Source of the DNA: Lebetimonas natsushimae
Lineage (GTDB): Bacteria; Campylobacterota; Campylobacteria; Campylobacterales; Nautiliaceae
Assembly (NCBI RefSeq): GCF_002335445.1
Contig: NZ_BDME01000001.1
Location: 620,001-684,000, forward strand
Direction of reading: 5' to 3'
Length of the DNA stretch: 64,000 nucleotides
In this document: positions 1 to 64,000 of the stretch, one piece after another
How the letters are laid out: each line of letters starts with the position of its first letter
Position numbering within the stretch: the first letter of the stretch is position 1
The notes under the pieces: model-generated
Told to the model about the DNA's origin: nothing
Database searches by the model: none
The model's input: the letters and a program-made list of their open reading frames with translations, nothing else
Program-made: the position numbers and the translations under genes

Positions 1-17
1 TTATATCTTAAAATCAT
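1..17 (-). CDS. start of a gene running off the left edge
   Basis: On the minus strand an ATG at 17-15 follows a good ribosome binding site (GGAG, about 23-26). It opens a reading frame beginning Met-Ile-Leu-Arg-Tyr that leaves the window. It lies about 40 bases downstream of uvrB in the same direction, so it is probably the next gene of that transcript. Too little is visible to name a product. Confidence 0.4.
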
Positions 18-29
18 AATTTCTCCTTT

Positions 30-54
30 TCTTAATTTTCAATTCTCCATTAAT
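30..54 (-). repeat. A-rich degenerate repeat copy after uvrB
   Basis: Read on the minus strand, the gap after the uvrB stop carries AATGGAGAATTGAAAATTAA. This matches the unit found in at least seven other places in the window. Like the other intergenic copies it lies just 3' of a stop codon, in the sense orientation of the upstream gene. Confidence 0.5.
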
Positions 55-55
55 T

Positions 56-2083
56 TCAGCTTTTTTTAATCTCTTCAATTTTATCCCTGATCATAGCCGC
101 TTTTTCAAATTCCAGATTTTTGGCAGCTTCTAGCATCTCTTTTTTTAATTTGTTAATAATTGCTTTTTTCTCTTTTGGCGGAATTTTGTTTTTGTTTTTA
201 AGCTCTTTTGCAATGGCTTCATAACCTTCTTCTTTTAAACTCACATCAAGTTTTCTGACTGTGCTTTTTGGTGTAATTCCGTGGATTTTATTATATTCTT
301 TCTGTTTAATTCTTCTTATGAGTGTAGTTTTTATAGCGTTATACATTGATTTTGTAATTTTGTCTTTTATTTTTTCTAAGATTTCCAAATTATCATCAAG
401 AATTACAGGTTCAGTTATTTTGCTTGCAAACATTATAACCCTTCCGTTTACATTTCTTGCAGCCCTTCCCATTGTCTGAATTAAGCTTGTTTCACTTCTT
501 AAAAACCCTTCTTTATCTGCATCAAGTATTGCAACAAGACTGACTTCCGGTAAATCAAGACCTTCTCTTAGAAGGTTGATTCCGATTAACACGTCAAATT
601 CTCCGCTTCTAAGTCCCCTTATTATTTCATTTCTCTCAACCACATCAATATCACTGTGCATATATTTGACTTTAAGTCCGAGTTCAAGATAATATTTTTG
701 AAGTTCTTCTGCCATTTTTTTTGTAAGAGTTGTAACTAAAACCCTTTCGTTTTTGGCTGTAACTTCTTTTATTTTATCGTATAGGGTTGCAACCTGATTT
801 TCACTTGGATATAGTTCAATAATCGGATCAAGTAGACCTGTAGGCCTTATAATCTGTTCAGCAACGCAAGATGAAATATTCAGCTCATATTCCCCTGGAG
901 TTGCCGATACAAAAAGATAATGCGGCGCTTTATTTATAAATTCGTCAAATTTATAAGGTCTGTTATCAAGAGCGCTTGGAAGTCTGAATCCATGCTCTAC
1001 CAATACTTCTTTTCTGGCTCTATCTCCATTATACATTCCTCTAAACTGAGGCAAACTAACATGACTTTCATCCACAATTACAAGATAAGGCTTTCCTTTT
1101 ATTTCAAAATAATCAAGCAAAGAATATGGAGTTTCTCCCGGTTTTTTACCTGTTAAATGTCTTGCATAGTTTTCTATTCCTTTACATGTACCGGTGGTTT
1201 CAAGCATTTCCAAATCAAATTCTGTTCTTTGTTTAAGGCGTTGGTATTCTATGATTCTATCATTTTCTTCATAAAATTTAAGTCTTTCTTGAAGTTCTTT
1301 CTCAATTGAATTAATAGCCTGAGCAAGTCTGTCAGTCCCTACGATAAACTGATTTGCAGCATAAATTGTAATTTCTTTTAAATCCTCAAGTTTCTCATTT
1401 GTCAGATAATCAATTGTATAAATTCTGTCAATCTCATCGCCAAAAAATTCAATTCTTATAACATCATCTTCAAAATAAGTTGGAAAAATATCAATAACTT
1501 CCCCGTTTACCCTGAAATTTCCCCTTTCAAAATATTTGTCATTTCTTGTGTATCCCATTGAAAGAAGACGCAGCATAAATTCTCTTTGATTAATCTCATC
1601 CCCAACAGCAACCTTTGCCACCATCTTTTTATATTCAATCGGGTTACCCAAACCATAAAGGGCTGAAACGGAAGCCACCACGATTACATCGTCGTATTCA
1701 AGCAGACTGGCGGTGGCTGAGACTCTTAGTCTTTCCAGCTCTGCATTAATAGAGCTGTCTTTTTCTATATATAAATCCTGTCTTGGCAGATAGGCTTCTG
1801 GTTGATAATAGTCATAATAACTTATAAAATATTCTACATGATTTTTAGGGAAAAAATCTTTAAATTCACTGTATAATTGAGCAGCTAAAGTCTTATTATG
1901 TGTTAAAATAAGTGTCGGAATTTGAAGTTTTGCAATTATATTTGCCATAGAAAACGTTTTACCGCTTCCGGTAACGCCTATCAGTGTATTGTACCTGCTG
2001 CCGTTTTTTATGCAGTTAGTCAATTTTTCAATAGCCTGGGGCTGATCTCCTGTTGGAGTGAATTTGGAATTTAATTTGAACAA
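56..2083 (-). CDS. uvrB: UvrABC excision nuclease subunit B
   Basis: This is the DNA-damage verification helicase of nucleotide excision repair; it is loaded by UvrA and recruits UvrC. The 675 residues are normal for UvrB. Walker A GVTGSGKT is at residues 36-43. The tyrosine-rich beta-hairpin ([12 protein letters not shown]) follows near residue 90, and a DESH box lies near residue 337. The C-terminal helicase motif holds the QTMGRAARN sequence, and the last 40 residues form the UVR domain ([20 protein letters not shown]) that binds UvrC. It diverges from the coiled-coil gene at 2133 across a short promoter region. No key residue appears to be missing. Confidence 0.98.
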
Positions 2084-2098
2084 ATCTCTCCTTTTTAT

Positions 2099-2108
2099 TA
2101 TAATTATA
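2099..2108. promoter_or_regulatory. overlapping divergent -10 boxes (palindromic TATAATTATA)
   Basis: The 49-base gap between uvrB (minus) and the coiled-coil gene (plus) contains the palindrome TATAATTATA, which presents a TATAAT -10 box to each strand. No -35 box is evident. This fits Campylobacterota sigma-70 promoters, which rely on an extended -10 and T-rich upstream periodicity. The same palindrome recurs at 12245-12254. Confidence 0.5.
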
Positions 2109-2132
2109 TCAAAACAGTATTAAAGGATTATT

Positions 2133-2354
2133 ATGGATATTCTCTCAAAATTAAATGAAAAAATAGACGGACTTTTACAAAAATATGAAGAACTTACAAA
2201 AGAGAATGAAAATTTGAAGCTTGAACTTGATAATACTAAAGAAAAACTCTCAGAAACTGAAAATGAGCTTGCAGAATGTAAAGAAAATATAGCGTTAAAA
2301 GAGCTTGAACTTGAAGAAGTGTTAGGAAAAATTGAGGCGATCCTTGGTAAATGA
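2133..2354 (+). CDS. small coiled-coil protein, ZapB-like
   Basis: A 73-residue, highly charged protein, almost entirely heptad-patterned coiled coil (Leu at a/d positions through KLNEKIDGLLQKYEELTKEN and beyond). It has no signal peptide or membrane segment. Size and composition resemble the cell-division factor ZapB, but sequence identity of such coiled coils is a weak guide. The start follows an AAAGGA site. Its stop overlaps the next ATG by 4 bases, so it is translationally coupled to the gene at 2351. The pair may act together, possibly as Z-ring accessory proteins; this is an inference. Confidence 0.6.
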   Translation: MDILSKLNEKIDGLLQKYEELTKENENLKLELDNTKEKLSETENELAECKENIALKELELEEVLGKIEAILGK

Positions 2355-2551
2355 AAAAAATATCTTTAAAAGTAATGGGTGAAAAATTTGAAATAAACTT
2401 GGAAGATGAATTTTTTGAATACGTAAAAGAAGATTTACTCAGACTTCAAAATCCAACCCCCAAAGAGCTTTTGTTTTTGATACTTGAAAAAGACAAAAAA
2501 GAGTATGAATTACTGAAAAAAATTGAAAATTTTGGGAGAGGGGGTGAATAA
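2351..2551 (+). CDS. small conserved-looking protein, possibly ZapA-like
   Basis: A 66-residue cytoplasmic protein with no membrane segment. The N-terminus (KKISLKVMGEKFEINLEDEF) forms a predicted beta-hairpin followed by helices. This loosely recalls the N-terminal strand region of ZapA, and the neighbour is ZapB-like, but I do not recognise it firmly. It overlaps the preceding gene by 4 bases (ATGA), and its own end overlaps the GTG start of the following pseudopilin gene. It therefore sits inside a coupled operon. Confidence 0.5.
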   Translation: MKKISLKVMGEKFEINLEDEFFEYVKEDLLRLQNPTPKELLFLILEKDKKEYELLKKIENFGRGGE

Positions 2552-2984
2552 AACAGCTTTTACTATGCTGGAAATGATTTTTGTAATTATAATTATAAGT
2601 ATTATGTCAGTAATAATTATTTTTAAATATTTTACTTTCAGCCAGCAGGCACACGAAGCTGTTTTAATAGCGTTTGTCAGAATGCTTAACAGAACAGCGG
2701 GTATAAGCTTATGGAATAAAAGCCTTAATGAAAATCATCACGGAGACATAAGCTATATACATTCAATAAAAAATAGAATCATTCTGCCACCAGAAATTAA
2801 CGGTGCGGATATTGATTTAAAAGACTGTAATTCAACCACCATGTATCATAAAATTGCTGAATCTAATACTAAAGTTACCAAAAAAATGTATATAATAGAT
2901 TGTAAAAACGGAACGCCCAAAAGAGTTCCGTTTTTCAGGTTAATCAGGGTTGAAGATAATAAAATTTTGGTAAATAGAGAGTAA
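2544..2984 (+). CDS. type II/IV pseudopilin, divergent
   Basis: The N-terminus MNKTAFTMLEMIFVIIIISI is a class III prepilin signal: a short basic leader, a cleavage site before Phe, Glu at mature position 5, then a hydrophobic helix. Residue -1 is Ala rather than the usual Gly. I place the start at GTG 2544, behind a strong GGGAGAGG site, because the longer frame would add residues before the leader. After the helix, a stretch (SQQAHEA..AFV..LNR..G..LW..S....H.GD) matches the next gene closely, so the two are paralogs. The hydrophobic helix is richer in Ile and lacks the Gly/Ala/Pro pattern of the neighbour. It may be a minor pseudopilin of a DNA-uptake or secretion machine. Confidence 0.8.
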   Translation: MNKTAFTMLEMIFVIIIISIMSVIIIFKYFTFSQQAHEAVLIAFVRMLNRTAGISLWNKSLNENHHGDISYIHSIKNRIILPPEINGADIDLKDCNSTTMYHKIAESNTKVTKKMYIIDCKNGTPKRVPFFRLIRVEDNKILVNRE

Positions 2985-3054
2985 ATTATATAGAAATTAT
3001 CGAAAAATTAAATAAATGTCATGCATCTGTCATTAATTTTTGTTAAAATTATGT

Positions 3055-3060
3055 TATAAT
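3055..3060 (+). promoter_or_regulatory. -10 box for pseudopilin gene
   Basis: TATAAT lies 26 bases before the ATG at 3086, inside the 101-base gap, preceded by T-rich DNA and followed by an AAAAGGAG ribosome site. It indicates that the second and third pseudopilins and priA can be transcribed independently of the upstream small genes. Confidence 0.5.
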
Positions 3061-3085
3061 TAACCAAAAGAAAAAAGGAGATATA

Positions 3086-3637
3086 ATGAAAAAAGCATTT
3101 ACAATGATAGAATTGGTTTTCGTTATTGTTATTTTAGGTATTTTAGCGGCAGTTGCGCTTCCAAAATTCTTAGGAGTTGCTTCTCAAGCACATGAAGCCA
3201 ATTTAAAAGCGTTTGTTGGAACTTTAAACAGAAGTGTTGGACCTACTTTATGGAGTACATCTATTTCAGAAGGTCATTATGGAGATATTAATTATTCTGC
3301 TTTAATATATAATAAGGATAATTCTGCTGAACAGAATTTAACAAAATATACTGATATTCCAAAAGAAGTTGCAATTTTAGATTTAAAAAAATGTAATAAT
3401 GAAGTTAATTATACAATTGTAGGTAAAGCTGATAAAGCTGTAGCAGGTGCAACTTATTATATTGCATGTTTGGACGGTAATGCAAATCAGTCACCAAATT
3501 TTGTTTTATTGAAACCTACAACTTCTAGTGCCGTAGTTGATTTAGATGATATGAATTCAACTGAACTTAACGCATCAGTAAAAACTGTAAACTTTAAACA
3601 TAATGGTAATGATGAAAATTTAACTATTTTAAGATAG
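3086..3637 (+). CDS. type II/IV pseudopilin (main type)
   Basis: A 183-residue protein with a textbook prepilin N-terminus (MKKAFTMIELVFVIVILGIL): leader MKKA, cleavage before Phe, Glu5, then a hydrophobic assembly helix with the AAVALPKFLG ending typical of pilins. Residue -1 is Ala. The C-terminal half has two Cys residues near the end that could form a disulfide. It shares the block after the helix with the gene at 2544. It has its own promoter and a strong ribosome site. PilD-type processing and assembly in the inner membrane and periplasm are expected; the partner secretion ATPase and platform protein are not in the window. Confidence 0.88.
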   Translation: MKKAFTMIELVFVIVILGILAAVALPKFLGVASQAHEANLKAFVGTLNRSVGPTLWSTSISEGHYGDINYSALIYNKDNSAEQNLTKYTDIPKEVAILDLKKCNNEVNYTIVGKADKAVAGATYYIACLDGNANQSPNFVLLKPTTSSAVVDLDDMNSTELNASVKTVNFKHNGNDENLTILR

Positions 3638-3641
3638 TAAG

Positions 3642-4082
3642 TTGAAAAAATCCTTTACACTGCTTGAACTTGTTTTCGTAATTGTTGTTATAGGTATTTT
3701 GGCGGGGGTTGCCCTGCCTCGCCTGTTTACAGGTGTGGACGATGCCGTAAAAGCTAAAGTAAAAACTGAGGTTTCCACAATAAATGCCGCTATAGCGTCA
3801 AAATATACTAAAAATATTCTTTCAAATAACAATTCCTGTCCTAAATTAGAAGGTAATCCTGATAAGCCAAATTATTTTTTTGAAGGTGTTTTAAGCCAGC
3901 CAATTCCAAAAAATGACAATATGCTTAAATGGGATGGAAACGGAACAGATTACAATGTAACTTATCAAGGAAAAATAATTTATTTTAATTATATTCAAGA
4001 TCAGGACGATAAAGGATGTATATTTGAATGTAACACTACAAAATCTACTTCAAAAGATTTTAACTGTTCAATTTTTAAATAA
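3642..4082 (+). CDS. type II/IV pseudopilin, third gene
   Basis: A 146-residue pseudopilin starting at TTG 3642, four bases after the previous stop with no clear ribosome site of its own, so probably translationally coupled. The N-terminus [20 protein letters not shown] has Ser at -1 and Glu at +5. The mature part ends in a Cys-containing C-terminus ([13 protein letters not shown]), suggesting disulfides in the periplasm. The stop shares one base with the priA start (TAATG). It is unlike the other two outside the signal helix, so it may be a different minor pseudopilin. Confidence 0.85.
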
Positions 4083-5902
4083 TGTATTATGAAATAGCAA
4101 TTCTCAGTACTCCAAATATATTTACTTATAAATCCGATAAAGTTTATAAAAAAGGTGATGTTGTTGAAATTCCTTTAAAAAATAAAATAACTTATGGGTA
4201 TGTTTTAAAGGAAGTGGATAAACCTAAATATGAATGTAAAGAAATAATAGGTAAAAAATTCAATTTTAATGAAAATTATCAAAAAATTATTGATTTTATA
4301 AGTAAGTATTATTTCTGTTCAATCGGTGAAGCGGCAGGGCTGTTTTATTGGAAAATGGATAATGGAAAATGTAAAATTGATAATGAAACGTTAAAAATTA
4401 AAAATAAAAAATGTAAGGTTGATATAAATTTAACTGATAAACAAAGAGAGGCTTTGGAATTTTTGAACAGCAAAGACGCATCAATTCTTTTCGGGGATAC
4501 CGGAAGCGGCAAGACTGAAATTTATATAAAACTTATTGAAGAAACTATAAATCAGGGCAAAAAAGCAATTTTTTTACTGCCGGAGATTGCAATAACCTCC
4601 CAGATAGAAAAAAGGCTTAAAAAATATTTCAAAGAAACTCTGGCTATTTGGCACAGTAAAATCACTAAAAAGAAAAAAGAGGAAATTTTAAATAATTTAG
4701 ATAAAATTAATGTAATAGTGGGAGCCAGGAGTGCGCTTTTTTTACCAATTGAGAATTTAGGGCTAATTATTGTTGATGAAGCACACGATGATTCTTATAA
4801 ATCAGAACAGACTCCAAAATATAACGCAAAGGATTTGGCTGTATATTTTGGTAAAGAATTTAAAGCAAAAGTTGTTCTTGGAAGCGCAACTCCGCTTGTA
4901 AGTGATTTATACAAATTCCCGCATTTCAGGCTTAAAGGAACATTTTACAATACTAAAAAGATAAAACATTTTAGAGAAACTTTTGATGAATTCACAATAA
5001 GAAAAATTTCAGAAAAATTAAAACAAAACAAGCAGATTATTGTATTTGTACCAACCAGGGCACATTTTAAATTTATGATTTGTAAAAACTGCGCTGAATC
5101 AGTTAAATGTAAAAACTGCGACGTTTCCATGAGTCTGCATAAAGATAAAAGAGCATTGGTGTGTCATTACTGCGGATATACGCAGCCTATTCCCAAAATT
5201 TGCCCAAACTGCGGATGGAATGAATTCTTGAATGAAAGAAAAGGTACAAGTGAAATAGCAGAAGAATTGAAAGAAATTTTCCCAAATGCAAAAATAGAAA
5301 AGTTTGACAGGGATATAATCACTTCAAAAAGCAGGATTGATAAAGTGCTTAAACGATTTGAGAAGAGAGAAATTGATATTTTGGTCGGTACCCAAATGCT
5401 TGCCAAAGGGCATGATTATCCGGATGTGGCTTTAAGTGTTATCGTGGATATTGATTTTGTATTAAATGCACCTGATTACAGGGCAAGGGAAAGGGCGTTT
5501 GCATTAGCTAAACAGGTTGAAGGCAGGGCGGGCAGAAAAGAAGATGGGGAAGTTATAATAATTACTCAAAATCAGGAATTTTTTAACAGGAGCTATGAGG
5601 AATTTTTTAATGAAGAAATGGAATTTAGAAAAAGTCTTGAATATCCACCGTTTTCAAGGCTTGCAAAAATAGAATTTTCAGATAAGAAAAAAGAAACTGC
5701 CAAAAATAATTTGGATGAATTGATTAAGTGTGTAGGAGATAGACCTGAACTTATTGGGTACGGGGAAGCTCCGATTTTTAAACTTAAAAACAGATACCGC
5801 TATTATGCTTTGTTTAAAGGTAAAAATTTGCATAAAATTATCTATACCTGCATTGATTTAACAAAAGCAAAAGTGGATATGGACCCGGTTAATTTTCTTT
5901 AA
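4082..5902 (+). CDS. priA: primosomal protein N' (replication restart helicase)
   Basis: A superfamily-2 helicase that reloads the replisome at stalled forks. At 606 residues it is shorter than the roughly 730 of E. coli, mainly because the N-terminal DNA-binding region is compact, as in other Campylobacterota. Walker A GDTGSGKT is at residues 138-145, with DEAH in VDEAHDD. A zinc module with eight Cys (CKNC..CKNC..CHYC..CPNC) is followed by the second helicase lobe ([10 protein letters not shown]). Residues 91-113 ([11 protein letters not shown] onward) lie between the DNA-binding and helicase domains and are encoded by a copy of the A-rich repeat. The last 14 bases overlap the convergent SulP gene. 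Confidence 0.96.
4349..4415 (+). repeat. A-rich repeat, in-frame copy inside priA
   Basis: The DNA reads as tandem variants of AATGGAAAAT, GTAAAATTGATAATG and AAAAATTAAAAAT. It is translated in the priA frame as a Lys/Asn-rich linker with the peptide MDNGK. The same units appear in intergenic copies and inside thiL and the E2 gene. Confidence 0.6.
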
Positions 5903-7385
5903 TTTTTTCCGGGTCAATTGCCACTTTGTATTTAGGATCGTCTTCTTCATATGTGCAGTAAGGACCAGCTGTATCAAGCAGTTTTTTACATTCGTTGCTT
6001 AAATGTCTGATTGTTAGTTTTTTTCCGGCTTCAAGATATCTTTTTGTAATTTTATCTATTGCTTCAACTCCGCTGCTATCCATTACCCTTACATTTTTAA
6101 AATCCATTATTACCTCATTTGGATCATTTTTTACATCAAAACTTTCAAGAAAACTTCTAGCACTTCCAAAAAACAGAGGTCCTTCAAATTCATATATTTT
6201 TTTATCACCTTCCATTTTTGTTTTTGCATAAACTTTTGCGTGCTTCCAGGCAAATACAAGGGCTGATATGATAACACCGCTAATTACTGCAATTGCCAAG
6301 TCTGTAAAAATAGTGACTATTGTTGTAAAAATTAAAACAAATGCATCCTCTTTTGGCATTCTTTTAATTTTATCAATGCTTGCCCACTCAAACGTAGCGA
6401 TACTTACCATAAACATAATCCCGATTAACACAGCAAGAGGGACAATTGAAATTAATTTGCTTAAAAACACAACATATAAAATTATCATAACAGCGGCAGT
6501 AATTCCGCTAAGTCTTCCCCTGCCTCCTGAAGTGTGGTTTACAATAGTCTGACCTATCATAGCACATCCGGCGGTTGCCCCAAAAAATCCGCAGGCCGTA
6601 TTTCCAATTCCCTGGGCTATAGCCTCTTTGTTTCCGTTTCCCCTCTCTCCATCCATCTCTTCCAAAACTTCCATAGTAAGAAGAGTTTCAATCAATCCCA
6701 CCAGTGCAATAATTACCGAATAAGGTAAAATTATTTTAATAGTTTCAAAATTAAGTGGAGCCATTGGAATATGAAAATGTGGAAAATTTCCTTTAATATC
6801 TGCCAAGTCTCCAACTGTTTTTATATGAATATGAAAAAAACAGGTAATTGCCGTAATTAAAACAATTGCAATAAGACCTGCCGGGACTCCTTTAATATAT
6901 TTTGGTCCAAAATACATTATAGCCATTGTTAGAGTTACAAAAATATAAACCCAGATATTATTTTCAAAAAATTCAAACTGGCTTGTGGCTATTACAATTG
7001 CAAGTCCGTTTACAAATCCGTAAACTACAGGCATAGGCACAAGGCGTATAAATTTAGCAAGCTTAAAAACTCCAATTAAAATCTGAATAATTCCGGCAAG
7101 CATTACCGCCCAAAACAGATATTCAACCCCATAATTTTTAACAAGACTCACAACTACCACCGCAATGCTTCCGGCAGCAGCGCTTATAAGCCCCGGTTTT
7201 CCACCAATTGTCGCAGCAATAAATCCTAAAATAAAAGCTGTATAAAGTCCAATAACAGGTGATATTCCTGCTATTAGGGCAAATCCCACAACTTCAGGGA
7301 CCAGGGCGACTGAAGTTACCATTCCTGCTAATATATCATTTTTGGCACTTTTTGCGTTATAATTTTGCAAAATTTTAGAAAACAA
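5889..7385 (-). CDS. SulP family anion permease (sulfate/bicarbonate type)
   Basis: A 498-residue inner-membrane transporter. The N-terminal two-thirds carries many hydrophobic helices with the SulP motif near residues 20-70 ([20 protein letters not shown]). A cytoplasmic STAS domain occupies the C-terminus ([20 protein letters not shown]). SulP proteins move sulfate, bicarbonate or related anions, usually with Na+ or H+; for an autotroph bicarbonate uptake is attractive but unproven. The start is TTG at 7385 behind AAAGGA with 7-base spacing; no in-frame ATG precedes the first helix. It overlaps priA by 14 bases, tail to tail. Confidence 0.9.
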
Positions 7386-7434
7386 GTATAATCCTTTAGT
7401 TTTTTTGAAGCGGAATTATAACAAAAGGTTAGAA

Positions 7435-7923
7435 ATGGATATAAAAAATTATTATACAAACAGAGATGCAGAATTTTTAAAAAAGAGCGATTTAGTAATT
7501 TTTTGGGGAGAAAAGCCGACAAAATTTCCAAAAAATTATGCAGTAATAGGCGGTAATGATGAATTCTCAAGAGTTGATATCCCAAAAAGAAGTGAAAAAC
7601 TGCCTTTACTTCTTGCAAGGCTTGCATATGTTTTTGAGATTTATGATGAATCTCTTAAAGATAATGAAGAATTTGAGGATTTTGTAGAAATTGTTTTAAA
7701 ATCCGTTCGTGTAAAACAGACTATTCAAAAACATACCACAACCCTTGAAGAGGTGGCGGGGTTACTTTATTTAATTGATAATGCAAAAAAAATATCTTTG
7801 ATTATTGGTGAAATTGGCGAAGAAGAGATGGAAAATTTAATGAGTTTTGTTAAAATGTTTGAAAAAAAGGCAGGAATTTTTTCTAAAATGCCTTTAGTAG
7901 ATATAGAATTTTATGGAATATAA
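7435..7923 (+). CDS. hypothetical protein
   Basis: A 162-residue soluble protein starting at ATG 7435, behind AAAGG; the longer frame back to 7405 lacks a ribosome site. It has no signal peptide or membrane helix. There is an alpha/beta pattern in the N-terminal 60 residues (SDLVIFWGEKP.. NYAVIGGND) and a helical C-terminal part rich in Glu and Lys. I do not recognise the family. It stands alone between the SulP gene (divergent) and argD, separated from argD by a stem-loop and a repeat copy. Confidence 0.65.
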   Translation: MDIKNYYTNRDAEFLKKSDLVIFWGEKPTKFPKNYAVIGGNDEFSRVDIPKRSEKLPLLLARLAYVFEIYDESLKDNEEFEDFVEIVLKSVRVKQTIQKHTTTLEEVAGLLYLIDNAKKISLIIGEIGEEEMENLMSFVKMFEKKAGIFSKMPLVDIEFYGI

Positions 7924-7929
7924 GATTTC

Positions 7930-7953
7930 CTGAAAAATTTAGCAATTTTTCAG
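7930..7953 (+). terminator. stem-loop after the hypothetical gene
   Basis: A perfect 10-base inverted repeat (CTGAAAAATT / AATTTTTCAG) with a TAGC loop starts 7 bases after the stop at 7923. The stem is A/T rich. It is followed by AATTTAAAAT rather than a clean T-run, so it is a weak or factor-aided terminator at best. Confidence 0.4.
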
Positions 7954-7960
7954 AATTTAA

Positions 7961-7995
7961 AATATAAAATTGATAATGTAAAATGGAAAATTTAA
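7961..7995 (+). repeat. A-rich repeat copy upstream of argD
   Basis: The sequence contains AAATTGATAATGTAAAATGG followed by AAAATTTAAG, matching the unit seen elsewhere. It occupies the 5' leader of argD, immediately before its GGAAG ribosome site, in the same orientation as both flanking genes. Confidence 0.5.
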
Positions 7996-8005
7996 GAAAG
8001 GAAGA

Positions 8006-9166
8006 ATGATGAATTATCTATTAAATACTTACAATAGATTCAATGTTGAATTTGTAAAAGGCAAAAATGCAACTTTATGGGATAAAAATGAAAACGATTA
8101 TATAGATTTTACAAGTGGTATAGGAGTTGTGAGTGTAGGTCATGGAAATGAGAGACTAAGCAGTGCTATATGTGAACAGGCTAAAAATATTATTCATATT
8201 TCAAATCTTTACAGAATTCCACCCCAAGAAAAATTAGCTGAAAAGCTAGTTAAAAAAAGTGGTTTAGGTAATGCCGGGGTGTTTTTTTGCAACAGCGGGG
8301 CTGAAGCGAATGAAACAGCTTTGAAGATTGCCAGAAAATATGGCGAAGTTAACGGGGAAATTAAAAAATATAAAGTAATTACACTTGAAAATTCTTTTCA
8401 CGGAAGAACCATTTCAACCCTGAAGGCTACAGGGCAGCCTAAATTTCATCAATATTTCGGGCCATTCCCTGATGGGTTTACTTATGCAAAAAATATAGCA
8501 GACATTGAAAATAAAATAGATGATAAAACAGTGGCAGTGATGCTTGAACTGATTCAGGGGGAAGGCGGAGTTAATCCATTTGACAGGGATGAAGTAAGAG
8601 ACTTAGCTAAAATGTTAAAGGAAAAGGATATTTTGCTTATTGTTGATGAGGTTCAAACCGGAATTTACAGAACAGGTGAATTTTTGGCAAGTAATTTATA
8701 CGGAATAAAACCTGACATTATTACTCTTGCAAAAGGCCTTGGCGGAGGAGTACCAATCGGTGCGGTAATTACTACTTTAACAGATGTTTTAAAACCCGGA
8801 GACCACGGCTCTACTTTTGGAGGAAACTATTTAGCAACTAGGGCGGCAATTGAGGTTATAGAAATTTTAGATGAATATAAAAAAAGCAAAAAACTTGACA
8901 AAGTGATTAATTATTTTGACGATAAACTGGTTGAGATTGCAAAAGAATATCCTGATAAATTTGATTGTGTCAGCGGATATGGGCTTATGAAGGCATTGAA
9001 ATGCCACAGCAGTGAAATAAGGGATGAAATAGTAAAAAAAACTTTTGAAAAAAAAGTTTTGGTATTAAAAGCTGGAAGTATATCAGTTAGATTTTTGCCG
9101 CCGCTTACAATCACTAAAGAGGAAATTGATGAAGGATTTGATAGATTAAAGGCTGCTTTATGTTAA
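8006..9166 (+). CDS. argD: acetylornithine aminotransferase
   Basis: A class III PLP-dependent aminotransferase that converts N-acetylglutamate semialdehyde to N-acetylornithine in arginine synthesis; it may also serve succinyl-diaminopimelate transamination in lysine synthesis. The 386 residues are normal. Visible features are the N-terminal substrate region (DFTSGIGVVSVGH), the phosphate-binding GAEANE, the cofactor Asp in LLIVDEVQTG, and the PLP lysine in TLAKGLGGGVPIGA. ATG 8006 and 8009 are both possible starts behind GGAAG. The last 7 bases overlap the next gene. Confidence 0.95.
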   Translation: MMNYLLNTYNRFNVEFVKGKNATLWDKNENDYIDFTSGIGVVSVGHGNERLSSAICEQAKNIIHISNLYRIPPQEKLAEKLVKKSGLGNAGVFFCNSGAEANETALKIARKYGEVNGEIKKYKVITLENSFHGRTISTLKATGQPKFHQYFGPFPDGFTYAKNIADIENKIDDKTVAVMLELIQGEGGVNPFDRDEVRDLAKMLKEKDILLIVDEVQTGIYRTGEFLASNLYGIKPDIITLAKGLGGGVPIGAVITTLTDVLKPGDHGSTFGGNYLATRAAIEVIEILDEYKKSKKLDKVINYFDDKLVEIAKEYPDKFDCVSGYGLMKALKCHSSEIRDEIVKKTFEKKVLVLKAGSISVRFLPPLTITKEEIDEGFDRLKAALC

Positions 9167-10338
9167 AAAAACTTCTTTTTTTGCCTGTTTTTCTTTTTTC
9201 ATATCAAAATATTTTAAACAATTATAAAAATAATGAACTGAATTTGGAAAAAAATTATTCTATTGAAAATTCAAAAGAACTGGGGAAATCCTGGCTTAAT
9301 CCCATAAATTTTAATTATTCAATAAATAAAACCAATTTAAATCCCAAACATTATACTAAAAGTTTTACAATAAGTATAAATCAGCCGGTTTTTAAAAGCG
9401 GGGCTATTTATTATTCTATAAAGTATGCTAAAAATCTTAGAAGTTATAATCTTAAAAATATTGAGCTTAAAAAAAGAGAATTAATCAAAAATGCAATTGA
9501 TTTGGCAATTGATTATAAAATTAACTTAATAAATAAAAAAATTATAAAACTCAATATTGAAAATACAAAAATTGATATTCAAAAGAAAAAAGAAGCTTTT
9601 TTAAACGGAGTCGGGGATTCGACTCTTTTAAATGACGCCGTTTTAAAATTGAATTCACTTAAATTAAATCTTGCAGACATGGATTTGACGCTTTTTAAAC
9701 TTAAAAAAAATTTTGAAAAAATATCTTCGCTTGATATAGAAAAAGTTGATCTGCCTTATTTTAAATTGATAGAGAAAAAAGATTATGTTAATAAGAATTT
9801 GGAATATTTATCTGCCAGGGATAATATAAAAATTAAAAAAGATTTGTATAAAATGAATATCGGGGATAATTTATTCAGTATAAATATAAACGGTAATTAC
9901 AATGTTGTTAAAAATAATTATAAAGAGAATCTGCCTAATTTGGACGAGTCTACATATAATTATTATAATATCGGAATCAGCCTTAATTATCCTTTAAGGT
10001 TTAATGCCTTAAATTCCATCGAAAAAACAAAAATAGATTATTTAAAATCAAGAATAGAACTGAATGATAAAAAAAATGAACTTTCTAAAGAGTACGAAAG
10101 TTATATAAGAGAACTTCAAAACATTGATAAAAAAATTAAAATATATACAGAAAATATAAAAATTTACAATTCTTTGATTACTTCTACAAAAGATGCGATA
10201 AAAGGTGGAGACGCCACGCCACTAGATTTGGAAATTATGCGAAATTCAAAACAGACATCCGAGCTTAATATAAAAATTTTAAGACTTCAAAAACAGAAAA
10301 TTTTACTTAATTTATATTATAAGCTTTCCGTTTTTTAA
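9160..10338 (+). CDS. TolC-like outer membrane efflux protein
   Basis: A 392-residue exported protein. The N-terminus MLKKLLFLPVFLFSYQN looks like a short signal peptide. The rest is dominated by long Lys/Asn/Ile-rich amphipathic helices with beta segments, arranged as two helical-hairpin repeats, as in the outer membrane efflux family. It is shorter than E. coli TolC (about 470 mature residues). No periplasmic adaptor or inner-membrane pump gene adjoins it, so the substrate is unknown. The start overlaps argD by 7 bases. The call rests on topology and composition more than on sharp motifs. Confidence 0.75.
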   Translation: MLKKLLFLPVFLFSYQNILNNYKNNELNLEKNYSIENSKELGKSWLNPINFNYSINKTNLNPKHYTKSFTISINQPVFKSGAIYYSIKYAKNLRSYNLKNIELKKRELIKNAIDLAIDYKINLINKKIIKLNIENTKIDIQKKKEAFLNGVGDSTLLNDAVLKLNSLKLNLADMDLTLFKLKKNFEKISSLDIEKVDLPYFKLIEKKDYVNKNLEYLSARDNIKIKKDLYKMNIGDNLFSININGNYNVVKNNYKENLPNLDESTYNYYNIGISLNYPLRFNALNSIEKTKIDYLKSRIELNDKKNELSKEYESYIRELQNIDKKIKIYTENIKIYNSLITSTKDAIKGGDATPLDLEIMRNSKQTSELNIKILRLQKQKILLNLYYKLSVF

Positions 10339-10408
10339 TTCTGTTTCTTTTTGTAACTAACAGCAATTAAAGATAATAAAACTCTTTTAGTTAAATATAG
10401 CTATTCGT

Positions 10409-10414
10409 TATAAT
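10409..10414 (+). promoter_or_regulatory. -10 box for sdhA
   Basis: TATAAT stands 28 bases before the sdhA ATG in a 103-base gap. A ribosome site AAAGGAG lies 5-10 bases before the ATG. No -35 consensus is seen. Confidence 0.5.
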
Positions 10415-10441
10415 ATAATTAACAATATATAAAGGAGTGAT

Positions 10442-12148
10442 ATGAAAGTTGATGTTTTAATTGTCGGAGCGGGAGGAGCCGGACTTTATGCGGCTTTGAG
10501 TGCTGCAAAAGAAGCAAAAGGGCTTAATATTGCGGTAATGAGCAAAGTTTATCCTACACGTTCACATACAGGGGCCGCTCAGGGCGGAATAAATGCTGCC
10601 CTTGCTAATGTTGACCCGAGTGATAATGAAGAACTTCATACATTTGACACCATTAAAGGAAGCGATTATTTGGCAGACCAGAATGCGGTTAAATATATGT
10701 GTTATGAAGCTCCGAGAATTATCAGGGAAATGGAGCATATGGGTGTGCCTTTTAGTAGGCTGAATAACGGGAAAATCGCCCAAAGACCTTTTGGAGGAGC
10801 AAGCAAAGACAGAACTTGTTACAGTGCCGATAAAATGGGACATGTAATGCTTCATACTTTATATGAACAGTGTATAAAAAATGATATTAAATTTTTAAAT
10901 GAATGGTTTTTATTGAATATTGCCCATAATGGTAAAAGAATTCAGGGAGTTAGTGCAATTAACATTGCAACGGGTGAAATTCAGTTTGTTAAAACAAAAG
11001 CGGTAATTTTAGCTACCGGAGGACACAGCAGGATTTACTGGGGATATACATCAAATGCCCTTGGTTGTACAGGAGACGGAACGGCAGCAGTACTTAGAGC
11101 CGGGCTTCCTCTAAAAGATATGGAATTTTTACAGTTTCACCCGACAGGTCTTAGAAAATCAGCTATTCTTGTAACTGAGGCTGCAAGGGGTGAGGGTGGT
11201 CATCTTGTAAATAATGTGGGTGAGAGATTTATGAAAAAATATGCACCTGAAAAAATGGAACTAGGTCCCAGGGATTTAGTTAGTAGAAGTATTATGCAGG
11301 AAATCAGAGAAGGCAGGGGCTTCAGAGATGAAGAGGGAAGGGAGTATGTTCATCTTGATTTAACTCATTTAGGAGAGAAAAAAATAAAAGAGAGACTTCC
11401 TCAAATTAGGGAACTTGCAATTGATTTTGAAGGGATTGACCCAATTAAAGAGCCAATTCCAATTAAACCTACGGCCCATTATGCAATGGGTGGAATTGAT
11501 ACTAATGTTAAGTGTGAAACTCCGCTTGAGGGACTTTATGCAGCTGGGGAAGCTCAGTGTGTAAGTGTTCACGGTTCAAACAGACTCGGAGGAAATTCAC
11601 TTCTTGATATTGTTGTGTTCGGTCACGTGGCAGGGCTTGAAGCCGTAAGATATGCAGAAGGTGCCGATTTTGCAAAAGGTGGGACTGAGATAATAGAAAA
11701 TGAAAAAAGAAGAATAGAGGAACTTATGAATAAAGAAAGTAAAGAAACTTTGGGTGATTTGAGAGCTGAACTTGGTGAAATTATGTTTAAACATTTCGGG
11801 GTATTCAAAAATGAATCTGAAATGCAGGAAGGTTACAATAAACTTAAAAATTTAATTGAAAGAGCGCATAATAATTTAGGGGTTGAAGATAAATCAAAAG
11901 TGTTTAATCTGGATTTGCAGGCAACTCTTGAATTTTTCAATTTACTTGATATTGCGGATGTTTTAGCTTATGCATCTCTTCAGAGAAAAGAAAGCAGGGG
12001 TAGTTTTTACAGAGACGATTATCCAAAAAGAGATGATGAAAATTATCTGTATCATTCAGTTATTACAAGAAACGCTGATGGAAGTTATGATTATAAAAAA
12101 GGTGAAGTCGATATCAGCTTGTACGCTCCGGCTGAGAGAAAATACTAA
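10442..12148 (+). CDS. sdhA: succinate dehydrogenase/fumarate reductase flavoprotein subunit
   Basis: The catalytic FAD subunit that interconverts succinate and fumarate; in an autotroph with a reductive TCA cycle the reductive direction is likely. The dinucleotide fold [11 protein letters not shown] begins at residue 9. His42 in [10 protein letters not shown] is the expected covalent FAD site. EAARGEGG and HYAMGG give active-site residues, and [10 protein letters not shown] is the C-terminal FAD contact. The 568 residues fit the SdhA/FrdA family. There is no twin-arginine signal, so it is unlike the periplasmic methylmenaquinol:fumarate reductase (MfrA) of Wolinella. Partners are the iron-sulfur gene at 12272 and the CCG gene at 13228, separated from it by an antisense tRNA gene. 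Confidence 0.93.
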
Positions 12149-12159
12149 TAAATTAAAGA

Positions 12160-12236
12160 TGGTCTCCCGGGCGGGATTCGAACCCACGACCTTCGGATTA
12201 GGAATCCGACGCTCTATCCTGCTGAGCTACCGGGAG
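12160..12236 (-). tRNA. tRNA-Arg (anticodon CCT)
   Basis: A full 77-base cloverleaf on the minus strand. The acceptor CTCCCGG pairs with CCGGGAG, followed by A73 and an encoded CCA. The D arm is GCTC..GAGC. The anticodon stem TCGGA/TCCGA encloses the loop TTCCTAA, giving anticodon CCT for AGG codons. The T arm is GTGGG TTCGAAT CCCGC. Its promoter (TATAAT at 12254-12249 on the minus strand) overlaps the sdhB promoter. It lies antisense between sdhA and sdhB. Confidence 0.97.
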
Positions 12237-12243
12237 AAGAGGA

Positions 12244-12255
12244 ATATAATTATAT
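12244..12255. promoter_or_regulatory. palindromic divergent -10 element between tRNA-Arg and sdhB
   Basis: ATATAATTATAT is a perfect 12-base palindrome that gives a TATAAT box to both the tRNA (minus) and sdhB (plus). The tRNA 5' end is 13 bases from the last base of its box. The sdhB ribosome site AAAGGA follows at about 12260. The core is identical to the one between uvrB and the coiled-coil gene. Confidence 0.5.
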
Positions 12256-12271
12256 CAAAAAAGGATTAAGA

Positions 12272-13231
12272 ATGGAAAAAATAAGTTATATTGCTAGAAT
12301 AAAAAGATATAATCCTGAAAAAAATGAGAGTTACTGGCAAGATTTTGAAGTAGAGGTAGAAGATACTTTAACTGTACTTGAACTTCTGATGCATATAAAA
12401 GATAAAATTGATAGTAGCTTAACATTCAGAGCATTTTGTAGAAGTGCAATTTGTGGAAGCTGTGCTATGATAATTAATGGTAGAAGCGGGCTAGCTTGTA
12501 AAATTCAGGCAAAAGACAGAATAAGAAATGGTGTAATAAAAATTGAACCGCTTCAGCATTTACCTGTAATTAAAGACCTTGTAGTAGACCAGGAGCCGGC
12601 ATTTGATAAACTCAAAAAAGTTAAACCTTACCTTATACCGGATCCTAAAAAAGTGCCTGATAATCTAAAAAGCGAATCTCTTGTAAGTCCAGAAGAGTTT
12701 GCACTATATGATAAACAGACTGATTGTATTTTATGTATGGCATGTTACGGTCAATGTAATGCACTTGAAGGTGATGAAAAATATCTTGGACCTTTCCAAC
12801 TAACAAAAGCTTTTAGATTTATAATGGATAGCCGTGATGGAATGGACGTGGAAGAGAGAATAAAATTTGTAGAAGAAAATGGAATTTATGAATGCGTACA
12901 GTGTCAAATGTGTCTGGCTGCATGTCCCAAAGGAATTAAACCGGCAGAAGATATCTTACAGCTTAGACGTATAGCTAAAGATGTAGGGGAGGATAATCCC
13001 GCAACTAGAAGAGCAAAATTCTGGTTTCAGACTGTATTTGAGACAGGACAGATTGATAAATATAATTTACCTGAAATTGCATTAGAAGATGAAGGTGAAA
13101 AAATAAAAGAAAATATGGAAGAAGAGTTTAGAGAAAGAGGTTTAAAAGAAGATGAGTTTGGACCTAAGCCGTTTGAAGGAATAAAAGATTTTCAAAACTT
13201 TATTAAAAAACTGCAAAAGGAACTTAAATGA
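12272..13231 (+). CDS. sdhB: succinate dehydrogenase/fumarate reductase iron-sulfur subunit
   Basis: This subunit carries electrons between the flavoprotein and the CCG-domain subunit. The N-terminal ferredoxin fold holds Cys56, 61, 64 and 76 for the [2Fe-2S] cluster (CRSAICGSCAM). The C-terminal domain has two clusters of four Cys, at 152, 155, 158, 162 and 208, 211, 214, 218 (CILCMACYGQC, CVQCQMCLAACPK). At 319 residues it is longer than E. coli SdhB (238). The extra C-terminal part is acidic and Lys-rich, and may bind the SdhE-type partner. The stop overlaps the next ATG by 4 bases. A decayed paralog lies at 14612. Confidence 0.94.
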   Translation: MEKISYIARIKRYNPEKNESYWQDFEVEVEDTLTVLELLMHIKDKIDSSLTFRAFCRSAICGSCAMIINGRSGLACKIQAKDRIRNGVIKIEPLQHLPVIKDLVVDQEPAFDKLKKVKPYLIPDPKKVPDNLKSESLVSPEEFALYDKQTDCILCMACYGQCNALEGDEKYLGPFQLTKAFRFIMDSRDGMDVEERIKFVEENGIYECVQCQMCLAACPKGIKPAEDILQLRRIAKDVGEDNPATRRAKFWFQTVFETGQIDKYNLPEIALEDEGEKIKENMEEEFRERGLKEDEFGPKPFEGIKDFQNFIKKLQKELK

Positions 13232-14055
13232 AAAAAATAGGAATTTATCCGGGATGCTGTTTTCAGGGGGCTGATGTTCATAATTATGATATAACAGTTA
13301 GATTTTTAGAAAATATGGGAGTTGAAGGAATCCTTTTAGACAGAGCCGCCTGTTGCGGAGGGGGTGTTATTGATGAAACCAATAAATTGGTGGTTTATGG
13401 GCTTAATGCGAGAAATATTGCACTTGCAGAAGAAAAGGGCGTTGATTTGTATACGCCTTGTAACACCTGTTATATGATTATTGCAAAAACAAAATTAGCT
13501 CTTGATGCAGATCCAGAATTAAAAGAAAAAATCAATAAAATTTTAGCTGATGAGGGGCTTGAATACAAGGGTGAGGCTAAAATTTATCATACCCTAAATT
13601 TAATCAGGGATTTTGTAGGACTTGATGAATATAAAAAAAGAATTAAAAGACAAATCAGCGGAGTTAAAGTGGCCCCTTATTACGGATGCCATGTTTTAGC
13701 TCCAAATGAAGTGGCTCTTGATGATGTGGATAACCCTACAATTTTGAAAGAAATACTTGAACCTCTCGGAGTTGAAGTAATAGAAGGTTATAAAAACGAA
13801 AATACATGCTGCGGGTATCATGCCACATATACAGATAAAGATCAAAAAGAAAGGCTTTCAATCAAACCGCTTGAGGGTGCAAAAGAAGCCGGAGCCGATA
13901 TAGTGGCAACCCCGTGTCCTCTTTGCCATAAAGCAATGGATGGAATGGAAGAGCCGATTCTTCAGGTAACACAACTTATAAACGTGGCCTGTGGAATGAG
14001 TCCTGAAGAGACTGCGATCAATCTAAACAAAACAGAAGTTAAACTATCAATTTAA
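13228..14055 (+). CDS. CCG-domain subunit of succinate/fumarate complex (SdhE/HdrB-like)
   Basis: A 275-residue protein with two CCG (cysteine-rich) domains. The first contains YPGCC, ACCGGG and PCNTC; the second contains YYGCH, TCCGYH and PCPLCH. Such domains hold unusual iron-sulfur clusters in heterodisulfide reductase HdrB and replace the membrane anchors in type E succinate:quinone reductases. The 4-base overlap with sdhB and the order A-B-E support this role rather than a free HdrB. There is no obvious membrane helix, so amphipathic membrane contact is inferred from the family. This SdhE is unrelated to the small flavin-assembly factor of the same name. Confidence 0.9.
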   Translation: MKKIGIYPGCCFQGADVHNYDITVRFLENMGVEGILLDRAACCGGGVIDETNKLVVYGLNARNIALAEEKGVDLYTPCNTCYMIIAKTKLALDADPELKEKINKILADEGLEYKGEAKIYHTLNLIRDFVGLDEYKKRIKRQISGVKVAPYYGCHVLAPNEVALDDVDNPTILKEILEPLGVEVIEGYKNENTCCGYHATYTDKDQKERLSIKPLEGAKEAGADIVATPCPLCHKAMDGMEEPILQVTQLINVACGMSPEETAINLNKTEVKLSI

Positions 14056-14064
14056 CTTCTGCTT

Positions 14065-14625
14065 ATGAATTATGAGATTATAGAAAAAATTGGAGAGGGT
14101 AATAAGGGAGAAGTTTTTAAAGTAAAACTTGATAATGGTAAAATTGCAGCTCTCAAATGGTTAAAAACAGATTTGGCAAAAAAAGAATATGAATTTTTAA
14201 AAATTTTAAATGGATTTTATGCTCCAAAACCTTTTTTTATTGGAAAACACTATTTTATAATGGAATTAATTGAAGGAAGGCCATTAAAAGAGCTTATTGG
14301 TACAAAAGAGTATTATGAAACTTTAAAAGAAGCATTAATTGGAGCATATGAACTGGATTTAAAAAAAATTTACCATACCCAGCTTGGTAGATTTTATCAT
14401 GTTATAAGTACAAAAAAAGGTATTAAATTTTTAGATTTTGAAAGGGCAAAACTTACTGAAAATCCAAGAAATTTTTTACAAATAATCGGATATTACTTGC
14501 AAAGGGATAAAAAATTTGATAAAAAACTTCTTAATGAGATAGTTGGGGTTTATAAAAAAGATAAAGTTAGAGGATTAGATTTGGCAATTAAAGTGTTAGA
14601 TGAATGTATTGATGAAACGTTTTAA
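14065..14625 (+). CDS. predicted small Ser/Thr kinase-like protein (COG2112-like)
   Basis: A 186-residue minimal kinase-like fold. A glycine-rich loop GEGNKGEV lies at residues 10-17, with Lys31 in ALKW. The hinge is MELIEGRPL. The catalytic loop is HTQLGRFYHV (104-113) instead of HxDxxxxN, and the metal motif LDFERA is at 123-128. From memory, the H.QL.R..HV plus DFERA pattern matches the mainly archaeal COG2112 predicted kinases. The catalytic Asp of ordinary kinases is absent. It begins 9 bases after the CCG gene with no good ribosome site, so it is probably coupled. Its end overlaps the pseudogene at 14612. The substrate is unknown. Confidence 0.7.
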   Translation: MNYEIIEKIGEGNKGEVFKVKLDNGKIAALKWLKTDLAKKEYEFLKILNGFYAPKPFFIGKHYFIMELIEGRPLKELIGTKEYYETLKEALIGAYELDLKKIYHTQLGRFYHVISTKKGIKFLDFERAKLTENPRNFLQIIGYYLQRDKKFDKKLLNEIVGVYKKDKVRGLDLAIKVLDECIDETF

Positions 14626-15135
14626 TAAAAACATACATTTTGATGAATTTGAAGTTGAATATAAAGAAGATGAAACTGTTTTGGAATTGCTTGATAGAGT
14701 GAAAATTATTAAAGATTTGGTGGTAGATCATTCAAACTTGGAAGAAAAAATAAAAAAAACAAAAGCCTGGTTTATTGATGCAGGTAAGGAAATTCAATAT
14801 CCAGAAGAACTCAAAAGTATGAAAAGCAAACTGATTGTATTTTATGTAATTTATGTTTGCTGAATGTGAGGCACTTGATTATGACAAACATTTTGCAGAA
14901 TCATGGGTATTTACTAAAATTTTTAAATATGTAAATGATAGCGGGAACAGGTGAAGATAAACAAAAAAGAATTGAAATAGCAAAAGACAACAGATTTTAT
15001 AATTGCATAAACTCTCAAAAATGTGTTATGATTTGTCCTAAAGGAATGGCAAGTGCTTATGATATAAAAGCACTTCAAAACATGCATTTAAATACACCAT
15101 TTAATAATGAAATGAATTTTTTTAAAGGAGAATGA
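14612..15135 (+). pseudogene. decayed second sdhB (iron-sulfur subunit) copy
   Basis: The remnant starts MKRFNKNIHF and aligns with sdhB (EDETVLELLDRVK versus EDTLTVLELLMHI). It then jumps straight to IIKDLVVDHSN, so the whole [2Fe-2S] cysteine segment (about 50 residues) is missing. The frame at 14612 ends at 14863. The match continues in a second frame (14833: DCILCNLC), a third (14859: AECEALDYDKHF..FKYVNDSGN) and back to the second (14935-15135: RFYNCINSQKCVMICPKG). At least three frameshifts and one deletion are present, so no functional subunit can be made. It is likely a relic of a duplicated sdh operon. Confidence 0.85.
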
Positions 15136-15684
15136 ATGGCGGTAAAACCTTATACAACGCCTTCATGGAGAGAAATTACATTTAAAGATGAAGGTCTTGA
15201 TGCCAGAGCTTTAGTTACAAGAACTGATAAAAAAGGTATTATTACTTTCGCATCTCGCGCATACAGGCAAATGACAAAATTTGACAGAACTGATTTAATA
15301 GGCTCCCCCCATTCAATAGTAAGGCATCCTTTTATGCCAGAAGCCGCTTTTAAGGATATGTGGGACACCATTCAAAGAGGGGAACATTGGAGCGGGATGG
15401 TTATGAATTTAAGGAAAGATTCAAATCATTACTGGGTTGAAGTAAATGTAGACCCGATAGATGAAGAAGGAAATATTGTGAATGATCCTGATAAAATAGC
15501 TGGATATATTGCTATTAGGAGAGAACCCAGCAGAGATGAAATAGAACAGGCATATGCTTTATATAAAAAAGTTAGAAAAGAAGAACTTTTAAAGAAAAAA
15601 GCTTTAAAAGAATGGGAAAAGGAACTTTTGCAAATTTTAGATAAATTGCCAAACAAAGCAGAAGATTTATTGGCGAATAAATGA
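15136..15684 (+). CDS. PAS domain protein, Aer/CetB-like energy sensor
   Basis: A 182-residue soluble protein with one PAS domain over about residues 20-130. Motifs SRAYRQMTKFDRTDLIGSPH, IVRHPFMPEAAFKDMW and NHYWVEVNVDPI are those of FAD-binding PAS domains in aerotaxis receptors (Aer, CetB). A charged coiled-coil tail follows. There is no membrane or methyl-accepting signalling domain, so, as for Campylobacter CetB, it would need a separate receptor partner; none is in the window. The start follows AAAGGAG. The stop overlaps thiL by 4 bases (ATGA). Confidence 0.85.
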   Translation: MAVKPYTTPSWREITFKDEGLDARALVTRTDKKGIITFASRAYRQMTKFDRTDLIGSPHSIVRHPFMPEAAFKDMWDTIQRGEHWSGMVMNLRKDSNHYWVEVNVDPIDEEGNIVNDPDKIAGYIAIRREPSRDEIEQAYALYKKVRKEELLKKKALKEWEKELLQILDKLPNKAEDLLANK

Positions 15685-16535
15685 AAGAAGAATTTTTTAT
15701 AAAACAGTTTAAAAACAGATTTATCGGAGATGACGGAGCGGTAATAAACCTACGGAAAATAGAAAATGGAAAATGGAAAATAAATAATAAGCAATTGGTG
15801 GTAGCGAGCGATTCGTTTTTCGAGGATATTCATTTTAAAAGAGAGTGGTTTGGTCTGGATGAGATAAGCTATAAAGCAAGTTTAGTTAACATCAGTGATA
15901 TAATCGTTATGAATGCGAAGCCAAAGTATGCTTTAATAAATATAGGATTTCCTAAAAATCTGAGTTTAAAGGATATTGAATTACTTGCAGATGGATTTAA
16001 AAAAGCTGCAGAAGAATATAATTATGAAATTATCGGCGGAGATACTATTAAGAATGAGAAAATAGCAATTTCCATGACTTTTATAGGGGAGAGTAAAAAA
16101 CCGATTTTCAGAAAAGCGAAATTAAATGAATTTGTAGCATATACGGGAAATTTGGGAAATGTAAAAAGGGATTTATATACTCTGCTTAGAGGAGGAAAAA
16201 TATCTAAAAATTCTAAATTTGTAAAACCAAAACTAAGAGATGATTTTTTTTATAGAGCAAGCAGATATATTACCGCAGCCTGTGATATCAGTGACGGACT
16301 TTTTAAAGAACTGGAGAGAATCAGTAATATTTCAAAAATAGGATTCGAATTTTTTAAGAAATTTGATAGAACTGTGGGTTGCAGCGGGGAAGAATATGAA
16401 ATACTTTTTACTTTTCCAAAAAAAAATTTAAAAGCAATTGAAAATATTTCAAAGATTACACGCACACCCATAACCGTTTTTGCTAAAACCAAACGGGGAA
16501 AATATAAAAATATTTGCCCGGAAAATCATTTTTAA
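15681..16535 (+). CDS. thiL: thiamine-monophosphate kinase
   Basis: It phosphorylates thiamine monophosphate to the active diphosphate. At 284 residues it is a little short. GDDGAV (16-21) and the Asp-rich loop VVASDSFFEDIHF bind Mg-ATP; NISDIIVMNAKP and GGDTIK are typical. Residues about 24-36 (RKIENGKWKINNK) replace the usual short turn and are encoded by the A-rich repeat. The gene sits in a string of overlapping or adjacent plus-strand genes (PAS-thiL-EI24-truD-cation efflux). thiS, another thiamine gene, is 4 kb away on the other strand. Confidence 0.92.
   Translation: MKEEFFIKQFKNRFIGDDGAVINLRKIENGKWKINNKQLVVASDSFFEDIHFKREWFGLDEISYKASLVNISDIIVMNAKPKYALINIGFPKNLSLKDIELLADGFKKAAEEYNYEIIGGDTIKNEKIAISMTFIGESKKPIFRKAKLNEFVAYTGNLGNVKRDLYTLLRGGKISKNSKFVKPKLRDDFFYRASRYITAACDISDGLFKELERISNISKIGFEFFKKFDRTVGCSGEEYEILFTFPKKNLKAIENISKITRTPITVFAKTKRGKYKNICPENHF
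15753..15790 (+). repeat. A-rich repeat, in-frame copy inside thiL
   Basis: The core is AAAATAGAAAATGGAAAATG followed by GAAAATAAATAATAA. It is read in the thiL frame as KIENGKWKINNK. The peptide resembles [10 protein letters not shown] in PriA and MENGKLKNEK in the E2 protein, as expected if the same DNA repeat entered each gene in the same frame. Confidence 0.6.
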
Positions 16536-16544
16536 GGATTTTAA

Positions 16545-17210
16545 ATGAATATAATAAAAGATTTTTTTGACAGACAGATAATAAAATATACATTTTTGCC
16601 TTTTTTAATTTCTATAATTTTCTGGGCGGTTATATTTTTAGTTTTTAAGGATTTTATTTATGGGTTTATTTTTTCATACATTTCCCATCTTCCTTTTTCA
16701 AATGCAATAAATCAGATACTCTCAGGCATAGGAAGCGGAATTGTAATTTTTATTTTGTATTATTTCAGTGTTATTTCTACATTGGGAGTTTTTTCTTCTT
16801 TTTTTATAGACAAAATAGTTTTAAGAATAAATGAAAAACATTATAACTGTCCGGTTAGAGAGACAAAATTAAAAGACAGTTTAAAAGGCGTATGGATTAG
16901 TTTGAAAGCGTTTTTAATTTATTTTATAGTGTTTGTTTTTACTTTTTTTCTACTTTTTATTCCTGTGGTAAATATTATTTATGAAATGTTTCTGCTTACA
17001 ATCCTTAATAAAAAGCCTCTTGTGTTTGACAGCAGTTATCTTTTCTTTGAGCCTGAGGAAATTGAAAAACAAAATAAATGGAAAATAAAATTACAGGTAT
17101 TTTTCAGCAGTCTGATTTATTTTATTCCTTTTGTTTCTTTATTTGGTTATACTTTTCAATTAATATTGATGACCCATTTTGTACTTAAAAAATGTAAAGG
17201 AAAAAGATGA
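16545..17210 (+). CDS. EI24 domain integral membrane protein (CysZ-like)
   Basis: A 221-residue protein with about four hydrophobic segments (near residues 15-45, 60-85, 120-145 and 185-212) and a basic loop between them. The pattern and the segment VVNIIYEMFLLTILNKKP fit the EI24/CysZ family, whose bacterial members include the sulfate transporter CysZ. Function in Campylobacterota is not established. It follows thiL by 9 bases, and its stop overlaps truD by 4 bases. Confidence 0.75.
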   Translation: MNIIKDFFDRQIIKYTFLPFLISIIFWAVIFLVFKDFIYGFIFSYISHLPFSNAINQILSGIGSGIVIFILYYFSVISTLGVFSSFFIDKIVLRINEKHYNCPVRETKLKDSLKGVWISLKAFLIYFIVFVFTFFLLFIPVVNIIYEMFLLTILNKKPLVFDSSYLFFEPEEIEKQNKWKIKLQVFFSSLIYFIPFVSLFGYTFQLILMTHFVLKKCKGKR

Positions 17211-18262
17211 TATATTCACATGCTCCGATAAATTTTGTTTTTAATAAAAACAGTGATAATTTTTTTGTGGAGGAAATTCCGCTTTACAGATTTGAGCATA
17301 CCGGGAACTGGCTGATGCTAAAAATCAGGAAAAAAGATTTAACTACACCACAGATGATTGATATTTTAAGTAAAAAAACAGGTATAAAAAGAAATGAAAT
17401 AGGATATGCCGGACTTAAAGACAAAGACGGTCTTACAATTCAGTGGATAAGTGTGCCTAGAATTTACAGGGATGAGATAAACAGTTTTGAAGATAAAAAA
17501 ATAAAAATATTAGAACAGGACCTTCACAGAAATAAACTTAAAATCGGTCATTTAAAGGGAAATAAGTTTTTTGTAAGGCTTAAAAAAGTATTGCCAAGCG
17601 ATGCCAAAAGAATTGAGAGGGTTTTGATTGATATAAAAAAACTTGGAATTCCTAATTTTTTCGGTTATCAGAGATTTGGAAAAGAAGATAATATACAGCA
17701 GGCAAAAGAAATAATAGAAGGAAAGAGATTTGTTAAAAACAGAAGACTTGAGAAATTTTTAATAAGCGCATATCAGTCAAAACTGTTTAATGAATGGCTG
17801 ATGGAGAGGATAAAGTTAAGTAACCTTTTTGAACTGAGTGATAAAGAACTTTTGAGTTTGGGATATGAAAAAGAACTGATTAAATTTATAAAAAAACAAA
17901 AACATCCGTTTAAATTATTACCAGGGGATGTAATGAGCCATTATCCAATGGGAAGACTTTTTTATCTTGAGAATTTTGAAGATACCGAAAGGTTTTATAA
18001 AAAAGATATTTCACCTACAGGGCTAATGCCGGGTAAAAAAGCAATGAGGGCGAGAGACAGGGCAAGGGAAATTGAAGAAAAATATGATGAACTTTTGCCG
18101 GCAAACGGAGACAGAAGAATTACCTGGATTTTCCCGGAAATTATAGATAAAAAATATATTAAAGATAAGGCGTGGTATGAATTTAGCTTTATTTTACCAA
18201 AAGGGAGTTATGCCACTGTTTTAATAGAAATTTTAAAAGGAAATATAAATGCACTTGCCTAA
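17207..18262 (+). CDS. truD: tRNA pseudouridine(13) synthase
   Basis: It makes pseudouridine at position 13 of tRNA. The 351 residues are normal. The TruD signature GYAGLKDKDGLTIQWISV contains the catalytic Asp, and the second conserved block is NFFGYQRFGKEDN. The C-terminal TRUD insertion ends in YEFSFILPKGSYATVLIEIL, the expected closing motif. It is 4-base coupled to the EI24 gene and overlaps the cation efflux gene by 14 bases. Confidence 0.95.
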   Translation: MIYSHAPINFVFNKNSDNFFVEEIPLYRFEHTGNWLMLKIRKKDLTTPQMIDILSKKTGIKRNEIGYAGLKDKDGLTIQWISVPRIYRDEINSFEDKKIKILEQDLHRNKLKIGHLKGNKFFVRLKKVLPSDAKRIERVLIDIKKLGIPNFFGYQRFGKEDNIQQAKEIIEGKRFVKNRRLEKFLISAYQSKLFNEWLMERIKLSNLFELSDKELLSLGYEKELIKFIKKQKHPFKLLPGDVMSHYPMGRLFYLENFEDTERFYKKDISPTGLMPGKKAMRARDRAREIEEKYDELLPANGDRRITWIFPEIIDKKYIKDKAWYEFSFILPKGSYATVLIEILKGNINALA

Positions 18263-19145
18263 ACTAGCTACCACAGTTGCGACTTTAACCGCTTTTACTC
18301 TTGCGGTTGCAAAAATTATAGTTGGGTTTATGAGCGGCAGCGTGGCTGTAATTGCAAGTGCCTTAGATAGTGTTTTGGATATGGTGGTCAGTATTTTTAA
18401 TAATATTGCAGTCAGAGTCAGTGAAAGCAAGCCAGATGAAAAATTTAATTACGGAAAAGGAAAAGTTGAAGCTTTAGCTGCTTTGTTTGAAGGAACAATA
18501 ATTATTTTAAGCGGACTTTTTATTATATATGAGGCGGTTAGAAAAGCAATAGAAAAAGAGACAATAACACATCTTGACGATTCAATATATGTAATGATTT
18601 TTTCTATTGTTTTAACCGGATTATTGGTAGGGTTTTTATATTACGTGGTTAAAAAGACAAACCATTTAGTTATTAAATCAGACCTTTTGCATTACAAAAC
18701 AGACTTAATTACTAATATTTCAGTTTTAATTTCCCTTTTGATTGTAAAATTTACCGGGTTTGTTTATATAGATTATATTTTATCAATTTTGATAGGCGTT
18801 TATATTATCCGTGAAGCCAGTGAGATTGTAAATGAGGGGTTTGAAATACTTTTAGATGTAGCGCTTGATTTTAAAACTGTTGAAGCTATTAAAGACATTA
18901 TCAAAAAAGAACCTCTTGTACTTGATTACCACTGTTTAAGGACAAGAAGGGCGGGGAACAGAAATTTTGTGGATGTACATTTGGTTTTAACACCCGATAT
19001 GAAATTGAAACTGGCACATACCATTATAGAAAATGTGGAAGAAAAAATCAGAAAATTAGATCCGAATAAAGTCTGGGTTATAAATATACATGCAGACCCT
19101 TATGACGATTCTTTTATAAACAAACTTCAGGAAGAATGTGAATAG
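18249..19145 (+). CDS. cation diffusion facilitator (FieF-like metal efflux)
   Basis: A 298-residue inner-membrane antiporter with six predicted helices and a cytoplasmic C-terminal domain. The transport-site residues are Asp40, Asp44 (ALDSVLD), His148 and Asp152 (HYKTD), with the same spacing as FieF Asp45/Asp49/His153/Asp157. This D-D-H-D set suggests Zn2+, Fe2+ or Cd2+ export. The C-terminal domain (HCLRTRRAGNRNFVDVHLVL) has the ferredoxin-like fold and metal-sensing His residues. It starts inside the end of truD. Confidence 0.92.
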   Translation: MHLPKLATTVATLTAFTLAVAKIIVGFMSGSVAVIASALDSVLDMVVSIFNNIAVRVSESKPDEKFNYGKGKVEALAALFEGTIIILSGLFIIYEAVRKAIEKETITHLDDSIYVMIFSIVLTGLLVGFLYYVVKKTNHLVIKSDLLHYKTDLITNISVLISLLIVKFTGFVYIDYILSILIGVYIIREASEIVNEGFEILLDVALDFKTVEAIKDIIKKEPLVLDYHCLRTRRAGNRNFVDVHLVLTPDMKLKLAHTIIENVEEKIRKLDPNKVWVINIHADPYDDSFINKLQEECE

Positions 19146-19190
19146 ATATAATTTTTTATTATAATTATTGTATTTTTGATTAATATTTCT

Positions 19191-19196
19191 TATAAT
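19191..19196 (+). promoter_or_regulatory. -10 box for the TehA-like gene
   Basis: TATAAT is 29 bases before the chosen start at 19226, in an AT-rich 80-base gap after the cation efflux gene. Confidence 0.45.
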
Positions 19197-19225
19197 TCAG
19201 CTTGATTTATTATGAGGAGGTAAGA

Positions 19226-20179
19226 ATGAGAAGTTTACAATATTTTCCTGTACAACTTTTTGCCGTTATAATGGGACTTTCAGGTCTTGCTATCGCATAT
19301 GCAAAAGCATATCATTTTTTGAATTTTCCGTATTGGCCTTATTTTACATTATTAATTCTGGACACGATAGCATTTTTTGGTATTTTTATTACTTATGTAA
19401 TTAAATGGGTAAAATATCCTGATGCAATTAATGCCGAAGTTAATCATCCTGTAAAAAGTTCTTTTATTGCAGCAATTTCAATCAGTTTTTTACTGATTTC
19501 AATTGCATATATGGATTTTGCACCGCCTATTAGTGTTACTTTTTGGTGGATTGGAGCATGGTTACATCTCTTTTTTACATTTAATGTAATTAAATTCTGG
19601 ATAAGACACCAGTTTGATGTAAAAATGATAAATCCTGCATGGTTTATTCCGATAGTGGGTAATGTGTTGGTTCCAATTGCAGGAGTTGATATTGTAAATG
19701 AGTATGTGAATTTATTCTTTTTCAGTATAGGTATTTTTTACTGGATTGTTTTATTTACAATAGTTACATACAGAATGATTTTCCACCATCCATTACCTAA
19801 AAAACTAATTCCTACATTTTTTATTCTTATAGCACCGCCTGCTGTGGGATTTATTAGTTACTTTAGAATAAGTTTTGGAAGCATTGATACATTCAGTATG
19901 ATTTTGTATTTAATTGCACTGTTTACATTCTTTTTATTGCTTTTGAAAAAAAGTCTTTATACAGAATTGCCGTTTTTTATATCTTGGTGGGCATATACTT
20001 TCCCACTTGCAGCAATTACAATTTCTACAATTTTAATATATAGCAGTTTCAGAAATTATTCAATGTATTGGTTTTCAGTAATATTGCTTGCATTAGTTAC
20101 AGTTGTAGTATTTTATGTGGCTTATAAAACATATTTGGCTGTAAAAGCACAAAAAATTTGTATACCAGAGGAGGAATAA
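19226..20179 (+). CDS. TehA/SLAC1 family membrane channel or transporter
   Basis: A 317-residue polytopic membrane protein with about ten helices. The arrangement (QLFAVIMGLSGLAIAYAKA at the start, FWWIGAWLHLFFTFNVIKFW, NPAWFIPIVGNVLVPIAG, PPAVGFISYFR) matches the tellurite-resistance TehA / C4-dicarboxylate Mae1 / SLAC1 anion-channel family. The start is ATG 19226, behind an excellent GAGGAGGT site; a longer frame to 19202 would begin inside the leader. The substrate is not deducible. It is followed after 1 base by a DUF302 gene, so the two probably work together. Confidence 0.88.
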   Translation: MRSLQYFPVQLFAVIMGLSGLAIAYAKAYHFLNFPYWPYFTLLILDTIAFFGIFITYVIKWVKYPDAINAEVNHPVKSSFIAAISISFLLISIAYMDFAPPISVTFWWIGAWLHLFFTFNVIKFWIRHQFDVKMINPAWFIPIVGNVLVPIAGVDIVNEYVNLFFFSIGIFYWIVLFTIVTYRMIFHHPLPKKLIPTFFILIAPPAVGFISYFRISFGSIDTFSMILYLIALFTFFLLLLKKSLYTELPFFISWWAYTFPLAAITISTILIYSSFRNYSMYWFSVILLALVTVVVFYVAYKTYLAVKAQKICIPEEE

Positions 20180-20180
20180 A

Positions 20181-20687
20181 ATGAATAAAAAAAGTTTATT
20201 GGGTGGATTTATAATAGGATTTGTTGTAGCGGTATTTTTAATACCTTTGTTTTTTAAAATTTCAGCTGAGAATTTATTTTTTAAACAGATAAAAAGTCCT
20301 TACAGTTTTGAAAAAACTGTTAATTTATTGGCAAATAGAATAGCCCATCAACCGGGATGGCATATAGTAACTGTAATCAATCAGGAAGAAGAAGTTAAAA
20401 AATACGGCGGTCCTGATGTAGGTAAAGTTGCAATTATTAAATTCTGTAATGCAAAGCTTTCAGGTAAAATGTTAAGTGATGATGATACAAAATTTATGGC
20501 TGTAAAAATGCCTCTTTCAATTGCAGTTTATGAAGATTCAAAAGGTCAGGTTTTTATTTCTTTAATGAACGGATATCTTTTAACAAGAATGCTTTCTCAC
20601 ACAAAAGAGGGTAAAATTATGGAAAAAGTTGTTAAAGACATAGAAAGTATTTTGTCATTCGTTCATTTCAGATATTCAATCTTCTAA
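20181..20687 (+). CDS. membrane-anchored DUF302 protein
   Basis: A 168-residue protein. One N-terminal membrane helix (LLGGFIIGFVVAVFLIPLFF) anchors a DUF302 domain (SFEKTVNLLANRIAHQPGWHIVTVINQ... VAIIKFCNAKLSGKMLSDDD.. LSIAVYEDSKGQVFISLMNG). DUF302 domains are small alpha/beta folds of uncertain function, often near sulfur or metal genes. The Cys in KFCN is conserved in many members, as I recall them. It has a strong ribosome site (GAGGAGG) and is co-transcribed with the TehA-like gene. Confidence 0.8.
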   Translation: MNKKSLLGGFIIGFVVAVFLIPLFFKISAENLFFKQIKSPYSFEKTVNLLANRIAHQPGWHIVTVINQEEEVKKYGGPDVGKVAIIKFCNAKLSGKMLSDDDTKFMAVKMPLSIAVYEDSKGQVFISLMNGYLLTRMLSHTKEGKIMEKVVKDIESILSFVHFRYSIF

Positions 20688-20693
20688 TTTTTT

Positions 20694-20723
20694 TATCGTG
20701 CTGCTTTTTAAGCAGTCACGATA
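20694..20723. other. stem-loop between convergent genes
   Basis: TATCGTG CTGCTT pairs with AAGCAG CACGATA around a TTT loop with one bulged T, a 13-pair stem just after the DUF302 stop. Seen from the plus strand the T-run (seven Ts) precedes the stem, and it is not followed by one on either strand, so this is not a canonical intrinsic terminator. It may still block or process the converging transcripts. Confidence 0.5.
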
Positions 20724-20728
20724 AACTT

Positions 20729-20787
20729 CATTTTCTTTATTGATTAATTTTCATTTTTCATTTTCAATTTTACATTATCAATTTTGG
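20729..20787 (-). repeat. A-rich repeat copy after thiS
   Basis: Read on the minus strand, the sequence after the thiS stop is AAAATTGATAATGTAAAATT followed by GAAAATGAAAAATGAAAAT. It is one of the longest intergenic copies and is oriented sense to thiS. Confidence 0.55.
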
Positions 20788-20788
20788 T

Positions 20789-21007
20789 TTACCCTCCGCC
20801 TACGAAATTAAGAGCTTCTACTTTATCACCGTTTTGCAGTTTATAATTATCCCATTCGTCTTTTTTTACTATTTTCATGTTAACAGCTACCGCCATCGTT
20901 TTATCAAGCACGTTAAGGGAGCTTAGAAGCTCGGAAATGGAACTGTTTTGTGGAATTTCTTTTTCCATTCCGTTTATTTTTATTTTTATTAATTTTCCAT
21001 TATGCAT
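20789..21007 (-). CDS. thiS: sulfur carrier protein ThiS
   Basis: A 72-residue ubiquitin-like sulfur carrier for thiazole synthesis, ending in the required Gly-Gly (FVGGG). The beta-grasp core is visible: KIKINGMEKEI, SISELLSSL, MAVAVNMKIV and LQNGDKVEALNFVGGG. The first residues (MHNGKL) come from an overlapping repeat copy, and the start at 21007 lies within it, so the exact N-terminus is uncertain. It is 13 bases downstream of glyS; the thiazole synthase gene is not in the window. Confidence 0.88.
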   Translation of the reverse strand: MHNGKLIKIKINGMEKEIPQNSSISELLSSLNVLDKTMAVAVNMKIVKKDEWDNYKLQNGDKVEALNFVGGG

Positions 21008-21023
21008 TCTTCATTCTCCATTA
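20988..21023 (-). repeat. A-rich repeat copy spanning the glyS-thiS junction
   Basis: On the minus strand the glyS stop TAA runs into TAATGGAGAATGAAGAATGC and ATAATGGAAAATTAAT. The copy covers the 13-base gap and the first codons of thiS, apparently supplying the thiS start codon. Confidence 0.55.
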
Positions 21024-22994
21024 AATAGTTATTTCCTTAATGTCTGCAATATCCAGAAATTCTTTGTAAATTGAAGCAATCAGGCTTTTTCTGTTGTTTT
21101 TAATTTTTTCATCTTCTACATTTACCATTACATTATCAAAGAATTTATCAATAAGGGGCTTAAGAGAAATTAAAAAATCAAGTTTTTTTTCTAAATCTGT
21201 ATAATTTTTTACTTTATTAAATTCATTCCATAACTCTTTTTCTTCATCTTTTTCAAAAAGAGATTCATCTACATTGATTTTATTTAAATCAAAATCTTTT
21301 ACAATGTTTGCAACCCTTTTAAAAGTAACTGAAAGGTCTTTAAAATCTTTTGAATTTACTACTTCATTTAGTAATTTTGTTTTTTTATCAATTTCAAGGA
21401 TATTACTCTCACCTGTGGCTAAGACTGCCCTGATAACAGATGGATTAACATTGTAAAATTTATAAAGTCTCTCATAAATAAATTCAAGCAGCTGATCTGT
21501 ATTTAAATTTTTATAAAGAGGTTTTATTTTTTCTAAAATCTCTTTAAAATCAAGAGGTATTTTATTTTCGAGAGAAACTTTGATTATGTGATTTGCCGCA
21601 CGTCTGAGACCGAACGGGTCTTTATTTCCTTTTGGAATTTTACCGATGCTAAAAAGTCCTGCAAGAGTGTCAAGGTTTCTTGCTATATTAAGCAGGGCTG
21701 AGGTTTTATTACTTGCAGTGTCAGTGTACTGTTCTTTTATGGCAGTTGCAATTTCTTCATCAACTCCCGCAGCTTTTGCATAATAATAACCCATAATTCC
21801 CTGAAGTTCTGTAAATTCATAAACCATTTCAGTGAGGAGGTCAGCTTTTGCCAAATTTATGGCTTTAATCAATTTTTCTTTATCTGTATTAAATTTATTA
21901 GCCAAGATTTCCGCTATTTTTTCTTCTCTTTTAACTTTATCATAAAGACTTCCTAAATTATCCATATACACTATATCTTTTAATCCCTCAATAGAAAGGC
22001 CGTTTTTTAAATCGTTTTGATAGAAAAATAAGGCATCTGATAGTCTGGCCCTTAGTACTCTTTCATTTCCGTTGATAATTTTTGAAAAATTATCTGTATA
22101 TGCATTGCTGACAACTACAAATGCATTTGTTAATTTCCCGTCTTTAAATACAGGAAAATATCTTTGATGTTCCTTCATTGAGGTTATAATAACTTCAGGA
22201 GGCAATACTAAAAATTCTTCGTCAAACTTACCAAAAAGTGCTGTTGGGTATTCTGTAATTGCGACAATTTCTTCAAGTAAATCTTTATCTATTTCAACTT
22301 TAACACCATTTTCTTTTTCTATTTTGTCAATGTCTTTTAGGATTTTTTTTCTTCTCTCATCCTGATATAAAACAACCCCTTTTTTATCAAGTTCACAAAA
22401 ATATTTTCCCGCAAAATCAATAAAAATTTTATCTTTAAAAAGCCTGTGTCCGTAAGTGAAATTGCTTGAAGTAGCGCAGTATTTATTAAAAATAACTGCT
22501 TCATCTTCAATCATTGCTAAAATCCATCTGATTGGGCGGATAAATTCCGCCTCACAGTTTCCCCATTTCATTGTTTTGCCGAAATTTAAACTTTTAAGCC
22601 ATTTTTCAATCATCTCTGGGATTAGTTCTTTTGATTCTTTTCCTTTAATTTCTTTTTTAAAATATAAAAATTCTTGGTTTCCTTTTGATTTATATTTTAC
22701 TTCATTTGGGGATATCCCGCATTTTTTTGCAAATCCCTCAATCGCCTTTGGATTTTTTTCAGCTATTGTTTTTGGCGCCCCCCAGATTTCTTCTGTTTTG
22801 TCTTCCTGTTTTGTAGGGAATTCCCTATGCCAAAGAGTTAGTCTTCTTGGCGTATAGAAAAAATCAAAATCTGTTGCTAAATCATATTCTTCTAAAATAT
22901 TCAGCCATTTTTTTTCTATATTTGGAAGTTCTTTAAGCAGTGGAATTGCAGGCAGTTCCTCAACTCCAATTTCAATAAGTAAAGGTTTAAGCAT
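21021..22994 (-). CDS. glyS: glycyl-tRNA synthetase beta subunit
   Basis: The tRNA-binding beta subunit of the bacterial alpha2beta2 glycyl-tRNA synthetase; the alpha subunit gene is not adjacent. The 657 residues are slightly below the usual 690. The N-terminus LLIEIGVEELPA is the family signature. Other motifs are FYTPRRLTLW, EIWGAPK, FIRPIRWILAM, an HD-like segment and KDPFGLRRAANHIIK. It diverges from a structured element at 23052. thiS follows 13 bases downstream. Confidence 0.96.
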   Translation of the reverse strand: MLKPLLIEIGVEELPAIPLLKELPNIEKKWLNILEEYDLATDFDFFYTPRRLTLWHREFPTKQEDKTEEIWGAPKTIAEKNPKAIEGFAKKCGISPNEVKYKSKGNQEFLYFKKEIKGKESKELIPEMIEKWLKSLNFGKTMKWGNCEAEFIRPIRWILAMIEDEAVIFNKYCATSSNFTYGHRLFKDKIFIDFAGKYFCELDKKGVVLYQDERRKKILKDIDKIEKENGVKVEIDKDLLEEIVAITEYPTALFGKFDEEFLVLPPEVIITSMKEHQRYFPVFKDGKLTNAFVVVSNAYTDNFSKIINGNERVLRARLSDALFFYQNDLKNGLSIEGLKDIVYMDNLGSLYDKVKREEKIAEILANKFNTDKEKLIKAINLAKADLLTEMVYEFTELQGIMGYYYAKAAGVDEEIATAIKEQYTDTASNKTSALLNIARNLDTLAGLFSIGKIPKGNKDPFGLRRAANHIIKVSLENKIPLDFKEILEKIKPLYKNLNTDQLLEFIYERLYKFYNVNPSVIRAVLATGESNILEIDKKTKLLNEVVNSKDFKDLSVTFKRVANIVKDFDLNKINVDESLFEKDEEKELWNEFNKVKNYTDLEKKLDFLISLKPLIDKFFDNVMVNVEDEKIKNNRKSLIASIYKEFLDIADIKEITI

Positions 22995-23031
22995 TAGTTT
23001 CCTTTTTTAGTGTAATTTTATCAAAATGTGC

Positions 23032-23037
23032 TATAAT
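23032..23037 (+). promoter_or_regulatory. -10 box in front of the structured element
   Basis: TATAAT ends 14 bases before the inverted repeat at 23052. Initiation 6-8 bases downstream would therefore give an RNA whose 5' end lies just before the outer helix. This placement suggests that the element is transcribed as RNA. Confidence 0.5.
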
Positions 23038-23051
23038 ATATAAACAAAAAA

Positions 23052-23201
23052 GACACTGACTAAATGCACTCAACAAGAGTGTAAATTTTTTAACGCTAAA
23101 TAAAAGCTAAGAAGTATTAACTCACTTTGTTCAAACAAAATTTTTTTTAAGCTTTTATTTAGTTAAAATTTGCAATTGTTTTACTTTATTTAATCAGTGT
23201 C
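23052..23201 (+). ncRNA. long imperfect-palindrome RNA, candidate 6S-like RNA
   Basis: A 150-base segment in the only sizeable gene-free gap folds almost end to end. The outer helix is GACACTGACTAAAT with ATTTAATCAGTGTC. A side hairpin CACTC-AACAA-GAGTG follows at 23067-23081. A long central arm AAATTTTTTAACGCTAAATA then pairs with TTTATTTAGTTAAAATTT, topped by the TTTGTT-CA-AACAAA hairpin. A TATAAT box sits immediately upstream. A closing stem, an asymmetric middle and an apical arm recall 6S RNA. A miniature transposable element with 14-base terminal inverted repeats is the main alternative, as is a structured leader of the downstream gene. Confidence 0.45.
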
Positions 23202-23217
23202 ATAAAAAAGAGGTTAT

Positions 23218-23625
23218 ATGAAACCGGATATTTTTGAAAAAAGAATTACAGTTTCAAAAGAAGATATAGATTTTAACGGGCATGTTAATAATCTGAAATA
23301 TCTTGAATGGATGATAAATGCAGCTATGGAGCATTCTGCAAAACTGGGATTTACCCCTGAAATTTATAAAAAAATAGGTGCGACATGGTTTGCCAAATCG
23401 CATCATATAGAGTATAAATTACCGGCATTCGAAGACGATAAATTAATAATAAAAACCTGGATTGATGAGGTTAAGAAAGTAACGTCAAAAAGAAAGTATG
23501 AAATTTATAAAAATGATAAATTAATATGTTTTGGAGAAACTGAATGGGTGTATGTGGATTATGAAACCCACAGACCTAAAAAAATATCTGATGGTGTAAT
23601 AAAAAAATATTTCAAGGGTGAATGA
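23218..23625 (+). CDS. acyl-CoA thioesterase, hotdog fold
   Basis: A 135-residue single-hotdog protein of the 4-hydroxybenzoyl-CoA thioesterase / FadM-YbgC type. The N-terminal block (ITVSKEDIDFNGHVNNLKYLEWM) carries the Asp-x-x-Gly-His-Val-x-Asn motif with the catalytic acid. The central strand (HHIEYKLPAFEDDKLIIKTW) and ending (FGETEWVYVDYETHRPKKI) are also typical. It hydrolyses some acyl-CoA; the substrate is unknown. The ribosome site is AGAGG. It follows the structured element by 16 bases and precedes the degenerate GGDEF gene by 18. Confidence 0.87.
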   Translation: MKPDIFEKRITVSKEDIDFNGHVNNLKYLEWMINAAMEHSAKLGFTPEIYKKIGATWFAKSHHIEYKLPAFEDDKLIIKTWIDEVKKVTSKRKYEIYKNDKLICFGETEWVYVDYETHRPKKISDGVIKKYFKGE

Positions 23626-23643
23626 AAATAATGAAGGTGTGTT

Positions 23644-24060
23644 ATGGATAAACTTCATGAACTTCCAAAAGAAAAATTGATAGAAATAATCAAATTATTA
23701 TACAGCAATATTATTAAAGACCCTTTTTATGATATTTATTCCAAATCTTTTTTTATTGAATATTTAAAAAATATTTTAGAGTTGTATAAAAGATATCAGA
23801 ATTTAAAAATAAATATTATTGTCTGCAGATTTGATGCAAATAAAATTAGTGAAATAAAAAGTAATTTAAGAAAAAGCGATTTATTTGCTAAATTTGATGA
23901 TGCTTTTGTAATTTTAGTTTTTCAGACAATGGAATCGGGACTTTTTAAAATTAAATCGAAATTGGAAAATATTTTAACGCAAAACTGTTATATTATTGAT
24001 GTAAACATTAAAGATACAATAAAAAACGTTATTAATAAAATTGAAGAAATTTCAAAATAA
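23644..24060 (+). CDS. small degenerate GGDEF-like protein
   Basis: A 138-residue soluble protein that I align by eye to the GGDEF domain of the nearby cyclase at 24724. DPFYDIYSKSFFIEYLKNIL matches the DxLTxLxNRxxF start, and INIIVCRFDANKISEI matches the LIMFDVDYFKKIND strand. RKSD (76-79) sits where the inhibitory RxxD site belongs, and FDDAF (84-88) replaces GGEEF. The nucleotide-gripping segment FGHDVGDKVL is deleted. It cannot be a normal diguanylate cyclase. A retained RxxD suggests a possible c-di-GMP binding role; this is inference. Confidence 0.6.
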   Translation: MDKLHELPKEKLIEIIKLLYSNIIKDPFYDIYSKSFFIEYLKNILELYKRYQNLKINIIVCRFDANKISEIKSNLRKSDLFAKFDDAFVILVFQTMESGLFKIKSKLENILTQNCYIIDVNIKDTIKNVINKIEEISK

Positions 24061-24118
24061 AAGGAGGTTATTTAAAAAAAGTATGAAAAAATTGTTATTA
24101 TTAATAGGAGGTGTGATT

Positions 24119-24604
24119 ATGTATGCTTTAACTCTCTATTCACCGGATTTTCATGAAAAAATTTCAATTGAACAGGTTTATCCCGCATGTGGAGGTGAAA
24201 ATATTTCACCTGAGCTTATATGGGAAAATGCTCCAAAAAATACAAAATCTTTTGCTATTACAATGTTTGATCCGGATGCCCCCACAGACCACGGCTGGTG
24301 GCACTGGATGGTTGTAAACATTCCTGTAAGTGTAAATAAGTTTCCAAAAGATGCCGGAAATCCTGAGAGTGAATATTTTAATTTGGGTTTTCAGACTGTA
24401 AATGATTATGGCGAAATAGGATACGGAGGACCGTGTCCCCCTCCTGGCAAACCTCACAGATATATAATTACCGTTTATGCATTGGATGTTCCTGGTTTTG
24501 AAATTGACAGAAATATCAACCCTCAGGTTTTGGCCGAAGCCATAGAATCCCACACGATTGATAAAGCTTCTATTATGGGATATTATGCAAGGGGATGGAG
24601 ATAG
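24119..24604 (+). CDS. PEBP/YbhB-YbcL family protein
   Basis: A phosphatidylethanolamine-binding-like (Raf kinase inhibitor) protein of 161 residues from ATG 24119. Motifs are CGGENISPELIWENAPKNTK, the ligand pocket FDPDAPTDHGWWHWMVVNIP, and GYGGPCPPPGKPHRYIITVYAL. The ATG at 24119 has the best ribosome site (AGGAGGT). An upstream in-frame ATG at 24083 would add MKKLLLLIGGVI, a possible short signal peptide, so periplasmic location cannot be excluded. Bacterial members have no firmly known function. Confidence 0.9.
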   Translation: MYALTLYSPDFHEKISIEQVYPACGGENISPELIWENAPKNTKSFAITMFDPDAPTDHGWWHWMVVNIPVSVNKFPKDAGNPESEYFNLGFQTVNDYGEIGYGGPCPPPGKPHRYIITVYALDVPGFEIDRNINPQVLAEAIESHTIDKASIMGYYARGWR

Positions 24605-24689
24605 TTTTTAAAAGTTATTAAAACTTCCTCATTTTTTTTCCTTTCTTTTTTTATTTTTAACTAAATATTAATTAATGTTAATTTTATGT

Positions 24690-24695
24690 TATAAT
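24690..24695 (+). promoter_or_regulatory. -10 box for the diguanylate cyclase gene
   Basis: TATAAT is 29 bases before the ATG at 24724, in an AT-rich 119-base gap. The gap also has a weak AAGTT/AACTT hairpin at 24612-24626, followed by a T-rich tract that may terminate the PEBP gene. Confidence 0.45.
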
Positions 24696-24723
24696 TTATT
24701 AATAATATTTCACAGAGGTTAAA

Positions 24724-26298
24724 ATGAAAAGTTTAAAAAAAGAAATTTTTAAAAAAGCAATTATTGTAATTTTACTGATGATAATGTTTTTTGGGTTATC
24801 AATTTCTTTATTTTTTTATCAGTATCAAATAAAAAATGTATTTAATTTATTAAAAATAGAAAACAGTGATATTAGCAATTATGTAACTGCCTATTTTAAA
24901 AAATTTTATATTGAAGTTGAATATTTAAGCAGATTAAAGGAAGTAAGGTTTGCTCCTTTTTTAAATGAAAAAGCTCGTAAAAAAGCTTTAGAAACTTTTA
25001 AAGTTTTTCAGGAAATTGATAAAGATATCAATTATGTATATGCTGGTTATAAAAATAAAATGCTTCTTATCAATAATTATATACCCCCAGCAGGGTTTGA
25101 TCCTACAATAAGACCGTGGTATCAAGCTGCAATTAAATCTTTTCCTAATATTTCTCAGGGGCTTCCCTACAGGGAAATAAAAACAAAAGAATGGTTGGTT
25201 TCTGTTTCAAAAGCTTTAGTTGATAATAACGGCAAAATAATCGGTGTTGTTTCCATAGATACATCAATGGATAAAATTATTAAAAAGTTAAATGAAAAAA
25301 AGTTTTTAAATATATTTAATTTTATTCTCAGTAAAAACGGATTAATTATTATTTCCCATAATAAATTTAATTTGAATAAAAATTTTTTTAGAGAAAATAA
25401 AATTGATAAAAAAATATTTAATAAACCAAACGGTTTTTTTGAATACTATACCCAGGGAGAAAAATTAGCTTATTTTAATAAATTACAAAATTTGGGATGG
25501 ATAATTGTATCAGAAATAGATAAAAAAAATATTTTTTCTCCTATTATAAAAAAAATATTTTTGTTGTTTTTAATAGTTTCATTTCTTTCAGTTACTTTAG
25601 GCTTTTTTATGACAATGTTTATTACAAAAGAAATTATTAATTCTTTATATAATCTGCATAATAATATACAGTCAATCATTAACAATGAACAGTTTAAAAA
25701 AACAAAATCCCCTTTTGTGGAAATTAATGAAATATATGAAAATATTGAAAATTTGACTCAAAACGCTTTGTATAAAAAAAATAAAGAGTTAGAAAAATTA
25801 AATAAAAAATTGGAAGAAATGGCTATAAAAGATAAATTAACAAATCTTTACAACAGGTATAAATTCAATGAAGAATTAGTTAATGAAATTAATAAATACC
25901 GAAGATATAAAACACCTTTTTGTCTAATTATGTTTGATGTTGATTATTTTAAAAAAATAAATGATAATTTTGGTCACGATGTGGGAGATAAGGTTTTAAA
26001 AGAAATTGCAAGAATTACAAAACAAACAGTTAGAAGCACTGATGTCCCAGCAAGATGGGGCGGTGAAGAATTTATGATTCTTTGTCCGAATACCAAACTT
26101 GAAAAAGGAATAAAAATAGCTGAAAGATTAAGAAAAGCCATAGAAAACCATGATTTTGGTATTGATAAAAAAGTTACAATAAGTGTGGGTGTGGCAGAAT
26201 ATAATAACGAAAAAATGGAGATGAAAGATTTATTAAAAGCCGTGGATGAAAAATTATATCAAGCAAAAAAAAGTGGTAGAAATAAAACTATTTATTAA
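24724..26298 (+). CDS. membrane sensor diguanylate cyclase (dCache plus GGDEF)
   Basis: A 524-residue receptor that makes c-di-GMP. One membrane helix lies near residues 12-34. A periplasmic dCache-like sensor follows (VYAGYKNKMLLINN, FDPTIRPWYQAAIKS, WLVSVSKALVDNNGKIIGVVSIDTS), then a second helix near 278-300, a short linker coiled coil, and a GGDEF domain from about residue 370. The active-site motif GGEEF is at 446-450, with the RSTD product-inhibition site (RxxD) correctly five residues before it, so it looks active and feedback-controlled. The WY segment resembles small-molecule binding dCache domains. It overlaps the convergent CitE-like gene by 11 bases. Confidence 0.93.
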   Translation: MKSLKKEIFKKAIIVILLMIMFFGLSISLFFYQYQIKNVFNLLKIENSDISNYVTAYFKKFYIEVEYLSRLKEVRFAPFLNEKARKKALETFKVFQEIDKDINYVYAGYKNKMLLINNYIPPAGFDPTIRPWYQAAIKSFPNISQGLPYREIKTKEWLVSVSKALVDNNGKIIGVVSIDTSMDKIIKKLNEKKFLNIFNFILSKNGLIIISHNKFNLNKNFFRENKIDKKIFNKPNGFFEYYTQGEKLAYFNKLQNLGWIIVSEIDKKNIFSPIIKKIFLLFLIVSFLSVTLGFFMTMFITKEIINSLYNLHNNIQSIINNEQFKKTKSPFVEINEIYENIENLTQNALYKKNKELEKLNKKLEEMAIKDKLTNLYNRYKFNEELVNEINKYRRYKTPFCLIMFDVDYFKKINDNFGHDVGDKVLKEIARITKQTVRSTDVPARWGGEEFMILCPNTKLEKGIKIAERLRKAIENHDFGIDKKVTISVGVAEYNNEKMEMKDLLKAVDEKLYQAKKSGRNKTIY

Positions 26299-27178
26299 GT
26301 AATGCTAAATAATTCTTATAAATTGGCTCATCTACATAAAGCCCGTCTATTGTAAAAGAACCAGTACTTTCAAATCTTTCCACTATTATTTTTGCAAATT
26401 CTAAATCATCGTTAAAAATTTTATTTGCAATTTCTGCCTGTTTTGGAGTAATACATCCGACCCCCTGAAGTCCCAAATTTTTTTGTAAAGCGCACCATTT
26501 TGTAAATCCGTCTAAATCTTTGTATTGCTGATACACAAATCCAATAGGAGTTTTTTCTATATATCTTGATTTAAGAGAAAAAATACTTAAAATATAGTGA
26601 ATTAGGGGGTTATTATGGTCAATAATGGAATGAGACAGATTTAATGAATTAAGTAAATCATAAATTCCTATATAAAAAGCTGTAAGTCTTGGATGTGTAA
26701 ATTCGGTTAAATTAAAAAACGCCTCTTTTGTTTCAATTGAAGCATGAATTTCTTTATCTGTTATAATTGAAACATCGTCAATATCTTCGGTATCTTTTAT
26801 TTTCGGTATTCTGAATCCGTCAAAAGAGAATCTGTCCAGAAATTTAATTTCTTCTTTTCCTCCTTCATCTAACGGGTTGATTCTGATTATTACTTCTTTG
26901 TTTAAATATTCAGTATTGCTTAAAAAAACGGCAATCATTATTTTGGCTATTTCTTTTTTTTCTCTGGGTACCCCGTCTTCCAAATTAAGTATAACAATAT
27001 CTGCTTTAATTTCATCTATTTTATTTAAATGTTTAACGTTATGTCCGCTGACCATTAAAGCGCTTCTTTTTTTAGTTTTGGTTGTTTTTAATTTTTTATT
27101 TCCTATTAGGTTTGAAGCTTTTTTTATATCGTTGTTTTTTACTATTTCTTCTAATTCTTCAATATTTTCAAAAATCAT
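26288..27178 (-). CDS. CitE-like HpcH/HpaI aldolase or lyase
   Basis: A 296-residue TIM-barrel protein related to citrate lyase beta, malyl-CoA lyase and similar C-C lyases. Landmarks are RSALMVSGHN, ADIVILNLEDGVPREKK (metal-binding region), VIIRINPLD, and a late HASIETKEA strand with the expected acidic residue. The family cleaves or forms acyl-CoA thioesters, but this member is divergent, lacks recognisable CoA-loop landmarks, and cannot be assigned a substrate. It is coupled by a 4-base overlap to the upstream cytochrome c gene, an odd pairing. Confidence 0.72.
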   Translation of the reverse strand: MIFENIEELEEIVKNNDIKKASNLIGNKKLKTTKTKKRSALMVSGHNVKHLNKIDEIKADIVILNLEDGVPREKKEIAKIMIAVFLSNTEYLNKEVIIRINPLDEGGKEEIKFLDRFSFDGFRIPKIKDTEDIDDVSIITDKEIHASIETKEAFFNLTEFTHPRLTAFYIGIYDLLNSLNLSHSIIDHNNPLIHYILSIFSLKSRYIEKTPIGFVYQQYKDLDGFTKWCALQKNLGLQGVGCITPKQAEIANKIFNDDLEFAKIIVERFESTGSFTIDGLYVDEPIYKNYLALLNK

Positions 27179-27522
27179 TTTTTACTCCTTAAATATAATA
27201 AAATCGCCTCAATTTCTTCATCGGTTAAATAGTTGTAAACAGGCATTATAGGGTTTTTGGGTTTGTATTTGTGAAACAGGGCTTTTTTTAGTCTATTAAG
27301 GTCAATATCTTGTATATTCGGTGCTTTTATATAAATTTTTTTACCATTTTTTATGTAATGGGTTACTGTTTTTCCTTTACCTTTTATTCCATGACATTTT
27401 GCGCAGCTTATTCCCCTTGGATTGTTATAAAGCATTTTTCCATATTCAAGATTAGTAATAAACCAGCTGTTTTTAGCTAAAAGGAAAGAAGCTATTAACA
27501 ATAATAACAGCTTATTTAACAT
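27175..27522 (-). CDS. small periplasmic cytochrome c
   Basis: A 115-residue exported monoheme cytochrome. The signal peptide MLNKLLLLLIASFLLA is followed by a heme-binding CAKCH (Cys-x-x-Cys-His) near residue 40. A Met in KNPIMPVYNYLTDEEIEAIL is the likely sixth ligand, in the typical C-terminal MP..LT.EE....YL pattern of class I cytochromes. It probably shuttles electrons in the periplasm. It starts 11 bases from a 13-pair palindrome shared with folD. Confidence 0.9.
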   Translation of the reverse strand: MLNKLLLLLIASFLLAKNSWFITNLEYGKMLYNNPRGISCAKCHGIKGKGKTVTHYIKNGKKIYIKAPNIQDIDLNRLKKALFHKYKPKNPIMPVYNYLTDEEIEAILLYLRSKK

Positions 27523-27531
27523 TTAAGGACC

Positions 27532-27566
27532 TTTATGATAAAATTTTACATCCATTTTATCATAAA
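27532..27566. promoter_or_regulatory. 13-base palindrome between cytochrome c and folD
   Basis: TTTATGATAAAAT (27532-27544) and ATTTTATCATAAA (27554-27566) are perfect inverted repeats around a 9-base spacer in the 55-base divergent gap. Each arm includes a TATGATAAAAT segment that could serve as a -10 region for one gene. It could be a symmetric pair of promoters or an operator for a dimeric regulator. Confidence 0.5.
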
Positions 27567-27577
27567 AAAGGAATGAT

Positions 27578-28426
27578 ATGAAAATATTAGACGGTAAAAA
27601 ATTATCTGAAAAAATAAAAGAAGAAGTAAAAAAAGAAGTAGAAGAGTTAAAAAAAGAGGGAATTGTTCCGGGGCTTGCGGTTATTTTGGTAGGTAAAGAC
27701 CCGGCAAGTCAGACATATGTAAGAATGAAAAAAAATGCATGTGAAAAAGTAGGTATGTATTCGGTTGTTCATGAATTTCCAGAAAGTATAACCGAAACAG
27801 AACTTTTGTCTACTATTGAAATGATTAATAAAAATCCCAATATTCACGGTCTTCTTATTCAACTGCCTCTTCCAAAGCATATTGATACAACAAAAGTGCT
27901 TGAAGCCGTGGCACCACAAAAAGATGTTGACGGATTTCATCCGTACAATATGGGAAGGTTGGTGGAAGGACTTGACAGTTTTGCCCCATGTACTCCTCTT
28001 GGGGTGATGGAACTATTTAAGGAATACAATATTGATTTAAAAGGAAAAGATGTCTGTGTTGTGGGGGCCAGCAACATAGTCGGTAAACCTATGTGGGCGT
28101 TATTGGTAAATGCTTGGGCTACTGTGGATATCTGTCATATAGAAACCAGAGATTTGGCTGCCCATACGAAAAGAGCCGATGTTGTAATAGTTGGGGTTGG
28201 AAAACCTGATTTAATTACGGCTGATATGGTAAAAGACGGGGCAATTGTAGTAGATATCGGAATAAATAAAGTTGACGGAAAAATAGTTGGTGATGTTGAT
28301 TTTGAAAATGTAAGCAAAAAAGCTTCGTATATTACTCCGGTTCCGGGAGGAGTGGGACCTATGACTATTGCAATGCTTTTAAAAAATACAATAAAAGCTG
28401 CAAAGCTTCAAAAAGAGAATAAATGA
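27578..28426 (+). CDS. folD: methylene-tetrahydrofolate dehydrogenase/cyclohydrolase
   Basis: A bifunctional enzyme interconverting 5,10-methylene-, methenyl- and 10-formyl-tetrahydrofolate. The 282 residues are normal. Motifs include GLAVILVGKDPASQTYVRMK with the catalytic Tyr-x-x-x-Lys, IQLPLPKHID, the PQKDVDGFHPYNMG signature, the NADP-binding GASNIVGKP, and the closing PVPGGVGPMTIAMLLKNT. It has a ribosome site AAAGGA. Its stop overlaps lepB by 4 bases. Confidence 0.97.
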   Translation: MKILDGKKLSEKIKEEVKKEVEELKKEGIVPGLAVILVGKDPASQTYVRMKKNACEKVGMYSVVHEFPESITETELLSTIEMINKNPNIHGLLIQLPLPKHIDTTKVLEAVAPQKDVDGFHPYNMGRLVEGLDSFAPCTPLGVMELFKEYNIDLKGKDVCVVGASNIVGKPMWALLVNAWATVDICHIETRDLAAHTKRADVVIVGVGKPDLITADMVKDGAIVVDIGINKVDGKIVGDVDFENVSKKASYITPVPGGVGPMTIAMLLKNTIKAAKLQKENK

Positions 28427-29220
28427 AAGAAAAACTAAAAAAACTGTATAATTGGTCAAATACATGGACAGGTACTATTGTAATAGTTTTAATTATTATT
28501 TTCTTTTTGGCACAGGCTTTTGTGATTCCAAGCGGAAGTATGAAAAGGACTTTGCTTCCAGGTGATGCGCTTTTTGCCAAAAAATTTGCGTATGGAGTGC
28601 CAATTCCTCATATTCCCTGGCTTGAAATTCCTCTTTTGCCTGATTTCAGGGGAGATGGCCATTTAATTGACGGGCCTAAACCTAAAAGGGGGGATATTGT
28701 AATTTTCCGTTATCCTGTAAATCCTAAAATGCATTTTGTTAAAAGATGTGTGGCTGTTGGTGGTGATAAATTAATGGTCAGAAATAAAGATTTATATATT
28801 AGAATTCAAAACAATGATGAAAAAACAAAAGAATTTGCAAAAAAAATGAAAGCTGATATTGCGACAATAAATGGGGAAATCTGGGTAAAAAATCCATATA
28901 TGAAACAACATCTGGGAATTCACCACGATCCAAAAGTTGACTTTCCAGAAGAAGTTATAAATTACGGGCCTATAATTGTGCCTAAGGGGCAGTTTTTTAT
29001 GATGGGAGATAACAGAGACCATAGTGACGACAGCAGGTTTTGGGGTCCTGTGCCTTATAAACTTATAGTTGGAAAACCTTGGTTTATATATATGAGCTGG
29101 GATGAAAATTATACAATAAGATGGCATAGAGTCGGAATGACTGTTGATGAAATAGAAAAAGAACTGAGAGTTGGTAAAAAGCCTTATTTAACTTACGGAT
29201 GCAAAACAAATGAAAAATGA
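28423..29220 (+). CDS. lepB: signal peptidase I
   Basis: An inner-membrane protease that removes signal peptides. One N-terminal helix (TIVIVLIIIFFLAQAFVI) precedes the catalytic Ser39 in PSGSMKRTLLPGD. The general-base Lys is in FVKRCVAVGGD, and MMGDNRDHSDDSRFWGPV is the final conserved box. The 265 residues include a periplasmic insert between the Ser and Lys boxes. It is coupled to folD by a 4-base overlap. The lepB tail and the gap to the next gene carry a short A-rich repeat-like stretch. Confidence 0.95.
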   Translation: MKEKLKKLYNWSNTWTGTIVIVLIIIFFLAQAFVIPSGSMKRTLLPGDALFAKKFAYGVPIPHIPWLEIPLLPDFRGDGHLIDGPKPKRGDIVIFRYPVNPKMHFVKRCVAVGGDKLMVRNKDLYIRIQNNDEKTKEFAKKMKADIATINGEIWVKNPYMKQHLGIHHDPKVDFPEEVINYGPIIVPKGQFFMMGDNRDHSDDSRFWGPVPYKLIVGKPWFIYMSWDENYTIRWHRVGMTVDEIEKELRVGKKPYLTYGCKTNEK

Positions 29221-29240
29221 AAAGTTAAAAGTGAAAAATT

Positions 29241-29897
29241 ATGGAATATGTTATTAAATATACTGCTTTAATTTTGGCTTTTTTAATTGCAGTTATCGGA
29301 CATGAAATAATGCACGGGCTTGTGGCCAGATATTATGGAGACGAGACTGCAAGGAGGGAAGGAAGGCTCTCACTTAATCCTGTAAAACATATTGACCCTT
29401 TTGGAAGTATAGTTTTTCCAATCCTGCTTTTTTTATCTCAAAAACTTGCAGGTGTAAATGATCCGATAATTTTTGGATGGGCAAAACCTGTGCCTGTCAA
29501 TATATTTAAAGTTGTGGAAAACGGTGGATATATAGGGGCTTTTAATGTTTCAATTGCAGGTGTTACATATAATTTTGTTTTGGCTTTTATAGCTTCTGCG
29601 TTAATTGGTTTTTTTGATTTTCATACAGTGTTTGGTGCTTTTATGTTTTTATTTTTATATTATTTAATTGTGGTAAATGTTGTTTTGGGAGTATTTAATT
29701 TAATTCCGGTGCCTCCACTTGACGGGGCTAATGCACTTAAATATCTTTCACTACAGTTTAAAATATACGGAGTTGCAAAATTTTATAATAAAATTGAACC
29801 TTACGGGATGATAATTTTGTTAATTATTCTTTTTACACCTCTTGCCAATTATTTTTTTTATCCAGCAGAGGTTATTATAAGCTGGCTTTTGCATTAA
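29241..29897 (+). CDS. site-2 protease family (M50) membrane protease
   Basis: A 218-residue polytopic membrane metalloprotease. The zinc motif HEIMH is at residues 21-25 in the first helix. The second motif NLIPVPPLDGANAL places the third ligand Asp in a later helix. Other signatures are RREGRLSLNPVKHIDPFGSIVFP and FGWAKPVPVN. There is no PDZ or CBS domain, so it is the minimal group found widely in bacteria and archaea, with unknown substrate. Its stop codon runs directly into a copy of the A-rich repeat. Confidence 0.92.
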   Translation: MEYVIKYTALILAFLIAVIGHEIMHGLVARYYGDETARREGRLSLNPVKHIDPFGSIVFPILLFLSQKLAGVNDPIIFGWAKPVPVNIFKVVENGGYIGAFNVSIAGVTYNFVLAFIASALIGFFDFHTVFGAFMFLFLYYLIVVNVVLGVFNLIPVPPLDGANALKYLSLQFKIYGVAKFYNKIEPYGMIILLIILFTPLANYFFYPAEVIISWLLH

Positions 29898-29971
29898 TGG
29901 AAAATTGAAAATGTAGAATGGATAATTGAGTTAAAATCTTTAATTTTCTATTTTCCATTATACATTATCCA

Positions 29972-29974
<3 letters not shown>
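29896..29974. repeat. inverted pair of A-rich repeat copies
   Basis: Between the convergent M50 and dnaJ genes, one copy (TAATGGAAAATTGAAAATGT, then AGAATGGATAATTG) follows the M50 stop on the plus strand. A second copy (TAATGGATAATGTATAATGG, then AAAATAGAAAATTAA) follows the dnaJ stop on the minus strand. In both the TAA of the stop overlaps the first unit. The two arms could pair as a long imperfect hairpin and may also act as a bidirectional terminator-like structure. Confidence 0.6.
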
Positions 29975-31114
<1,140 letters not shown>

Positions 31115-31130
31115 TTAAAAAAGGCCAACA

Positions 31131-33338
31131 ATGTATGAGATAAATAAAAGCGAACTTGATGAATTATTAAAAAGGCATAAATTAACCAAAGAAGACTATG
31201 AGCATATTGTAACAATTCTTGGAAGAGAACCGAATTTAGTTGAGCTTGGGATATTCAGTGCAATGTGGAGTGAACACTGTTCTTATAAGTCAAGTAAATG
31301 TTATTTAAAAGGTTTTCCTACAAAAGCTCCTTGGGTAATTCAAGGACCTGGAGAAAATGCGGGTGTTATTGATATCGGCGGAAACATGGCGGCTGTATTT
31401 AAAATGGAATCACACAATCATCCAAGCTTTATAGAACCATATCAGGGAGCTGCAACAGGAGTTGGCGGAATACTTAGAGACATATTCACAATGGGTGCAA
31501 GACCGGTTGCAAATTTAAATGCCATCAGATTTGCACATATTAAAGGAAATGATGATACTGCCAAGCTTCATAGACACCTATTAAGCGGTGTGGTTGCAGG
31601 AATCGCCGGATATGGAAACTGTATAGGTGTGCCTACAATTGGAGGAGAAACTTCATTTGAAGAATGCTACAGGGGAAATATTTTGGTAAATGCCTTTGCC
31701 CTTGGTATCTGTTCCCAGGATGAAATTTTTTATGCCAAAGCCGAGGGAATCGGTAATCCTGTCATCTATGTTGGAAGCAAAACCGGGCGTGACGGACTTG
31801 GAGGGGCTGTAATGAGCAGCGACAGTTTTAAAGAAGGAGATGAAGACCAGCGCCCAACTGTTCAGGTAGGTGACCCGTTTACTGAAAAACTTTTAATGGA
31901 AGCGTGTTTGGAACTTTTTAAAACCGATTATATTGTGGGAATTCAGGATATGGGTGCTGCGGGACTTACAAGTAGCAGTTTTGAAATGGCAGGAAAAAGC
32001 GGAAGCGGGCTTAAAATGTATCTTGATAAGGTGCCGATGAGGGAAGAGGGGATGAATCCGTATGAGCTTATGCTAAGTGAATCTCAGGAGAGAATGCTTA
32101 TTTGTGCTAAAAAAGGTTATGAGGATAAAATTATTGAAATATTTAAAAAATACGATCTTGATGCTGAGGTGATTGGAGAAGTTACAAACACAGGAAAAGT
32201 AGAACTTTTCTGGTATGGAGAAAAAGTTGCCGATATTCCGGTGGCTCCAATTACAGAAGAAGCTCCTGAACTTTGCCGTCCGGTAAAAGAGCCTGAATAC
32301 CTTAAAACTATAAAAGATATTGAAATTCCTGAAGTTGAAGTGCAAAAAGCATTTGAAAAATTGATGGCTGAGAGTGAAGTGGTAGATAAAGCATGGATTT
32401 ATGAACAGTATGATTCAATGGTACAGACAAATACAGTGGACACTAAAAGGGCTGATGGAAGTGTGATAAGGGTTAAAGAAAACGGAAAATATATAGGAAT
32501 GAGTGCAGATTGTAACGCCAGATTTTGTTATATCGATCCAAAACTAGGCGCTGCGGCAGCGGTAATGGAGGCCGGAAGGAACATTGCCGTTAAAAAAATC
32601 ACTCCTCTTGCCATTACAGACTGTTTAAATTACGGAAATCCTGAAAATCCTGAAATTATGTGGCAGTTTAAAGAAGGGTGTGAGGGTATTAAAGAAGCCT
32701 GTTCTGCTTTAAATACACCAGTTGTCAGTGGAAATGTTTCGCTTTATAATGAAAATGAAGGAGAGGGTATATACCCGACACCTGAAATTGCAATGGTAGG
32801 GGTAGGGGATAGTTTTAGAAGCAGTGAACTTAAAGATGAAGGGAATATTATTTATTTGCTGGGTGAGACTAAAAGTGAATTTGGGGGAAGCCTGTATTTG
32901 AAAGTATTTGCCGGTAAAGTTGCAGGGGCTCATCCGGAAGTGGATTTTGTAAAAGAGCTTAAACTCTGGCGTGTGCTTCAAAGTGATTTAATTGAAAGTG
33001 CAAAGGATATAAGCACAGGAGGACTTGCAATTGCTGCTTATAAATGGGCATGTGTAAGCAATAAAGGTCTTGAAATTAATGTAAATGTTGATAAAGACAT
33101 TGATATATTCAGTGAGAGTTTAAGCAGGGCTTTTGTGGAGATTCAACCTCAGAATGCTGAAAATTTTGAAAAGCTATGTGATACTATAGGGCTTAAATAT
33201 GAAAAAGTCGGCACTGTCGGAGGGGATAAAATTAGAATTAACAATGTAGAAATTAATTTAAATAAAGCTAAAGATATTTATTTTAATACCTTTCCTAAAA
33301 TTATGAGAAATGAGATAGACTTTGCCGATGAAATTTAA
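31131..33338 (+). CDS. purL: phosphoribosylformylglycinamidine synthase, PurL subunit
   Basis: It converts FGAR to FGAM in purine synthesis with PurQ and PurS (not present here). The 735 residues are the small PurL type lacking a glutaminase domain. Recognisable blocks are [12 protein letters not shown], the ATP site [49 protein letters not shown], and the repeated half with [12 protein letters not shown] and SGNVSLYNE. It diverges from dnaJ, and 8 bases separate it from the aldo/keto reductase gene. Confidence 0.97.
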
Positions 33339-33346
33339 GGCAATTT

Positions 33347-34366
33347 ATGGAATTTAGATATATAGGAAGAAGCGGTCTTAGGGTTAGTGTTCTGTGTCTT
33401 GGGACAATGACGTTTGGCTCAACTACGGATAAAAAAGAAGCTTTTAAAATTTTAGACAAAGCATATGATAGCGGTATAAATTTTATTGATACGGCTGAAT
33501 TATACCCGGTGCCTCCGGAAGAAAAATATGCTGGAGTTACTGAGAAAATAATAGGTGAATGGTTAAAAACCAAACCACGTGATAGTATAATATTGGCTTC
33601 TAAAGTTGCCGGTGCTGCAAGCGGATGGTATATTCCGCCAATCCGCCATGGTCTTACCGCAATGGACAGGTTTCATATAAAAAAAGCTGTTGAAGGCAGT
33701 TTAAAAAGACTAGGTACTGATTATATCGATCTTTACCAGCAGCACTGGCCGGATAGGGTAGTTCCTGTTGAAGAGACAATGAGGGCTTTTGATGAGCTGG
33801 TTAGAGAAGGAAAAGTCAGATATATCGGGACTTCAAATGACAGTGCTTACGGACTTACAAAAGCAAACACTGTTGCAAAATATGAAAACCTCTCAAGATT
33901 TGAGAGTATCCAGAATAATTTCAGTGTGCTAAATCCCAGGTTTTTTGACGAACTTGAATATGCATGCAGAAAAGAACAAGTCTCACTTCTTCCTTATTCC
34001 CCGATTGCTGGGGGAATTTTAAGCGGGAAATACAATACATCAAATCCGCCAAAAGATGCCAGGTTTATGTTTTATTTAAATTATCCAAATAGTAGGGTCA
34101 GAAATCATGCAAAAAGATTTTATAATAAAAAAACATTAAAAGCCACTGAAAAGTTTTTAGAAATTGCAAAAAAATATGATATCCATCCTGTTACTTTGGC
34201 AGTTGCGTATTCAAAACATTTTGATTTTGTTGCATCTACAATTATAGGCGCTAGAAAATCAGAGCAGCTTGAACCCTCACTTAAAGCCGCTGAAATTAAA
34301 TTAAACAGGGAAATTTTAAAGGATATAAAAAAAATCCAAGAAGAAATTATTTATCCTATGGGATGA
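33347..34366 (+). CDS. aldo/keto reductase
   Basis: A 339-residue NADPH-dependent TIM-barrel reductase of the Tas/YajO-like group. It shows FRYIGRSGLRVSVLCLGTMTFG, the active-site Asp and Tyr in DTAELYP, Lys in ASKVAG, and His in YQQHWPD. The cofactor motif is IIGARKSEQL. The substrate is unknown. It is very close behind purL and ends convergently 3 bases before the small secreted protein gene. Confidence 0.92.
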   Translation: MEFRYIGRSGLRVSVLCLGTMTFGSTTDKKEAFKILDKAYDSGINFIDTAELYPVPPEEKYAGVTEKIIGEWLKTKPRDSIILASKVAGAASGWYIPPIRHGLTAMDRFHIKKAVEGSLKRLGTDYIDLYQQHWPDRVVPVEETMRAFDELVREGKVRYIGTSNDSAYGLTKANTVAKYENLSRFESIQNNFSVLNPRFFDELEYACRKEQVSLLPYSPIAGGILSGKYNTSNPPKDARFMFYLNYPNSRVRNHAKRFYNKKTLKATEKFLEIAKKYDIHPVTLAVAYSKHFDFVASTIIGARKSEQLEPSLKAAEIKLNREILKDIKKIQEEIIYPMG

Positions 34367-34369
34367 ATT

Positions 34370-34627
34370 TTAATTGTTTTTGAGTTTATCTAAACATTTG
34401 CTTACTGCAAAACCGATTAATTTTTTTGCTTTTTCTTTGTCTTGAGAAGCTGTAATAAATTCATTTAATGTATATCTGTTTTCAATTGCATTCAATGTGC
34501 ATATGCAATAATTTTCAATATTTTTATTTTGAATACATCCTTTCAAATAATTGTATTCTACTATAATTGGATATCTTGCCGCAAAAAGTAATCCTGTCAT
34601 ACTTAATAAAGCTAATATTTTTTTCAT
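34370..34627 (-). CDS. small secreted protein
   Basis: An 85-residue protein with a clear signal peptide (MKKILALLSMTGLLFA, cleaved about Ala16-Ala17). The mature part is helical with four Cys (KGCIQNK, NYCICTL, SKCLDK), so it is probably disulfide-bonded in the periplasm. The two helices around Cys-x-Cys recall small helical periplasmic proteins, but no family is recognised. It lies last in the aldolase-ppsA-ars run, 36 bases after arsC. Confidence 0.7.
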   Translation of the reverse strand: MKKILALLSMTGLLFAARYPIIVEYNYLKGCIQNKNIENYCICTLNAIENRYTLNEFITASQDKEKAKKLIGFAVSKCLDKLKNN

Positions 34628-34663
34628 TTTTTTCCTTTTTATCTAATATTAACATAAATTATA

Positions 34664-35074
34664 TTAAAAATTTTCTTTTTCAAAAAATTTTCTTATTTTA
34701 GGCAGCAGTTTCTTTTCTATTTCTTTATATGTTTTTTGAAACTCGCGGTAATCTTTTCCGTCCGGGTCCTCAAAACCCGTATGAATTTTAGGCACGTGTT
34801 TTGGAAAAACAGGGCATGTTTCTTTTGCCTTGTCGCAGACTGTAACAACCAAATCAAAGTCTTCATTTATTATATCATCTAAATGTTTCGAATAATATTT
34901 ATTATTCCATATTCCATATTCTTTTAAAACTTTTTTTGCATTTGGATTTACTTTTCCTGCAGGTTTTGTGCCTGCACTTTTGGCTTCAATCCCTTCAAGT
35001 TTTGCATTTACAAGAGCTTCTGCAATTATACTTCTGCAGCTGTTTCCTGTGCACATAATTAAAACTTTTTTCAT
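34664..35074 (-). CDS. arsC: arsenate reductase (thioredoxin-coupled)
   Basis: A 136-residue enzyme of the low-molecular-weight phosphatase fold that reduces arsenate to arsenite. The P-loop CTGNSCRS holds the nucleophile Cys8. Cys80 and Cys87 (VTVCDKAKETCPVFP) form the relay pair that marks the thioredoxin-linked ArsC of Gram-positive type. It is 9 bases from the upstream ArsB-type transporter gene, which fits a detoxification pair. Confidence 0.93.
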   Translation of the reverse strand: MKKVLIMCTGNSCRSIIAEALVNAKLEGIEAKSAGTKPAGKVNPNAKKVLKEYGIWNNKYYSKHLDDIINEDFDLVVTVCDKAKETCPVFPKHVPKIHTGFEDPDGKDYREFQKTYKEIEKKLLPKIRKFFEKENF

Positions 35075-35083
35075 TATTATCCT

Positions 35084-36331
35084 TTAAATTAAAGTCAAAA
35101 GTACTATTAAAAGTACTATAGGTGTAATTATAATTGCGAATTTTATATATTCTTTAAAAGTTATATTAATTCCTTTTTGTTTAGCTATGTGGAGTAATAG
35201 TAAAGTTGACAGACTTCCAAAAGGTGTCATTTTAGGACCAATATTTGCACCGATTATATTTGCATAAATCATAGCTTCGTTTCCTATACTTTTAAGTGAA
35301 ATATCCATAATTATAACTGTCGGTAAATTGTTCATTACTGCACTTAAAATTCCTGAAATAAATCCGGTTGCAATGATTGCTAAATTTTTGTTTATTTGTA
35401 AAATTTCTTTTAATATTACGGTTAGGTAATCGGTAAGACCTTCATTTTTAAGACCATAAACTATAATAAAAAGCCCGATACTAAACCATATAATCTGCCA
35501 TGGTGCTGTTTTAATTATTTCTTTTGTATTTACAATTTTTTGAGAAATTAAAAGAAATATCATTGCTCCGCCAAATGCAAAAAAAGATATAGGTATGTGA
35601 TAAATATCACTTATAAAATAGCTAATTAATAATAAACCTAAAAAAAACCAGGAAATTTTAAATAATTTTTTATCTTTTATTACACTGTTTTCATTCGGTA
35701 AAAGATTGATATTTATTTTTTTTGGGATATTTTTTTTAAAGAAAATCCAAAGAATAAAAGTGGAGGAAATTGTACTTAGAATATACGGAAAAACCATATT
35801 TGAAAAATATTTAATAAATCCTATATGAAAATAATCAGCAGTAATTATATTTGTCAGATTTGAAAATTCAAATGGTAATGAGGCAGCATCGCTTATAAAT
35901 CCTCCTGCAAGTAAAAATGAAATAATTGTTTTTATATTGAGTTTAAGCATTTTAAGTTTTGAAAGAAGTATTGGAGTTAGAATCAGTGCAGCACCGTCAT
36001 TTGCAAAAAAAGCTGCAACAATGCTTCCTAAAATTATAGAATTAACAAACAGTAAATTTCCGCTTCCGCGTGATAGTTTTGCTATTTTTATTGCAGTATA
36101 TTCAAAAAATCCGTTTTTTTCCAAAACGGTTGAGAGAATTATTATTCCAATAAAAGCAAGTGTAGCATCCCAGACTATTTTTATGATTTCAATTACATCA
36201 TTAAAATTAACTAATCCTAAAATAAGAGTTGCAGTTGCTCCAATTATTGCGCTGGTGCCAATTTGTAAGCCTTTTGGCTGCCAAAGGATTAAAATGAGTG
36301 TAATTAAAAAAATAGAAAGTGCTAAAATCAT
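35084..36331 (-). CDS. arsB: ArsB/NhaD-type arsenite efflux permease
   Basis: A 415-residue polytopic inner-membrane transporter with about eleven helices in two homologous halves. Typical ion-transporter superfamily blocks are FFANDGAALILTPILLSKL in the first half and NNLPTVIIMDISLKSI..IGANIGPKMTPFGSLSTLLLL in the second. The second, and the adjacent arsC, favour arsenite (or antimonite) export. A Na+/H+ antiporter of the related NhaD group is less likely. Its ATG shares one base with the stop of the amino-acid permease gene. Confidence 0.88.
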   Translation of the reverse strand: MILALSIFLITLILILWQPKGLQIGTSAIIGATATLILGLVNFNDVIEIIKIVWDATLAFIGIIILSTVLEKNGFFEYTAIKIAKLSRGSGNLLFVNSIILGSIVAAFFANDGAALILTPILLSKLKMLKLNIKTIISFLLAGGFISDAASLPFEFSNLTNIITADYFHIGFIKYFSNMVFPYILSTISSTFILWIFFKKNIPKKININLLPNENSVIKDKKLFKISWFFLGLLLISYFISDIYHIPISFFAFGGAMIFLLISQKIVNTKEIIKTAPWQIIWFSIGLFIIVYGLKNEGLTDYLTVILKEILQINKNLAIIATGFISGILSAVMNNLPTVIIMDISLKSIGNEAMIYANIIGANIGPKMTPFGSLSTLLLLHIAKQKGINITFKEYIKFAIIITPIVLLIVLLTLI

Positions 36332-37632
36332 TAAATCTTCTTATATATATTATGAATTTGTTTTGTAATTTTTCTGTGAGTAATTTTTCTTAAAACAAAT
36401 TCAATTGCAAAAGCAAAAATAAAGCTAGCTGTTAAATACCAAACTATACTGATGTCCTTTTTCGTATTATAATAAATTGTCAGTATTACAACTAAAAACA
36501 TTAAGAAAAATGCTAAAAATATCAAATATTTATTTGCATCAGTTCTATGATAAAGTTTTAAATGCCCTAAATGGACAATTCCTTGAATAATTAATACACT
36601 TAAAGCCGCAACTGTTGTAATTTCAGTTAAATTTAAAAACAGAATTAAAGGAATAATTAGAATAACACTAATTAAAAGTCCTTCGGTTGAATGAAAGACA
36701 TTATATTCATATTCTTTTGGCAATTCTCCGTTTTTTGCCAAATCATAACTTATCTGGGTTGCTGCATATAGAGAAGCGTTTATTGCACTTGCAGTGGAAA
36801 TAAGGGCAGTTATTGCCATAATTTTGAATCCAAGTTCACCTAAAAGAGGTTTGGCAGCAAGGGCTAGGGCATAATCTTTTGCTTTTATAACTTTGTCTAA
36901 TGATAAATTTCCTAATACTGCAATACTTATTGCCACATATAAAACCATTACTATTAATACAGCTAAGAGCATTGCTTTTAGCATATTTTTTTTCGGGTTT
37001 TCCATATCTTCAACGGTATTTGTAATTACACTAAATCCCTGATATGCAAAAAAAGTAAGACCTACTGCAAAAAATATATTAATAAGAGGAGGAGTATTTT
37101 TCAAGGAGAGATATTCTGGCTTTATGGTAAAAAAAGCTAAAATAGTAAAAATCACGAGGACTGAAAGTTTAATAATTACTATTATATTTTCACTTTTGGC
37201 AACTACACTTGCGCCTATCAGATTTATTATTGTAAAAAATGCAATAATTCCGAGGGCAAATGAATTAATAGAGAAAGTTGATGAATAACCAAAAAGCCTT
37301 GCCCCGTATTCCCCAAAACTTTTAGCAACAGCTGCAATAGCAATAAGCTGGGCAAAATAAAACATAACACTCATAGCGCCTGAAAATATGTTTACATCAT
37401 ATTCTTGGACTAAATATTCAACTATTCCACCGCGGGATGGATAACGCAGAGCCAGTTTTGCGAGGGAATAACCGCTAAGAAGTGCAATTATTCCGCCTAT
37501 TACAAATGAAAGCCATACAATATTTCCTGCAATGCTTCCTGCTTCTCCTATAACTATAAAAATACCAGCTCCAACCATCGAACCTATACCTAAAAATACC
37601 GCACTCCAAAGCCCAAAAGCTTTATTTTTCAT
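36331..37632 (-). CDS. APC family amino acid permease
   Basis: A 433-residue membrane transporter with about twelve helices. The first helix has the APC substrate-binding break GIGSMVGAGIFIVIGEAGSIAG, and helix 6 shows VGLTFFAYQGFSVITNTVEDMENPKKN, typical of the cationic or neutral amino-acid permease group. It imports or exchanges amino acids or polyamines; the substrate is not deducible. It is coupled by a 4-base overlap to the nuclease gene upstream. Confidence 0.88.
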   Translation of the reverse strand: MKNKAFGLWSAVFLGIGSMVGAGIFIVIGEAGSIAGNIVWLSFVIGGIIALLSGYSLAKLALRYPSRGGIVEYLVQEYDVNIFSGAMSVMFYFAQLIAIAAVAKSFGEYGARLFGYSSTFSINSFALGIIAFFTIINLIGASVVAKSENIIVIIKLSVLVIFTILAFFTIKPEYLSLKNTPPLINIFFAVGLTFFAYQGFSVITNTVEDMENPKKNMLKAMLLAVLIVMVLYVAISIAVLGNLSLDKVIKAKDYALALAAKPLLGELGFKIMAITALISTASAINASLYAATQISYDLAKNGELPKEYEYNVFHSTEGLLISVILIIPLILFLNLTEITTVAALSVLIIQGIVHLGHLKLYHRTDANKYLIFLAFFLMFLVVILTIYYNTKKDISIVWYLTASFIFAFAIEFVLRKITHRKITKQIHNIYKKI

Positions 37633-39032
37633 AGATATATTTTTTCCCCTTCTTCTACAATATGGGCTTTTTTATTCATTTCGTTTAATATTACAGATTT
37701 AAAAATTACCTGCTTGTCATATTCTCCGTGAATTAAAAACACTCTGTCAAGTTTTTTATATTTTTCCATCCATTCTAACAATTCCCTTTGGTCTGCATGT
37801 GCTGAAAATCCGTTAATTGTATAAATTTTACTTTTTACAATTATATCTTCGTGAAATATTCTTATATATTTTGCCCCGTCAATTATTTCTCTTCCAAGTG
37901 TGCCAACAGCCTGATATCCGACAAAAATAACCGCATTTCTAGGATTCCAGATTCTGTGTTTAAAATGATGAAGAATTCTTCCGCCGTTGCACATTCCGCT
38001 TCCGGCAATAATAACTGCACCTCTTTCAATATCATTTATTTTTTTTGATTCTTCAACATCTTTTACCAGTCGTAATTGCTTAAATTCAAATGGATGGTTT
38101 TTATATTTTTGACATTCTTTTTTTAGTAATTTGTCCCACTTTCTGTAAACAGCTGTGACTTTACTTGCCATTGGGGAATCTAAAAATACTTTTGCATGTT
38201 TTGGAAGTGATTTTTCCAAACTCATTTCTTTTAAAATACATAAAAGCTGCTGGGCTCTTTCAATTGCAAATGTCGGAATCATTACATTTCCACCGTTCAT
38301 CAGGGTTTCGATTATTGCTTTTTTGAATTCGATTTTACTTTCTTCAAAACTTTTGTGAAGTCTGTCACCATAAGTTGATTCTATAAATAAAGCATCTGCA
38401 AAGCTCGGATTTTGAAGAGGAGGTAAAATATTATTATTTTTATTTCCGACATCTCCACTGAAAACCACTCTTTTTTTAATTCCGAATTCTTCAAAATCAA
38501 ATTCAATAAAAGCACTTCCTAATATATGTCCGGCATCTTTATAAGTAACTCTTAGATTTTTAAATTTAAAAGGTTTGTTGTAATCAACTTTTACTTTTTT
38601 CATTTTTTTAAATATTTTTTTTACATCATCAACTGTGTAAAGAGGTTTTCTGATTAGATTCTCTTTTCCTTTTCTCTGGGCTTTTTTAAATTTTGTCTGA
38701 TAATCTTCTTCCTGGAGTTTCGCAGCATCAAGTAAAACTATCTTTGCAATATCAAATGTTGCAGGATGGGCAAAAACTTTTCCTTCAAATCCATATTTGT
38801 AAAGTAGAGGGATTCTTCCTACATGGTCTAAATGTCCATGAGTAAGAAATAGGGCATCAACTTCTTTTGGATTAAATCCGAGTGGCTCGAAATTTTTATA
38901 TTCATCTTTTCCTTGAAACATTCCTGCATCTATTAAAACTCTGCTTTTTATTGTATCAAGAAGGTGCATAGAACCGGTTACAACTTTTGCAGCTCCGTGT
39001 GATTCTTCATAAGGTTGTTTTTGTACTATCAT
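37629..39032 (-). CDS. beta-CASP metallo-beta-lactamase RNA nuclease
   Basis: A 467-residue protein of the CPSF73/RNase J superfamily (COG1236 type). The metallo-beta-lactamase signature is THGHLDHVGRIP, with further ligands in YKDAGHILGSAFIEF and VVFSGDVGNKNN. The beta-CASP domain (ESTYGDRLH.., FLDSPMA, VIIAGSGMCNGGRILHH) is followed by the last histidine in NGFSAHADQREL. It probably cleaves RNA. This YSH1-like branch, common in archaea, lacks the C-terminal domain of bacterial RNase J. It is embedded between ppsA and an amino-acid permease with 4-base overlaps on both sides. Confidence 0.9.
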   Translation of the reverse strand: MIVQKQPYEESHGAAKVVTGSMHLLDTIKSRVLIDAGMFQGKDEYKNFEPLGFNPKEVDALFLTHGHLDHVGRIPLLYKYGFEGKVFAHPATFDIAKIVLLDAAKLQEEDYQTKFKKAQRKGKENLIRKPLYTVDDVKKIFKKMKKVKVDYNKPFKFKNLRVTYKDAGHILGSAFIEFDFEEFGIKKRVVFSGDVGNKNNNILPPLQNPSFADALFIESTYGDRLHKSFEESKIEFKKAIIETLMNGGNVMIPTFAIERAQQLLCILKEMSLEKSLPKHAKVFLDSPMASKVTAVYRKWDKLLKKECQKYKNHPFEFKQLRLVKDVEESKKINDIERGAVIIAGSGMCNGGRILHHFKHRIWNPRNAVIFVGYQAVGTLGREIIDGAKYIRIFHEDIIVKSKIYTINGFSAHADQRELLEWMEKYKKLDRVFLIHGEYDKQVIFKSVILNEMNKKAHIVEEGEKIYL

Positions 39033-41425
39033 TTGTTTTCCATTTCAGCTATATCTTTTATGATTTTTAATACACTGTCAGGATTTAGGCTCATACTTTC
39101 AATTCCAATTTTAACCAAAAATTCGGCAAAATCAGGATGATCACTTGGGGCTTGACCGCAAAGTCCGTTATATTTATTAGCTCTTTTAGCACCTTCAACA
39201 GCCATTTTTACCATGGTTTTTACACCTTCATCTCTTTCATCATAATCAAATGCTACTATTTCACTGTCTCTATCTACTCCAAGAGTAAGTTGTGTTAAGT
39301 CATTTGTACCAATACTGATTCCATCATAAATTTCAAGGAATTTATCTATTAAAATTACATTGTTTGGAATTTCACACATCATATAAACCTCAACATCTCC
39401 TAGACCGTTTTCTATTAAAGTCTCTTTTACTCTTTTCGCTTCATCTATTCTTCTGCAAAATGGAATCATTAAGACAATATTATCAAATCCCATTTTCTCA
39501 ATAGCTCTTTTCATGGCTTTACATTCAAGCTCAAATCCTTCTTTATAGTTTGGATGTGTGTATCTTGCAGCTCCACGGAAACCTAGCATCGGGTTATCTT
39601 CAACTGGCTCAAAATGTCTTCCACCAAGTAAATTTGCATATTCATTTGATTTAAAATCACTCATTCTTACAATACATTTTTTCGGATATACGCTGGCTGC
39701 AAGAGTAGCTGCACCTTCGCTTAGTGTTTTTACAAAAAAGTCTTCCGCATCTCCGTCAAACGGAAAAGCAAGCTCATCAATCAATGCCTTTTCAGTTTCA
39801 CTTAGCATTTCAGGATGTTTTATAGCCATAGGGTGGGCTTTGATGTAATTTGTAATAATAAATTCCATTCTGGCAAGTCCTATACCATCAACAGGGAGTT
39901 TTGCAAGTGAAAAGGCAAGTTCTGGATTTCCGAGGTTCATCATAATTTTTGTTTTAGGACGTGGAAGTTTTGAAATATCTATTTTTTCAATTTCATATTT
40001 TAATATTCCATCATAAACCTTTCCAACTTCCCCCTCGGCACAGCTGACAGTGACAGGCTGTCCATCTTTTAATATTCTTGTGGCATTTTTTGCCCCAACA
40101 ACTGCCGGTTTCCCAAGTTCCCTACTTACAATTGCCGCATGACAGGTCCTACCTCCTGTTTCTGTTACAATTGCGCTTGCTTTTTTCATTACAGGTTCCC
40201 AGTCTGGAGAAGTGGTAGGGGCTACAAGTACATCACCTTCATTGAATTTTTCAGCTTCGGCCATAGAATGCATAATACAAACTTTTCCAGCCCCGATTTT
40301 TTCACCTACTGCATTTCCTGTAAGAAGAACTTTTCCTTTTTCAAGAAGTTTATAAATTTCAAATTCAGTAACTTTTTCTTGTGAATGGACTGTCTCAGGT
40401 CTTGCCTGAACCATATATAATCTATTATCAATCCCGTCTTTTGCCCATTCCATATCCATAGGAGTATAATGACCGTTTACTTCGGAATAGTGCTCTTCTA
40501 TTTTTATAGCCCAGTCTGCTAATGTTAAAACATCTTCATCAGATATTGCAAATCTCATTCTTTTTTCAATAGGGGTTTTAAGGTTTTTTGTAAACTGTTC
40601 TGCAAGATTGGCCTGATTTAGGGTGTCACTGAAGACCATCATTTTTTCTTTATCGCCAAGTTTTCTTTTTAAAACGGCTCTATATCCTTTTTTAAAAGTT
40701 GGTTTATGTACAAAAAAGCTATCAGGATTAATAGTTCCCTGAACTACGTTTTCCCCAAGTCCCCAGGCTGCATTTATAAATACAACATCTCTAAACCCTG
40801 TTTCTGTATCAAGTGAAAACATAACACCACTGCTTCCAAGGTCGCTTCTTACCATTTTCATAATTGTAACTGAGAGATAAACTTTAAGCGGGTTAAAGTT
40901 ATGGGTATATTTATAACTGATACTTCTGTCTGTAAAATTAGAAGCGATACACATTTTATAAGCCCATAAAACATTTTCATCACCTTTAATATTTAAGTAT
41001 GTTTCATTTTGTCCTGCAAATGAAGCTGTCGGGCTATCCTCAGCAGTAGCCGAACTTCTAACTGCCAAACTCACATCTTTACCGTATTCAACTTGGAGTT
41101 TATGATAATTATCTAAAATTTCGTTTTTTAAATCCTCAGGAATTTCAGCTTTCATTATAAGTTCTCTTGCAGTTTTTCCAACTCTTTTAAGTTCATCTAT
41201 ATCATCAGGATTAAAATTTTCAAATAAATGTTTTAGTGATTCCCATAAATTATTTTTATCCAAATAATGTTTATAAGCTGTAGCGGTTACTGCAAATCCG
41301 TTTGGAACATTTACTCCAAGAGGAGTTAAGTGATTATACATTTCACCTAAACTTGCATTTTTACCCCCGACTTCATCCACATCTTTTATCCCGATTTCTT
41401 TAAACCATTTTATAAATTTACTCAT
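39029..41425 (-). CDS. ppsA: phosphoenolpyruvate synthase
   Basis: It makes phosphoenolpyruvate from pyruvate, ATP and water for gluconeogenesis. The 798 residues contain the N-terminal ATP-grasp (VGGKNASLGEMYNHL.., LAVRSSATAEDSPTASFAGQ), the swivelling phosphohistidine domain with His429 in GGRTCHAAIVSRELGKPAVVGA, and the C-terminal pyruvate-binding barrel (GLARMEFI.., ending SIGTNDLTQLTLGVDRDS and CGQAPSDHPDFAEFLVKIGI). It is 4-base coupled to the aldolase gene, which fits a gluconeogenic unit. Confidence 0.97.
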   Translation of the reverse strand: MSKFIKWFKEIGIKDVDEVGGKNASLGEMYNHLTPLGVNVPNGFAVTATAYKHYLDKNNLWESLKHLFENFNPDDIDELKRVGKTARELIMKAEIPEDLKNEILDNYHKLQVEYGKDVSLAVRSSATAEDSPTASFAGQNETYLNIKGDENVLWAYKMCIASNFTDRSISYKYTHNFNPLKVYLSVTIMKMVRSDLGSSGVMFSLDTETGFRDVVFINAAWGLGENVVQGTINPDSFFVHKPTFKKGYRAVLKRKLGDKEKMMVFSDTLNQANLAEQFTKNLKTPIEKRMRFAISDEDVLTLADWAIKIEEHYSEVNGHYTPMDMEWAKDGIDNRLYMVQARPETVHSQEKVTEFEIYKLLEKGKVLLTGNAVGEKIGAGKVCIMHSMAEAEKFNEGDVLVAPTTSPDWEPVMKKASAIVTETGGRTCHAAIVSRELGKPAVVGAKNATRILKDGQPVTVSCAEGEVGKVYDGILKYEIEKIDISKLPRPKTKIMMNLGNPELAFSLAKLPVDGIGLARMEFIITNYIKAHPMAIKHPEMLSETEKALIDELAFPFDGDAEDFFVKTLSEGAATLAASVYPKKCIVRMSDFKSNEYANLLGGRHFEPVEDNPMLGFRGAARYTHPNYKEGFELECKAMKRAIEKMGFDNIVLMIPFCRRIDEAKRVKETLIENGLGDVEVYMMCEIPNNVILIDKFLEIYDGISIGTNDLTQLTLGVDRDSEIVAFDYDERDEGVKTMVKMAVEGAKRANKYNGLCGQAPSDHPDFAEFLVKIGIESMSLNPDSVLKIIKDIAEMENK

Positions 41426-42330
41426 TTTTGGCTCCTTAAAATTTTTAGCGCATCTTCAAGCGTTTTATTTTCACATGTAATTGCATAAATGGCATTTGCC
41501 ATTTTTATAGCTTCGTTTAATTCTCTTTGATGAATGTTTCTGCCTGTACCGTTTCCTCTGGCTCCGCCTATATGGATCTGTTCGTATAATTCTTTTAAGA
41601 AAGCCTCTTCATCTATTTTTTTACCGCCTTCACACAATATTCCCGTATTTCCTGCAGCCTGCACGGCTTCTTTTAACAGTTCAGGTTTAAATTCTCCGTT
41701 TTTTAAAGGCACTTTTACTTTTGCAAAATCAGCCCCAAGACACGTTGCAACTCCTGCAGCTCCTGCTATTAAATGAGGGTCGTGTTCATCTTTTATGAAT
41801 TTTCCTTTCGGATACATCCAAAGAACCGCTATCATTGCATTTTTATGGGCCGCGTTAACTATTTTTGCAGCTTCACTTAACATTTCTCTTTCATATTCGC
41901 TGCCTAAATATACAGTATACCCCACACCTTTTATATTAATGCCCATATCATTTTTAAATTCAATCACATCTTTCATATCAACCATCTGTTTCGAGTAAGG
42001 ATCTTTTGCCGAGTAAGGAATTATGTTTGTTTTTGAATTTAATTTTATTAAGTATGGAACATCAGGATAAAGATTTGCATACCGGGTAATAAGTCCAAAC
42101 TGAGTGGCAAATACGCTTATTTTTGCATTTGCAGCTATTTTAAAAAGATGTTCAGGACTGTTGTCATCTTCCGCTATGCCATCTCCGTAAAAATCATTGT
42201 TTAAATGTTCAATTTTCTGGTCGCCCGCAAAAAGCATAAGTCTTCCGGTATTATTGGTGATTTCTAAAAAATTTTTTAAAAATTCCTCTCTTTTACCTAT
42301 CGGCACATCTGCCGGGATATATTTTTTCAT
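41422..42330 (-). CDS. DhnA-type class I fructose-bisphosphate aldolase
   Basis: A 302-residue TIM-barrel aldolase of the DhnA/DeoC-like class I group (COG1830), which supplies most archaea with fructose-bisphosphate aldolase. The Schiff-base Lys is probably in GADFAKVKVP. Phosphate-binding blocks are GGKKIDEEAF and IGGARGNGTGRNIHQR. I start at ATG 42330, because the AAGG site is 8 bases away; ATG 42336 overlaps it too closely. It begins the operon with ppsA, under a promoter-leader nearly identical to that of the PDH operon. Confidence 0.88.
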   Translation of the reverse strand: MKKYIPADVPIGKREEFLKNFLEITNNTGRLMLFAGDQKIEHLNNDFYGDGIAEDDNSPEHLFKIAANAKISVFATQFGLITRYANLYPDVPYLIKLNSKTNIIPYSAKDPYSKQMVDMKDVIEFKNDMGINIKGVGYTVYLGSEYEREMLSEAAKIVNAAHKNAMIAVLWMYPKGKFIKDEHDPHLIAGAAGVATCLGADFAKVKVPLKNGEFKPELLKEAVQAAGNTGILCEGGKKIDEEAFLKELYEQIHIGGARGNGTGRNIHQRELNEAIKMANAIYAITCENKTLEDALKILRSQK

Positions 42331-42338
42331 TTCCATTT

Positions 42339-42370
42339 CCTTAAAAGTTTTATTTATTGTAACGCTTTTT
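42339..42370 (-). promoter_or_regulatory. promoter-leader block shared with the PDH operon
   Basis: On the minus strand GTTACAATAAATAAAACTTT followed by TAAGG precedes the aldolase gene. TACAAT is a likely -10 box and AAGG the ribosome site. The same block, with 2 mismatches over about 28 bases, occurs at 51076-51105 before the AhpD-like gene that heads the PDH operon, which suggests common regulation. Confidence 0.55.
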
Positions 42371-42389
42371 TTCTTAACTTTTGCTTAAA

Positions 42390-43625
42390 CTATATTATTA
42401 ATCCATAAATTATATTGATAAATCCTAAAAAAATTAAAAATAAACTGGCTTTTAAAGTAATTTTTTTACTGAAAATATAAGAATAAATAGCTTTTAAAAT
42501 ATTGTTACTTCCTGCAGCAATTATGATTGCACTTGCGATTTCGTTTATTGTAACTGAAAATTTTCCTGTAAGAAGTGATAAAATAAACGGGTCTATATCC
42601 GTAAATCCAACTGTAAATGAAAGAATTTTAAGTCCGATGTTTCCATAATTCAATGTTACAAATTTGGTAATTAAAATCATTAAAATAAAAAGAAGTGCAA
42701 AAACAAAAGCTGTGCCAAGTTCAAGAGGGTTTCTGTCATCAATTGGGGCCTGTATTGTGGATTCGGATTTATACAGTAAAAGTGAAATTATTATACCAAT
42801 CAATGAAAATATTAAAAAAGGAACAAATAAGTTATAAAAAACAGTTTGATTAAATATAAACGCAATTACCAAAATTCTTATATACATCATTGAGGTTGCA
42901 AGAATAATAGATGAATTTATAATATTCAAAATATTTTCGTTTGCATTAATGCTGAAAGCTTTTTTTGCCAAAACAACGGTTGTGGCGGTAGATGAATAAA
43001 GCCCTCCGAAAATTCCTGTAATTAAGAATGATTTATTTTTAAAAAGAAATTTCTGGGCAATGTAACTAAAATAAGATATAGATGAAATAATTACAACTAT
43101 TAGCCAGATTTTAAAAGGGGATATCTCCAAGAATTTAATTGGGGTTTTAGGTAAAACAGGTAAAATTACTGCACTTAAAAGAATAAATTTTCCAAAGGTT
43201 TCTATTTCTGTTTGATTAATTTGAGAAAAAATATTTTTTGCATGTGATTTATAATTTAAAATAAACACAATTGATACAAAAATAATTGCAACAATCCATA
43301 TATTATTTGTTTTAAATAAAATACCAGAATATGAATAAACAAGGGAAATTATTAAAAAAGAAAGAATTGAAGTTCTTAAATTTTGATTTTTAAAATAATA
43401 ATGGATTGCGTAAAGCAATGTTATGGAAAAAAAACCTAAAATATAGAGATTTATATTAATTTTATAAAACACAAATCCCAAAATTCCTATAAATGTTGAA
43501 GTTCGGGTGGAACCGAAATGAGGCTTTTGGATTCCCTTTGAAATTCTGTATGTTTTAAGTTCTAGTCCGGTTAAAAAGGAAAAAACCAGAACTATTAGAA
43601 AATATAACAAATCAAGTGGGATCAT
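42390..43625 (-). CDS. MgtC/SapB plus DUF4010 membrane protein
   Basis: A 411-residue polytopic membrane protein. The N-terminal helix and loop (LTGLELKTYRISKGIQKPHFGSTRTSTFIG) matches the MgtC/SapB family start. The remainder has about ten more helices with the DUF4010 pattern (GIFGGLYSSTATTVVLAKKA, VGFTDIDPFILSL). The function of this combination is unknown; MgtC proteins link to magnesium limitation and ATP synthase control. It is coupled by 4 bases to the P-type proton ATPase gene and is last in the PDH operon. Confidence 0.85.
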   Translation of the reverse strand: MIPLDLLYFLIVLVFSFLTGLELKTYRISKGIQKPHFGSTRTSTFIGILGFVFYKININLYILGFFSITLLYAIHYYFKNQNLRTSILSFLIISLVYSYSGILFKTNNIWIVAIIFVSIVFILNYKSHAKNIFSQINQTEIETFGKFILLSAVILPVLPKTPIKFLEISPFKIWLIVVIISSISYFSYIAQKFLFKNKSFLITGIFGGLYSSTATTVVLAKKAFSINANENILNIINSSIILATSMMYIRILVIAFIFNQTVFYNLFVPFLIFSLIGIIISLLLYKSESTIQAPIDDRNPLELGTAFVFALLFILMILITKFVTLNYGNIGLKILSFTVGFTDIDPFILSLLTGKFSVTINEIASAIIIAAGSNNILKAIYSYIFSKKITLKASLFLIFLGFINIIYGLII

Positions 43626-46300
43626 AATACCTCTTCATGTCTTGTTTTTCTGTAATATGCCAAAACCAATAATTTTACATTGTCATTTATCATAAACCAA
43701 GTTAACGCATATATCCATGAAAAAATCCCCCATGCCCATCCAATTGGCGTCATTAGTCCAAAACCGTATACGGCTATAATTGTACCAATTACCCTTGTTG
43801 AAAATGTTGCACCAAAAAGAATTAAACTTGGATATGGTTTTTCATAAAAATGACCTGCTATACGGGTATTGTAAATTGTTCCGTGACCTTTAATAGTGAG
43901 TTTTGCGAAAATGACGGATTGAACCCAGCTTATATAACTTTGTGGATCATTTACATTTACCCACTCAGGTATCATTGGCATAAAAAGCGGTGAATTTGGG
44001 TGATTTTTTAAATAAACCATTAAAAGATAAAAAATCAAAAAGCTGCTTATCACACCCGCAATTCCAAGATATGTGGAAAGAACCAACATTTCGTGCATTA
44101 ACCATCTTACTGGTTTTTTTCTTATTTTTGTATTGTCATAAGCTATTGCGAGAATCGGGATATCATTAAGCAAGGCTAAAATAATAATCATTAAAGCCGT
44201 AAGGGGATAAAAATTAAACACAACAATAGCCAAAGTCATAAATGCAATAATTCTTATAGTCTCAGCGATTCTAAAAACGGTATAGCTTTTCATTCTCTCA
44301 AATGTAATTCTGGCTTCCTTAATTGCATCAACTATTACTTTAAGTCCGGGTGCCATAAGGATAATATCAGCAGCAGCCCTTGCCGCATCTGTTGCACCGC
44401 TTACGGCAATTCCCGTATCTGCTTTTCTAAGTGCCGGGGCGTCATTTACACCGTCTCCTGTCATACCTACGATATGGTCTGCTTTTTGAAGCTCATCCAC
44501 TATAAAATATTTATCTTCTGGAAATACTTCTGCAAATCCGTTTGCTTCTTCTATTATTTTTATAATTTCACTTTCATGTCTTTTAACTGAACCTTTTACC
44601 AGTTTTTTAGATTTTTCTATTTCTTCTTTAACTAGTTTTACTACTTCTTTTACTTTTTGATTGATTTCTTCTTCACTTAGATTAAGAGTTTTCAAAAGCG
44701 CTTTTGAAATAACTTCAGCTAATATTACATATTCATCATTTTTTTCGTTTTTAAGTTCCCTGATTGAATAAATGTTTTCGCCAATACCCAGAATTTTGGC
44801 TATGTATTTTGCAACGGCCACATTGTCGCCTGTGACCATTTTAACTTCCACGCCTTTTGATTTTGCTTCTTCGATTGCCTCTTTGCTGTCAACCCGAGGC
44901 GGGTCAAACAGAGGAATAAGACCTATAAAATTAAATGCATTTTCTTCTTTTAATTTATATGCGACTCCCAGTGTTCTAAATCCGTCCTGGGCAAATTCTT
45001 CCACTTTATTGTATGCTTTTTGCTTTTCTGAATTAGTTAAATTGCACATTTCTATAATCACCTGAGGGGCACCCTTTGTGACTATCATTTCTTTATTTTC
45101 TATTTTTATATACGCCTCGGTTCTTTTCCTGACAGGATCAAACGGGATAAATTTGATAAGTTCAAATTTCGGAATTTGAAGATTATGTTTTTCGGCCCAT
45201 TCAAAAATAGGTTTTTCTATAGGGTCGTTATTTTCTTTTTTACTGGCCAAAACTGCATAAAGAATAACTTCTTCTTGTTTTTTCCCATCTTCAGCATAAA
45301 TATCACCGACTGTCATTTTATTTTGTGTAAGAGTTCCAGTTTTGTCCGAACACAATACATCCATTCCGGCCATTTCCTCAATAGCCGCAAGTCTTGAAAC
45401 AATTGCCTGTTTTTTGGCAAGATTAAGAGCTCCTACCGCCATTACTACTGTTAAAACTGTTGGAAGTGCCACAGGAATTGCGGCAACTGTTAGAACGAGT
45501 GAGAATTCGAGTAAATCAAAAATAGGGTCTCCTCTTTTGATACCTGCAAAAATAATAATTGCTACTAAAAACACAGTAATAATAATTAAAAAGTTTCCGA
45601 CTTTTATTACCATTTGTTGGAAATGGCTTCTTTGTTTTTCCTGGGCTTTTGCAACAAGTTTTACTGTTTTTCCAAAATATGTGTTAAGTCCTGTTCCGAC
45701 AACAATTGCAATCATTTCACCTTGTTTTACGATTGAGTTTGAATACGCTGCGTCTCCGGGTTTTTTATTTACAGGCAGACTCTCACCCGTTAGGGCGGAT
45801 TGGTCAACTGAAATATAATCGCCCCCGCCGGCTAATTTTACATCAGCTGGGATAATATCTCCTATTTTTATTTTTATAATATCCCCTGGAACCAGTTCTT
45901 TTGCCAGAATCTCCTGCCATTTTCCATCTCTTAAAACAAGAGCTTTTCTGGCGAGTTTTTTCTTTAATACCTCAATAGCATTTAAGGCTTTATGTTCCTG
46001 GTAAAAGTCAAGTCCGGCATTTACAAAAAGCATTATCATAATAATGGTAAAATCTTCCCATTTATGAACAAGTGCACTTAAAATTGCCGCAATTTCAATC
46101 ATCCATGGAATCGGTCCCCAAAATCTCCTAAATATTCTGTGCCACAGCGGCTCTTTATACTCAGGTATTTCATTAAGACCGTATTTTTGAAGTCTTTTTT
46201 TAGCTTCTTCGCTATTTAAACCTTTTTGTAAATCGGTTTCAAATTTTTTGAGAGTTTCTTCAATACTTAAATTTTTTACTTCATCAACCGGTATAGCCAT
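43622..46300 (-). CDS. P3A-type plasma membrane H+-ATPase
   Basis: An 892-residue P-type ATPase of the fungal/plant proton pump class, also found in some archaea and bacteria. The N-terminal cation ATPase motif EETLKKFETDLQKGLNSEEA comes first, then LTGESLPV in the actuator domain, the phosphorylated Asp319 in SDKTGTLTQNK, and TGDGVNDAPALRKAD in the hinge. It lacks the long C-terminal autoinhibitory tail of plant pumps. About 50 extra helical Lys/Glu-rich residues (coded by roughly 44575-44760) follow TGDNVAVAKYIAKILGIG, where this class normally has a short loop. It is 1 base from lpd in the same operon. Confidence 0.9.
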   Translation of the reverse strand: MAIPVDEVKNLSIEETLKKFETDLQKGLNSEEAKKRLQKYGLNEIPEYKEPLWHRIFRRFWGPIPWMIEIAAILSALVHKWEDFTIIMIMLFVNAGLDFYQEHKALNAIEVLKKKLARKALVLRDGKWQEILAKELVPGDIIKIKIGDIIPADVKLAGGGDYISVDQSALTGESLPVNKKPGDAAYSNSIVKQGEMIAIVVGTGLNTYFGKTVKLVAKAQEKQRSHFQQMVIKVGNFLIIITVFLVAIIIFAGIKRGDPIFDLLEFSLVLTVAAIPVALPTVLTVVMAVGALNLAKKQAIVSRLAAIEEMAGMDVLCSDKTGTLTQNKMTVGDIYAEDGKKQEEVILYAVLASKKENNDPIEKPIFEWAEKHNLQIPKFELIKFIPFDPVRKRTEAYIKIENKEMIVTKGAPQVIIEMCNLTNSEKQKAYNKVEEFAQDGFRTLGVAYKLKEENAFNFIGLIPLFDPPRVDSKEAIEEAKSKGVEVKMVTGDNVAVAKYIAKILGIGENIYSIRELKNEKNDEYVILAEVISKALLKTLNLSEEEINQKVKEVVKLVKEEIEKSKKLVKGSVKRHESEIIKIIEEANGFAEVFPEDKYFIVDELQKADHIVGMTGDGVNDAPALRKADTGIAVSGATDAARAAADIILMAPGLKVIVDAIKEARITFERMKSYTVFRIAETIRIIAFMTLAIVVFNFYPLTALMIIILALLNDIPILAIAYDNTKIRKKPVRWLMHEMLVLSTYLGIAGVISSFLIFYLLMVYLKNHPNSPLFMPMIPEWVNVNDPQSYISWVQSVIFAKLTIKGHGTIYNTRIAGHFYEKPYPSLILFGATFSTRVIGTIIAVYGFGLMTPIGWAWGIFSWIYALTWFMINDNVKLLVLAYYRKTRHEEVL

Positions 46301-46301
46301 T

Positions 46302-47591
46302 TTATTTTACCCTCCTTAACACTCTGTCAATTGCTTCTGAGAAAGTCGGATGAGGAAATACTGCTTTTTGCAATATGTCTTTATCCATTTCACCTGCTAA
46401 GGCAGCACTTATTATTCCGATAATTTCCTCAGCATTTGGAGCAAAAATTTCAGCTCCGTTTATAAAGTTTTCTTCATCTGTATATAAAATTACCATTCCG
46501 TTATCGCTGTTTAATACAGCCCCGCTGATTCCAAGACGGTTTAGTGTAAATATTGTTTTTTTACCTTCCATTTTACCTGCAGCTGCATAACTTAGAGGCA
46601 TTGTATAGATAAATTTTGGAATATTATCAAGGTTTAGTTTTTCTTTTTTGCCTAAAATCTGATTTGCTACGTTAAGAGCCTGGGCTCTTGCGGCGTGGGC
46701 TAGCATTAATTTTGCATTTACATCACCTATTGCAAAAACGTTTTGCATAGAAGTTTCAAAATAATCATTCGTATCAATTCCTTTTGAAATTTTGATTTTA
46801 TTAGTCTTTATTGCCCATGTATTTGGAATTCTTCCAGTTGCTACTAAAAGCATATCTGCAGTTAGTTTTCCGTTATTGGTTTCCATTTCCACTTTTTTGT
46901 TTACGGTTGCTTTTGTTATGGAAGTGTTGGCAACTAAATTGACCCCGATTGATTTTAACTGCTCTTCCATTTTTTCTACAATTTCAGAAGCTATTTTTTT
47001 TGAAATATGTTCATGTCTATAAATTAAATCAACTTTGCTTCCAAGTGCGGTAAAATATCCCGCAAATTCTAGCCCAATCGGACCGCTTCCGTAAATTGCA
47101 ATGTGTTTTGGTAAGTTAGTTAAAGAAAAAACATCTTTTGAAGTTATTATTTTTTTGTTGTCAACTTCTATTCCTTCAGGAATTCTCGGATGAGAACCTG
47201 TCCCGATTATTATATATTTGGCCTGCAGTGTTTCCCCGTTTACTTCAACTCCGTCATCCGTAACATATCCTGTGCCTTCAATTATCTCAACTCCTGCCGC
47301 TTTTAACTGCATTAAAACGCCGTTTGTATTTTTTTTAATTTTCTCAAATGTTTTATTCAAAAGTTTATCTACATTAATTTTTGCTTTTTGTGTAAATACA
47401 TCTTCACTTGATTCTAAAACTGTTTTGGCACGATGGAGCAGGTTTTTAGAAGGAATACATCCCAAATGAAGGCAGTTTCCCCCTAAAAAATTTAAATCTT
47501 TTTCTATTAAAGTGACTTTTTTCCCAGCTTTTGCCAAAACAACAGCGGCAGCATAATTCAACCCTCCACCAAGGCATATAACATCTCTCAT
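46302..47591 (-). CDS. lpd: dihydrolipoyl dehydrogenase (PDH E3)
   Basis: It reoxidises the lipoyl group of the E2 subunit with FAD and NAD+. The 429 residues are shorter than the usual 460-470. The redox disulfide motif is GGNCLHLGCIPSK, with His-Leu in place of Asn-Val, spacing kept. A second nucleotide fold (YGSGPIGLEFAGYF) and the FAD contact FAIGDVNA follow. The C-terminal base is in FPHPTFSE. It is coupled to the E2 gene by 4 bases, so it is the dedicated E3 of this complex. Confidence 0.92.
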   Translation of the reverse strand: MRDVICLGGGLNYAAAVVLAKAGKKVTLIEKDLNFLGGNCLHLGCIPSKNLLHRAKTVLESSEDVFTQKAKINVDKLLNKTFEKIKKNTNGVLMQLKAAGVEIIEGTGYVTDDGVEVNGETLQAKYIIIGTGSHPRIPEGIEVDNKKIITSKDVFSLTNLPKHIAIYGSGPIGLEFAGYFTALGSKVDLIYRHEHISKKIASEIVEKMEEQLKSIGVNLVANTSITKATVNKKVEMETNNGKLTADMLLVATGRIPNTWAIKTNKIKISKGIDTNDYFETSMQNVFAIGDVNAKLMLAHAARAQALNVANQILGKKEKLNLDNIPKFIYTMPLSYAAAGKMEGKKTIFTLNRLGISGAVLNSDNGMVILYTDEENFINGAEIFAPNAEEIIGIISAALAGEMDKDILQKAVFPHPTFSEAIDRVLRRVK

Positions 47592-48820
47592 TGTATCTCC
47601 TTAATTTCAACTTTCAAATCATTGACAAATTTTGCCGCTTGAGTCCCATTTATAATTCTGTGGTCAAATGTAAAAGTAACTTTCATTTTTCCGTCAATTA
47701 AACTTCCAACTGCCATAATTCCGGCATCTTTATCATTAATAAGTGCAGTAAATCTTTTGACTTTAAACATTCCAAGATTGCTTAAGCCAAAAGTTGAACC
47801 AGTCAAATCTTCAATTGTTAATCTTTTAGTTTTTATTTCTTTTAGCCAATCATTTATTTCGGCTAAGCTTTTATCTTCTGCATTTTTAATAACGCACATA
47901 AAAAGTCCGTCATCTCTTGCTACGGCCACTGAAATATTAGAAGAAGGGTAGGTTAAAAGTTTATTTTCTTTTAATATACTTCGTGTTAATGGATTTTTTT
48001 GCATTGTATTTGCTAATGCTTTTATTAAATATGCAGTTAGTTTATATTCTCCTTTTTGTAAAGATATTTCATCAAACATAAAAAAAGTTGGTTTAGTTAT
48101 GGAATTTTCGACATTTTTAACAACGGCTAACTGATTGGGGCTAAGTTTTGTAATTTTAGCAATGTTATTTTCTTTTATATAATTTAAAACTTCGTTTTCT
48201 CTTATTTTATGGTTTAGTTTAAAGTTTTCTATATCAATATTATATTCTTTAATAAGTTTTGCCGCTTTTTTTGTAAAATATCGGTTTATTAAATATTCGT
48301 CAATATCTTTTTCGTGTGCCGGTTTAGCAAGAGCATTTTCGTTTTGTAGTTTTTCTATGTCGATATTGAATTTTTTAGCTTTTTGTTTAGCTGCAGGAGA
48401 AGCATTTCCTGAAATTGATTTTTCGGTTGAAGAAGTCAATTCAGAGATTAATTTGTCAATATCTATTTCTTCTTTTTTTTCCGGTGCTTTTTTTAATTTT
48501 TCATTTTTTAATTTTCCATTCTCCATTTTCAATTTTACATTGTCTTTTTCACTTTTCACTTTCAATTTTTCATTATTTTTTGCTTCAGTTTCAATTACGG
48601 CAATAACGCTTTTTACCGGAACTTCCTCACCAACACCAGCTAAAATTTTTTTAACTTTTCCGTTTACAAAACTTTCAATATCCATTGTTGCTTTATCGCT
48701 TTCCACTTCAACTAGTTTATTGCCTTTTTTTACAAAATCCCCCTCTTTTACATACCATTTGATAATTTTACCTTTATCCATTGTATCGGAGAGTATTGGC
48801 ATTGTTACTTTATATTCCAT
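47588..48820 (-). CDS. dihydrolipoamide acetyltransferase (PDH E2)
   Basis: The core of pyruvate dehydrogenase, 410 residues. The N-terminal lipoyl domain has Lys43 in VESDKATMDIES. Residues 81-111 are a Lys/Asn/Glu-rich linker encoded by the A-rich repeat (KLKVKSEKDN, KLKMENGKLKNEK). Two peripheral-subunit-binding-like domains follow at about 139-178 (ASPAAKQKAKKFNIDIEKL) and 181-216 (FTKKAAKLIKEYNIDIENF). The catalytic domain ends in TFDHRIINGTQAAKF, where the usual DHRxxDG motif carries Asn instead of Asp. It overlaps the E1 beta gene by 11 bases and E3 by 4. Confidence 0.93.
   Translation of the reverse strand: MEYKVTMPILSDTMDKGKIIKWYVKEGDFVKKGNKLVEVESDKATMDIESFVNGKVKKILAGVGEEVPVKSVIAVIETEAKNNEKLKVKSEKDNVKLKMENGKLKNEKLKKAPEKKEEIDIDKLISELTSSTEKSISGNASPAAKQKAKKFNIDIEKLQNENALAKPAHEKDIDEYLINRYFTKKAAKLIKEYNIDIENFKLNHKIRENEVLNYIKENNIAKITKLSPNQLAVVKNVENSITKPTFFMFDEISLQKGEYKLTAYLIKALANTMQKNPLTRSILKENKLLTYPSSNISVAVARDDGLFMCVIKNAEDKSLAEINDWLKEIKTKRLTIEDLTGSTFGLSNLGMFKVKRFTALINDKDAGIMAVGSLIDGKMKVTFTFDHRIINGTQAAKFVNDLKVEIKEIQ
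48488..48582 (-). repeat. A-rich repeat, in-frame copy inside the E2 gene
   Basis: This is the longest copy, about 95 bases. On the minus strand it has units such as AAAATTGAAAATGGAGAATG, GAAAATTAAAAAATG and AAAGTGAAAAGTGAAAAAG. It encodes the flexible linker after the lipoyl domain in frame with the E2 protein. Linkers tolerate such insertions, which fits a spreading element. Confidence 0.65.
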
Positions 48821-49784
48821 TTTCGGCCTTCCATTTAAGGATTTTTGTTACAATCTTATCCGGAGTAGGGATAGAAGCAAGTTCTAGTTTTCTATTGTAT
48901 GGAATCGGTACATCCTCTCCTGCAATTCTAAGAATTGGAGCGTCTAAATCGTAAAAACAATTTTCCATAATTTGAGCAGCTATTTCAGCTCCCATTCCAC
49001 CTGTTTTATGGTCTTCTTCCACAATTACGCATTTTTTGGTTTTTTTAATGGACTTGGCAATTGTTTCAATATCAATTGGACGAAGTGAATTTAAATCAAT
49101 AATCTCCGCATCAATTCCGGCTTTTGCAAGTTCCTTTTCAGCCTCTATTACATCGTATCTCATTTTAAAATAAGTTACAATTGTCAAATCTTTTCCTTCT
49201 TTTACGATTTCCGCCTTAAAAGGATTAAAATCTTTAACTTCCCTAAATTCCATATCTACAGGATATAGCAGTTCATGTTCAAGAAAAATTACCGGGTCGT
49301 TGCTGAAAATTGCCCACTTCAAAGCATGATAAGCATAAGTCGCGTTGCTTGCGCATAAAACATAAAGTCCGGGAACAGAGCTAAGCATTGTTTCATAATT
49401 TTCGCTGTGCTGTGCGGCAAGCTGGCGTGAAACACCTCCTGCCATTCTGATGGTAAGAGGCAGAGTTATTTTCCCTCCGCTCATATATCTGAGTTTACTT
49501 GCATGATTTATTATCTGGTCAAAAGCTAAAAGTGAAAAATTTTCTGTCATAATTTCTGCAATAGGTCTTAATCCTCCTATTGCCATACCTATTGCGTTTC
49601 CCACAATGCTAAGTTCTGCAATAGGAGTATCTATTACTCTTTTTTCCCCGTATTTGCTTATAAGTCCTTCACTTACCCTATAGCTTCCCCCGTATCTTCC
49701 TACATCTTCGCCTAAAATTACAACACTTTCGTCTTTTTCCATTGCTTCATCAATAGCCCTGTTTAACGCCTCACGATACAACAT
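48810..49784 (-). CDS. pdhB: pyruvate dehydrogenase E1 component, beta subunit
   Basis: The thiamine-dependent decarboxylase partner subunit, 324 residues from ATG 49784 (MLYREALNRAIDEAMEKDES), behind AAGGAG with 7-base spacing. A longer frame to 49853 reads through the end of pdhA and is unlikely. Landmarks are VVILGEDVGRYGG, DTPIAELSIVGNAIGMA, RMAGGVSRQLAAQHSENYE and the C-terminal transketolase domain (DLNSLRPIDIETI). It overlaps pdhA by 14 bases. Confidence 0.95.
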   Translation of the reverse strand: MLYREALNRAIDEAMEKDESVVILGEDVGRYGGSYRVSEGLISKYGEKRVIDTPIAELSIVGNAIGMAIGGLRPIAEIMTENFSLLAFDQIINHASKLRYMSGGKITLPLTIRMAGGVSRQLAAQHSENYETMLSSVPGLYVLCASNATYAYHALKWAIFSNDPVIFLEHELLYPVDMEFREVKDFNPFKAEIVKEGKDLTIVTYFKMRYDVIEAEKELAKAGIDAEIIDLNSLRPIDIETIAKSIKKTKKCVIVEEDHKTGGMGAEIAAQIMENCFYDLDAPILRIAGEDVPIPYNRKLELASIPTPDKIVTKILKWKAENGI

Positions 49785-50742
49785 TTTCACACTCCTTGCA
49801 ATATACATCCGTATGTAATTCTTCAATTTCCGGTTCAGGGGAATTTGCCGCAAATTCCACAGCTTCAGCTATTTCTTTTTCTATTTTTTTATCTGTTTCA
49901 TCAAAAAACTCTTTTTCCACAATACCAAGTTTTAATGCTTTGTTTTTAAGATTTTCAATTGGGTCCCTTCTTTTGAAAATTTCCATCTCTTCTTCGCTTC
50001 TGTATTTTCCATTGTCACTCATAGAGTGTCCCTCAAATCTGTATGTTTCAGCCTCTATAAAATACGGACCAAGCCCGTTTTCAATATATTCTTTTGCTTT
50101 CATAACTTCATTATAAACCTCAAATACATCCATTCCGTTAATTCTTACACTTGGCATATAATTTTTTGCCTTGTTGTAAAGTTCTTCAAAAGGAGAGACC
50201 CATCCGATTCTTGTTCCTATGGCATAATAATTATTTTCTATAAAAAATATAATAGGAAGTTTCCAGGCGGCTGCTAAATTTATGCTTTCAAAAAAAGCGC
50301 CCCCGTTTGTGGCTCCGTCTCCTCCTATTGCAAAAACTCCCGCATTTTCGCCTTCTAGTTTTCTGGCATATGCGCATCCCACAGCCATAGGAAACTGACC
50401 TCCTACTATTGCATCACCACCGTAAAAACTTAAGTTTGGCTCAAAAAGGTGCATACTACCGCCTTTTCCTTTACTTATACCTGTTTTTTTGCCAAAAAGC
50501 TCAGCCATAATAACTTTAGGGTCCATTCCCCTTGCAATTGCTAAAACATGCTCTCTGTAATGGGTAAAAACGTCCCCTTTGTCAAAAGCCTGCATTGTCC
50601 CAACACTTACAGCTTCCTGACCGATGTCAAGATGTAAAAATCCAGCAATATTTCCTTTCATATACTCTTCTTTTGCCGCTTCTTCAAATCTGCGGCCAAG
50701 TTTCATAAGATAATAAAATGTTTTAACTTCACTAGCCTTCAT
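49771..50742 (-). CDS. pdhA: pyruvate dehydrogenase E1 component, alpha subunit
   Basis: It binds thiamine diphosphate and decarboxylates pyruvate. The 323 residues are normal for the heterotetrameric E1. The TPP motif GGDGATNGGAFFESINLAA..IFFIENNYYAIGT is intact. GFLHLDIGQEAVSVG and the phosphorylation-loop-like YRFEGHSMSDNGKYRSEEE are typical. The branched-chain E1 is an alternative, but the companion genes and lipAB nearby favour pyruvate. It overlaps both neighbours (14 bases with pdhB, 11 with the AhpD-like gene). Confidence 0.95.
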   Translation of the reverse strand: MKASEVKTFYYLMKLGRRFEEAAKEEYMKGNIAGFLHLDIGQEAVSVGTMQAFDKGDVFTHYREHVLAIARGMDPKVIMAELFGKKTGISKGKGGSMHLFEPNLSFYGGDAIVGGQFPMAVGCAYARKLEGENAGVFAIGGDGATNGGAFFESINLAAAWKLPIIFFIENNYYAIGTRIGWVSPFEELYNKAKNYMPSVRINGMDVFEVYNEVMKAKEYIENGLGPYFIEAETYRFEGHSMSDNGKYRSEEEMEIFKRRDPIENLKNKALKLGIVEKEFFDETDKKIEKEIAEAVEFAANSPEPEIEELHTDVYCKECENVVS

Positions 50743-51067
50743 TGCTAAACTCCTTTATTGCATCAAGCAGAGGTATCATATACATAAGCGCAGGGCCCCC
50801 GTGCATTAATACAGCCTGAAATCCTGCATCCAAAATTTCATCTTTGCTGGCTCCGAGTTGTATTGCATTTTTTGTATGAAAGGCTATACACCATTCACAC
50901 TGCGCTGCAACTGCAAGGGCAACATTTATAAGCTCTTTATTTTTAGCGCTTATTGCAGAATCCTTTTCTGCCCTTTGCAGAAAATTTAAAAAAGCTTGAA
51001 TTTCTTCAGGTTTATTATTTTTAAGTTCTTCCAATAATTCTCCAATTTGCTGAAGTTTTTCTTTCAT
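50732..51067 (-). CDS. AhpD-like carboxymuconolactone decarboxylase family protein
   Basis: A 111-residue helical protein of the CMD/AhpD fold with a redox-active Cys pair and downstream His (QCEWCIAFHTKNA). In AhpD this pair receives electrons from the lipoylated E2 of a 2-oxoacid dehydrogenase and passes them to a peroxiredoxin. A gene directly ahead of pdhA in the same operon fits such a peroxide-defence or lipoyl-linked role, though no peroxiredoxin gene is here. It is the first gene after the shared promoter block. Confidence 0.85.
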   Translation of the reverse strand: MKEKLQQIGELLEELKNNKPEEIQAFLNFLQRAEKDSAISAKNKELINVALAVAAQCEWCIAFHTKNAIQLGASKDEILDAGFQAVLMHGGPALMYMIPLLDAIKEFSNEG

Positions 51068-51075
51068 TTTCCACC

Positions 51076-51105
51076 CCTTAAAAGTTTTATATATTGTAAC
51101 TCTTT
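51076..51105 (-). promoter_or_regulatory. promoter-leader block shared with the aldolase operon
   Basis: On the minus strand AGTTACAATATATAAAACTT followed by TTAAGG lies before the AhpD-like gene that heads the PDH operon. It matches 42339-42370 closely, including the TACAAT box and its spacing to AAGG. Divergent transcription of the alginate-lyase-like gene starts nearby. Confidence 0.55.
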
Positions 51106-51152
51106 AAACTTAATATATTCTTAATTTTGATAAAATAATAAAAAGGATTGAA

Positions 51153-51890
51153 TTGAAAAAAATTATTATTTTAATTTCGTTAATTTTTAATATAATCTTT
51201 GCTTACACTTTTAATCAAGAAAAAAATTTTTCCACTAAATCACCTTATTGTTTAGATAAATTCAAATTTATTTTAAACATTTCTAAACTTCAGGCACCTA
51301 AAAGTAAATTTGATTCTGAATATTCTACTTATTATGGAAAATTTGAAGGAATTTATAATAAATATTTTTACTTGGAAAATAATAACTATATGACTTTTTA
51401 TATATGTGAAAAGAATGAAAATGAACACAGAAGAAGCGAGCTTAGATTTAGGAATGATTTTAAAGTCAGTGAAAATCACTATTTAAAGGTAAGGGTGAAA
51501 ATTTTGCCTTTAAATGAAAAAAAGGAATTTACTTTTTTACAGATTCATGCAGATGCTCATTACGACAATACTCCTAATAAGCCACTTTTAAGAGTGATAT
51601 GGAGGAAAGAATACAATGGTTTGAAAGATCATTTATGGGTAATTATAAGAGATAGTAATGAAAATAATGTAGAATATTTAAAAATCGATTTAGGAAAAAG
51701 ACCTGAGAATTTTTTTAATATCGTTGTTAAAGTTAAAGAATCAAAACTTTATGTTTTTTTAAATGGTAAGAAAAAAGTTGGTATTGATGTAAGTTTTTGG
51801 AAAAAATATAATAACTATTTTAAAGCAGGGGTTTATTTGCAGGGAAGGGGATGTGCAAAAGTGTTGTTTGATAAGTTATGGATTAAATAA
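51153..51890 (+). CDS. secreted polysaccharide lyase family 7 (alginate lyase)-like protein
   Basis: A 245-residue exported protein. The TTG start is behind AAAAGGA, and the signal peptide MKKIIILISLIFNIIFAYT follows. Three PL7 signatures occur in the right order: RRSELR (93-98), QIH (130-132) and YFKAGVYLQ (222-230), which in alginate lyases form the catalytic cleft with Arg, Gln, His and Tyr. The rest is beta-rich, as in a jelly roll. The family cuts alginate-type uronic acid polymers by beta-elimination. It stands alone between minus-strand operons. The substrate could instead be a self-made exopolysaccharide. Confidence 0.82.
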   Translation: MKKIIILISLIFNIIFAYTFNQEKNFSTKSPYCLDKFKFILNISKLQAPKSKFDSEYSTYYGKFEGIYNKYFYLENNNYMTFYICEKNENEHRRSELRFRNDFKVSENHYLKVRVKILPLNEKKEFTFLQIHADAHYDNTPNKPLLRVIWRKEYNGLKDHLWVIIRDSNENNVEYLKIDLGKRPENFFNIVVKVKESKLYVFLNGKKKVGIDVSFWKKYNNYFKAGVYLQGRGCAKVLFDKLWIK

Positions 51891-53768
51891 TTATAAAATT
51901 TTCACCGCTTCTTCAAGAGAAGTAAAAAATAATTTATTTTCTTTTTGAAGATATTCAATCGCTTCGGTAAAACTTTCATTTCCGAGTAAAATCGGGATAT
52001 ATTTATCACTGTCTAATATTTTTACAACAGAAAGGGCATCCGTCATAAATTGGGGAGTAATAATTATAAAAATTAAATCAGCCAAATCTTTTACAATTTC
52101 AAGGGTGTCTTTGTATCTTTTGCTTGTTGCATCACCTATTATATCAATCGGATTATTATGAGACCAGGTGGGAGGTAAAACTTTGTTTAATTTTTCAAAG
52201 GTTTTACTGTCAAGCTTTTTAATTTTTGCTTTTTGAGATACTAAATCTGTAAGAATTGTACCGGGCCCTCCCGCATTTGTAACAATTATTATTTCTTTTG
52301 CACTAAATTTTGGTGAAAAAATCAGGCTTTCAACTGAATCTTTAAAAATCGCCCCTGCATTTTCACTTAATATTTTAAACATTTCAAAATTACCCGCCAG
52401 ATTACCGGTGTGTGAAAATGCCGCTTTTTTTGCAGCTTCGCTTTTTCCAGCTTTAAAGACAAAAATTTCTTTTTTTGAATTTCTGATAGCCTTTAAAAAT
52501 TCTTTTCCGTATTGTATGCCTTCGGCATAAATGGATATTGTTTTACAGCTTTTTTGATTGTTAAGTTCATTTATGGCATTTGCAAAGTTAAAATCCGCCA
52601 TGTTTCCCATGGAAATAATATGTGAAAAACCTATTTTATAAGCTGCCGCTTTATCCATTATTGCGGTTAAAACCGCCCCTGATTGTGAAATAATACCTAT
52701 ATCTCCTTTAAACACAGAGCTTTTTGCAAAAGTTAGATTTAAATTTTTATCCCCGTTATATATTCCGAGACAGTTTGGCCCTACAATGTTTAACTCATAT
52801 TTAAGGGCTAATTCTTTTAATTTTTTTTCTCCTTCTATATTTCCCGCTTCTTTAAATCCGGCAGAAATAATTACAAAATTTTTACAGCCTTTTTTTGCCA
52901 TTTTTTCAACTGTCTCTAAGACAAACTGGGTAGGAATTGCAATTACGGATGTGTCTATATGAGGCAGTTCATCAATAGAATGATGAACTTTTTTGTTAAA
53001 CAGTGTATTTAAATGTGGGTTTACAAAATAAATATTTGCACTAGAATTTAAGGAATTTTTGGCAATTGCGTACCCCACTTTTTCTTTTTTATCTGTTGCT
53101 CCAAATATTGCTATATTTTCATTTTGAAATATTGAATGTGTTTTGGGATAAAAGATTTTTTTATTTTTTTTGCCTTCTTTAATTCTTATGTCAACTGCAT
53201 ATGCCCCTTTTTCATTTACAATCAAAGGATTAATATCGAATTCTGTAATCTCTTCGTTGTTAAACATAAGCTGGAGATTTTTAATTACATCGATTACTGC
53301 TTTTAAATTATATTTTTTGCCCCTGAATTCCGGGAAAATTTTTGATATTTTTGTTTTTTTAATGGCTTTTATTATTTCTTCTTCATTTGCGTTTGTATCA
53401 ATGTATGTTATATCCTTTTCAATTTCAACTAAAATTCCACCTTTTCCAAAAATTAAAACTTCTTCAAAAATTTCATTAAATTTACCCCCTATAATTAATT
53501 CAATTCCTTTAACTTCTTCTTGAATAAGAAAATTAGTGTTTTCATTAACTTCAATATTATGTTTTTTAAGATTGTCTAAAATAATATCTTTTGCCTTGTT
53601 TAATTCATCATTATTTAAAATATTTGTAATTACACCTCCAACTTCACTTTTATGAATAGGCAAATCTATTTTTAAAACGCAGGGAAATATGTCAAATCCA
53701 AGGGTTTCATTGATTTTTATTCTTTTTTCTTTCGGAGTTGGAATTTTATATTTTTGTATTAAGTTCAT
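51891..53768 (-). CDS. ADP-forming acyl-CoA (acetyl-CoA) synthetase, beta-alpha fusion
   Basis: A 625-residue single-chain NDP-forming acyl-CoA synthetase that converts acetyl-CoA, ADP and phosphate to acetate and ATP. The N-terminal 210 residues are the ATP-grasp beta part (VLKIDLPIHKSEVGGVITN, LIFGKGGILVEI, EFDINPLIV). From about 225 comes the CoA-binding alpha part (IAIFGATDKKEKVGYAIAKN, NIVGPNCLGIYN, IGIISQSGAVL) with the phosphohistidine in FSHTGNLAG. The beta-then-alpha order differs from the common alpha-beta fusion. It is 1 base from pfkA. Confidence 0.9.
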   Translation of the reverse strand: MNLIQKYKIPTPKEKRIKINETLGFDIFPCVLKIDLPIHKSEVGGVITNILNNDELNKAKDIILDNLKKHNIEVNENTNFLIQEEVKGIELIIGGKFNEIFEEVLIFGKGGILVEIEKDITYIDTNANEEEIIKAIKKTKISKIFPEFRGKKYNLKAVIDVIKNLQLMFNNEEITEFDINPLIVNEKGAYAVDIRIKEGKKNKKIFYPKTHSIFQNENIAIFGATDKKEKVGYAIAKNSLNSSANIYFVNPHLNTLFNKKVHHSIDELPHIDTSVIAIPTQFVLETVEKMAKKGCKNFVIISAGFKEAGNIEGEKKLKELALKYELNIVGPNCLGIYNGDKNLNLTFAKSSVFKGDIGIISQSGAVLTAIMDKAAAYKIGFSHIISMGNMADFNFANAINELNNQKSCKTISIYAEGIQYGKEFLKAIRNSKKEIFVFKAGKSEAAKKAAFSHTGNLAGNFEMFKILSENAGAIFKDSVESLIFSPKFSAKEIIIVTNAGGPGTILTDLVSQKAKIKKLDSKTFEKLNKVLPPTWSHNNPIDIIGDATSKRYKDTLEIVKDLADLIFIIITPQFMTDALSVVKILDSDKYIPILLGNESFTEAIEYLQKENKLFFTSLEEAVKIL

Positions 53769-53769
53769 G

Positions 53770-54732
53770 TTATTCCTTTCCCATTAGAGGATATGCCAGT
53801 TTTAAAAGTTTTTCATCAAGTCTGTAAGTAGAATTTTCAATTTCTTCCAAATCCCTTAAAACAAATTTATCATCATAGTATGTAACAATTTTATTTGGAG
53901 TTTTTTCTATATTATCAAGTGCGTTTACTATAAATTCACTGGCTCTGAGTCTCTCTATTACTGTTGGTGCTCCTCCTCTTTGTATATGTCCCAATACGGT
54001 AAGTCTTGATTCAAATCCGATTTCACTATCAAACCATTCTTTTATTTTAGCACTTATCTTAAGTCCCTCAGCAACAATTGCTATAAAATAATCCCTTCCT
54101 TCTTTAATTTCTTTCAAATATCTTTTTTTAAGATTTTTAAGATTAAATTCAACCTCCGGGATTAAGCACATTTCAGCCCCATTTGCAATGGCACTAACAA
54201 GTGCTAAATATCCGCATTCCCTGCCCATTGTTTCTATTACAAAAGCTCTGCTAAAAGAACTTGCTGTATCCCTTATATCATCAACTGCTTCTCTAATTAT
54301 ATTCAGTGCTGTATCAACTCCAATGGAATATTCATTTAATGCTATATCATTATCAATTGTTGCCGGGATTCCCATAAAAGGAATTTTAAATTCATTATAA
54401 AATACTTTCAAAGCCCTGAAACTTCCATCACCTCCTAAAATGATAAGTGCATCAATATTGTGTTTTTTTAAATTTTCATAAGCGGTTTTTCTGTAATTTT
54501 TATCATACCATCTTTTTGAACGGCTAGATTTAATAATAGTCCCACCTCTGTAAATAATTCCGCTTACATCTTTATATGTAGCTTTTTTAATCTTTCCATC
54601 AATCAACCCTTCAAGTCCCCTGTAGATAAAATACGGTGTATATCCTTTTTCATATGAATATTCGACAAATTTTTTTATTGCGTTATTCATTCCGCTTGAA
54701 TCGCCTCCACTTGTTAATATTGCTATATTCAT
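53770..54732 (-). CDS. pfkA: 6-phosphofructokinase
   Basis: It phosphorylates fructose 6-phosphate to the 1,6-bisphosphate. It is 320 residues from ATG 54732, behind AAGGAG (MNIAILTSGGDSSGMN). GGDSSGMN (9-16) replaces the usual GGDAPGMN. GGDGSFRAL carries the Gly typical of ATP-type enzymes, and the catalytic TIDND and MGRECGYLA segments are intact. The longer frame to 54777 would translate a repeat and the ribosome site. ATP as donor is favoured by the GGDGS sequence but is not proven. It is preceded by a repeat copy after lipA. Confidence 0.92.
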   Translation of the reverse strand: MNIAILTSGGDSSGMNNAIKKFVEYSYEKGYTPYFIYRGLEGLIDGKIKKATYKDVSGIIYRGGTIIKSSRSKRWYDKNYRKTAYENLKKHNIDALIILGGDGSFRALKVFYNEFKIPFMGIPATIDNDIALNEYSIGVDTALNIIREAVDDIRDTASSFSRAFVIETMGRECGYLALVSAIANGAEMCLIPEVEFNLKNLKKRYLKEIKEGRDYFIAIVAEGLKISAKIKEWFDSEIGFESRLTVLGHIQRGGAPTVIERLRASEFIVNALDNIEKTPNKIVTYYDDKFVLRDLEEIENSTYRLDEKLLKLAYPLMGKE

Positions 54733-54750
54733 TATTTCTCCTTGTATAAT

Positions 54751-54797
54751 TTTTATTATCAATTTTACATTATTCATTCTACATTTTACATTTTTTA
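54751..54797 (-). repeat. A-rich repeat copy between lipA and pfkA
   Basis: On the minus strand the lipA stop runs into AAAAAATGTAAAATGTAGAATG and AATAATGTAAAATTGATAAT, ending just before the pfkA ribosome site. It is the same unit and the same orientation (sense, directly after a stop) as the other intergenic copies. Confidence 0.55.
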
Positions 54798-55610
54798 TAG
54801 CTTATCCGCATAATAACTGCTTCTAACGAGTTCTCCGCTTACAACAGCACTAAATCCCAAACTTAATGCCAAATTTTCTAATTCTTTAAATTCTTCTTTT
54901 GAATAATATTTTTTAACCGGATAATGACGGGGCGAGGGCTGTAAATATTGACCGATTGTAATTTGACTCACACCTGCGCTTTTTAGATCAATAAGAGTTT
55001 TTTCAATATCTTTAAAGCTTTCCCCAAATCCTACAATAAGAGATGATTTTGTAATTTTAAATTTTGAATAATATTCTAAAACTTTTAGAGATAATTCATA
55101 GGATGATTTTGGTTTCAATCTTTTATGAAGCTTCTTAACTGTTTCAATGTTATGAGCTAATTTATATGCGGGAGATGAAACTAATAAATTAAGAGCATTT
55201 ATATCCCCCTGAAAATCGGGAGTCAGTGCTTCTATTTTTGTATCTGGATTAATTTCATTTACTTTTTCAATTACCCTGCGCCAGTGATTGCTTCCGAAAT
55301 CTTTCAAATCGTCTCTGTCAACCGAGGTTATTACCACATATTTTAGTTTCATATCCTTTACTGCATTTGCTATTTTTATTGGTTCTTTTTCATCAATTTT
55401 TAACGGTTTTCCTTTGTTAACTCCGCAAAATCTGCAGTTTCTTGTGCATACATTTCCTAAAATCATAAATGTTGCGGTGCCTCTTGCAAAGCATTCGCTG
55501 ATGTTTGGGCATTTTGAAGAATAACAAACCGTATTAATTCCATATTTATCAATTATATTTTTTGTAACTGAAATTACTTCTTTACTCGGTGCTAATACTT
55601 TAGGTTTCAT
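54795..55610 (-). CDS. lipA: lipoyl synthase
   Basis: A radical SAM enzyme that inserts two sulfurs into the octanoyl group on lipoyl domains. The 271 residues contain the auxiliary cluster Cys set (CYSSKCPNISEC) and the radical SAM motif CTRNCRFC. IGQYLQPSPRHYPVKKYY and the C-terminal SGELVRSSYYAD are also typical. It overlaps lipB by 11 bases. The only lipoylated protein evident in the window is the E2 of the neighbouring PDH operon. Confidence 0.96.
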   Translation of the reverse strand: MKPKVLAPSKEVISVTKNIIDKYGINTVCYSSKCPNISECFARGTATFMILGNVCTRNCRFCGVNKGKPLKIDEKEPIKIANAVKDMKLKYVVITSVDRDDLKDFGSNHWRRVIEKVNEINPDTKIEALTPDFQGDINALNLLVSSPAYKLAHNIETVKKLHKRLKPKSSYELSLKVLEYYSKFKITKSSLIVGFGESFKDIEKTLIDLKSAGVSQITIGQYLQPSPRHYPVKKYYSKEEFKELENLALSLGFSAVVSGELVRSSYYADKL

Positions 55611-56190
55611 AAAATACTTCTTTTATTGTTTTTTTTAGTTCTTTTTTGGCTTCTTCCATTGAAATATTAATTCCTTCATTTTCAAATGAAGTGGCAGTAA
55701 TTCCTTTTAAATTACACGGGTTTATTTTATTGAAATTTTTAAGGTTTGGAGAAATATGAATGGAAACTCCATGGTTTGAACGATTTTTTTCATAATGAAA
55801 GCCAAGAGAGGCAATTTTTCTGTTTTCAATATAATACCCCGGTTTTTCTTTATCATAAAAAATTTCAGAATTTAAATTTTTAAAAAAATTATCAAAAATT
55901 CTTCTAACTTTTCTAAAAAAGAGAGGAGGGCTTTTTACATTAAAAATAAAATAAACCATTAAAGTACCCTCATCAAAATAAGTAATACTTCCCCCTCTTT
56001 TAACAGGAATGGCAAAAGGAAAATTTTTTGCAGCGTTTGTTCCGACTGTATAGACTGGATAATGGGTTGCAAAGAACAAGAAATTTTGATTTAGTGGAGT
56101 TAATTTTTCCTGAATTAATAAAAATTTATTATATTCTATAAGTCCCAAATCTTTAAAATTTATTTCTGAGAATTGTTTTTCCAATTTCAA
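55600..56190 (-). CDS. lipB: octanoyltransferase LipB
   Basis: It transfers octanoyl from acyl carrier protein to lipoyl domains before LipA acts. The 196 residues show HYPVYTVGTNAAKNF, the RGGSITYFDEGTLMVYFI signature, the catalytic Lys in NRKIASLGFHYEKNRSNHGVSIHI, and the active-site Cys in NPCNLKG. The TTG start at 56190 follows a GGGGG site and overlaps pgi by 38 bases; a nearer TTG at 56184 cannot be excluded. It is paired with lipA. Confidence 0.92.
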   Translation of the reverse strand: MKLEKQFSEINFKDLGLIEYNKFLLIQEKLTPLNQNFLFFATHYPVYTVGTNAAKNFPFAIPVKRGGSITYFDEGTLMVYFIFNVKSPPLFFRKVRRIFDNFFKNLNSEIFYDKEKPGYYIENRKIASLGFHYEKNRSNHGVSIHISPNLKNFNKINPCNLKGITATSFENEGINISMEEAKKELKKTIKEVFYET

Positions 56191-57331
56191 CCCCCGGCTG
56201 ATTATATGTATTTATTTCTAAAAGCCCCCCGATTGCACTTGTCAGAATTTCATAGTACATTATCAATTCTCCAATGTTTTCAAGTGTCAGTTTATCCATT
56301 ATGATTTCATCAATAGGATATTCTTTTGCCAGGAGGGCTTCTTTTGTAGATTCACATTCTTTATTTATCAGCTCTTCAAAAGTTCTTCCGTTTACAAAAT
56401 CGGTAACTTCAAGATGAGGCAAATTGATATTTGGTATTTTTAAATTAATTTCAAAATTGTCTATTTTTAAAAAAGTAATTGTTTTATGTCCCATCCCTTC
56501 CATTAAAAGCTGTAAGAAAGAGTGCTGGTCTATTGAACCTATATGACCTACCGGCATTATTTCTTTTCCGTTTTTTCCAAGAGATTCTCCAAAAAGCTGA
56601 ACATACCATTCTTTAAAAGCATTAAGTATAGTAGCATAAGCAAATAAAACATTTATCGGATAAATTTTGTAATTTCTTGCATAAAAAGCTGCTTTTTTTA
56701 ATAAATGTTCTTCTTTTTTTTCAAAAAATCTGTCTCTGAAATTTTTTGCCCCTTCTAGAATTTGTAATATATCTATACCCGCAGCTTTTAATGGTATCAT
56801 TCCAACAGCACTTAAAACTGAAAATCTTCCACCTACGTTTTTTGGAATATTAAAAATTTCTAAGTTCCATTCTGTTGCAAATTTTTCAAGCGGGGAATTT
56901 GAATCAGTTATTACTTTTAAATTTTTTGACCCTTTTGTCAGGTTAAAATGTTTTATTACTTTCTTGAAAATGGAAATTGTTTCAATGGTTTTTCCGGATT
57001 TTGAAATTACAAAAAAGAGAGGCTTGGTTATTTGTTTAAATTTTGCATATAAATCAATAGGATCCGGATTTTCAAGAAAAATAATTTTTTTGGTTTTATA
57101 TTTGTTTTTTGTCATTTCAAATATTGCTTTAGAACCAAGCGAACTTCCTCCGATTCCTATAATTACAATTTCATTATAGTCTGTGTTAAATTCAATATTT
57201 TTAAATTTTTTAGAAGTTTCAGGCAGGTGATAATAACCAATCTCACCGCTTTCATATTCGTTGGAAACTTTATCATAAGCTTCCTTCTCAGCTTTTTTAT
57301 TTTCATATTCAAAATATAATTCATATTTCAT
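56153..57331 (-). CDS. pgi: glucose-6-phosphate isomerase
   Basis: It interconverts glucose 6-phosphate and fructose 6-phosphate. It is 392 residues from ATG 57331, behind AAGGA with 7-base spacing; the frame extends to a TTG at 57346. This is shorter than the roughly 550 of E. coli and resembles compact epsilonproteobacterial and archaeal-like forms. Signature blocks are IIGIGGSSLGSKAIFEM, SKSGKTIETISIFK, NVGGRFSVLSAVGMIPLKAAG, GSIDQHSFLQLLMEG and the C-terminal catalytic Lys in NTYNQPGVEIGK. First gene of its operon, divergent from glgP. Confidence 0.95.
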   Translation of the reverse strand: MKYELYFEYENKKAEKEAYDKVSNEYESGEIGYYHLPETSKKFKNIEFNTDYNEIVIIGIGGSSLGSKAIFEMTKNKYKTKKIIFLENPDPIDLYAKFKQITKPLFFVISKSGKTIETISIFKKVIKHFNLTKGSKNLKVITDSNSPLEKFATEWNLEIFNIPKNVGGRFSVLSAVGMIPLKAAGIDILQILEGAKNFRDRFFEKKEEHLLKKAAFYARNYKIYPINVLFAYATILNAFKEWYVQLFGESLGKNGKEIMPVGHIGSIDQHSFLQLLMEGMGHKTITFLKIDNFEINLKIPNINLPHLEVTDFVNGRTFEELINKECESTKEALLAKEYPIDEIIMDKLTLENIGELIMYYEILTSAIGGLLEINTYNQPGVEIGKTILRNKF

Positions 57332-57423
57332 TGAATAATCCTTCAATTGAGTAATTTTAAATAATTATATCAATTATTGTTAACTTTTAGATAATTTTAA
57401 GTAGATATTAAGATATTATGAGT

Positions 57424-57429
57424 TATAAT
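57424..57429 (+). promoter_or_regulatory. -10 box for glgP
   Basis: TATAAT is 18 bases before the glgP ATG, giving a very short leader that contains the AAAAGG ribosome site. The divergent pgi promoter is probably the TATAAT on the minus strand in the same 117-base gap. Confidence 0.45.
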
Positions 57430-57447
57430 ATTTGAAAAGGAAAAGAA

Positions 57448-59544
57448 ATGAAAACAAAAAATATTTTGCTTGAAAATTTCCCAAAAGAGTTAGAAAATTT
57501 AAAAAAAATAGCACTTAATCTCTGGTGGAGCTGGAATCCGAGAGCAAGAGAGCTTTTTAAGATAATTGACCCTTTTTTATGGGAATATGTTAATCATAAT
57601 CCTATTGCTCTTTTAAATAGTTTAAATGATGATGATTATAAAAATTTGATTAATAATCATGAATTTATGAAAGAATATCATTTGGTTTCAGCCCTTTTTA
57701 AAGATTATTTAAATTCTTCTAAAATTTATACCGATGAAAATACATATAAAATAGCCTATTTTTGTGCAGAATTTGGGCTTCACCATTCTCTTCCGATTTA
57801 CAGCGGAGGGCTTGGATTCTTAGCAGGGGATGTTTTAAAAGAGTCAAGCGATATGAATATACCGATGGTTGGTATCGGATTTATGTATTCAAACGGTTAT
57901 GTCAAGCAGGTTATCGGAAGTGACGGGTGGCAACATGGTGAAAATCAACCTATTAATAAAGATGAAGCTCCTATTGAGAGGGTGTTAGATAAAAATGGGA
58001 ATCATTTAATAATTCAGGTACCATTTATTGATCCGCCTATTTACACTGCTGTTTGGAAAGTAAATGTAGGAAAGATAGAGCTTTATCTGCTCGATACCGA
58101 TATTGAACAAAATTCTCCTTGGGATAGGGGTATCAGTTCCCATCTTTATACTCCGGATATGCAACAAAGACTTCGCCAGCAAATTGTACTTGGCATTGGT
58201 GGATATGCGGTACTTGAAACACTTGGAATAAAATATTCCATTTTGCATCTAAATGAGGGGCATCCCGCATTTGCACTGTTTGAAAGGATTAGATATTTTA
58301 TTAATCAGGGATTAAGTAAAGAAGAAGCAATAAAAAAAGTAAAATCAACTTCTATTTTTACAACCCATACACCTCTAGCAGCGGCAACGGATGTGTATTC
58401 TTTTGAAAATGTGGGTAATTATTTTAAAGATTATGTAAAAAATATTAAAATGGATTTAAATGAATTTTTCTCTTTTGGAATAAATCCTGATGATCCACAT
58501 GGATTTAATATGACAATTCTCGCTATGAATTTATCTGACAATATTAATGCGGTATCTAAAAAGCATAAAATTGTTACAGAAAATATATGGAAAAATTTTT
58601 TAATTAAAACGGATAAAAAAATTGATTATGTAACCAACGGGGTTCATATACCTACATGGATAAATGAAGATTTATATAAAATGTATGATGAATTGATAGG
58701 AAACTGGCTTGAAATTCAAGATGATGCAAACGCTTTTGATATTATAGATGATATTGATGATAAAAAACTTTGGAAAATGCATAAGAAATATAAAAAACTT
58801 ATGGTTGATTTTATAAATAAAAAAGCTCAGAAAAAGTGGGAAAGCGGGGCTGATCCTCTGGTTGTAATAGCCGAAGGGGCATTGCTTGATAATGATATTT
58901 TAACGGTTACATTTGCCAGAAGAATGACAGGTTATAAAAGACCTGATTTAATATTAAAAGATTTGGACAGACTCTATTCCATAATTCACAATCCCAGACG
59001 TCCTATTCAGATTATTTTTTCCGGAAAAGCACATCCTGCAGATACTCCTGGAAAACAGATAATTCAGAGAATTTTTAAAGTCTGTGAGGATCCAAAAAGC
59101 AGAGGAAGAATAGCCTTTGTTGAAGATTATAACGAAGAAGTTGCAAAATATCTGATAAGAGGCAGTGATATTTGGCTTAATAATCCGAGGCTTCCACTCG
59201 AGGCAAGCGGGACAAGCGGTATGAAAGCAGAAATTAATGGCAATGTTCATCTCTCAAGCCTTGATGGATGGTGGCCTGAAGGTTTTAACGGAAAAAACGG
59301 GTTTACAATAGGCGGTGAAATCAGTGATGATGAAAAAGATGCCCAGAGTATTTATGAAAATTTGGAACGAATTGCCAATCTTTATTATGACAGGGATGAT
59401 TTAAATTATCCAAAAAAATGGATTCAGATAAAAAAGGAAGCTATAAAATCAGTTACTCCAAATTTCAGTGCAAGAAGAATGATGAAAGATTATTTAAATA
59501 AATTCTATCTTAAAATTTCATCAAATTTAAGGAGAGGAAAATGA
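57448..59544 (+). CDS. glgP: alpha-glucan (glycogen/maltodextrin) phosphorylase
   Basis: It releases glucose 1-phosphate from alpha-1,4-glucans. The 698-residue form is the short thermophile/archaeal type with an N-terminal DUF3417 region (LENLKKIALNLWWSWNPRARELF). Other landmarks are FCAEFGLHHSLPIYSGGLG, LHLNEGHPAFALFERI, TTHTPLAAATDVYS, the PLP site EASGTSGMKAEINGNVHLS and LDGWWPEGF. It is 4-base coupled to the glycogen-binding module gene. Its neighbours show a reserve-polysaccharide cluster. Confidence 0.94.
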   Translation: MKTKNILLENFPKELENLKKIALNLWWSWNPRARELFKIIDPFLWEYVNHNPIALLNSLNDDDYKNLINNHEFMKEYHLVSALFKDYLNSSKIYTDENTYKIAYFCAEFGLHHSLPIYSGGLGFLAGDVLKESSDMNIPMVGIGFMYSNGYVKQVIGSDGWQHGENQPINKDEAPIERVLDKNGNHLIIQVPFIDPPIYTAVWKVNVGKIELYLLDTDIEQNSPWDRGISSHLYTPDMQQRLRQQIVLGIGGYAVLETLGIKYSILHLNEGHPAFALFERIRYFINQGLSKEEAIKKVKSTSIFTTHTPLAAATDVYSFENVGNYFKDYVKNIKMDLNEFFSFGINPDDPHGFNMTILAMNLSDNINAVSKKHKIVTENIWKNFLIKTDKKIDYVTNGVHIPTWINEDLYKMYDELIGNWLEIQDDANAFDIIDDIDDKKLWKMHKKYKKLMVDFINKKAQKKWESGADPLVVIAEGALLDNDILTVTFARRMTGYKRPDLILKDLDRLYSIIHNPRRPIQIIFSGKAHPADTPGKQIIQRIFKVCEDPKSRGRIAFVEDYNEEVAKYLIRGSDIWLNNPRLPLEASGTSGMKAEINGNVHLSSLDGWWPEGFNGKNGFTIGGEISDDEKDAQSIYENLERIANLYYDRDDLNYPKKWIQIKKEAIKSVTPNFSARRMMKDYLNKFYLKISSNLRRGK

Positions 59545-59813
59545 TTCAAATAAAAAAACAAAAAAATAAAGCATGGGTTAGTTTTTATTTTAATGGTGAT
59601 GCCAATGAGGTTTATATTAAAGGAAGTTGGAATAACTGGGAAAAAGAACCTATGAAAAAGAAAAAAGACGGAAGTTTTTATATAAGAAAATCTCTTCCTC
59701 TTAATCAAACTTTTGAATTTGGGTATTTGGCAGATGGAAAATGGTATGCAGATGATAGTTGTGAGGTAGTTCCTACGCCTTTTAATTCAAAAAATTCTAT
59801 TTTAAAGTTATAA
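59541..59813 (+). CDS. stand-alone glycogen-binding (CBM48/AMPK-like) module
   Basis: A 90-residue protein that is a complete early-set (CBM48) domain and nothing else. It shows WVSFYFNGDANEVYIKGSWNNW, PMKKKKDGSFYIRKSLPL, FEFGYLADGKWYADDS and VVPTPFNSKNSILKL. The Trp and Lys pattern matches AMPK beta glycogen-binding domains. It probably binds glycogen and may tether the phosphorylase or the GH57 enzyme coded on either side. It overlaps glgP by 4 bases and precedes the nucleotidyltransferase gene by 10. Confidence 0.88.
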   Translation: MIQIKKQKNKAWVSFYFNGDANEVYIKGSWNNWEKEPMKKKKDGSFYIRKSLPLNQTFEFGYLADGKWYADDSCEVVPTPFNSKNSILKL

Positions 59814-59823
59814 GGGAGAAAGA

Positions 59824-62346
59824 ATGAGAGAATATACAGCGGTTATTATGGCAGGGGGATTTGGGACTAGAATCCAACCACTTACCCATTCAACTCCAAA
59901 ACCTATGCTTCCTATTACAAATATTCCGATGATGGAGCATATTTTAGAAAAACTTGTTGATGTCGGGATGCGGGAAGTTGTTATTTTGCTTTATTACAAA
60001 CCTGGGGTTATTAAGAATCATTTTGGTGATGGGAGCAAATGGGGTGTGAAAATTAATTATGTCTTGCCTGATAGTGATTATGGGACAGCCGGGGCTGTAA
60101 AAAAGGCCGAGGAATTTCTAAAAAAACCTTTTTTAATAATAAGTGGGGATTTGGTAACAGATTTTGATTTAAAAAAAATTTTTGCTTTTCATGAAGAAAA
60201 ACAATCAAAACTGACTATTACGCTAACTACTGTAAACAATCCGCTCCAGTTTGGAATAGTTATTGTAAATGAAGAAGGAGTTATAGAGCAGTTTTTAGAG
60301 AAACCTAGCTGGGGAGAAGTTTTTAGTGATACAATCAATACGGGTATTTATGTGATTGAGCCTGAAATACTTGATTTTATCCCTAAAAATTCTCCTTTCG
60401 ATTTTTCAAAAGATCTGTTTCCTAAACTTATGGAAAAAGGAATTAAACTTTATGGATATACAGCAAAAGGATATTGGAGAGATGTGGGAAATCCCGATGC
60501 ATACAGAGATGTGCATATTGATATCTTCAATGGAAAAGTTAAATACAATTATCCTGGAAAAAGAATCAGATATATAGATGGTGTTTTGCATTTGATGGGT
60601 GAAGCAAAAATTGATAAAAGTGTGGAAATTATAGGAGAAGTGGTGCTTGATGACGGGGTTGTTTTGGAAAAAGGGGTAAAACTTCAAAACTGCTCAATCG
60701 GAAAAAATACAAAAATAGGAATGAACTCTAAAATAAGGGATTCTGTAATTTGGGAAAATGTAAATATCGGTGAAAACTGTGTGTTTGATTACAGTGTCAT
60801 TTGTAAAAATACTATTATTGAAAATGATGTTGTGGCTAAGAATGGGTGCGTAATAGCTGAGAATGTAAAGGTTGGAAAACTCACAAAAATTGAAAAAGAT
60901 GTAACTATATGGCCTGATAAAGAAATAGAACCGGCTTCTATTGTTACAAGTAATGTAGTATTTGGTACAAAATATAAAAATGCCATTTTTCAAAACGGAA
61001 TTGCAAGAGGAAAGGTAAATACGGAAATAAGCTGTGATATGGCCTGTAAGCTTGGTGAGGCTTTTGGCTCTTTACTTCCAAAAGGTGCAAAAGTAATGGT
61101 TGGAAGAGATGAAACAAGAAATGCGAGAATGTTAAAAAGAGCGTTTGTAGGAGGTTTGCTTTCCACAGGAATAGATGTTGTAGATTTAAAAGCGATTCCC
61201 CCTAGTATTTTAAGATTTAATATTAATGAAAATGAAGATATAAAAGCTGGGGTGTATTTTAGACTTGCGTTAAATAATCCTGGAAATATAGAGATCATAA
61301 TTTTTAATGAATACGGACTTAGAATAAATTCTTCTATTTCAAAAGCGCTTGAGAAGAATTATTTTAATGAAAAATTTAGAAGAGTGGAATTTAATGAAGT
61401 TGGTGAAATTCATGATTTTGACGTAAATATTTTTGAATATATAAAAAAATATGAAAACAGAATAAAGGAGGTAATTGACCATCATATTATTAAAAATAAT
61501 GAATTTAAAATAGTAGTTGATTTAATGTTTGGAATTACAAAAGAGATTTTTCCAAAAATTTTAAATGATATGAAAATAGAAAATATTATTTTAAATGCAT
61601 ATTCCGATGAAAATAGACTGCTTAATATTTATTCTTACAAAGAAAAAGCAAAAGAGGAAATCTCAAAAATTGTAACTTCTCTTAAATTTGATATGGGAGC
61701 TATGGTTTTCCCTCATGGTCAGAGGCTTAATTTAGTAACAGAAAAAGGGGAAGTGCTTGATAAAATAAAAGGGCTTGTAGCAATTTTGAATTTGATGAAC
61801 ATAGATGCAAAAGAAAATAATAAAAAATATAAAGTGTTTTTACCAATGTGGGCACCAGATTTTATGGACGAATATTTCAAATATTTAGAAATAAAAAGAG
61901 GAAGATATTCCAATTTTGATTATAAACAAATAAATGAATATGATTTAATTGCCACAATTGACGGAAATTTTGCGTTTACTGAATTTGCCCCTCATAGGGA
62001 TGCTCTTTTTAGTTTACTTAAAATTATGGAACTTTTAACAAGACATAATTTAAAACTGAGTGAAATAGCAAAAATAAAAACTACTTTTTATTACAAAAAA
62101 GAAAAAATTGAGTGCCCTCAGTTTAAAAAAGGTAAAGTGATGAAAGAATTTTTAAATTTAGCAAAGACTAAAAAATACAAGAAAAACGGAGGTGTAAAAT
62201 TATATGAAGAAGATAATAACTGGATTTTACTGCTTCCGGATGAAACAACTGAACATATAAATATTTATATTCAGGCTGAAAATGAAAAAATTGGTAAAAC
62301 AATGTTAAAAAAATACACTGATTTAATAAAACAATGGATAGCTTGA
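59824..62346 (+). CDS. sugar-nucleotidyltransferase fused to a degenerate phosphomannomutase
   Basis: An 840-residue two-part protein. Residues 1-230 form a nucleotidyltransferase (VIMAGGFGTRIQPLTHSTPKPMLPI, then GYWRDVGNPDAYRDVH), related to mannose-1-phosphate guanylyltransferase and glucose-1-phosphate uridylyl/thymidylyltransferases. About 250-370 are hexapeptide left-handed helix repeats. The C-terminal 450 residues have the phosphomannomutase fold order, but the catalytic TxSHNP is replaced by RLALNNPGN (480-488) and the metal loop DGDxDR by FPHGQR (629-634), so mutase activity is unlikely. Its place after glgP suggests a role in polysaccharide or reserve metabolism. The nucleotide base is unknown. 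Confidence 0.88.
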   Translation: MREYTAVIMAGGFGTRIQPLTHSTPKPMLPITNIPMMEHILEKLVDVGMREVVILLYYKPGVIKNHFGDGSKWGVKINYVLPDSDYGTAGAVKKAEEFLKKPFLIISGDLVTDFDLKKIFAFHEEKQSKLTITLTTVNNPLQFGIVIVNEEGVIEQFLEKPSWGEVFSDTINTGIYVIEPEILDFIPKNSPFDFSKDLFPKLMEKGIKLYGYTAKGYWRDVGNPDAYRDVHIDIFNGKVKYNYPGKRIRYIDGVLHLMGEAKIDKSVEIIGEVVLDDGVVLEKGVKLQNCSIGKNTKIGMNSKIRDSVIWENVNIGENCVFDYSVICKNTIIENDVVAKNGCVIAENVKVGKLTKIEKDVTIWPDKEIEPASIVTSNVVFGTKYKNAIFQNGIARGKVNTEISCDMACKLGEAFGSLLPKGAKVMVGRDETRNARMLKRAFVGGLLSTGIDVVDLKAIPPSILRFNINENEDIKAGVYFRLALNNPGNIEIIIFNEYGLRINSSISKALEKNYFNEKFRRVEFNEVGEIHDFDVNIFEYIKKYENRIKEVIDHHIIKNNEFKIVVDLMFGITKEIFPKILNDMKIENIILNAYSDENRLLNIYSYKEKAKEEISKIVTSLKFDMGAMVFPHGQRLNLVTEKGEVLDKIKGLVAILNLMNIDAKENNKKYKVFLPMWAPDFMDEYFKYLEIKRGRYSNFDYKQINEYDLIATIDGNFAFTEFAPHRDALFSLLKIMELLTRHNLKLSEIAKIKTTFYYKKEKIECPQFKKGKVMKEFLNLAKTKKYKKNGGVKLYEEDNNWILLLPDETTEHINIYIQAENEKIGKTMLKKYTDLIKQWIA

Positions 62347-64000
62347 ATTTACTTTGGCATATGCATCAGCCTTTTTATTATTATAAAAGTAAAATTTATC
62401 TTCCGTGGGTTTTTTTGCATGCGATTAAAGATTATTATGATATGGCAAACATTGCAAGTAAATATAATGTAAAAGTCAGTTTTAATTTAACTCCTTCTCT
62501 TTTACTTCAGTTGGATGAAATTGATGAAAATAAAGATTATTTTTTATCTTTGCTTTTAAAAAAAAATTTGGAAAACAACGAAAAAGAATATGTTTTAAAT
62601 ATTATTAAAAGCGTTTATGTTGAAACAATGGTAAAGCCTTATAAGAAATTTTATTTTCTTTTTAACAAAAATAATTTAACCCAAAAAGACTTTAATGATT
62701 TAGAGGTTTTTTATCTTCTCTCCTGGTGCGGAGAGGAGCTTAAAAAAAGAAGATTTATACAAAATTATCTAAATAAAGAGAGTTTTACTTATGAAGAAAA
62801 AGAAGAACTTATTTTTTATCTTTTAGAATTTGTAAAAGGGATTATCCCTTTTTATAAAATATTGCAGGATATTGGAAAAATACAAATTACGACAAGCCCT
62901 TTTTCCCATCCGATACTGCCGCTTTTGTTTAATATGGAAAATGCAAAAAAGGCGAATCCTAAGGTAGTTTTGCCAAAAATTTATTTTCCCCTAAAAGATG
63001 ATGCTTTTATGCATATAAAAAAAGCAAAAGAAATTTATAAAAAATTTTTTGGATTTTATCCTAAAGCTTTCTGGCCGGCAGAGGGTGGAATAAGTGAAGA
63101 AGTGATAGATGCTTTTAGGGATGAAGGTATCAATATTACATTCAGCGGGGATGATGTTTTAAAAAAAGTAGAAAGTGATATTTATTCCCCTTATGAATAT
63201 AACGGGGTTAAACTGTTTTTCAGGGACAGGTATTTGAGCGATTTAATCGGATTTAATTATAAATATTTTGAAGTAGATGATGCTGTGAATCATTTCAAAA
63301 GGGAAATTGACAACAGACCGGGTAATATAACGGTTATTTTAGACGGGGAAAATGCGTGGGAATATTATAAGAATCCGTATCAGTTTTTGCATAAATTTTA
63401 TGAAATGCTTGAGAGTAAAAATACAAAATTTTTTGATGAGGTTGAGAGTGTAAAAAAACTGAATAAAATAATTCCCGGAAGCTGGATAAACGGGGATTTT
63501 AACACCTGGGTGGGAGACGAGGAGAAAAACAGGGCTTGGGAGATGTTATTTTTATCAAAAAAAGAAATAACTGATGATGAAAATTATCTGTATGTTGAAG
63601 GTAGTGACTGGTTTTGGTGGTATGGAAGAGGACATGAAAGTGTTCAAAATGAAATATATGACGAAATTTTCAGAAATTATTTAATGGATGTTTTTAAAAA
63701 ACATAAAAAGAAGATTCCAGCATTTTTAGTTATTAAAAATTTTCATAAAAAAACTTACTTTGTTCCGCAAAAATTTATTTTAACCCCAAGAATTGATGGA
63801 AAAACCAACTTTTTTGAATGGGTAGGAGCAGGGGAGATAAAAGAAAATTTCGGAGCGCTTGCAGGGAATATTCCAAAAATATATTATGCAATAGATGAAA
63901 AAAATTTATATCTTAGAATCGATGATTCAAAATATGAATTTAGGGAATTTAAAAATGTAAAAGGAGAAATAGTGGAGGCTGTGGGTGAAAGAAGAGAATT
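62334..64000 (+). CDS. glycoside hydrolase family 57 enzyme (3' end outside window)
   Basis: A frame of 555 codons from ATG 62334, open to the window edge, overlapping the previous gene by 13 bases. It has GH57 motifs: HMHQP (9-13) at the start, FWPAEGG with the likely nucleophile Glu250, LDGENAWEYY with Asp337 as the likely acid/base, and WINGDFNTWVGDEEKNRAWEML after it. The family includes alpha-amylases, amylopullulanases and branching enzymes of thermophiles. The order of motifs suits an amylopullulanase/alpha-amylase rather than a branching enzyme, but the specificity is open. It probably trims or debranches glycogen for the phosphorylase. Confidence 0.9.
   Translation, partial: MDSLNLLWHMHQPFYYYKSKIYLPWVFLHAIKDYYDMANIASKYNVKVSFNLTPSLLLQLDEIDENKDYFLSLLLKKNLENNEKEYVLNIIKSVYVETMVKPYKKFYFLFNKNNLTQKDFNDLEVFYLLSWCGEELKKRRFIQNYLNKESFTYEEKEELIFYLLEFVKGIIPFYKILQDIGKIQITTSPFSHPILPLLFNMENAKKANPKVVLPKIYFPLKDDAFMHIKKAKEIYKKFFGFYPKAFWPAEGGISEEVIDAFRDEGINITFSGDDVLKKVESDIYSPYEYNGVKLFFRDRYLSDLIGFNYKYFEVDDAVNHFKREIDNRPGNITVILDGENAWEYYKNPYQFLHKFYEMLESKNTKFFDEVESVKKLNKIIPGSWINGDFNTWVGDEEKNRAWEMLFLSKKEITDDENYLYVEGSDWFWWYGRGHESVQNEIYDEIFRNYLMDVFKKHKKKIPAFLVIKNFHKKTYFVPQKFILTPRIDGKTNFFEWVGAGEIKENFGALAGNIPKIYYAIDEKNLYLRIDDSKYEFREFKNVKGEIVEAVGERRE

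Follow-up and report, generated by a model that had tools for sequence, protein, structure and literature searches.

An antisense tRNA-Arg(CCT) gene between sdhA and sdhB in the Nautiliaceae: probable division of an sdhABE operon and a candidate redox operator before sdhB

The window analysed here, i.e. the whole 64-kb stretch of Lebetimonas natsushimae DNA, contains a gene cluster for a complex of the succinate dehydrogenase/fumarate reductase kind, in which a tRNA gene stands between the first two genes. The cluster comprises the following features:

10409..10419, plus strand: two overlapping TATAAT boxes, presumed -10 of sdhA, about 25 nt before the ATG (recurs in relatives)
10442..12148, plus strand: sdhA, flavoprotein subunit of succinate dehydrogenase/fumarate reductase (TIGR01812 above cut-off; PF00890, PF02910)
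12160..12236, minus strand: tRNA-Arg(CCT), single copy, CCA encoded (ARAGORN, Rfam)
12245..12250, plus strand: TATAAT, divergent from the tRNA -10 box and overlapping it, the sdhB -10 proposed by an earlier sequence-only reading; weak candidate (6/6 in 2 of 19 sequences)
12249..12254, minus strand: TATAAT, -10 box of the tRNA, 12 nt from it (6/6 in 19 of 19)
12261..12265, plus strand: AAGGA, presumed ribosome-binding site of sdhB (from the sequence)
12272..13231, plus strand: sdhB, iron-sulfur subunit, 319 aa (TIGR00384, 235 against a cut-off of 88)
13228..14055, plus strand: sdhE-like gene (HdrB-like, CCG domains), presumed quinone-side subunit (profile match)
14065..14625, plus strand: small RIO/kinase-like gene, conserved in the cluster (profile match, loci of relatives)
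14600..15123, plus strand: sdhB2, a decayed second iron-sulfur-subunit gene (tblastn with the intact sdhB2 of relative G002)

Exactly one tRNA was called by ARAGORN in the window, a tRNA-Arg with anticodon CCT, and Rfam RF00005 gave 70.2 bits (cut-off 29) at the same place; the gene folds as a cloverleaf with a CCU anticodon, its CCA is read directly in the window sequence, and no second copy is present among the genome's 40 tRNA matches. With these two calls and the profiles of the flanking genes, the antisense position between sdhA and sdhB put forward by the sequence-only reading is confirmed. The tRNA lies 11 nt from the sdhA stop and 35 nt from sdhB and, since AGG accounts for 38 of the 134 arginine codons counted in eight window genes, it reads a common codon. 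The antisense geometry was rejected as unusual in itself, since tRNAs antisense between two co-directional open reading frames are found at 4 of the genome's 21 tRNA loci, the sdhA-sdhB one included, which is close to the expectation from random orientation; the frames in this count were called mechanically, the 88-aa right-hand one of locus L132 being doubtful. Elsewhere in the genome, a tRNA-Lys(CTT) at L131 (G000:C7:62500-66600) is placed antisense between co-directional frames and leaves gaps of 31 and -4 nt, tighter than those around tRNA-Arg(CCT), and an arginine tRNA at L136 (G000:C1:807600-811700) was called with the anticodon GCG, where ACG is usual.

The flavoprotein reaches 789.6 bits against TIGR01812 (cut-off 567.3), as expected of SdhA/FrdA proteins. 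In SdhE, PF02754 is matched in two stretches, i.e. two CCG domains, and its gene adjoins sdhB, in the manner of E-type SdhABE complexes. The order sdhA, sdhB, HdrB-like sdhE is also that of the non-classical E-type sdhABE of Wolinella and Campylobacter, in the sections of the source that treat it (PMC2680327), and a fumarate/succinate chemistry in common with these complexes would be expected, here from the genes alone. Nevertheless, the three genes are not joined: Wolinella sdhABE, the 8-methylmenaquinol:fumarate reductase, is described in those sections as one operon, whereas in the window the tRNA divides sdhA from sdhB. The window SdhA also differs from the MFR of Wolinella and Campylobacter in that it bears no twin-arginine extension, its N-terminus starting directly at the FAD fold, and in that the scores of the MFR models remain below their cut-offs (NF042982, 606.8 against 1100; NF042952, 177.6 against 600; NF042965, 141.2 against 500). 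A further difference is that it retains the histidine of a 10-residue motif, a residue with a role in covalent FAD attachment. Regarding the family itself, two Fdr/Sdh complexes have been described in the Nautilia profundicola genome, one of them, GAmH_1096-1094, being very probably the same locus, as we infer; the text describes this complex and, in the part at hand, does not mention a tRNA between them (PMC2628731). Two Fdr/Sdh complexes are likewise listed for Nautilia PV-1, again with no tRNA between the genes mentioned in the corresponding excerpt (PMC10092268).

To compare the locus within the family, the genome itself and 40 relatives were searched with SdhB, ARAGORN was run on the loci found, and the junctions were measured by script. 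The comparison set consisted of 22 genomes, namely 21 Nautiliaceae and G032, which belongs to the Nautiliales but carries a different family label. In 18 of the 22, i.e. in all the genomes whose sdhA-tRNA junction is assembled, sdhA is immediately followed by the tRNA-Arg(CCT) in antisense orientation, so that the position of the tRNA is not a chance match; sdhB comes next in 17 of these 18, the exception being G002, where the tRNA is followed by the kinase-like gene. A nineteenth genome, G016, contributes a contig that begins within the tRNA and runs on into sdhB, and no sdhB match was obtained in G011, G017 and G018, whose assemblies are 57, 80 and 63% complete, respectively. An sdhA of the window type (E 1e-180 or better) occurs in 7 of 249 genomes of the phylum, all of them Nautiliaceae, and the gene order common to the family loci searched across is argD-tolC-sdhA, tRNA, sdhB-sdhE-kinase-(sdhB2)-PAS-thiL-truD. 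The synteny comparison suggested with the sequence-only reading shows, then, an arrangement that is ancient within the family. In that reading, antiquity combined with independent transcription of sdhA and sdhB was held to lessen the interest of the locus; the former stands at the level of the family, and the latter is inferred, with the strength given below.

Outside this arrangement, sdhA and sdhB are joined. In one close outgroup, the Campylobacterota MAG L083 (JAADDX010000083.1; 73, 54 and 68% identity in SdhA, SdhB and SdhE), 10 nt lie between the sdhA stop and the sdhB ATG, without a tRNA. The same joined state, with no tRNA, is found in each of 17 other outgroup loci, as well as in the second sdhABE operon of the window genome (L069) and its G002 counterpart (L070). 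The outgroup tRNA-Arg(CCT) genes are located elsewhere, their neighbours at 9 loci examined out of 30 fetched being EF-G-like (6), HU-like (2) and, near one of them, gapA-like, as named by eye from the open reading frames. For these reasons, it is most simply supposed that the tRNA moved into the sdhABE operon in the family's ancestor, the insertion being derived and not ancestral, and the earlier proposal of a tRNA inserted into a former sdhAB(E) operon is borne out by the outgroup and paralogous operons.

The gap between the tRNA and sdhB falls into two classes, of 32-46 nt in 8 genomes and of 94-110 nt in 10. In the long-gap class, a predicted extended -10 is situated about 15-24 nt before the sdhB ATG, with the palindrome AAGATAAAWTTTRTCTT upstream of it. 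This palindrome is centred about 25-35 nt before the -10 hexamer, i.e. close to the -35 position or slightly above it, as would suit either a repressor or an activator. A pattern search with palindrome and -10 gave 25 matches in 15 of the 22 genomes, compared with 1 match for the reversed control. Nine matches precede sdhB, 8 a gene with a desulfoferrodoxin/superoxide-reductase (SOR-like) domain, and 3 ferredoxin-thioredoxin-reductase (FTR) genes, while the other five comprise three facing the tRNA, one before a P-II gene and one before a divergent open reading frame; these gene identities come from Pfam on one example of each kind. Since the palindrome was first seen before sdhB, its matches there (9 of the 10 long-gap genomes, the right arm being broken in G003, and 0 of the 8 short-gap ones) are not independent evidence; only those of the SOR-like, FTR and msrB genes are, the last being a palindrome-only case upstream of msrB in one genome, G014. 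When the promoter part was omitted, 16 matches were found against 1 for the control, and several of the sites are within coding frames (G003:C13, in the kinase-like gene; L150, L151, L153, L157 and L159); these were left out of the promoter count. Ahead of sdhA, none of 17 genomes has the palindrome, the best matches there carrying 3-6 mismatches, a level also given by shuffles; most of the 17 show a TATAAT-like box some 25 nt ahead of the sdhA ATG. The palindrome is not enriched in the window (5 matches at up to 2 mismatches, 2.4 expected), and it is absent from the window's own tRNA-sdhB gap, where the best match has 6 mismatches. The palindrome-promoter layout does occur in the same genome before tandem ferredoxin-thioredoxin-reductase genes (L152, G000:C1:187769-187816), which points to a candidate redox regulon there, though with sdhB outside it. 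The long-gap class does not form one clade in the SdhA tree, which is weakly resolved, does not date the change between long and short gaps, and leaves out G016 (a 79-residue SdhA fragment), G017 (no sdhA of the type) and, outside the sdhA search, G011 and G018. In the literature searched, as far as the accessible parts of it extend, no description was found of this palindrome or of a tRNA inserted in sdhAB. The candidate redox operator before sdhB in the relatives is, in our opinion, the most interesting part of the system.

The subunits of an enzyme usually share a single transcript. At this locus, it is probable that the tRNA insertion in the Nautiliaceae ancestor split sdhABE into separately transcribed sdhA and sdhBE units. 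The sole tRNA-Arg(CCT) gene, bringing a promoter of its own, would have become placed between sdhA and sdhB in antisense orientation; the sdhA unit would possess its own promoter and end tail-to-tail against the tRNA, and a promoter in the tRNA-sdhB gap, pointing away from that of the tRNA, would drive sdhB, sdhE and the genes behind them. In the long-gap genomes (10 of 18) this would be the dedicated extended -10 with its operator-like palindrome and, because the palindrome is shared with SOR-like, FTR and msrB genes, sdhBE is probably under redox or oxidative-stress control in these genomes, and sdhA is not. The statement of the sequence-only reading that sdhB has its own promoter is thus very probably correct in at least the 10 long-gap genomes, where extended -10 and palindrome are predicted. 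In the window genome, with its short gap, sdhB might be expressed either from the symmetrical overlapping -10, acting bidirectionally, or by read-through from sdhA, which is possible because no terminator is visible and only 11 nt lie between sdhA and the tRNA; the existence of two units is uncertain here, the symmetrical -10 being the one feature that indicates it. Transcription of the tRNA and that of the sdh genes might interfere with each other.

The sdhA-tRNA gap is of importance for the alternative that sdhA, sdhB and sdhE still form one transcript, the polymerase reading through an antisense tRNA that would be a tolerated passenger. Among the 18 genomes this gap measures 5-240 nt, and in 14 of them it is at least 25 nt long; 11 of these 14 fold better than shuffles (z at or below -3 on one strand or both), and those of L003, L012 and L016 fold no better. 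The hairpins are largely unrelated in sequence, seven having a marked 7-nt periodicity, and a clear T tract is missing from most. Differing hairpins at one place suggest that a terminator-like or buffering element was acquired more than once. In the window, no terminator-like site was found at 11900-12500 and the 11-nt gap holds no hairpin, and an intrinsic terminator at the junction was rejected accordingly. This last result is what a single transcript would lead one to expect, as are the gaps of merely 5-12 nt in 4 of the 18 genomes and the lack of a good sdhB -10 in G004 and G007, where no plus-strand box in the gap exceeds 4/6 and an sdhB promoter is consequently not evident. Nevertheless, the dedicated promoter and palindrome conserved before sdhB in 10 of 18 genomes, as well as the hairpins in 11 of the 14 testable gaps, speak against one transcript, and a strong opposing promoter, such as that of the tRNA, would be expected to obstruct transcriptional read-through. 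We regard this alternative as unlikely. Concerning the gaps themselves, that of L010 (G004) is the 240-nt one and shows G-rich runs on the plus strand, unlike its relatives. Stretches of 7-nt periodicity are also observed in the window at 4341-4406, 7961-8026, 15746-15816, 29901-29986 and 54736-54811, some of them hairpin-forming; one is within a priA-like and another within a thiL-like frame (names by eye), where it adds about a dozen residues with respect to G002, around KIENGKWKINNK.

The tRNA -10 is a perfect TATAAT in all 19 sequences, G002 and G016 included, at 7-12 nt upstream of the gene, and the window shows a predicted promoter of the sigma-70 type, TTTCCA-18-TATAAT with TG. The minus-strand box at 12254-12249 shares the palindrome ATATAATTATAT with the plus-strand TATAAT at 12245-12250, so the window has the overlapping divergent -10 boxes of a putative bidirectional promoter. 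The divergent hexamers overlapping at 12245-12254 resemble the pseudo-symmetrical bidirectional promoters described in E. coli, as presented in the available portion of the source (PMC12825309), but differ from them in that a tRNA is served from one of the two sides and that relatives have not kept the symmetry. In fact, the plus-strand box is complete only in the window genome and G032, with 5/6 or 4/6 in the rest; it looks like a by-product of the palindromic tRNA -10 in this lineage, and is for this reason weak evidence for an sdhB promoter. The box overlapping the tRNA -10 that had been assigned to sdhB does exist, but it is a weak candidate for an sdhB promoter. The perfect double TATAAT of the window and the E. 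coli precedent (PMC12825309, in the same portion) would also suit a single symmetrical promoter for tRNA and sdhB, in which the direction chosen by the polymerase would tie sdhB dosage to tRNA transcription. Such an arrangement is very improbable: both strands are perfect in just 2 of the 19 sequences; in 10 of 18 genomes, sdhB has a -10 that stands apart, some 55-70 nt from that of the tRNA, and that accompanies the palindrome of another gene set; and a regulatory link can hardly be founded on a promoter that a single lineage possesses. The proposal that subunit balance is tied to tRNA transcription consequently found no support. Finally, although tRNA genes are common integration sites and this one has moved relative to the outgroups, its being an integration site or other mobile-element scar was rejected as the least credible account, with neither an integrase nor a foreign gene observed there and with flanks, from argD to truD, common to the family loci searched.

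A split of sdhABE by the tRNA would have several implications. The insertion can be placed on the family tree, and would have broken the one-transcript link of the sdh subunits in the whole family, the relatives displaying different later solutions: a short symmetrical promoter, a separate promoter with an operator, or loss of sdhBE. Should transcript data bear the split out, the locus would constitute a natural experiment on a respiratory complex tolerating the loss of operon coupling, and would provide a candidate redox regulon among deeply branching Campylobacterota from vents.

The loss of sdhBE is seen in G002 (L064, G002:C1:1349000-1358000), where sdhB and sdhE have disappeared right after the tRNA, and sdhA, the tRNA, the kinase-like gene and sdhB2 remain. 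There, sdhB2 is the sole iron-sulfur gene left beside sdhA in the cluster, a complete second sdhABE operon also being present. In the window it is sdhB2 that is damaged, its 2Fe-2S cysteine stretch being gone and the frame bearing an in-frame stop and a frameshift, and the gene is open in many relatives. The decayed sdhB2 of the window and the sdhBE deletion of G002 led to the tentative and rather doubtful idea that the insertion may have released the electron-carrying half of a complex II from its flavoprotein, so that SdhA, as a separately made subunit, could serve two partners, SdhB-SdhE (with the oxidative-stress operator in several lineages) and SdhB2, lineages having then lost one of them. 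As for its distribution, 13 of the 21 family genomes contain a short sdhB2, which is usually located after the kinase-like gene in this cluster; from the cluster of G001 it is absent.

Follow-up and report, generated by a model that had tools for sequence, protein, structure and literature searches.

What is the 150-bp imperfect palindrome at positions 23052–23201 of the window, the 64,000-nucleotide stretch of the Lebetimonas natsushimae genome analysed here? It occupies the greater part of a 223-base interval with glyS (glycine--tRNA ligase beta subunit; 21021–22994, minus strand) on its left and a gene of the acyl-CoA thioesterase family (4HBT_2; 23218–23625, plus strand) on its right, a gap already recognised as gene-free in a sequence-only reading. 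That reading favoured a structured RNA gene of the 6S type with its own promoter, and offered as the alternative a MITE with GACACTGACTAAAT terminal repeats. The comparisons below make it very probable that the palindrome is a copy of an IS1-associated MITE, inserted between the thioesterase gene's promoter and its start codon.

The palindrome and its locus

The limits first assigned to the palindrome are right and its fold lies far beyond that of dinucleotide shuffles, with a predicted RNA free energy of -40.2 kcal/mol for the plus strand (shuffle mean, -21.7; z -5.86; none of 200 shuffles folding as well) and -41.8 kcal/mol for the minus strand (z -4.47), and a DNA fold at z -3.6. The element is given on the plus strand, in the orientation of the family alignment (A1), has copies in its own and related genomes, and is non-coding, with no ORF of ≥40 aa overlapping it; a covariance model of the family (R1) scores it at 141 bits. 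The outer 14-base arms, GACACTGACTAAAT and ATTTAATCAGTGTC, were located as described and are paired at 13 of 14 positions. The left arm (23052–23065, plus strand) has exactly the sequence found at one end of the IS1-family element in the related genome G032 (L125, 1427–1440), and the right arm (23188–23201, minus strand) reads GACACTGATTAAAT in reverse complement (13/14). The long central arm is likewise present, and the apical loop AACTCACTTTGTTCAAACA (23119–23137, plus strand) is a variant of AACTCGCTNCGCTCAAACA, which also forms the apical loop of unrelated palindromes in many bacteria.

A CACTC/GAGTG side hairpin does occur at 23067–23081 and, followed by AATTTTTT, forms a terminator-like feature (23065–23083, plus strand), but the family alignment shows it kept in only part of the copies, and it competes with a better conserved CAACAA:TTGTT(T/G) pairing in the main stem. 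Terminator-like hairpins were found on the plus strand of 16 and the minus strand of 22 of 73 family copies, compared to 5–6% of shuffles (3–4 fold enrichment), and are thus a property of a minority of copies and not universal.

The TATAAT upstream of the palindrome (23032–23037, plus strand) is real, though its assignment to the palindrome does not hold. In another species of the genus (G001), TGTGCTATAAT stands directly before the same thioesterase gene and the MITE is absent, with GTGTAATTTTATCAAAATGTGCTATAAT leading straight into the gene, a comparison of occupied and empty site that rests on one orthologous site; G013 resembles G001 at this locus. Because the same promoter and gene occur in G001 without the element, TATAAT is the -10 element of the thioesterase gene, and the palindrome is therefore an insertion that separates this promoter from the start codon. 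An AAGAGG ribosome-binding site and ATG follow just after the element. Transcription of the thioesterase gene should begin immediately upstream of the element, so that the hairpin would form part of the mRNA leader and the copy would lie in the 5' untranslated region. Such a leader hairpin, together with the terminator-like CACTC/GAGTG and its T-run, may lower expression of the thioesterase. Downstream of the thioesterase gene, a 138-aa ORF (23644–24060) had no match in Pfam or NCBIfam.

Dispersed copies, insertion signature and an IS1-family partner

Several copies and target-site duplications had been named beforehand as the marks of a MITE, and both were found. By BLAST, the genome itself holds four clear copies, the one in the window and three full-length copies at 89, 75 and 71% identity, and relatives hold dozens, many of them within the same family. 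Copies also occur in two other families (genomes G032, G037, G054, G075, G080 and G286), and among named records the right arm is present in metagenome bins of Nautiliaceae and Campylobacterales. The distribution is patchy: of 298 genomes from across the phylum, a model built from 34 copies matches 15; no matches were obtained when the element was searched against plasmids by BLAST. The set analysed comprised 73 copies (139–245 bp), drawn from the host's own family and a few further families of Campylobacterota; only eight of these copies have an ORF of ≥60 aa covering >60 bp. Copies are intergenic and lie in both orientations to genes (26 ++, 16 --, 12 convergent, 11 divergent); an orientation bias was considered and set aside as weak (26 vs 16).

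Two subfamilies keep the hairpin core with outer arms that are wholly different and still complementary, one in G006 (L115-L118, L188-L198; CTAAAATTAACCACCC...) and one in G002 (L043, L047, L051, L199, L200; AGATGTTTAAAAT...); IS1-type ends were not found in either. A second MITE family in the same genus (146–211 bp) has the same GGCACTGACTAAAT ends and another interior (AACGGAAAAGTAAAAATATTACAGCG...), with loci in the window's own genome (L089:701–903 and L091:874–1077) and in G001 (L092-L094).

The terminal inverted repeats of the family are 14-bp ends, GRCACTGACTAAAT, and the window copy is flanked by ACAAAAAA (23044–23051) and ATAAAAAA (23202–23209), which agree at 7 of 8 positions as a target-site duplication whose 8-bp length is set from the family. 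Exact 8-bp direct repeats flank 10 of 38 copies, compared to 0.55% of mismatched flank pairs, with no exact repeats at lengths of 4–7 or 9–12 bp when lengths from 4 to 12 were compared in these copies. In the larger set, exact 8-bp duplications occur in 9 of 73 copies against 0.2% expected. The exact terminal repeat RRYACTGACTAAAT was present in 10 of 21 genomes searched, while a reversed-pattern control gave zero in all but one; some of these matches belong to the second MITE family (L089, L091-L094). Contigs of G024 (L081-L088, L109-L112) carry 14 exact GRCACTGACTAAAT-type ends, mostly near contig ends in the contigs examined, a pattern suggesting that the assembly was fragmented by a multicopy IS bearing such ends.

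Ends of this type belong to IS1-family elements in related genomes. G032, which also holds MITE copies (L055, L224, L225), has a 715-bp element with IS1-type ORFs (L125) whose ends are exactly GGCACTGACTAAAT and GACACTGACTAAAT. G002 has six copies of a 684-bp IS1-family element with perfect 14-bp ends (GGCACTGACCTAAA), each of the six with a distinct exact 8-bp duplication; a terminal-repeat match in the same genome (L099) abuts a C-terminal fragment resembling an IS1 transposase. A PF03400 search recovered the six G002 copies and single loci elsewhere. With the NCBIfam IS1 model the IS1-type proteins reach E 1e-8 and 8e-8 (the latter from L125 of G032), short of its strict cut-off, which makes them divergent relatives of IS1; with Pfam they fall at or just below the cut-off. 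No IS1 transposase was detectable by profile search in the window's own genome, so the partner is assigned from relatives and the window copy is probably stranded, and immobile, today.

Two other transposase types were considered and rejected. IS1595 elements have an 8-bp duplication and similar ends; their transposase domain, PF12762, is absent from the family's genomes. An IS5-type transposase (PF13737) beside a terminal repeat in G024 (L081) is a neighbour interrupted by the repeat and occurs in no other relative.

Taken together, the features tested for a MITE are present, the element being short, non-coding and multicopy, dispersed, bounded by terminal inverted repeats identical to the ends of an IS1-family element, flanked by duplications of a fixed 8 bp, and matched by an empty site. 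Its ends are most likely recognised in trans by an IS1-family transposase from a resident or past IS; such an enzyme would have cut out or copied the element and integrated it, with a stagger of 8 bp, into A+T-rich intergenic DNA. On the other side of the balance are the weak profile matches behind the IS1 assignment, the lack of a detectable IS1 transposase in the window's own genome, the subfamilies of G002 and G006 with other ends, and the covariation of the interior hairpin.

Covariation of the hairpin and competing explanations

The interior hairpin of a plain MITE need not be conserved, yet here it co-varies strongly. In an analysis of 41 pairs across 34 copies, pairing holds in 94% of cells and 22 of the pairs have changed on both sides, with 149 double-changed cells compared to 46 in shuffles and 9–29 in slid controls, and a covariation score of 0.31 compared to 0.15 and 0.05–0.08, respectively. 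On a tree, double changes fall on the same branch 49 times (mean, 8.3; maximum, 20 in re-paired columns), and bulges are kept across copies. Copies whose flanking duplication has eroded to the background level of 34% identity retain 76% agreement between the arms over the nine terminal bases; of 87 departures from the consensus, 53 have a mirror-image change in the opposite arm. The hairpin is conserved beyond the need of the terminal repeats, through selection on the fold or through template switching by which each arm corrects the other.

Whether the structure is under selection, as a folded DNA transposition intermediate or as a terminator or RNase III-type hairpin in transcripts, is an evenly balanced question, and selection of this kind would refine the MITE explanation and not replace it. 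The double changes well above controls, their concentration on single branches, the kept bulges, the agreement of arms whose flanking duplications have decayed and the enrichment of terminator-like hairpins all speak for a functional hairpin. Arm-to-arm template switching (quasipalindrome correction), however, could mirror changes without selection, copies with low duplication identity may be sublineages with other ends, and the terminator-like hairpins are confined to a minority of copies. Departures from pairing comprise 45 G-U and 34 A-C, or 33 and 34 once one pair is left out, so that a strand-specific RNA was rejected as the cause; this lack of strand preference points away from a single functional RNA strand and towards a symmetrical cause at the level of DNA. 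A hairpin that co-varies as strongly as a structured RNA with no strand preference is a good test of selection on folded DNA against template switching, and this MITE is a warning that covariation alone is no proof of a functional RNA.

The same strand symmetry counts against the stand-alone 6S-type RNA gene, a long bulged hairpin transcribed from its own promoter and binding RNA polymerase, which would account for the length, the long imperfect hairpin, the strong fold and the covariation but is highly improbable at this locus. An Rfam search of the window gave no match at the palindrome and only tRNA elsewhere, the five matches over the region at E 10 were rejected as chance-level (E 4–10) and none was 6S, and RF00013 had no match over the whole genome at E 10. 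By the RF00013 model the element is not a 6S RNA, though this null says little about whether the organism possesses one. The 6S RNA of Campylobacterota is located upstream of purD (PMC3847290), whereas the palindrome adjoins glyS and the thioesterase gene. Its dispersal in copies with target-site duplications and in both orientations to genes, and a promoter that is the neighbouring gene's, tell further against the 6S proposal, and the palindrome drops out as a candidate for a 6S RNA that is missing. An ordinary hairpin terminator or a chance palindrome in an A+T-rich genome has practically no prospect of being correct; it would draw on the low G+C, the T runs and the one terminator-like site, and is countered by a fold that no shuffle equalled, by homologous copies elsewhere and by the empty site in the sister species G001.

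The apical module and related elements

The IS1-associated MITE may itself be part of a wider bacterial class of palindromic mobile elements, defined by a conserved apical module rather than by the ends, a doubtful proposition at present and a lead, not a conclusion. In the proposed module, a co-varying stem is capped by the loop AACTC(R)CTN(Y)G(Y)TCAAACA, in many cases with CTAAAA...(T)TTAACG on its flanks. It turns up in combination with unrelated stems and different terminal repeats in Campylobacterota, in Fusobacteriota and in prophage contigs; such a class, if true, would imply a common trans-acting factor recognising the folded hairpin. Elements in G058, G166, G282, G159 and G194 keep the core with other ends, the shared part being CTAAAA-stem-AACTCGCTNCGCTCAAACA-stem-TTTTYTTAACG, with two mini-hairpins in place of the loop in G058. 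The MITE family's covariance model matches 126–129-bp palindromes in G166, G159 and G282 and 161-bp palindromes in G058, a Campylobacterota genome of 53% G+C. At least nine copies of the latter occur (L219-L222 and others), with GACCTTACGCAAAAT ends, a CTAAAAA...TTTTTTGAACG core and a T-shaped apex; in the four copies viewed, candidate duplications judged by eye are 7 bp in three and 8 bp in one, and the outer two bases vary but stay complementary.

The exact 19-base loop AACTCGCTNCGCTCAAACA occurs at least 80 times in viral or prophage contigs (L228-L307). Among 20 distinct contexts, chosen by the motif itself, 10 have abutting complementary arms of ≥6 bp, compared to 0.2% of controls; in L228, among others, the CTAAAAA and TTAACG flanks have exchanged places. 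The loop is rare in Campylobacterota (3 of 121 genomes), and a badly designed core pattern with a fixed 7-base gap matched one genome. A plasmid of Ilyobacter polytropus (L308) has loop matches at nine places; an integron attC origin of the core was rejected, the one Ilyobacter loop region viewed containing no cassette array. Ten loop loci had no Rfam match apart from tRNAs, and the loop was not recognised in the literature searched.

Among known systems, the MITE is closest in its ends to IS1-family insertion sequences (NF033558 / PF03400), which are present in related genomes, share the 8-bp duplication and have a terminal repeat that is identical (G032) or one indel apart (G002), but it differs from them in having no ORF and an interior unrelated to that of the IS. 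To 6S RNA (RF00013) the likeness is confined to size and a long bulged hairpin; the window element has no model match, is multicopy and mobile, and is without its own promoter. Rickettsia palindromic elements (RPEs) have a comparable size range and occur inside genes. They too are short palindromic repeats with terminal inverted repeats and a long hairpin, with the target-site duplication marked '?' (PMC2229807), whereas the window family has 8-bp duplications and intergenic copies. Correia/NEMIS, ERIC, RUP and other bacterial MITEs are alike in a length of 100–200 bp, terminal inverted repeats, target-site duplication, A+T-richness and a long stem-loop in transcripts (Delihas 2007, PMC2229807). 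Most MITEs in that review have TA termini, in contrast to the GRCACTGACTAAAT ends and 8-bp duplication found here, and the terms 'IS1' and 'compensatory' do not occur in it. An open-access literature search joining Nautiliales with MITEs found no paper. Long stem-loops are familiar among bacterial MITEs (Delihas 2007, PMC2229807; review PMC10969869), and cases of a MITE linked to its cognate IS are known too, one being in Sulfolobus (PMC3718332); the window element represents a new, IS1-associated MITE family of this known kind, documented with an identifiable IS1-type partner in hydrothermal-vent bacteria.
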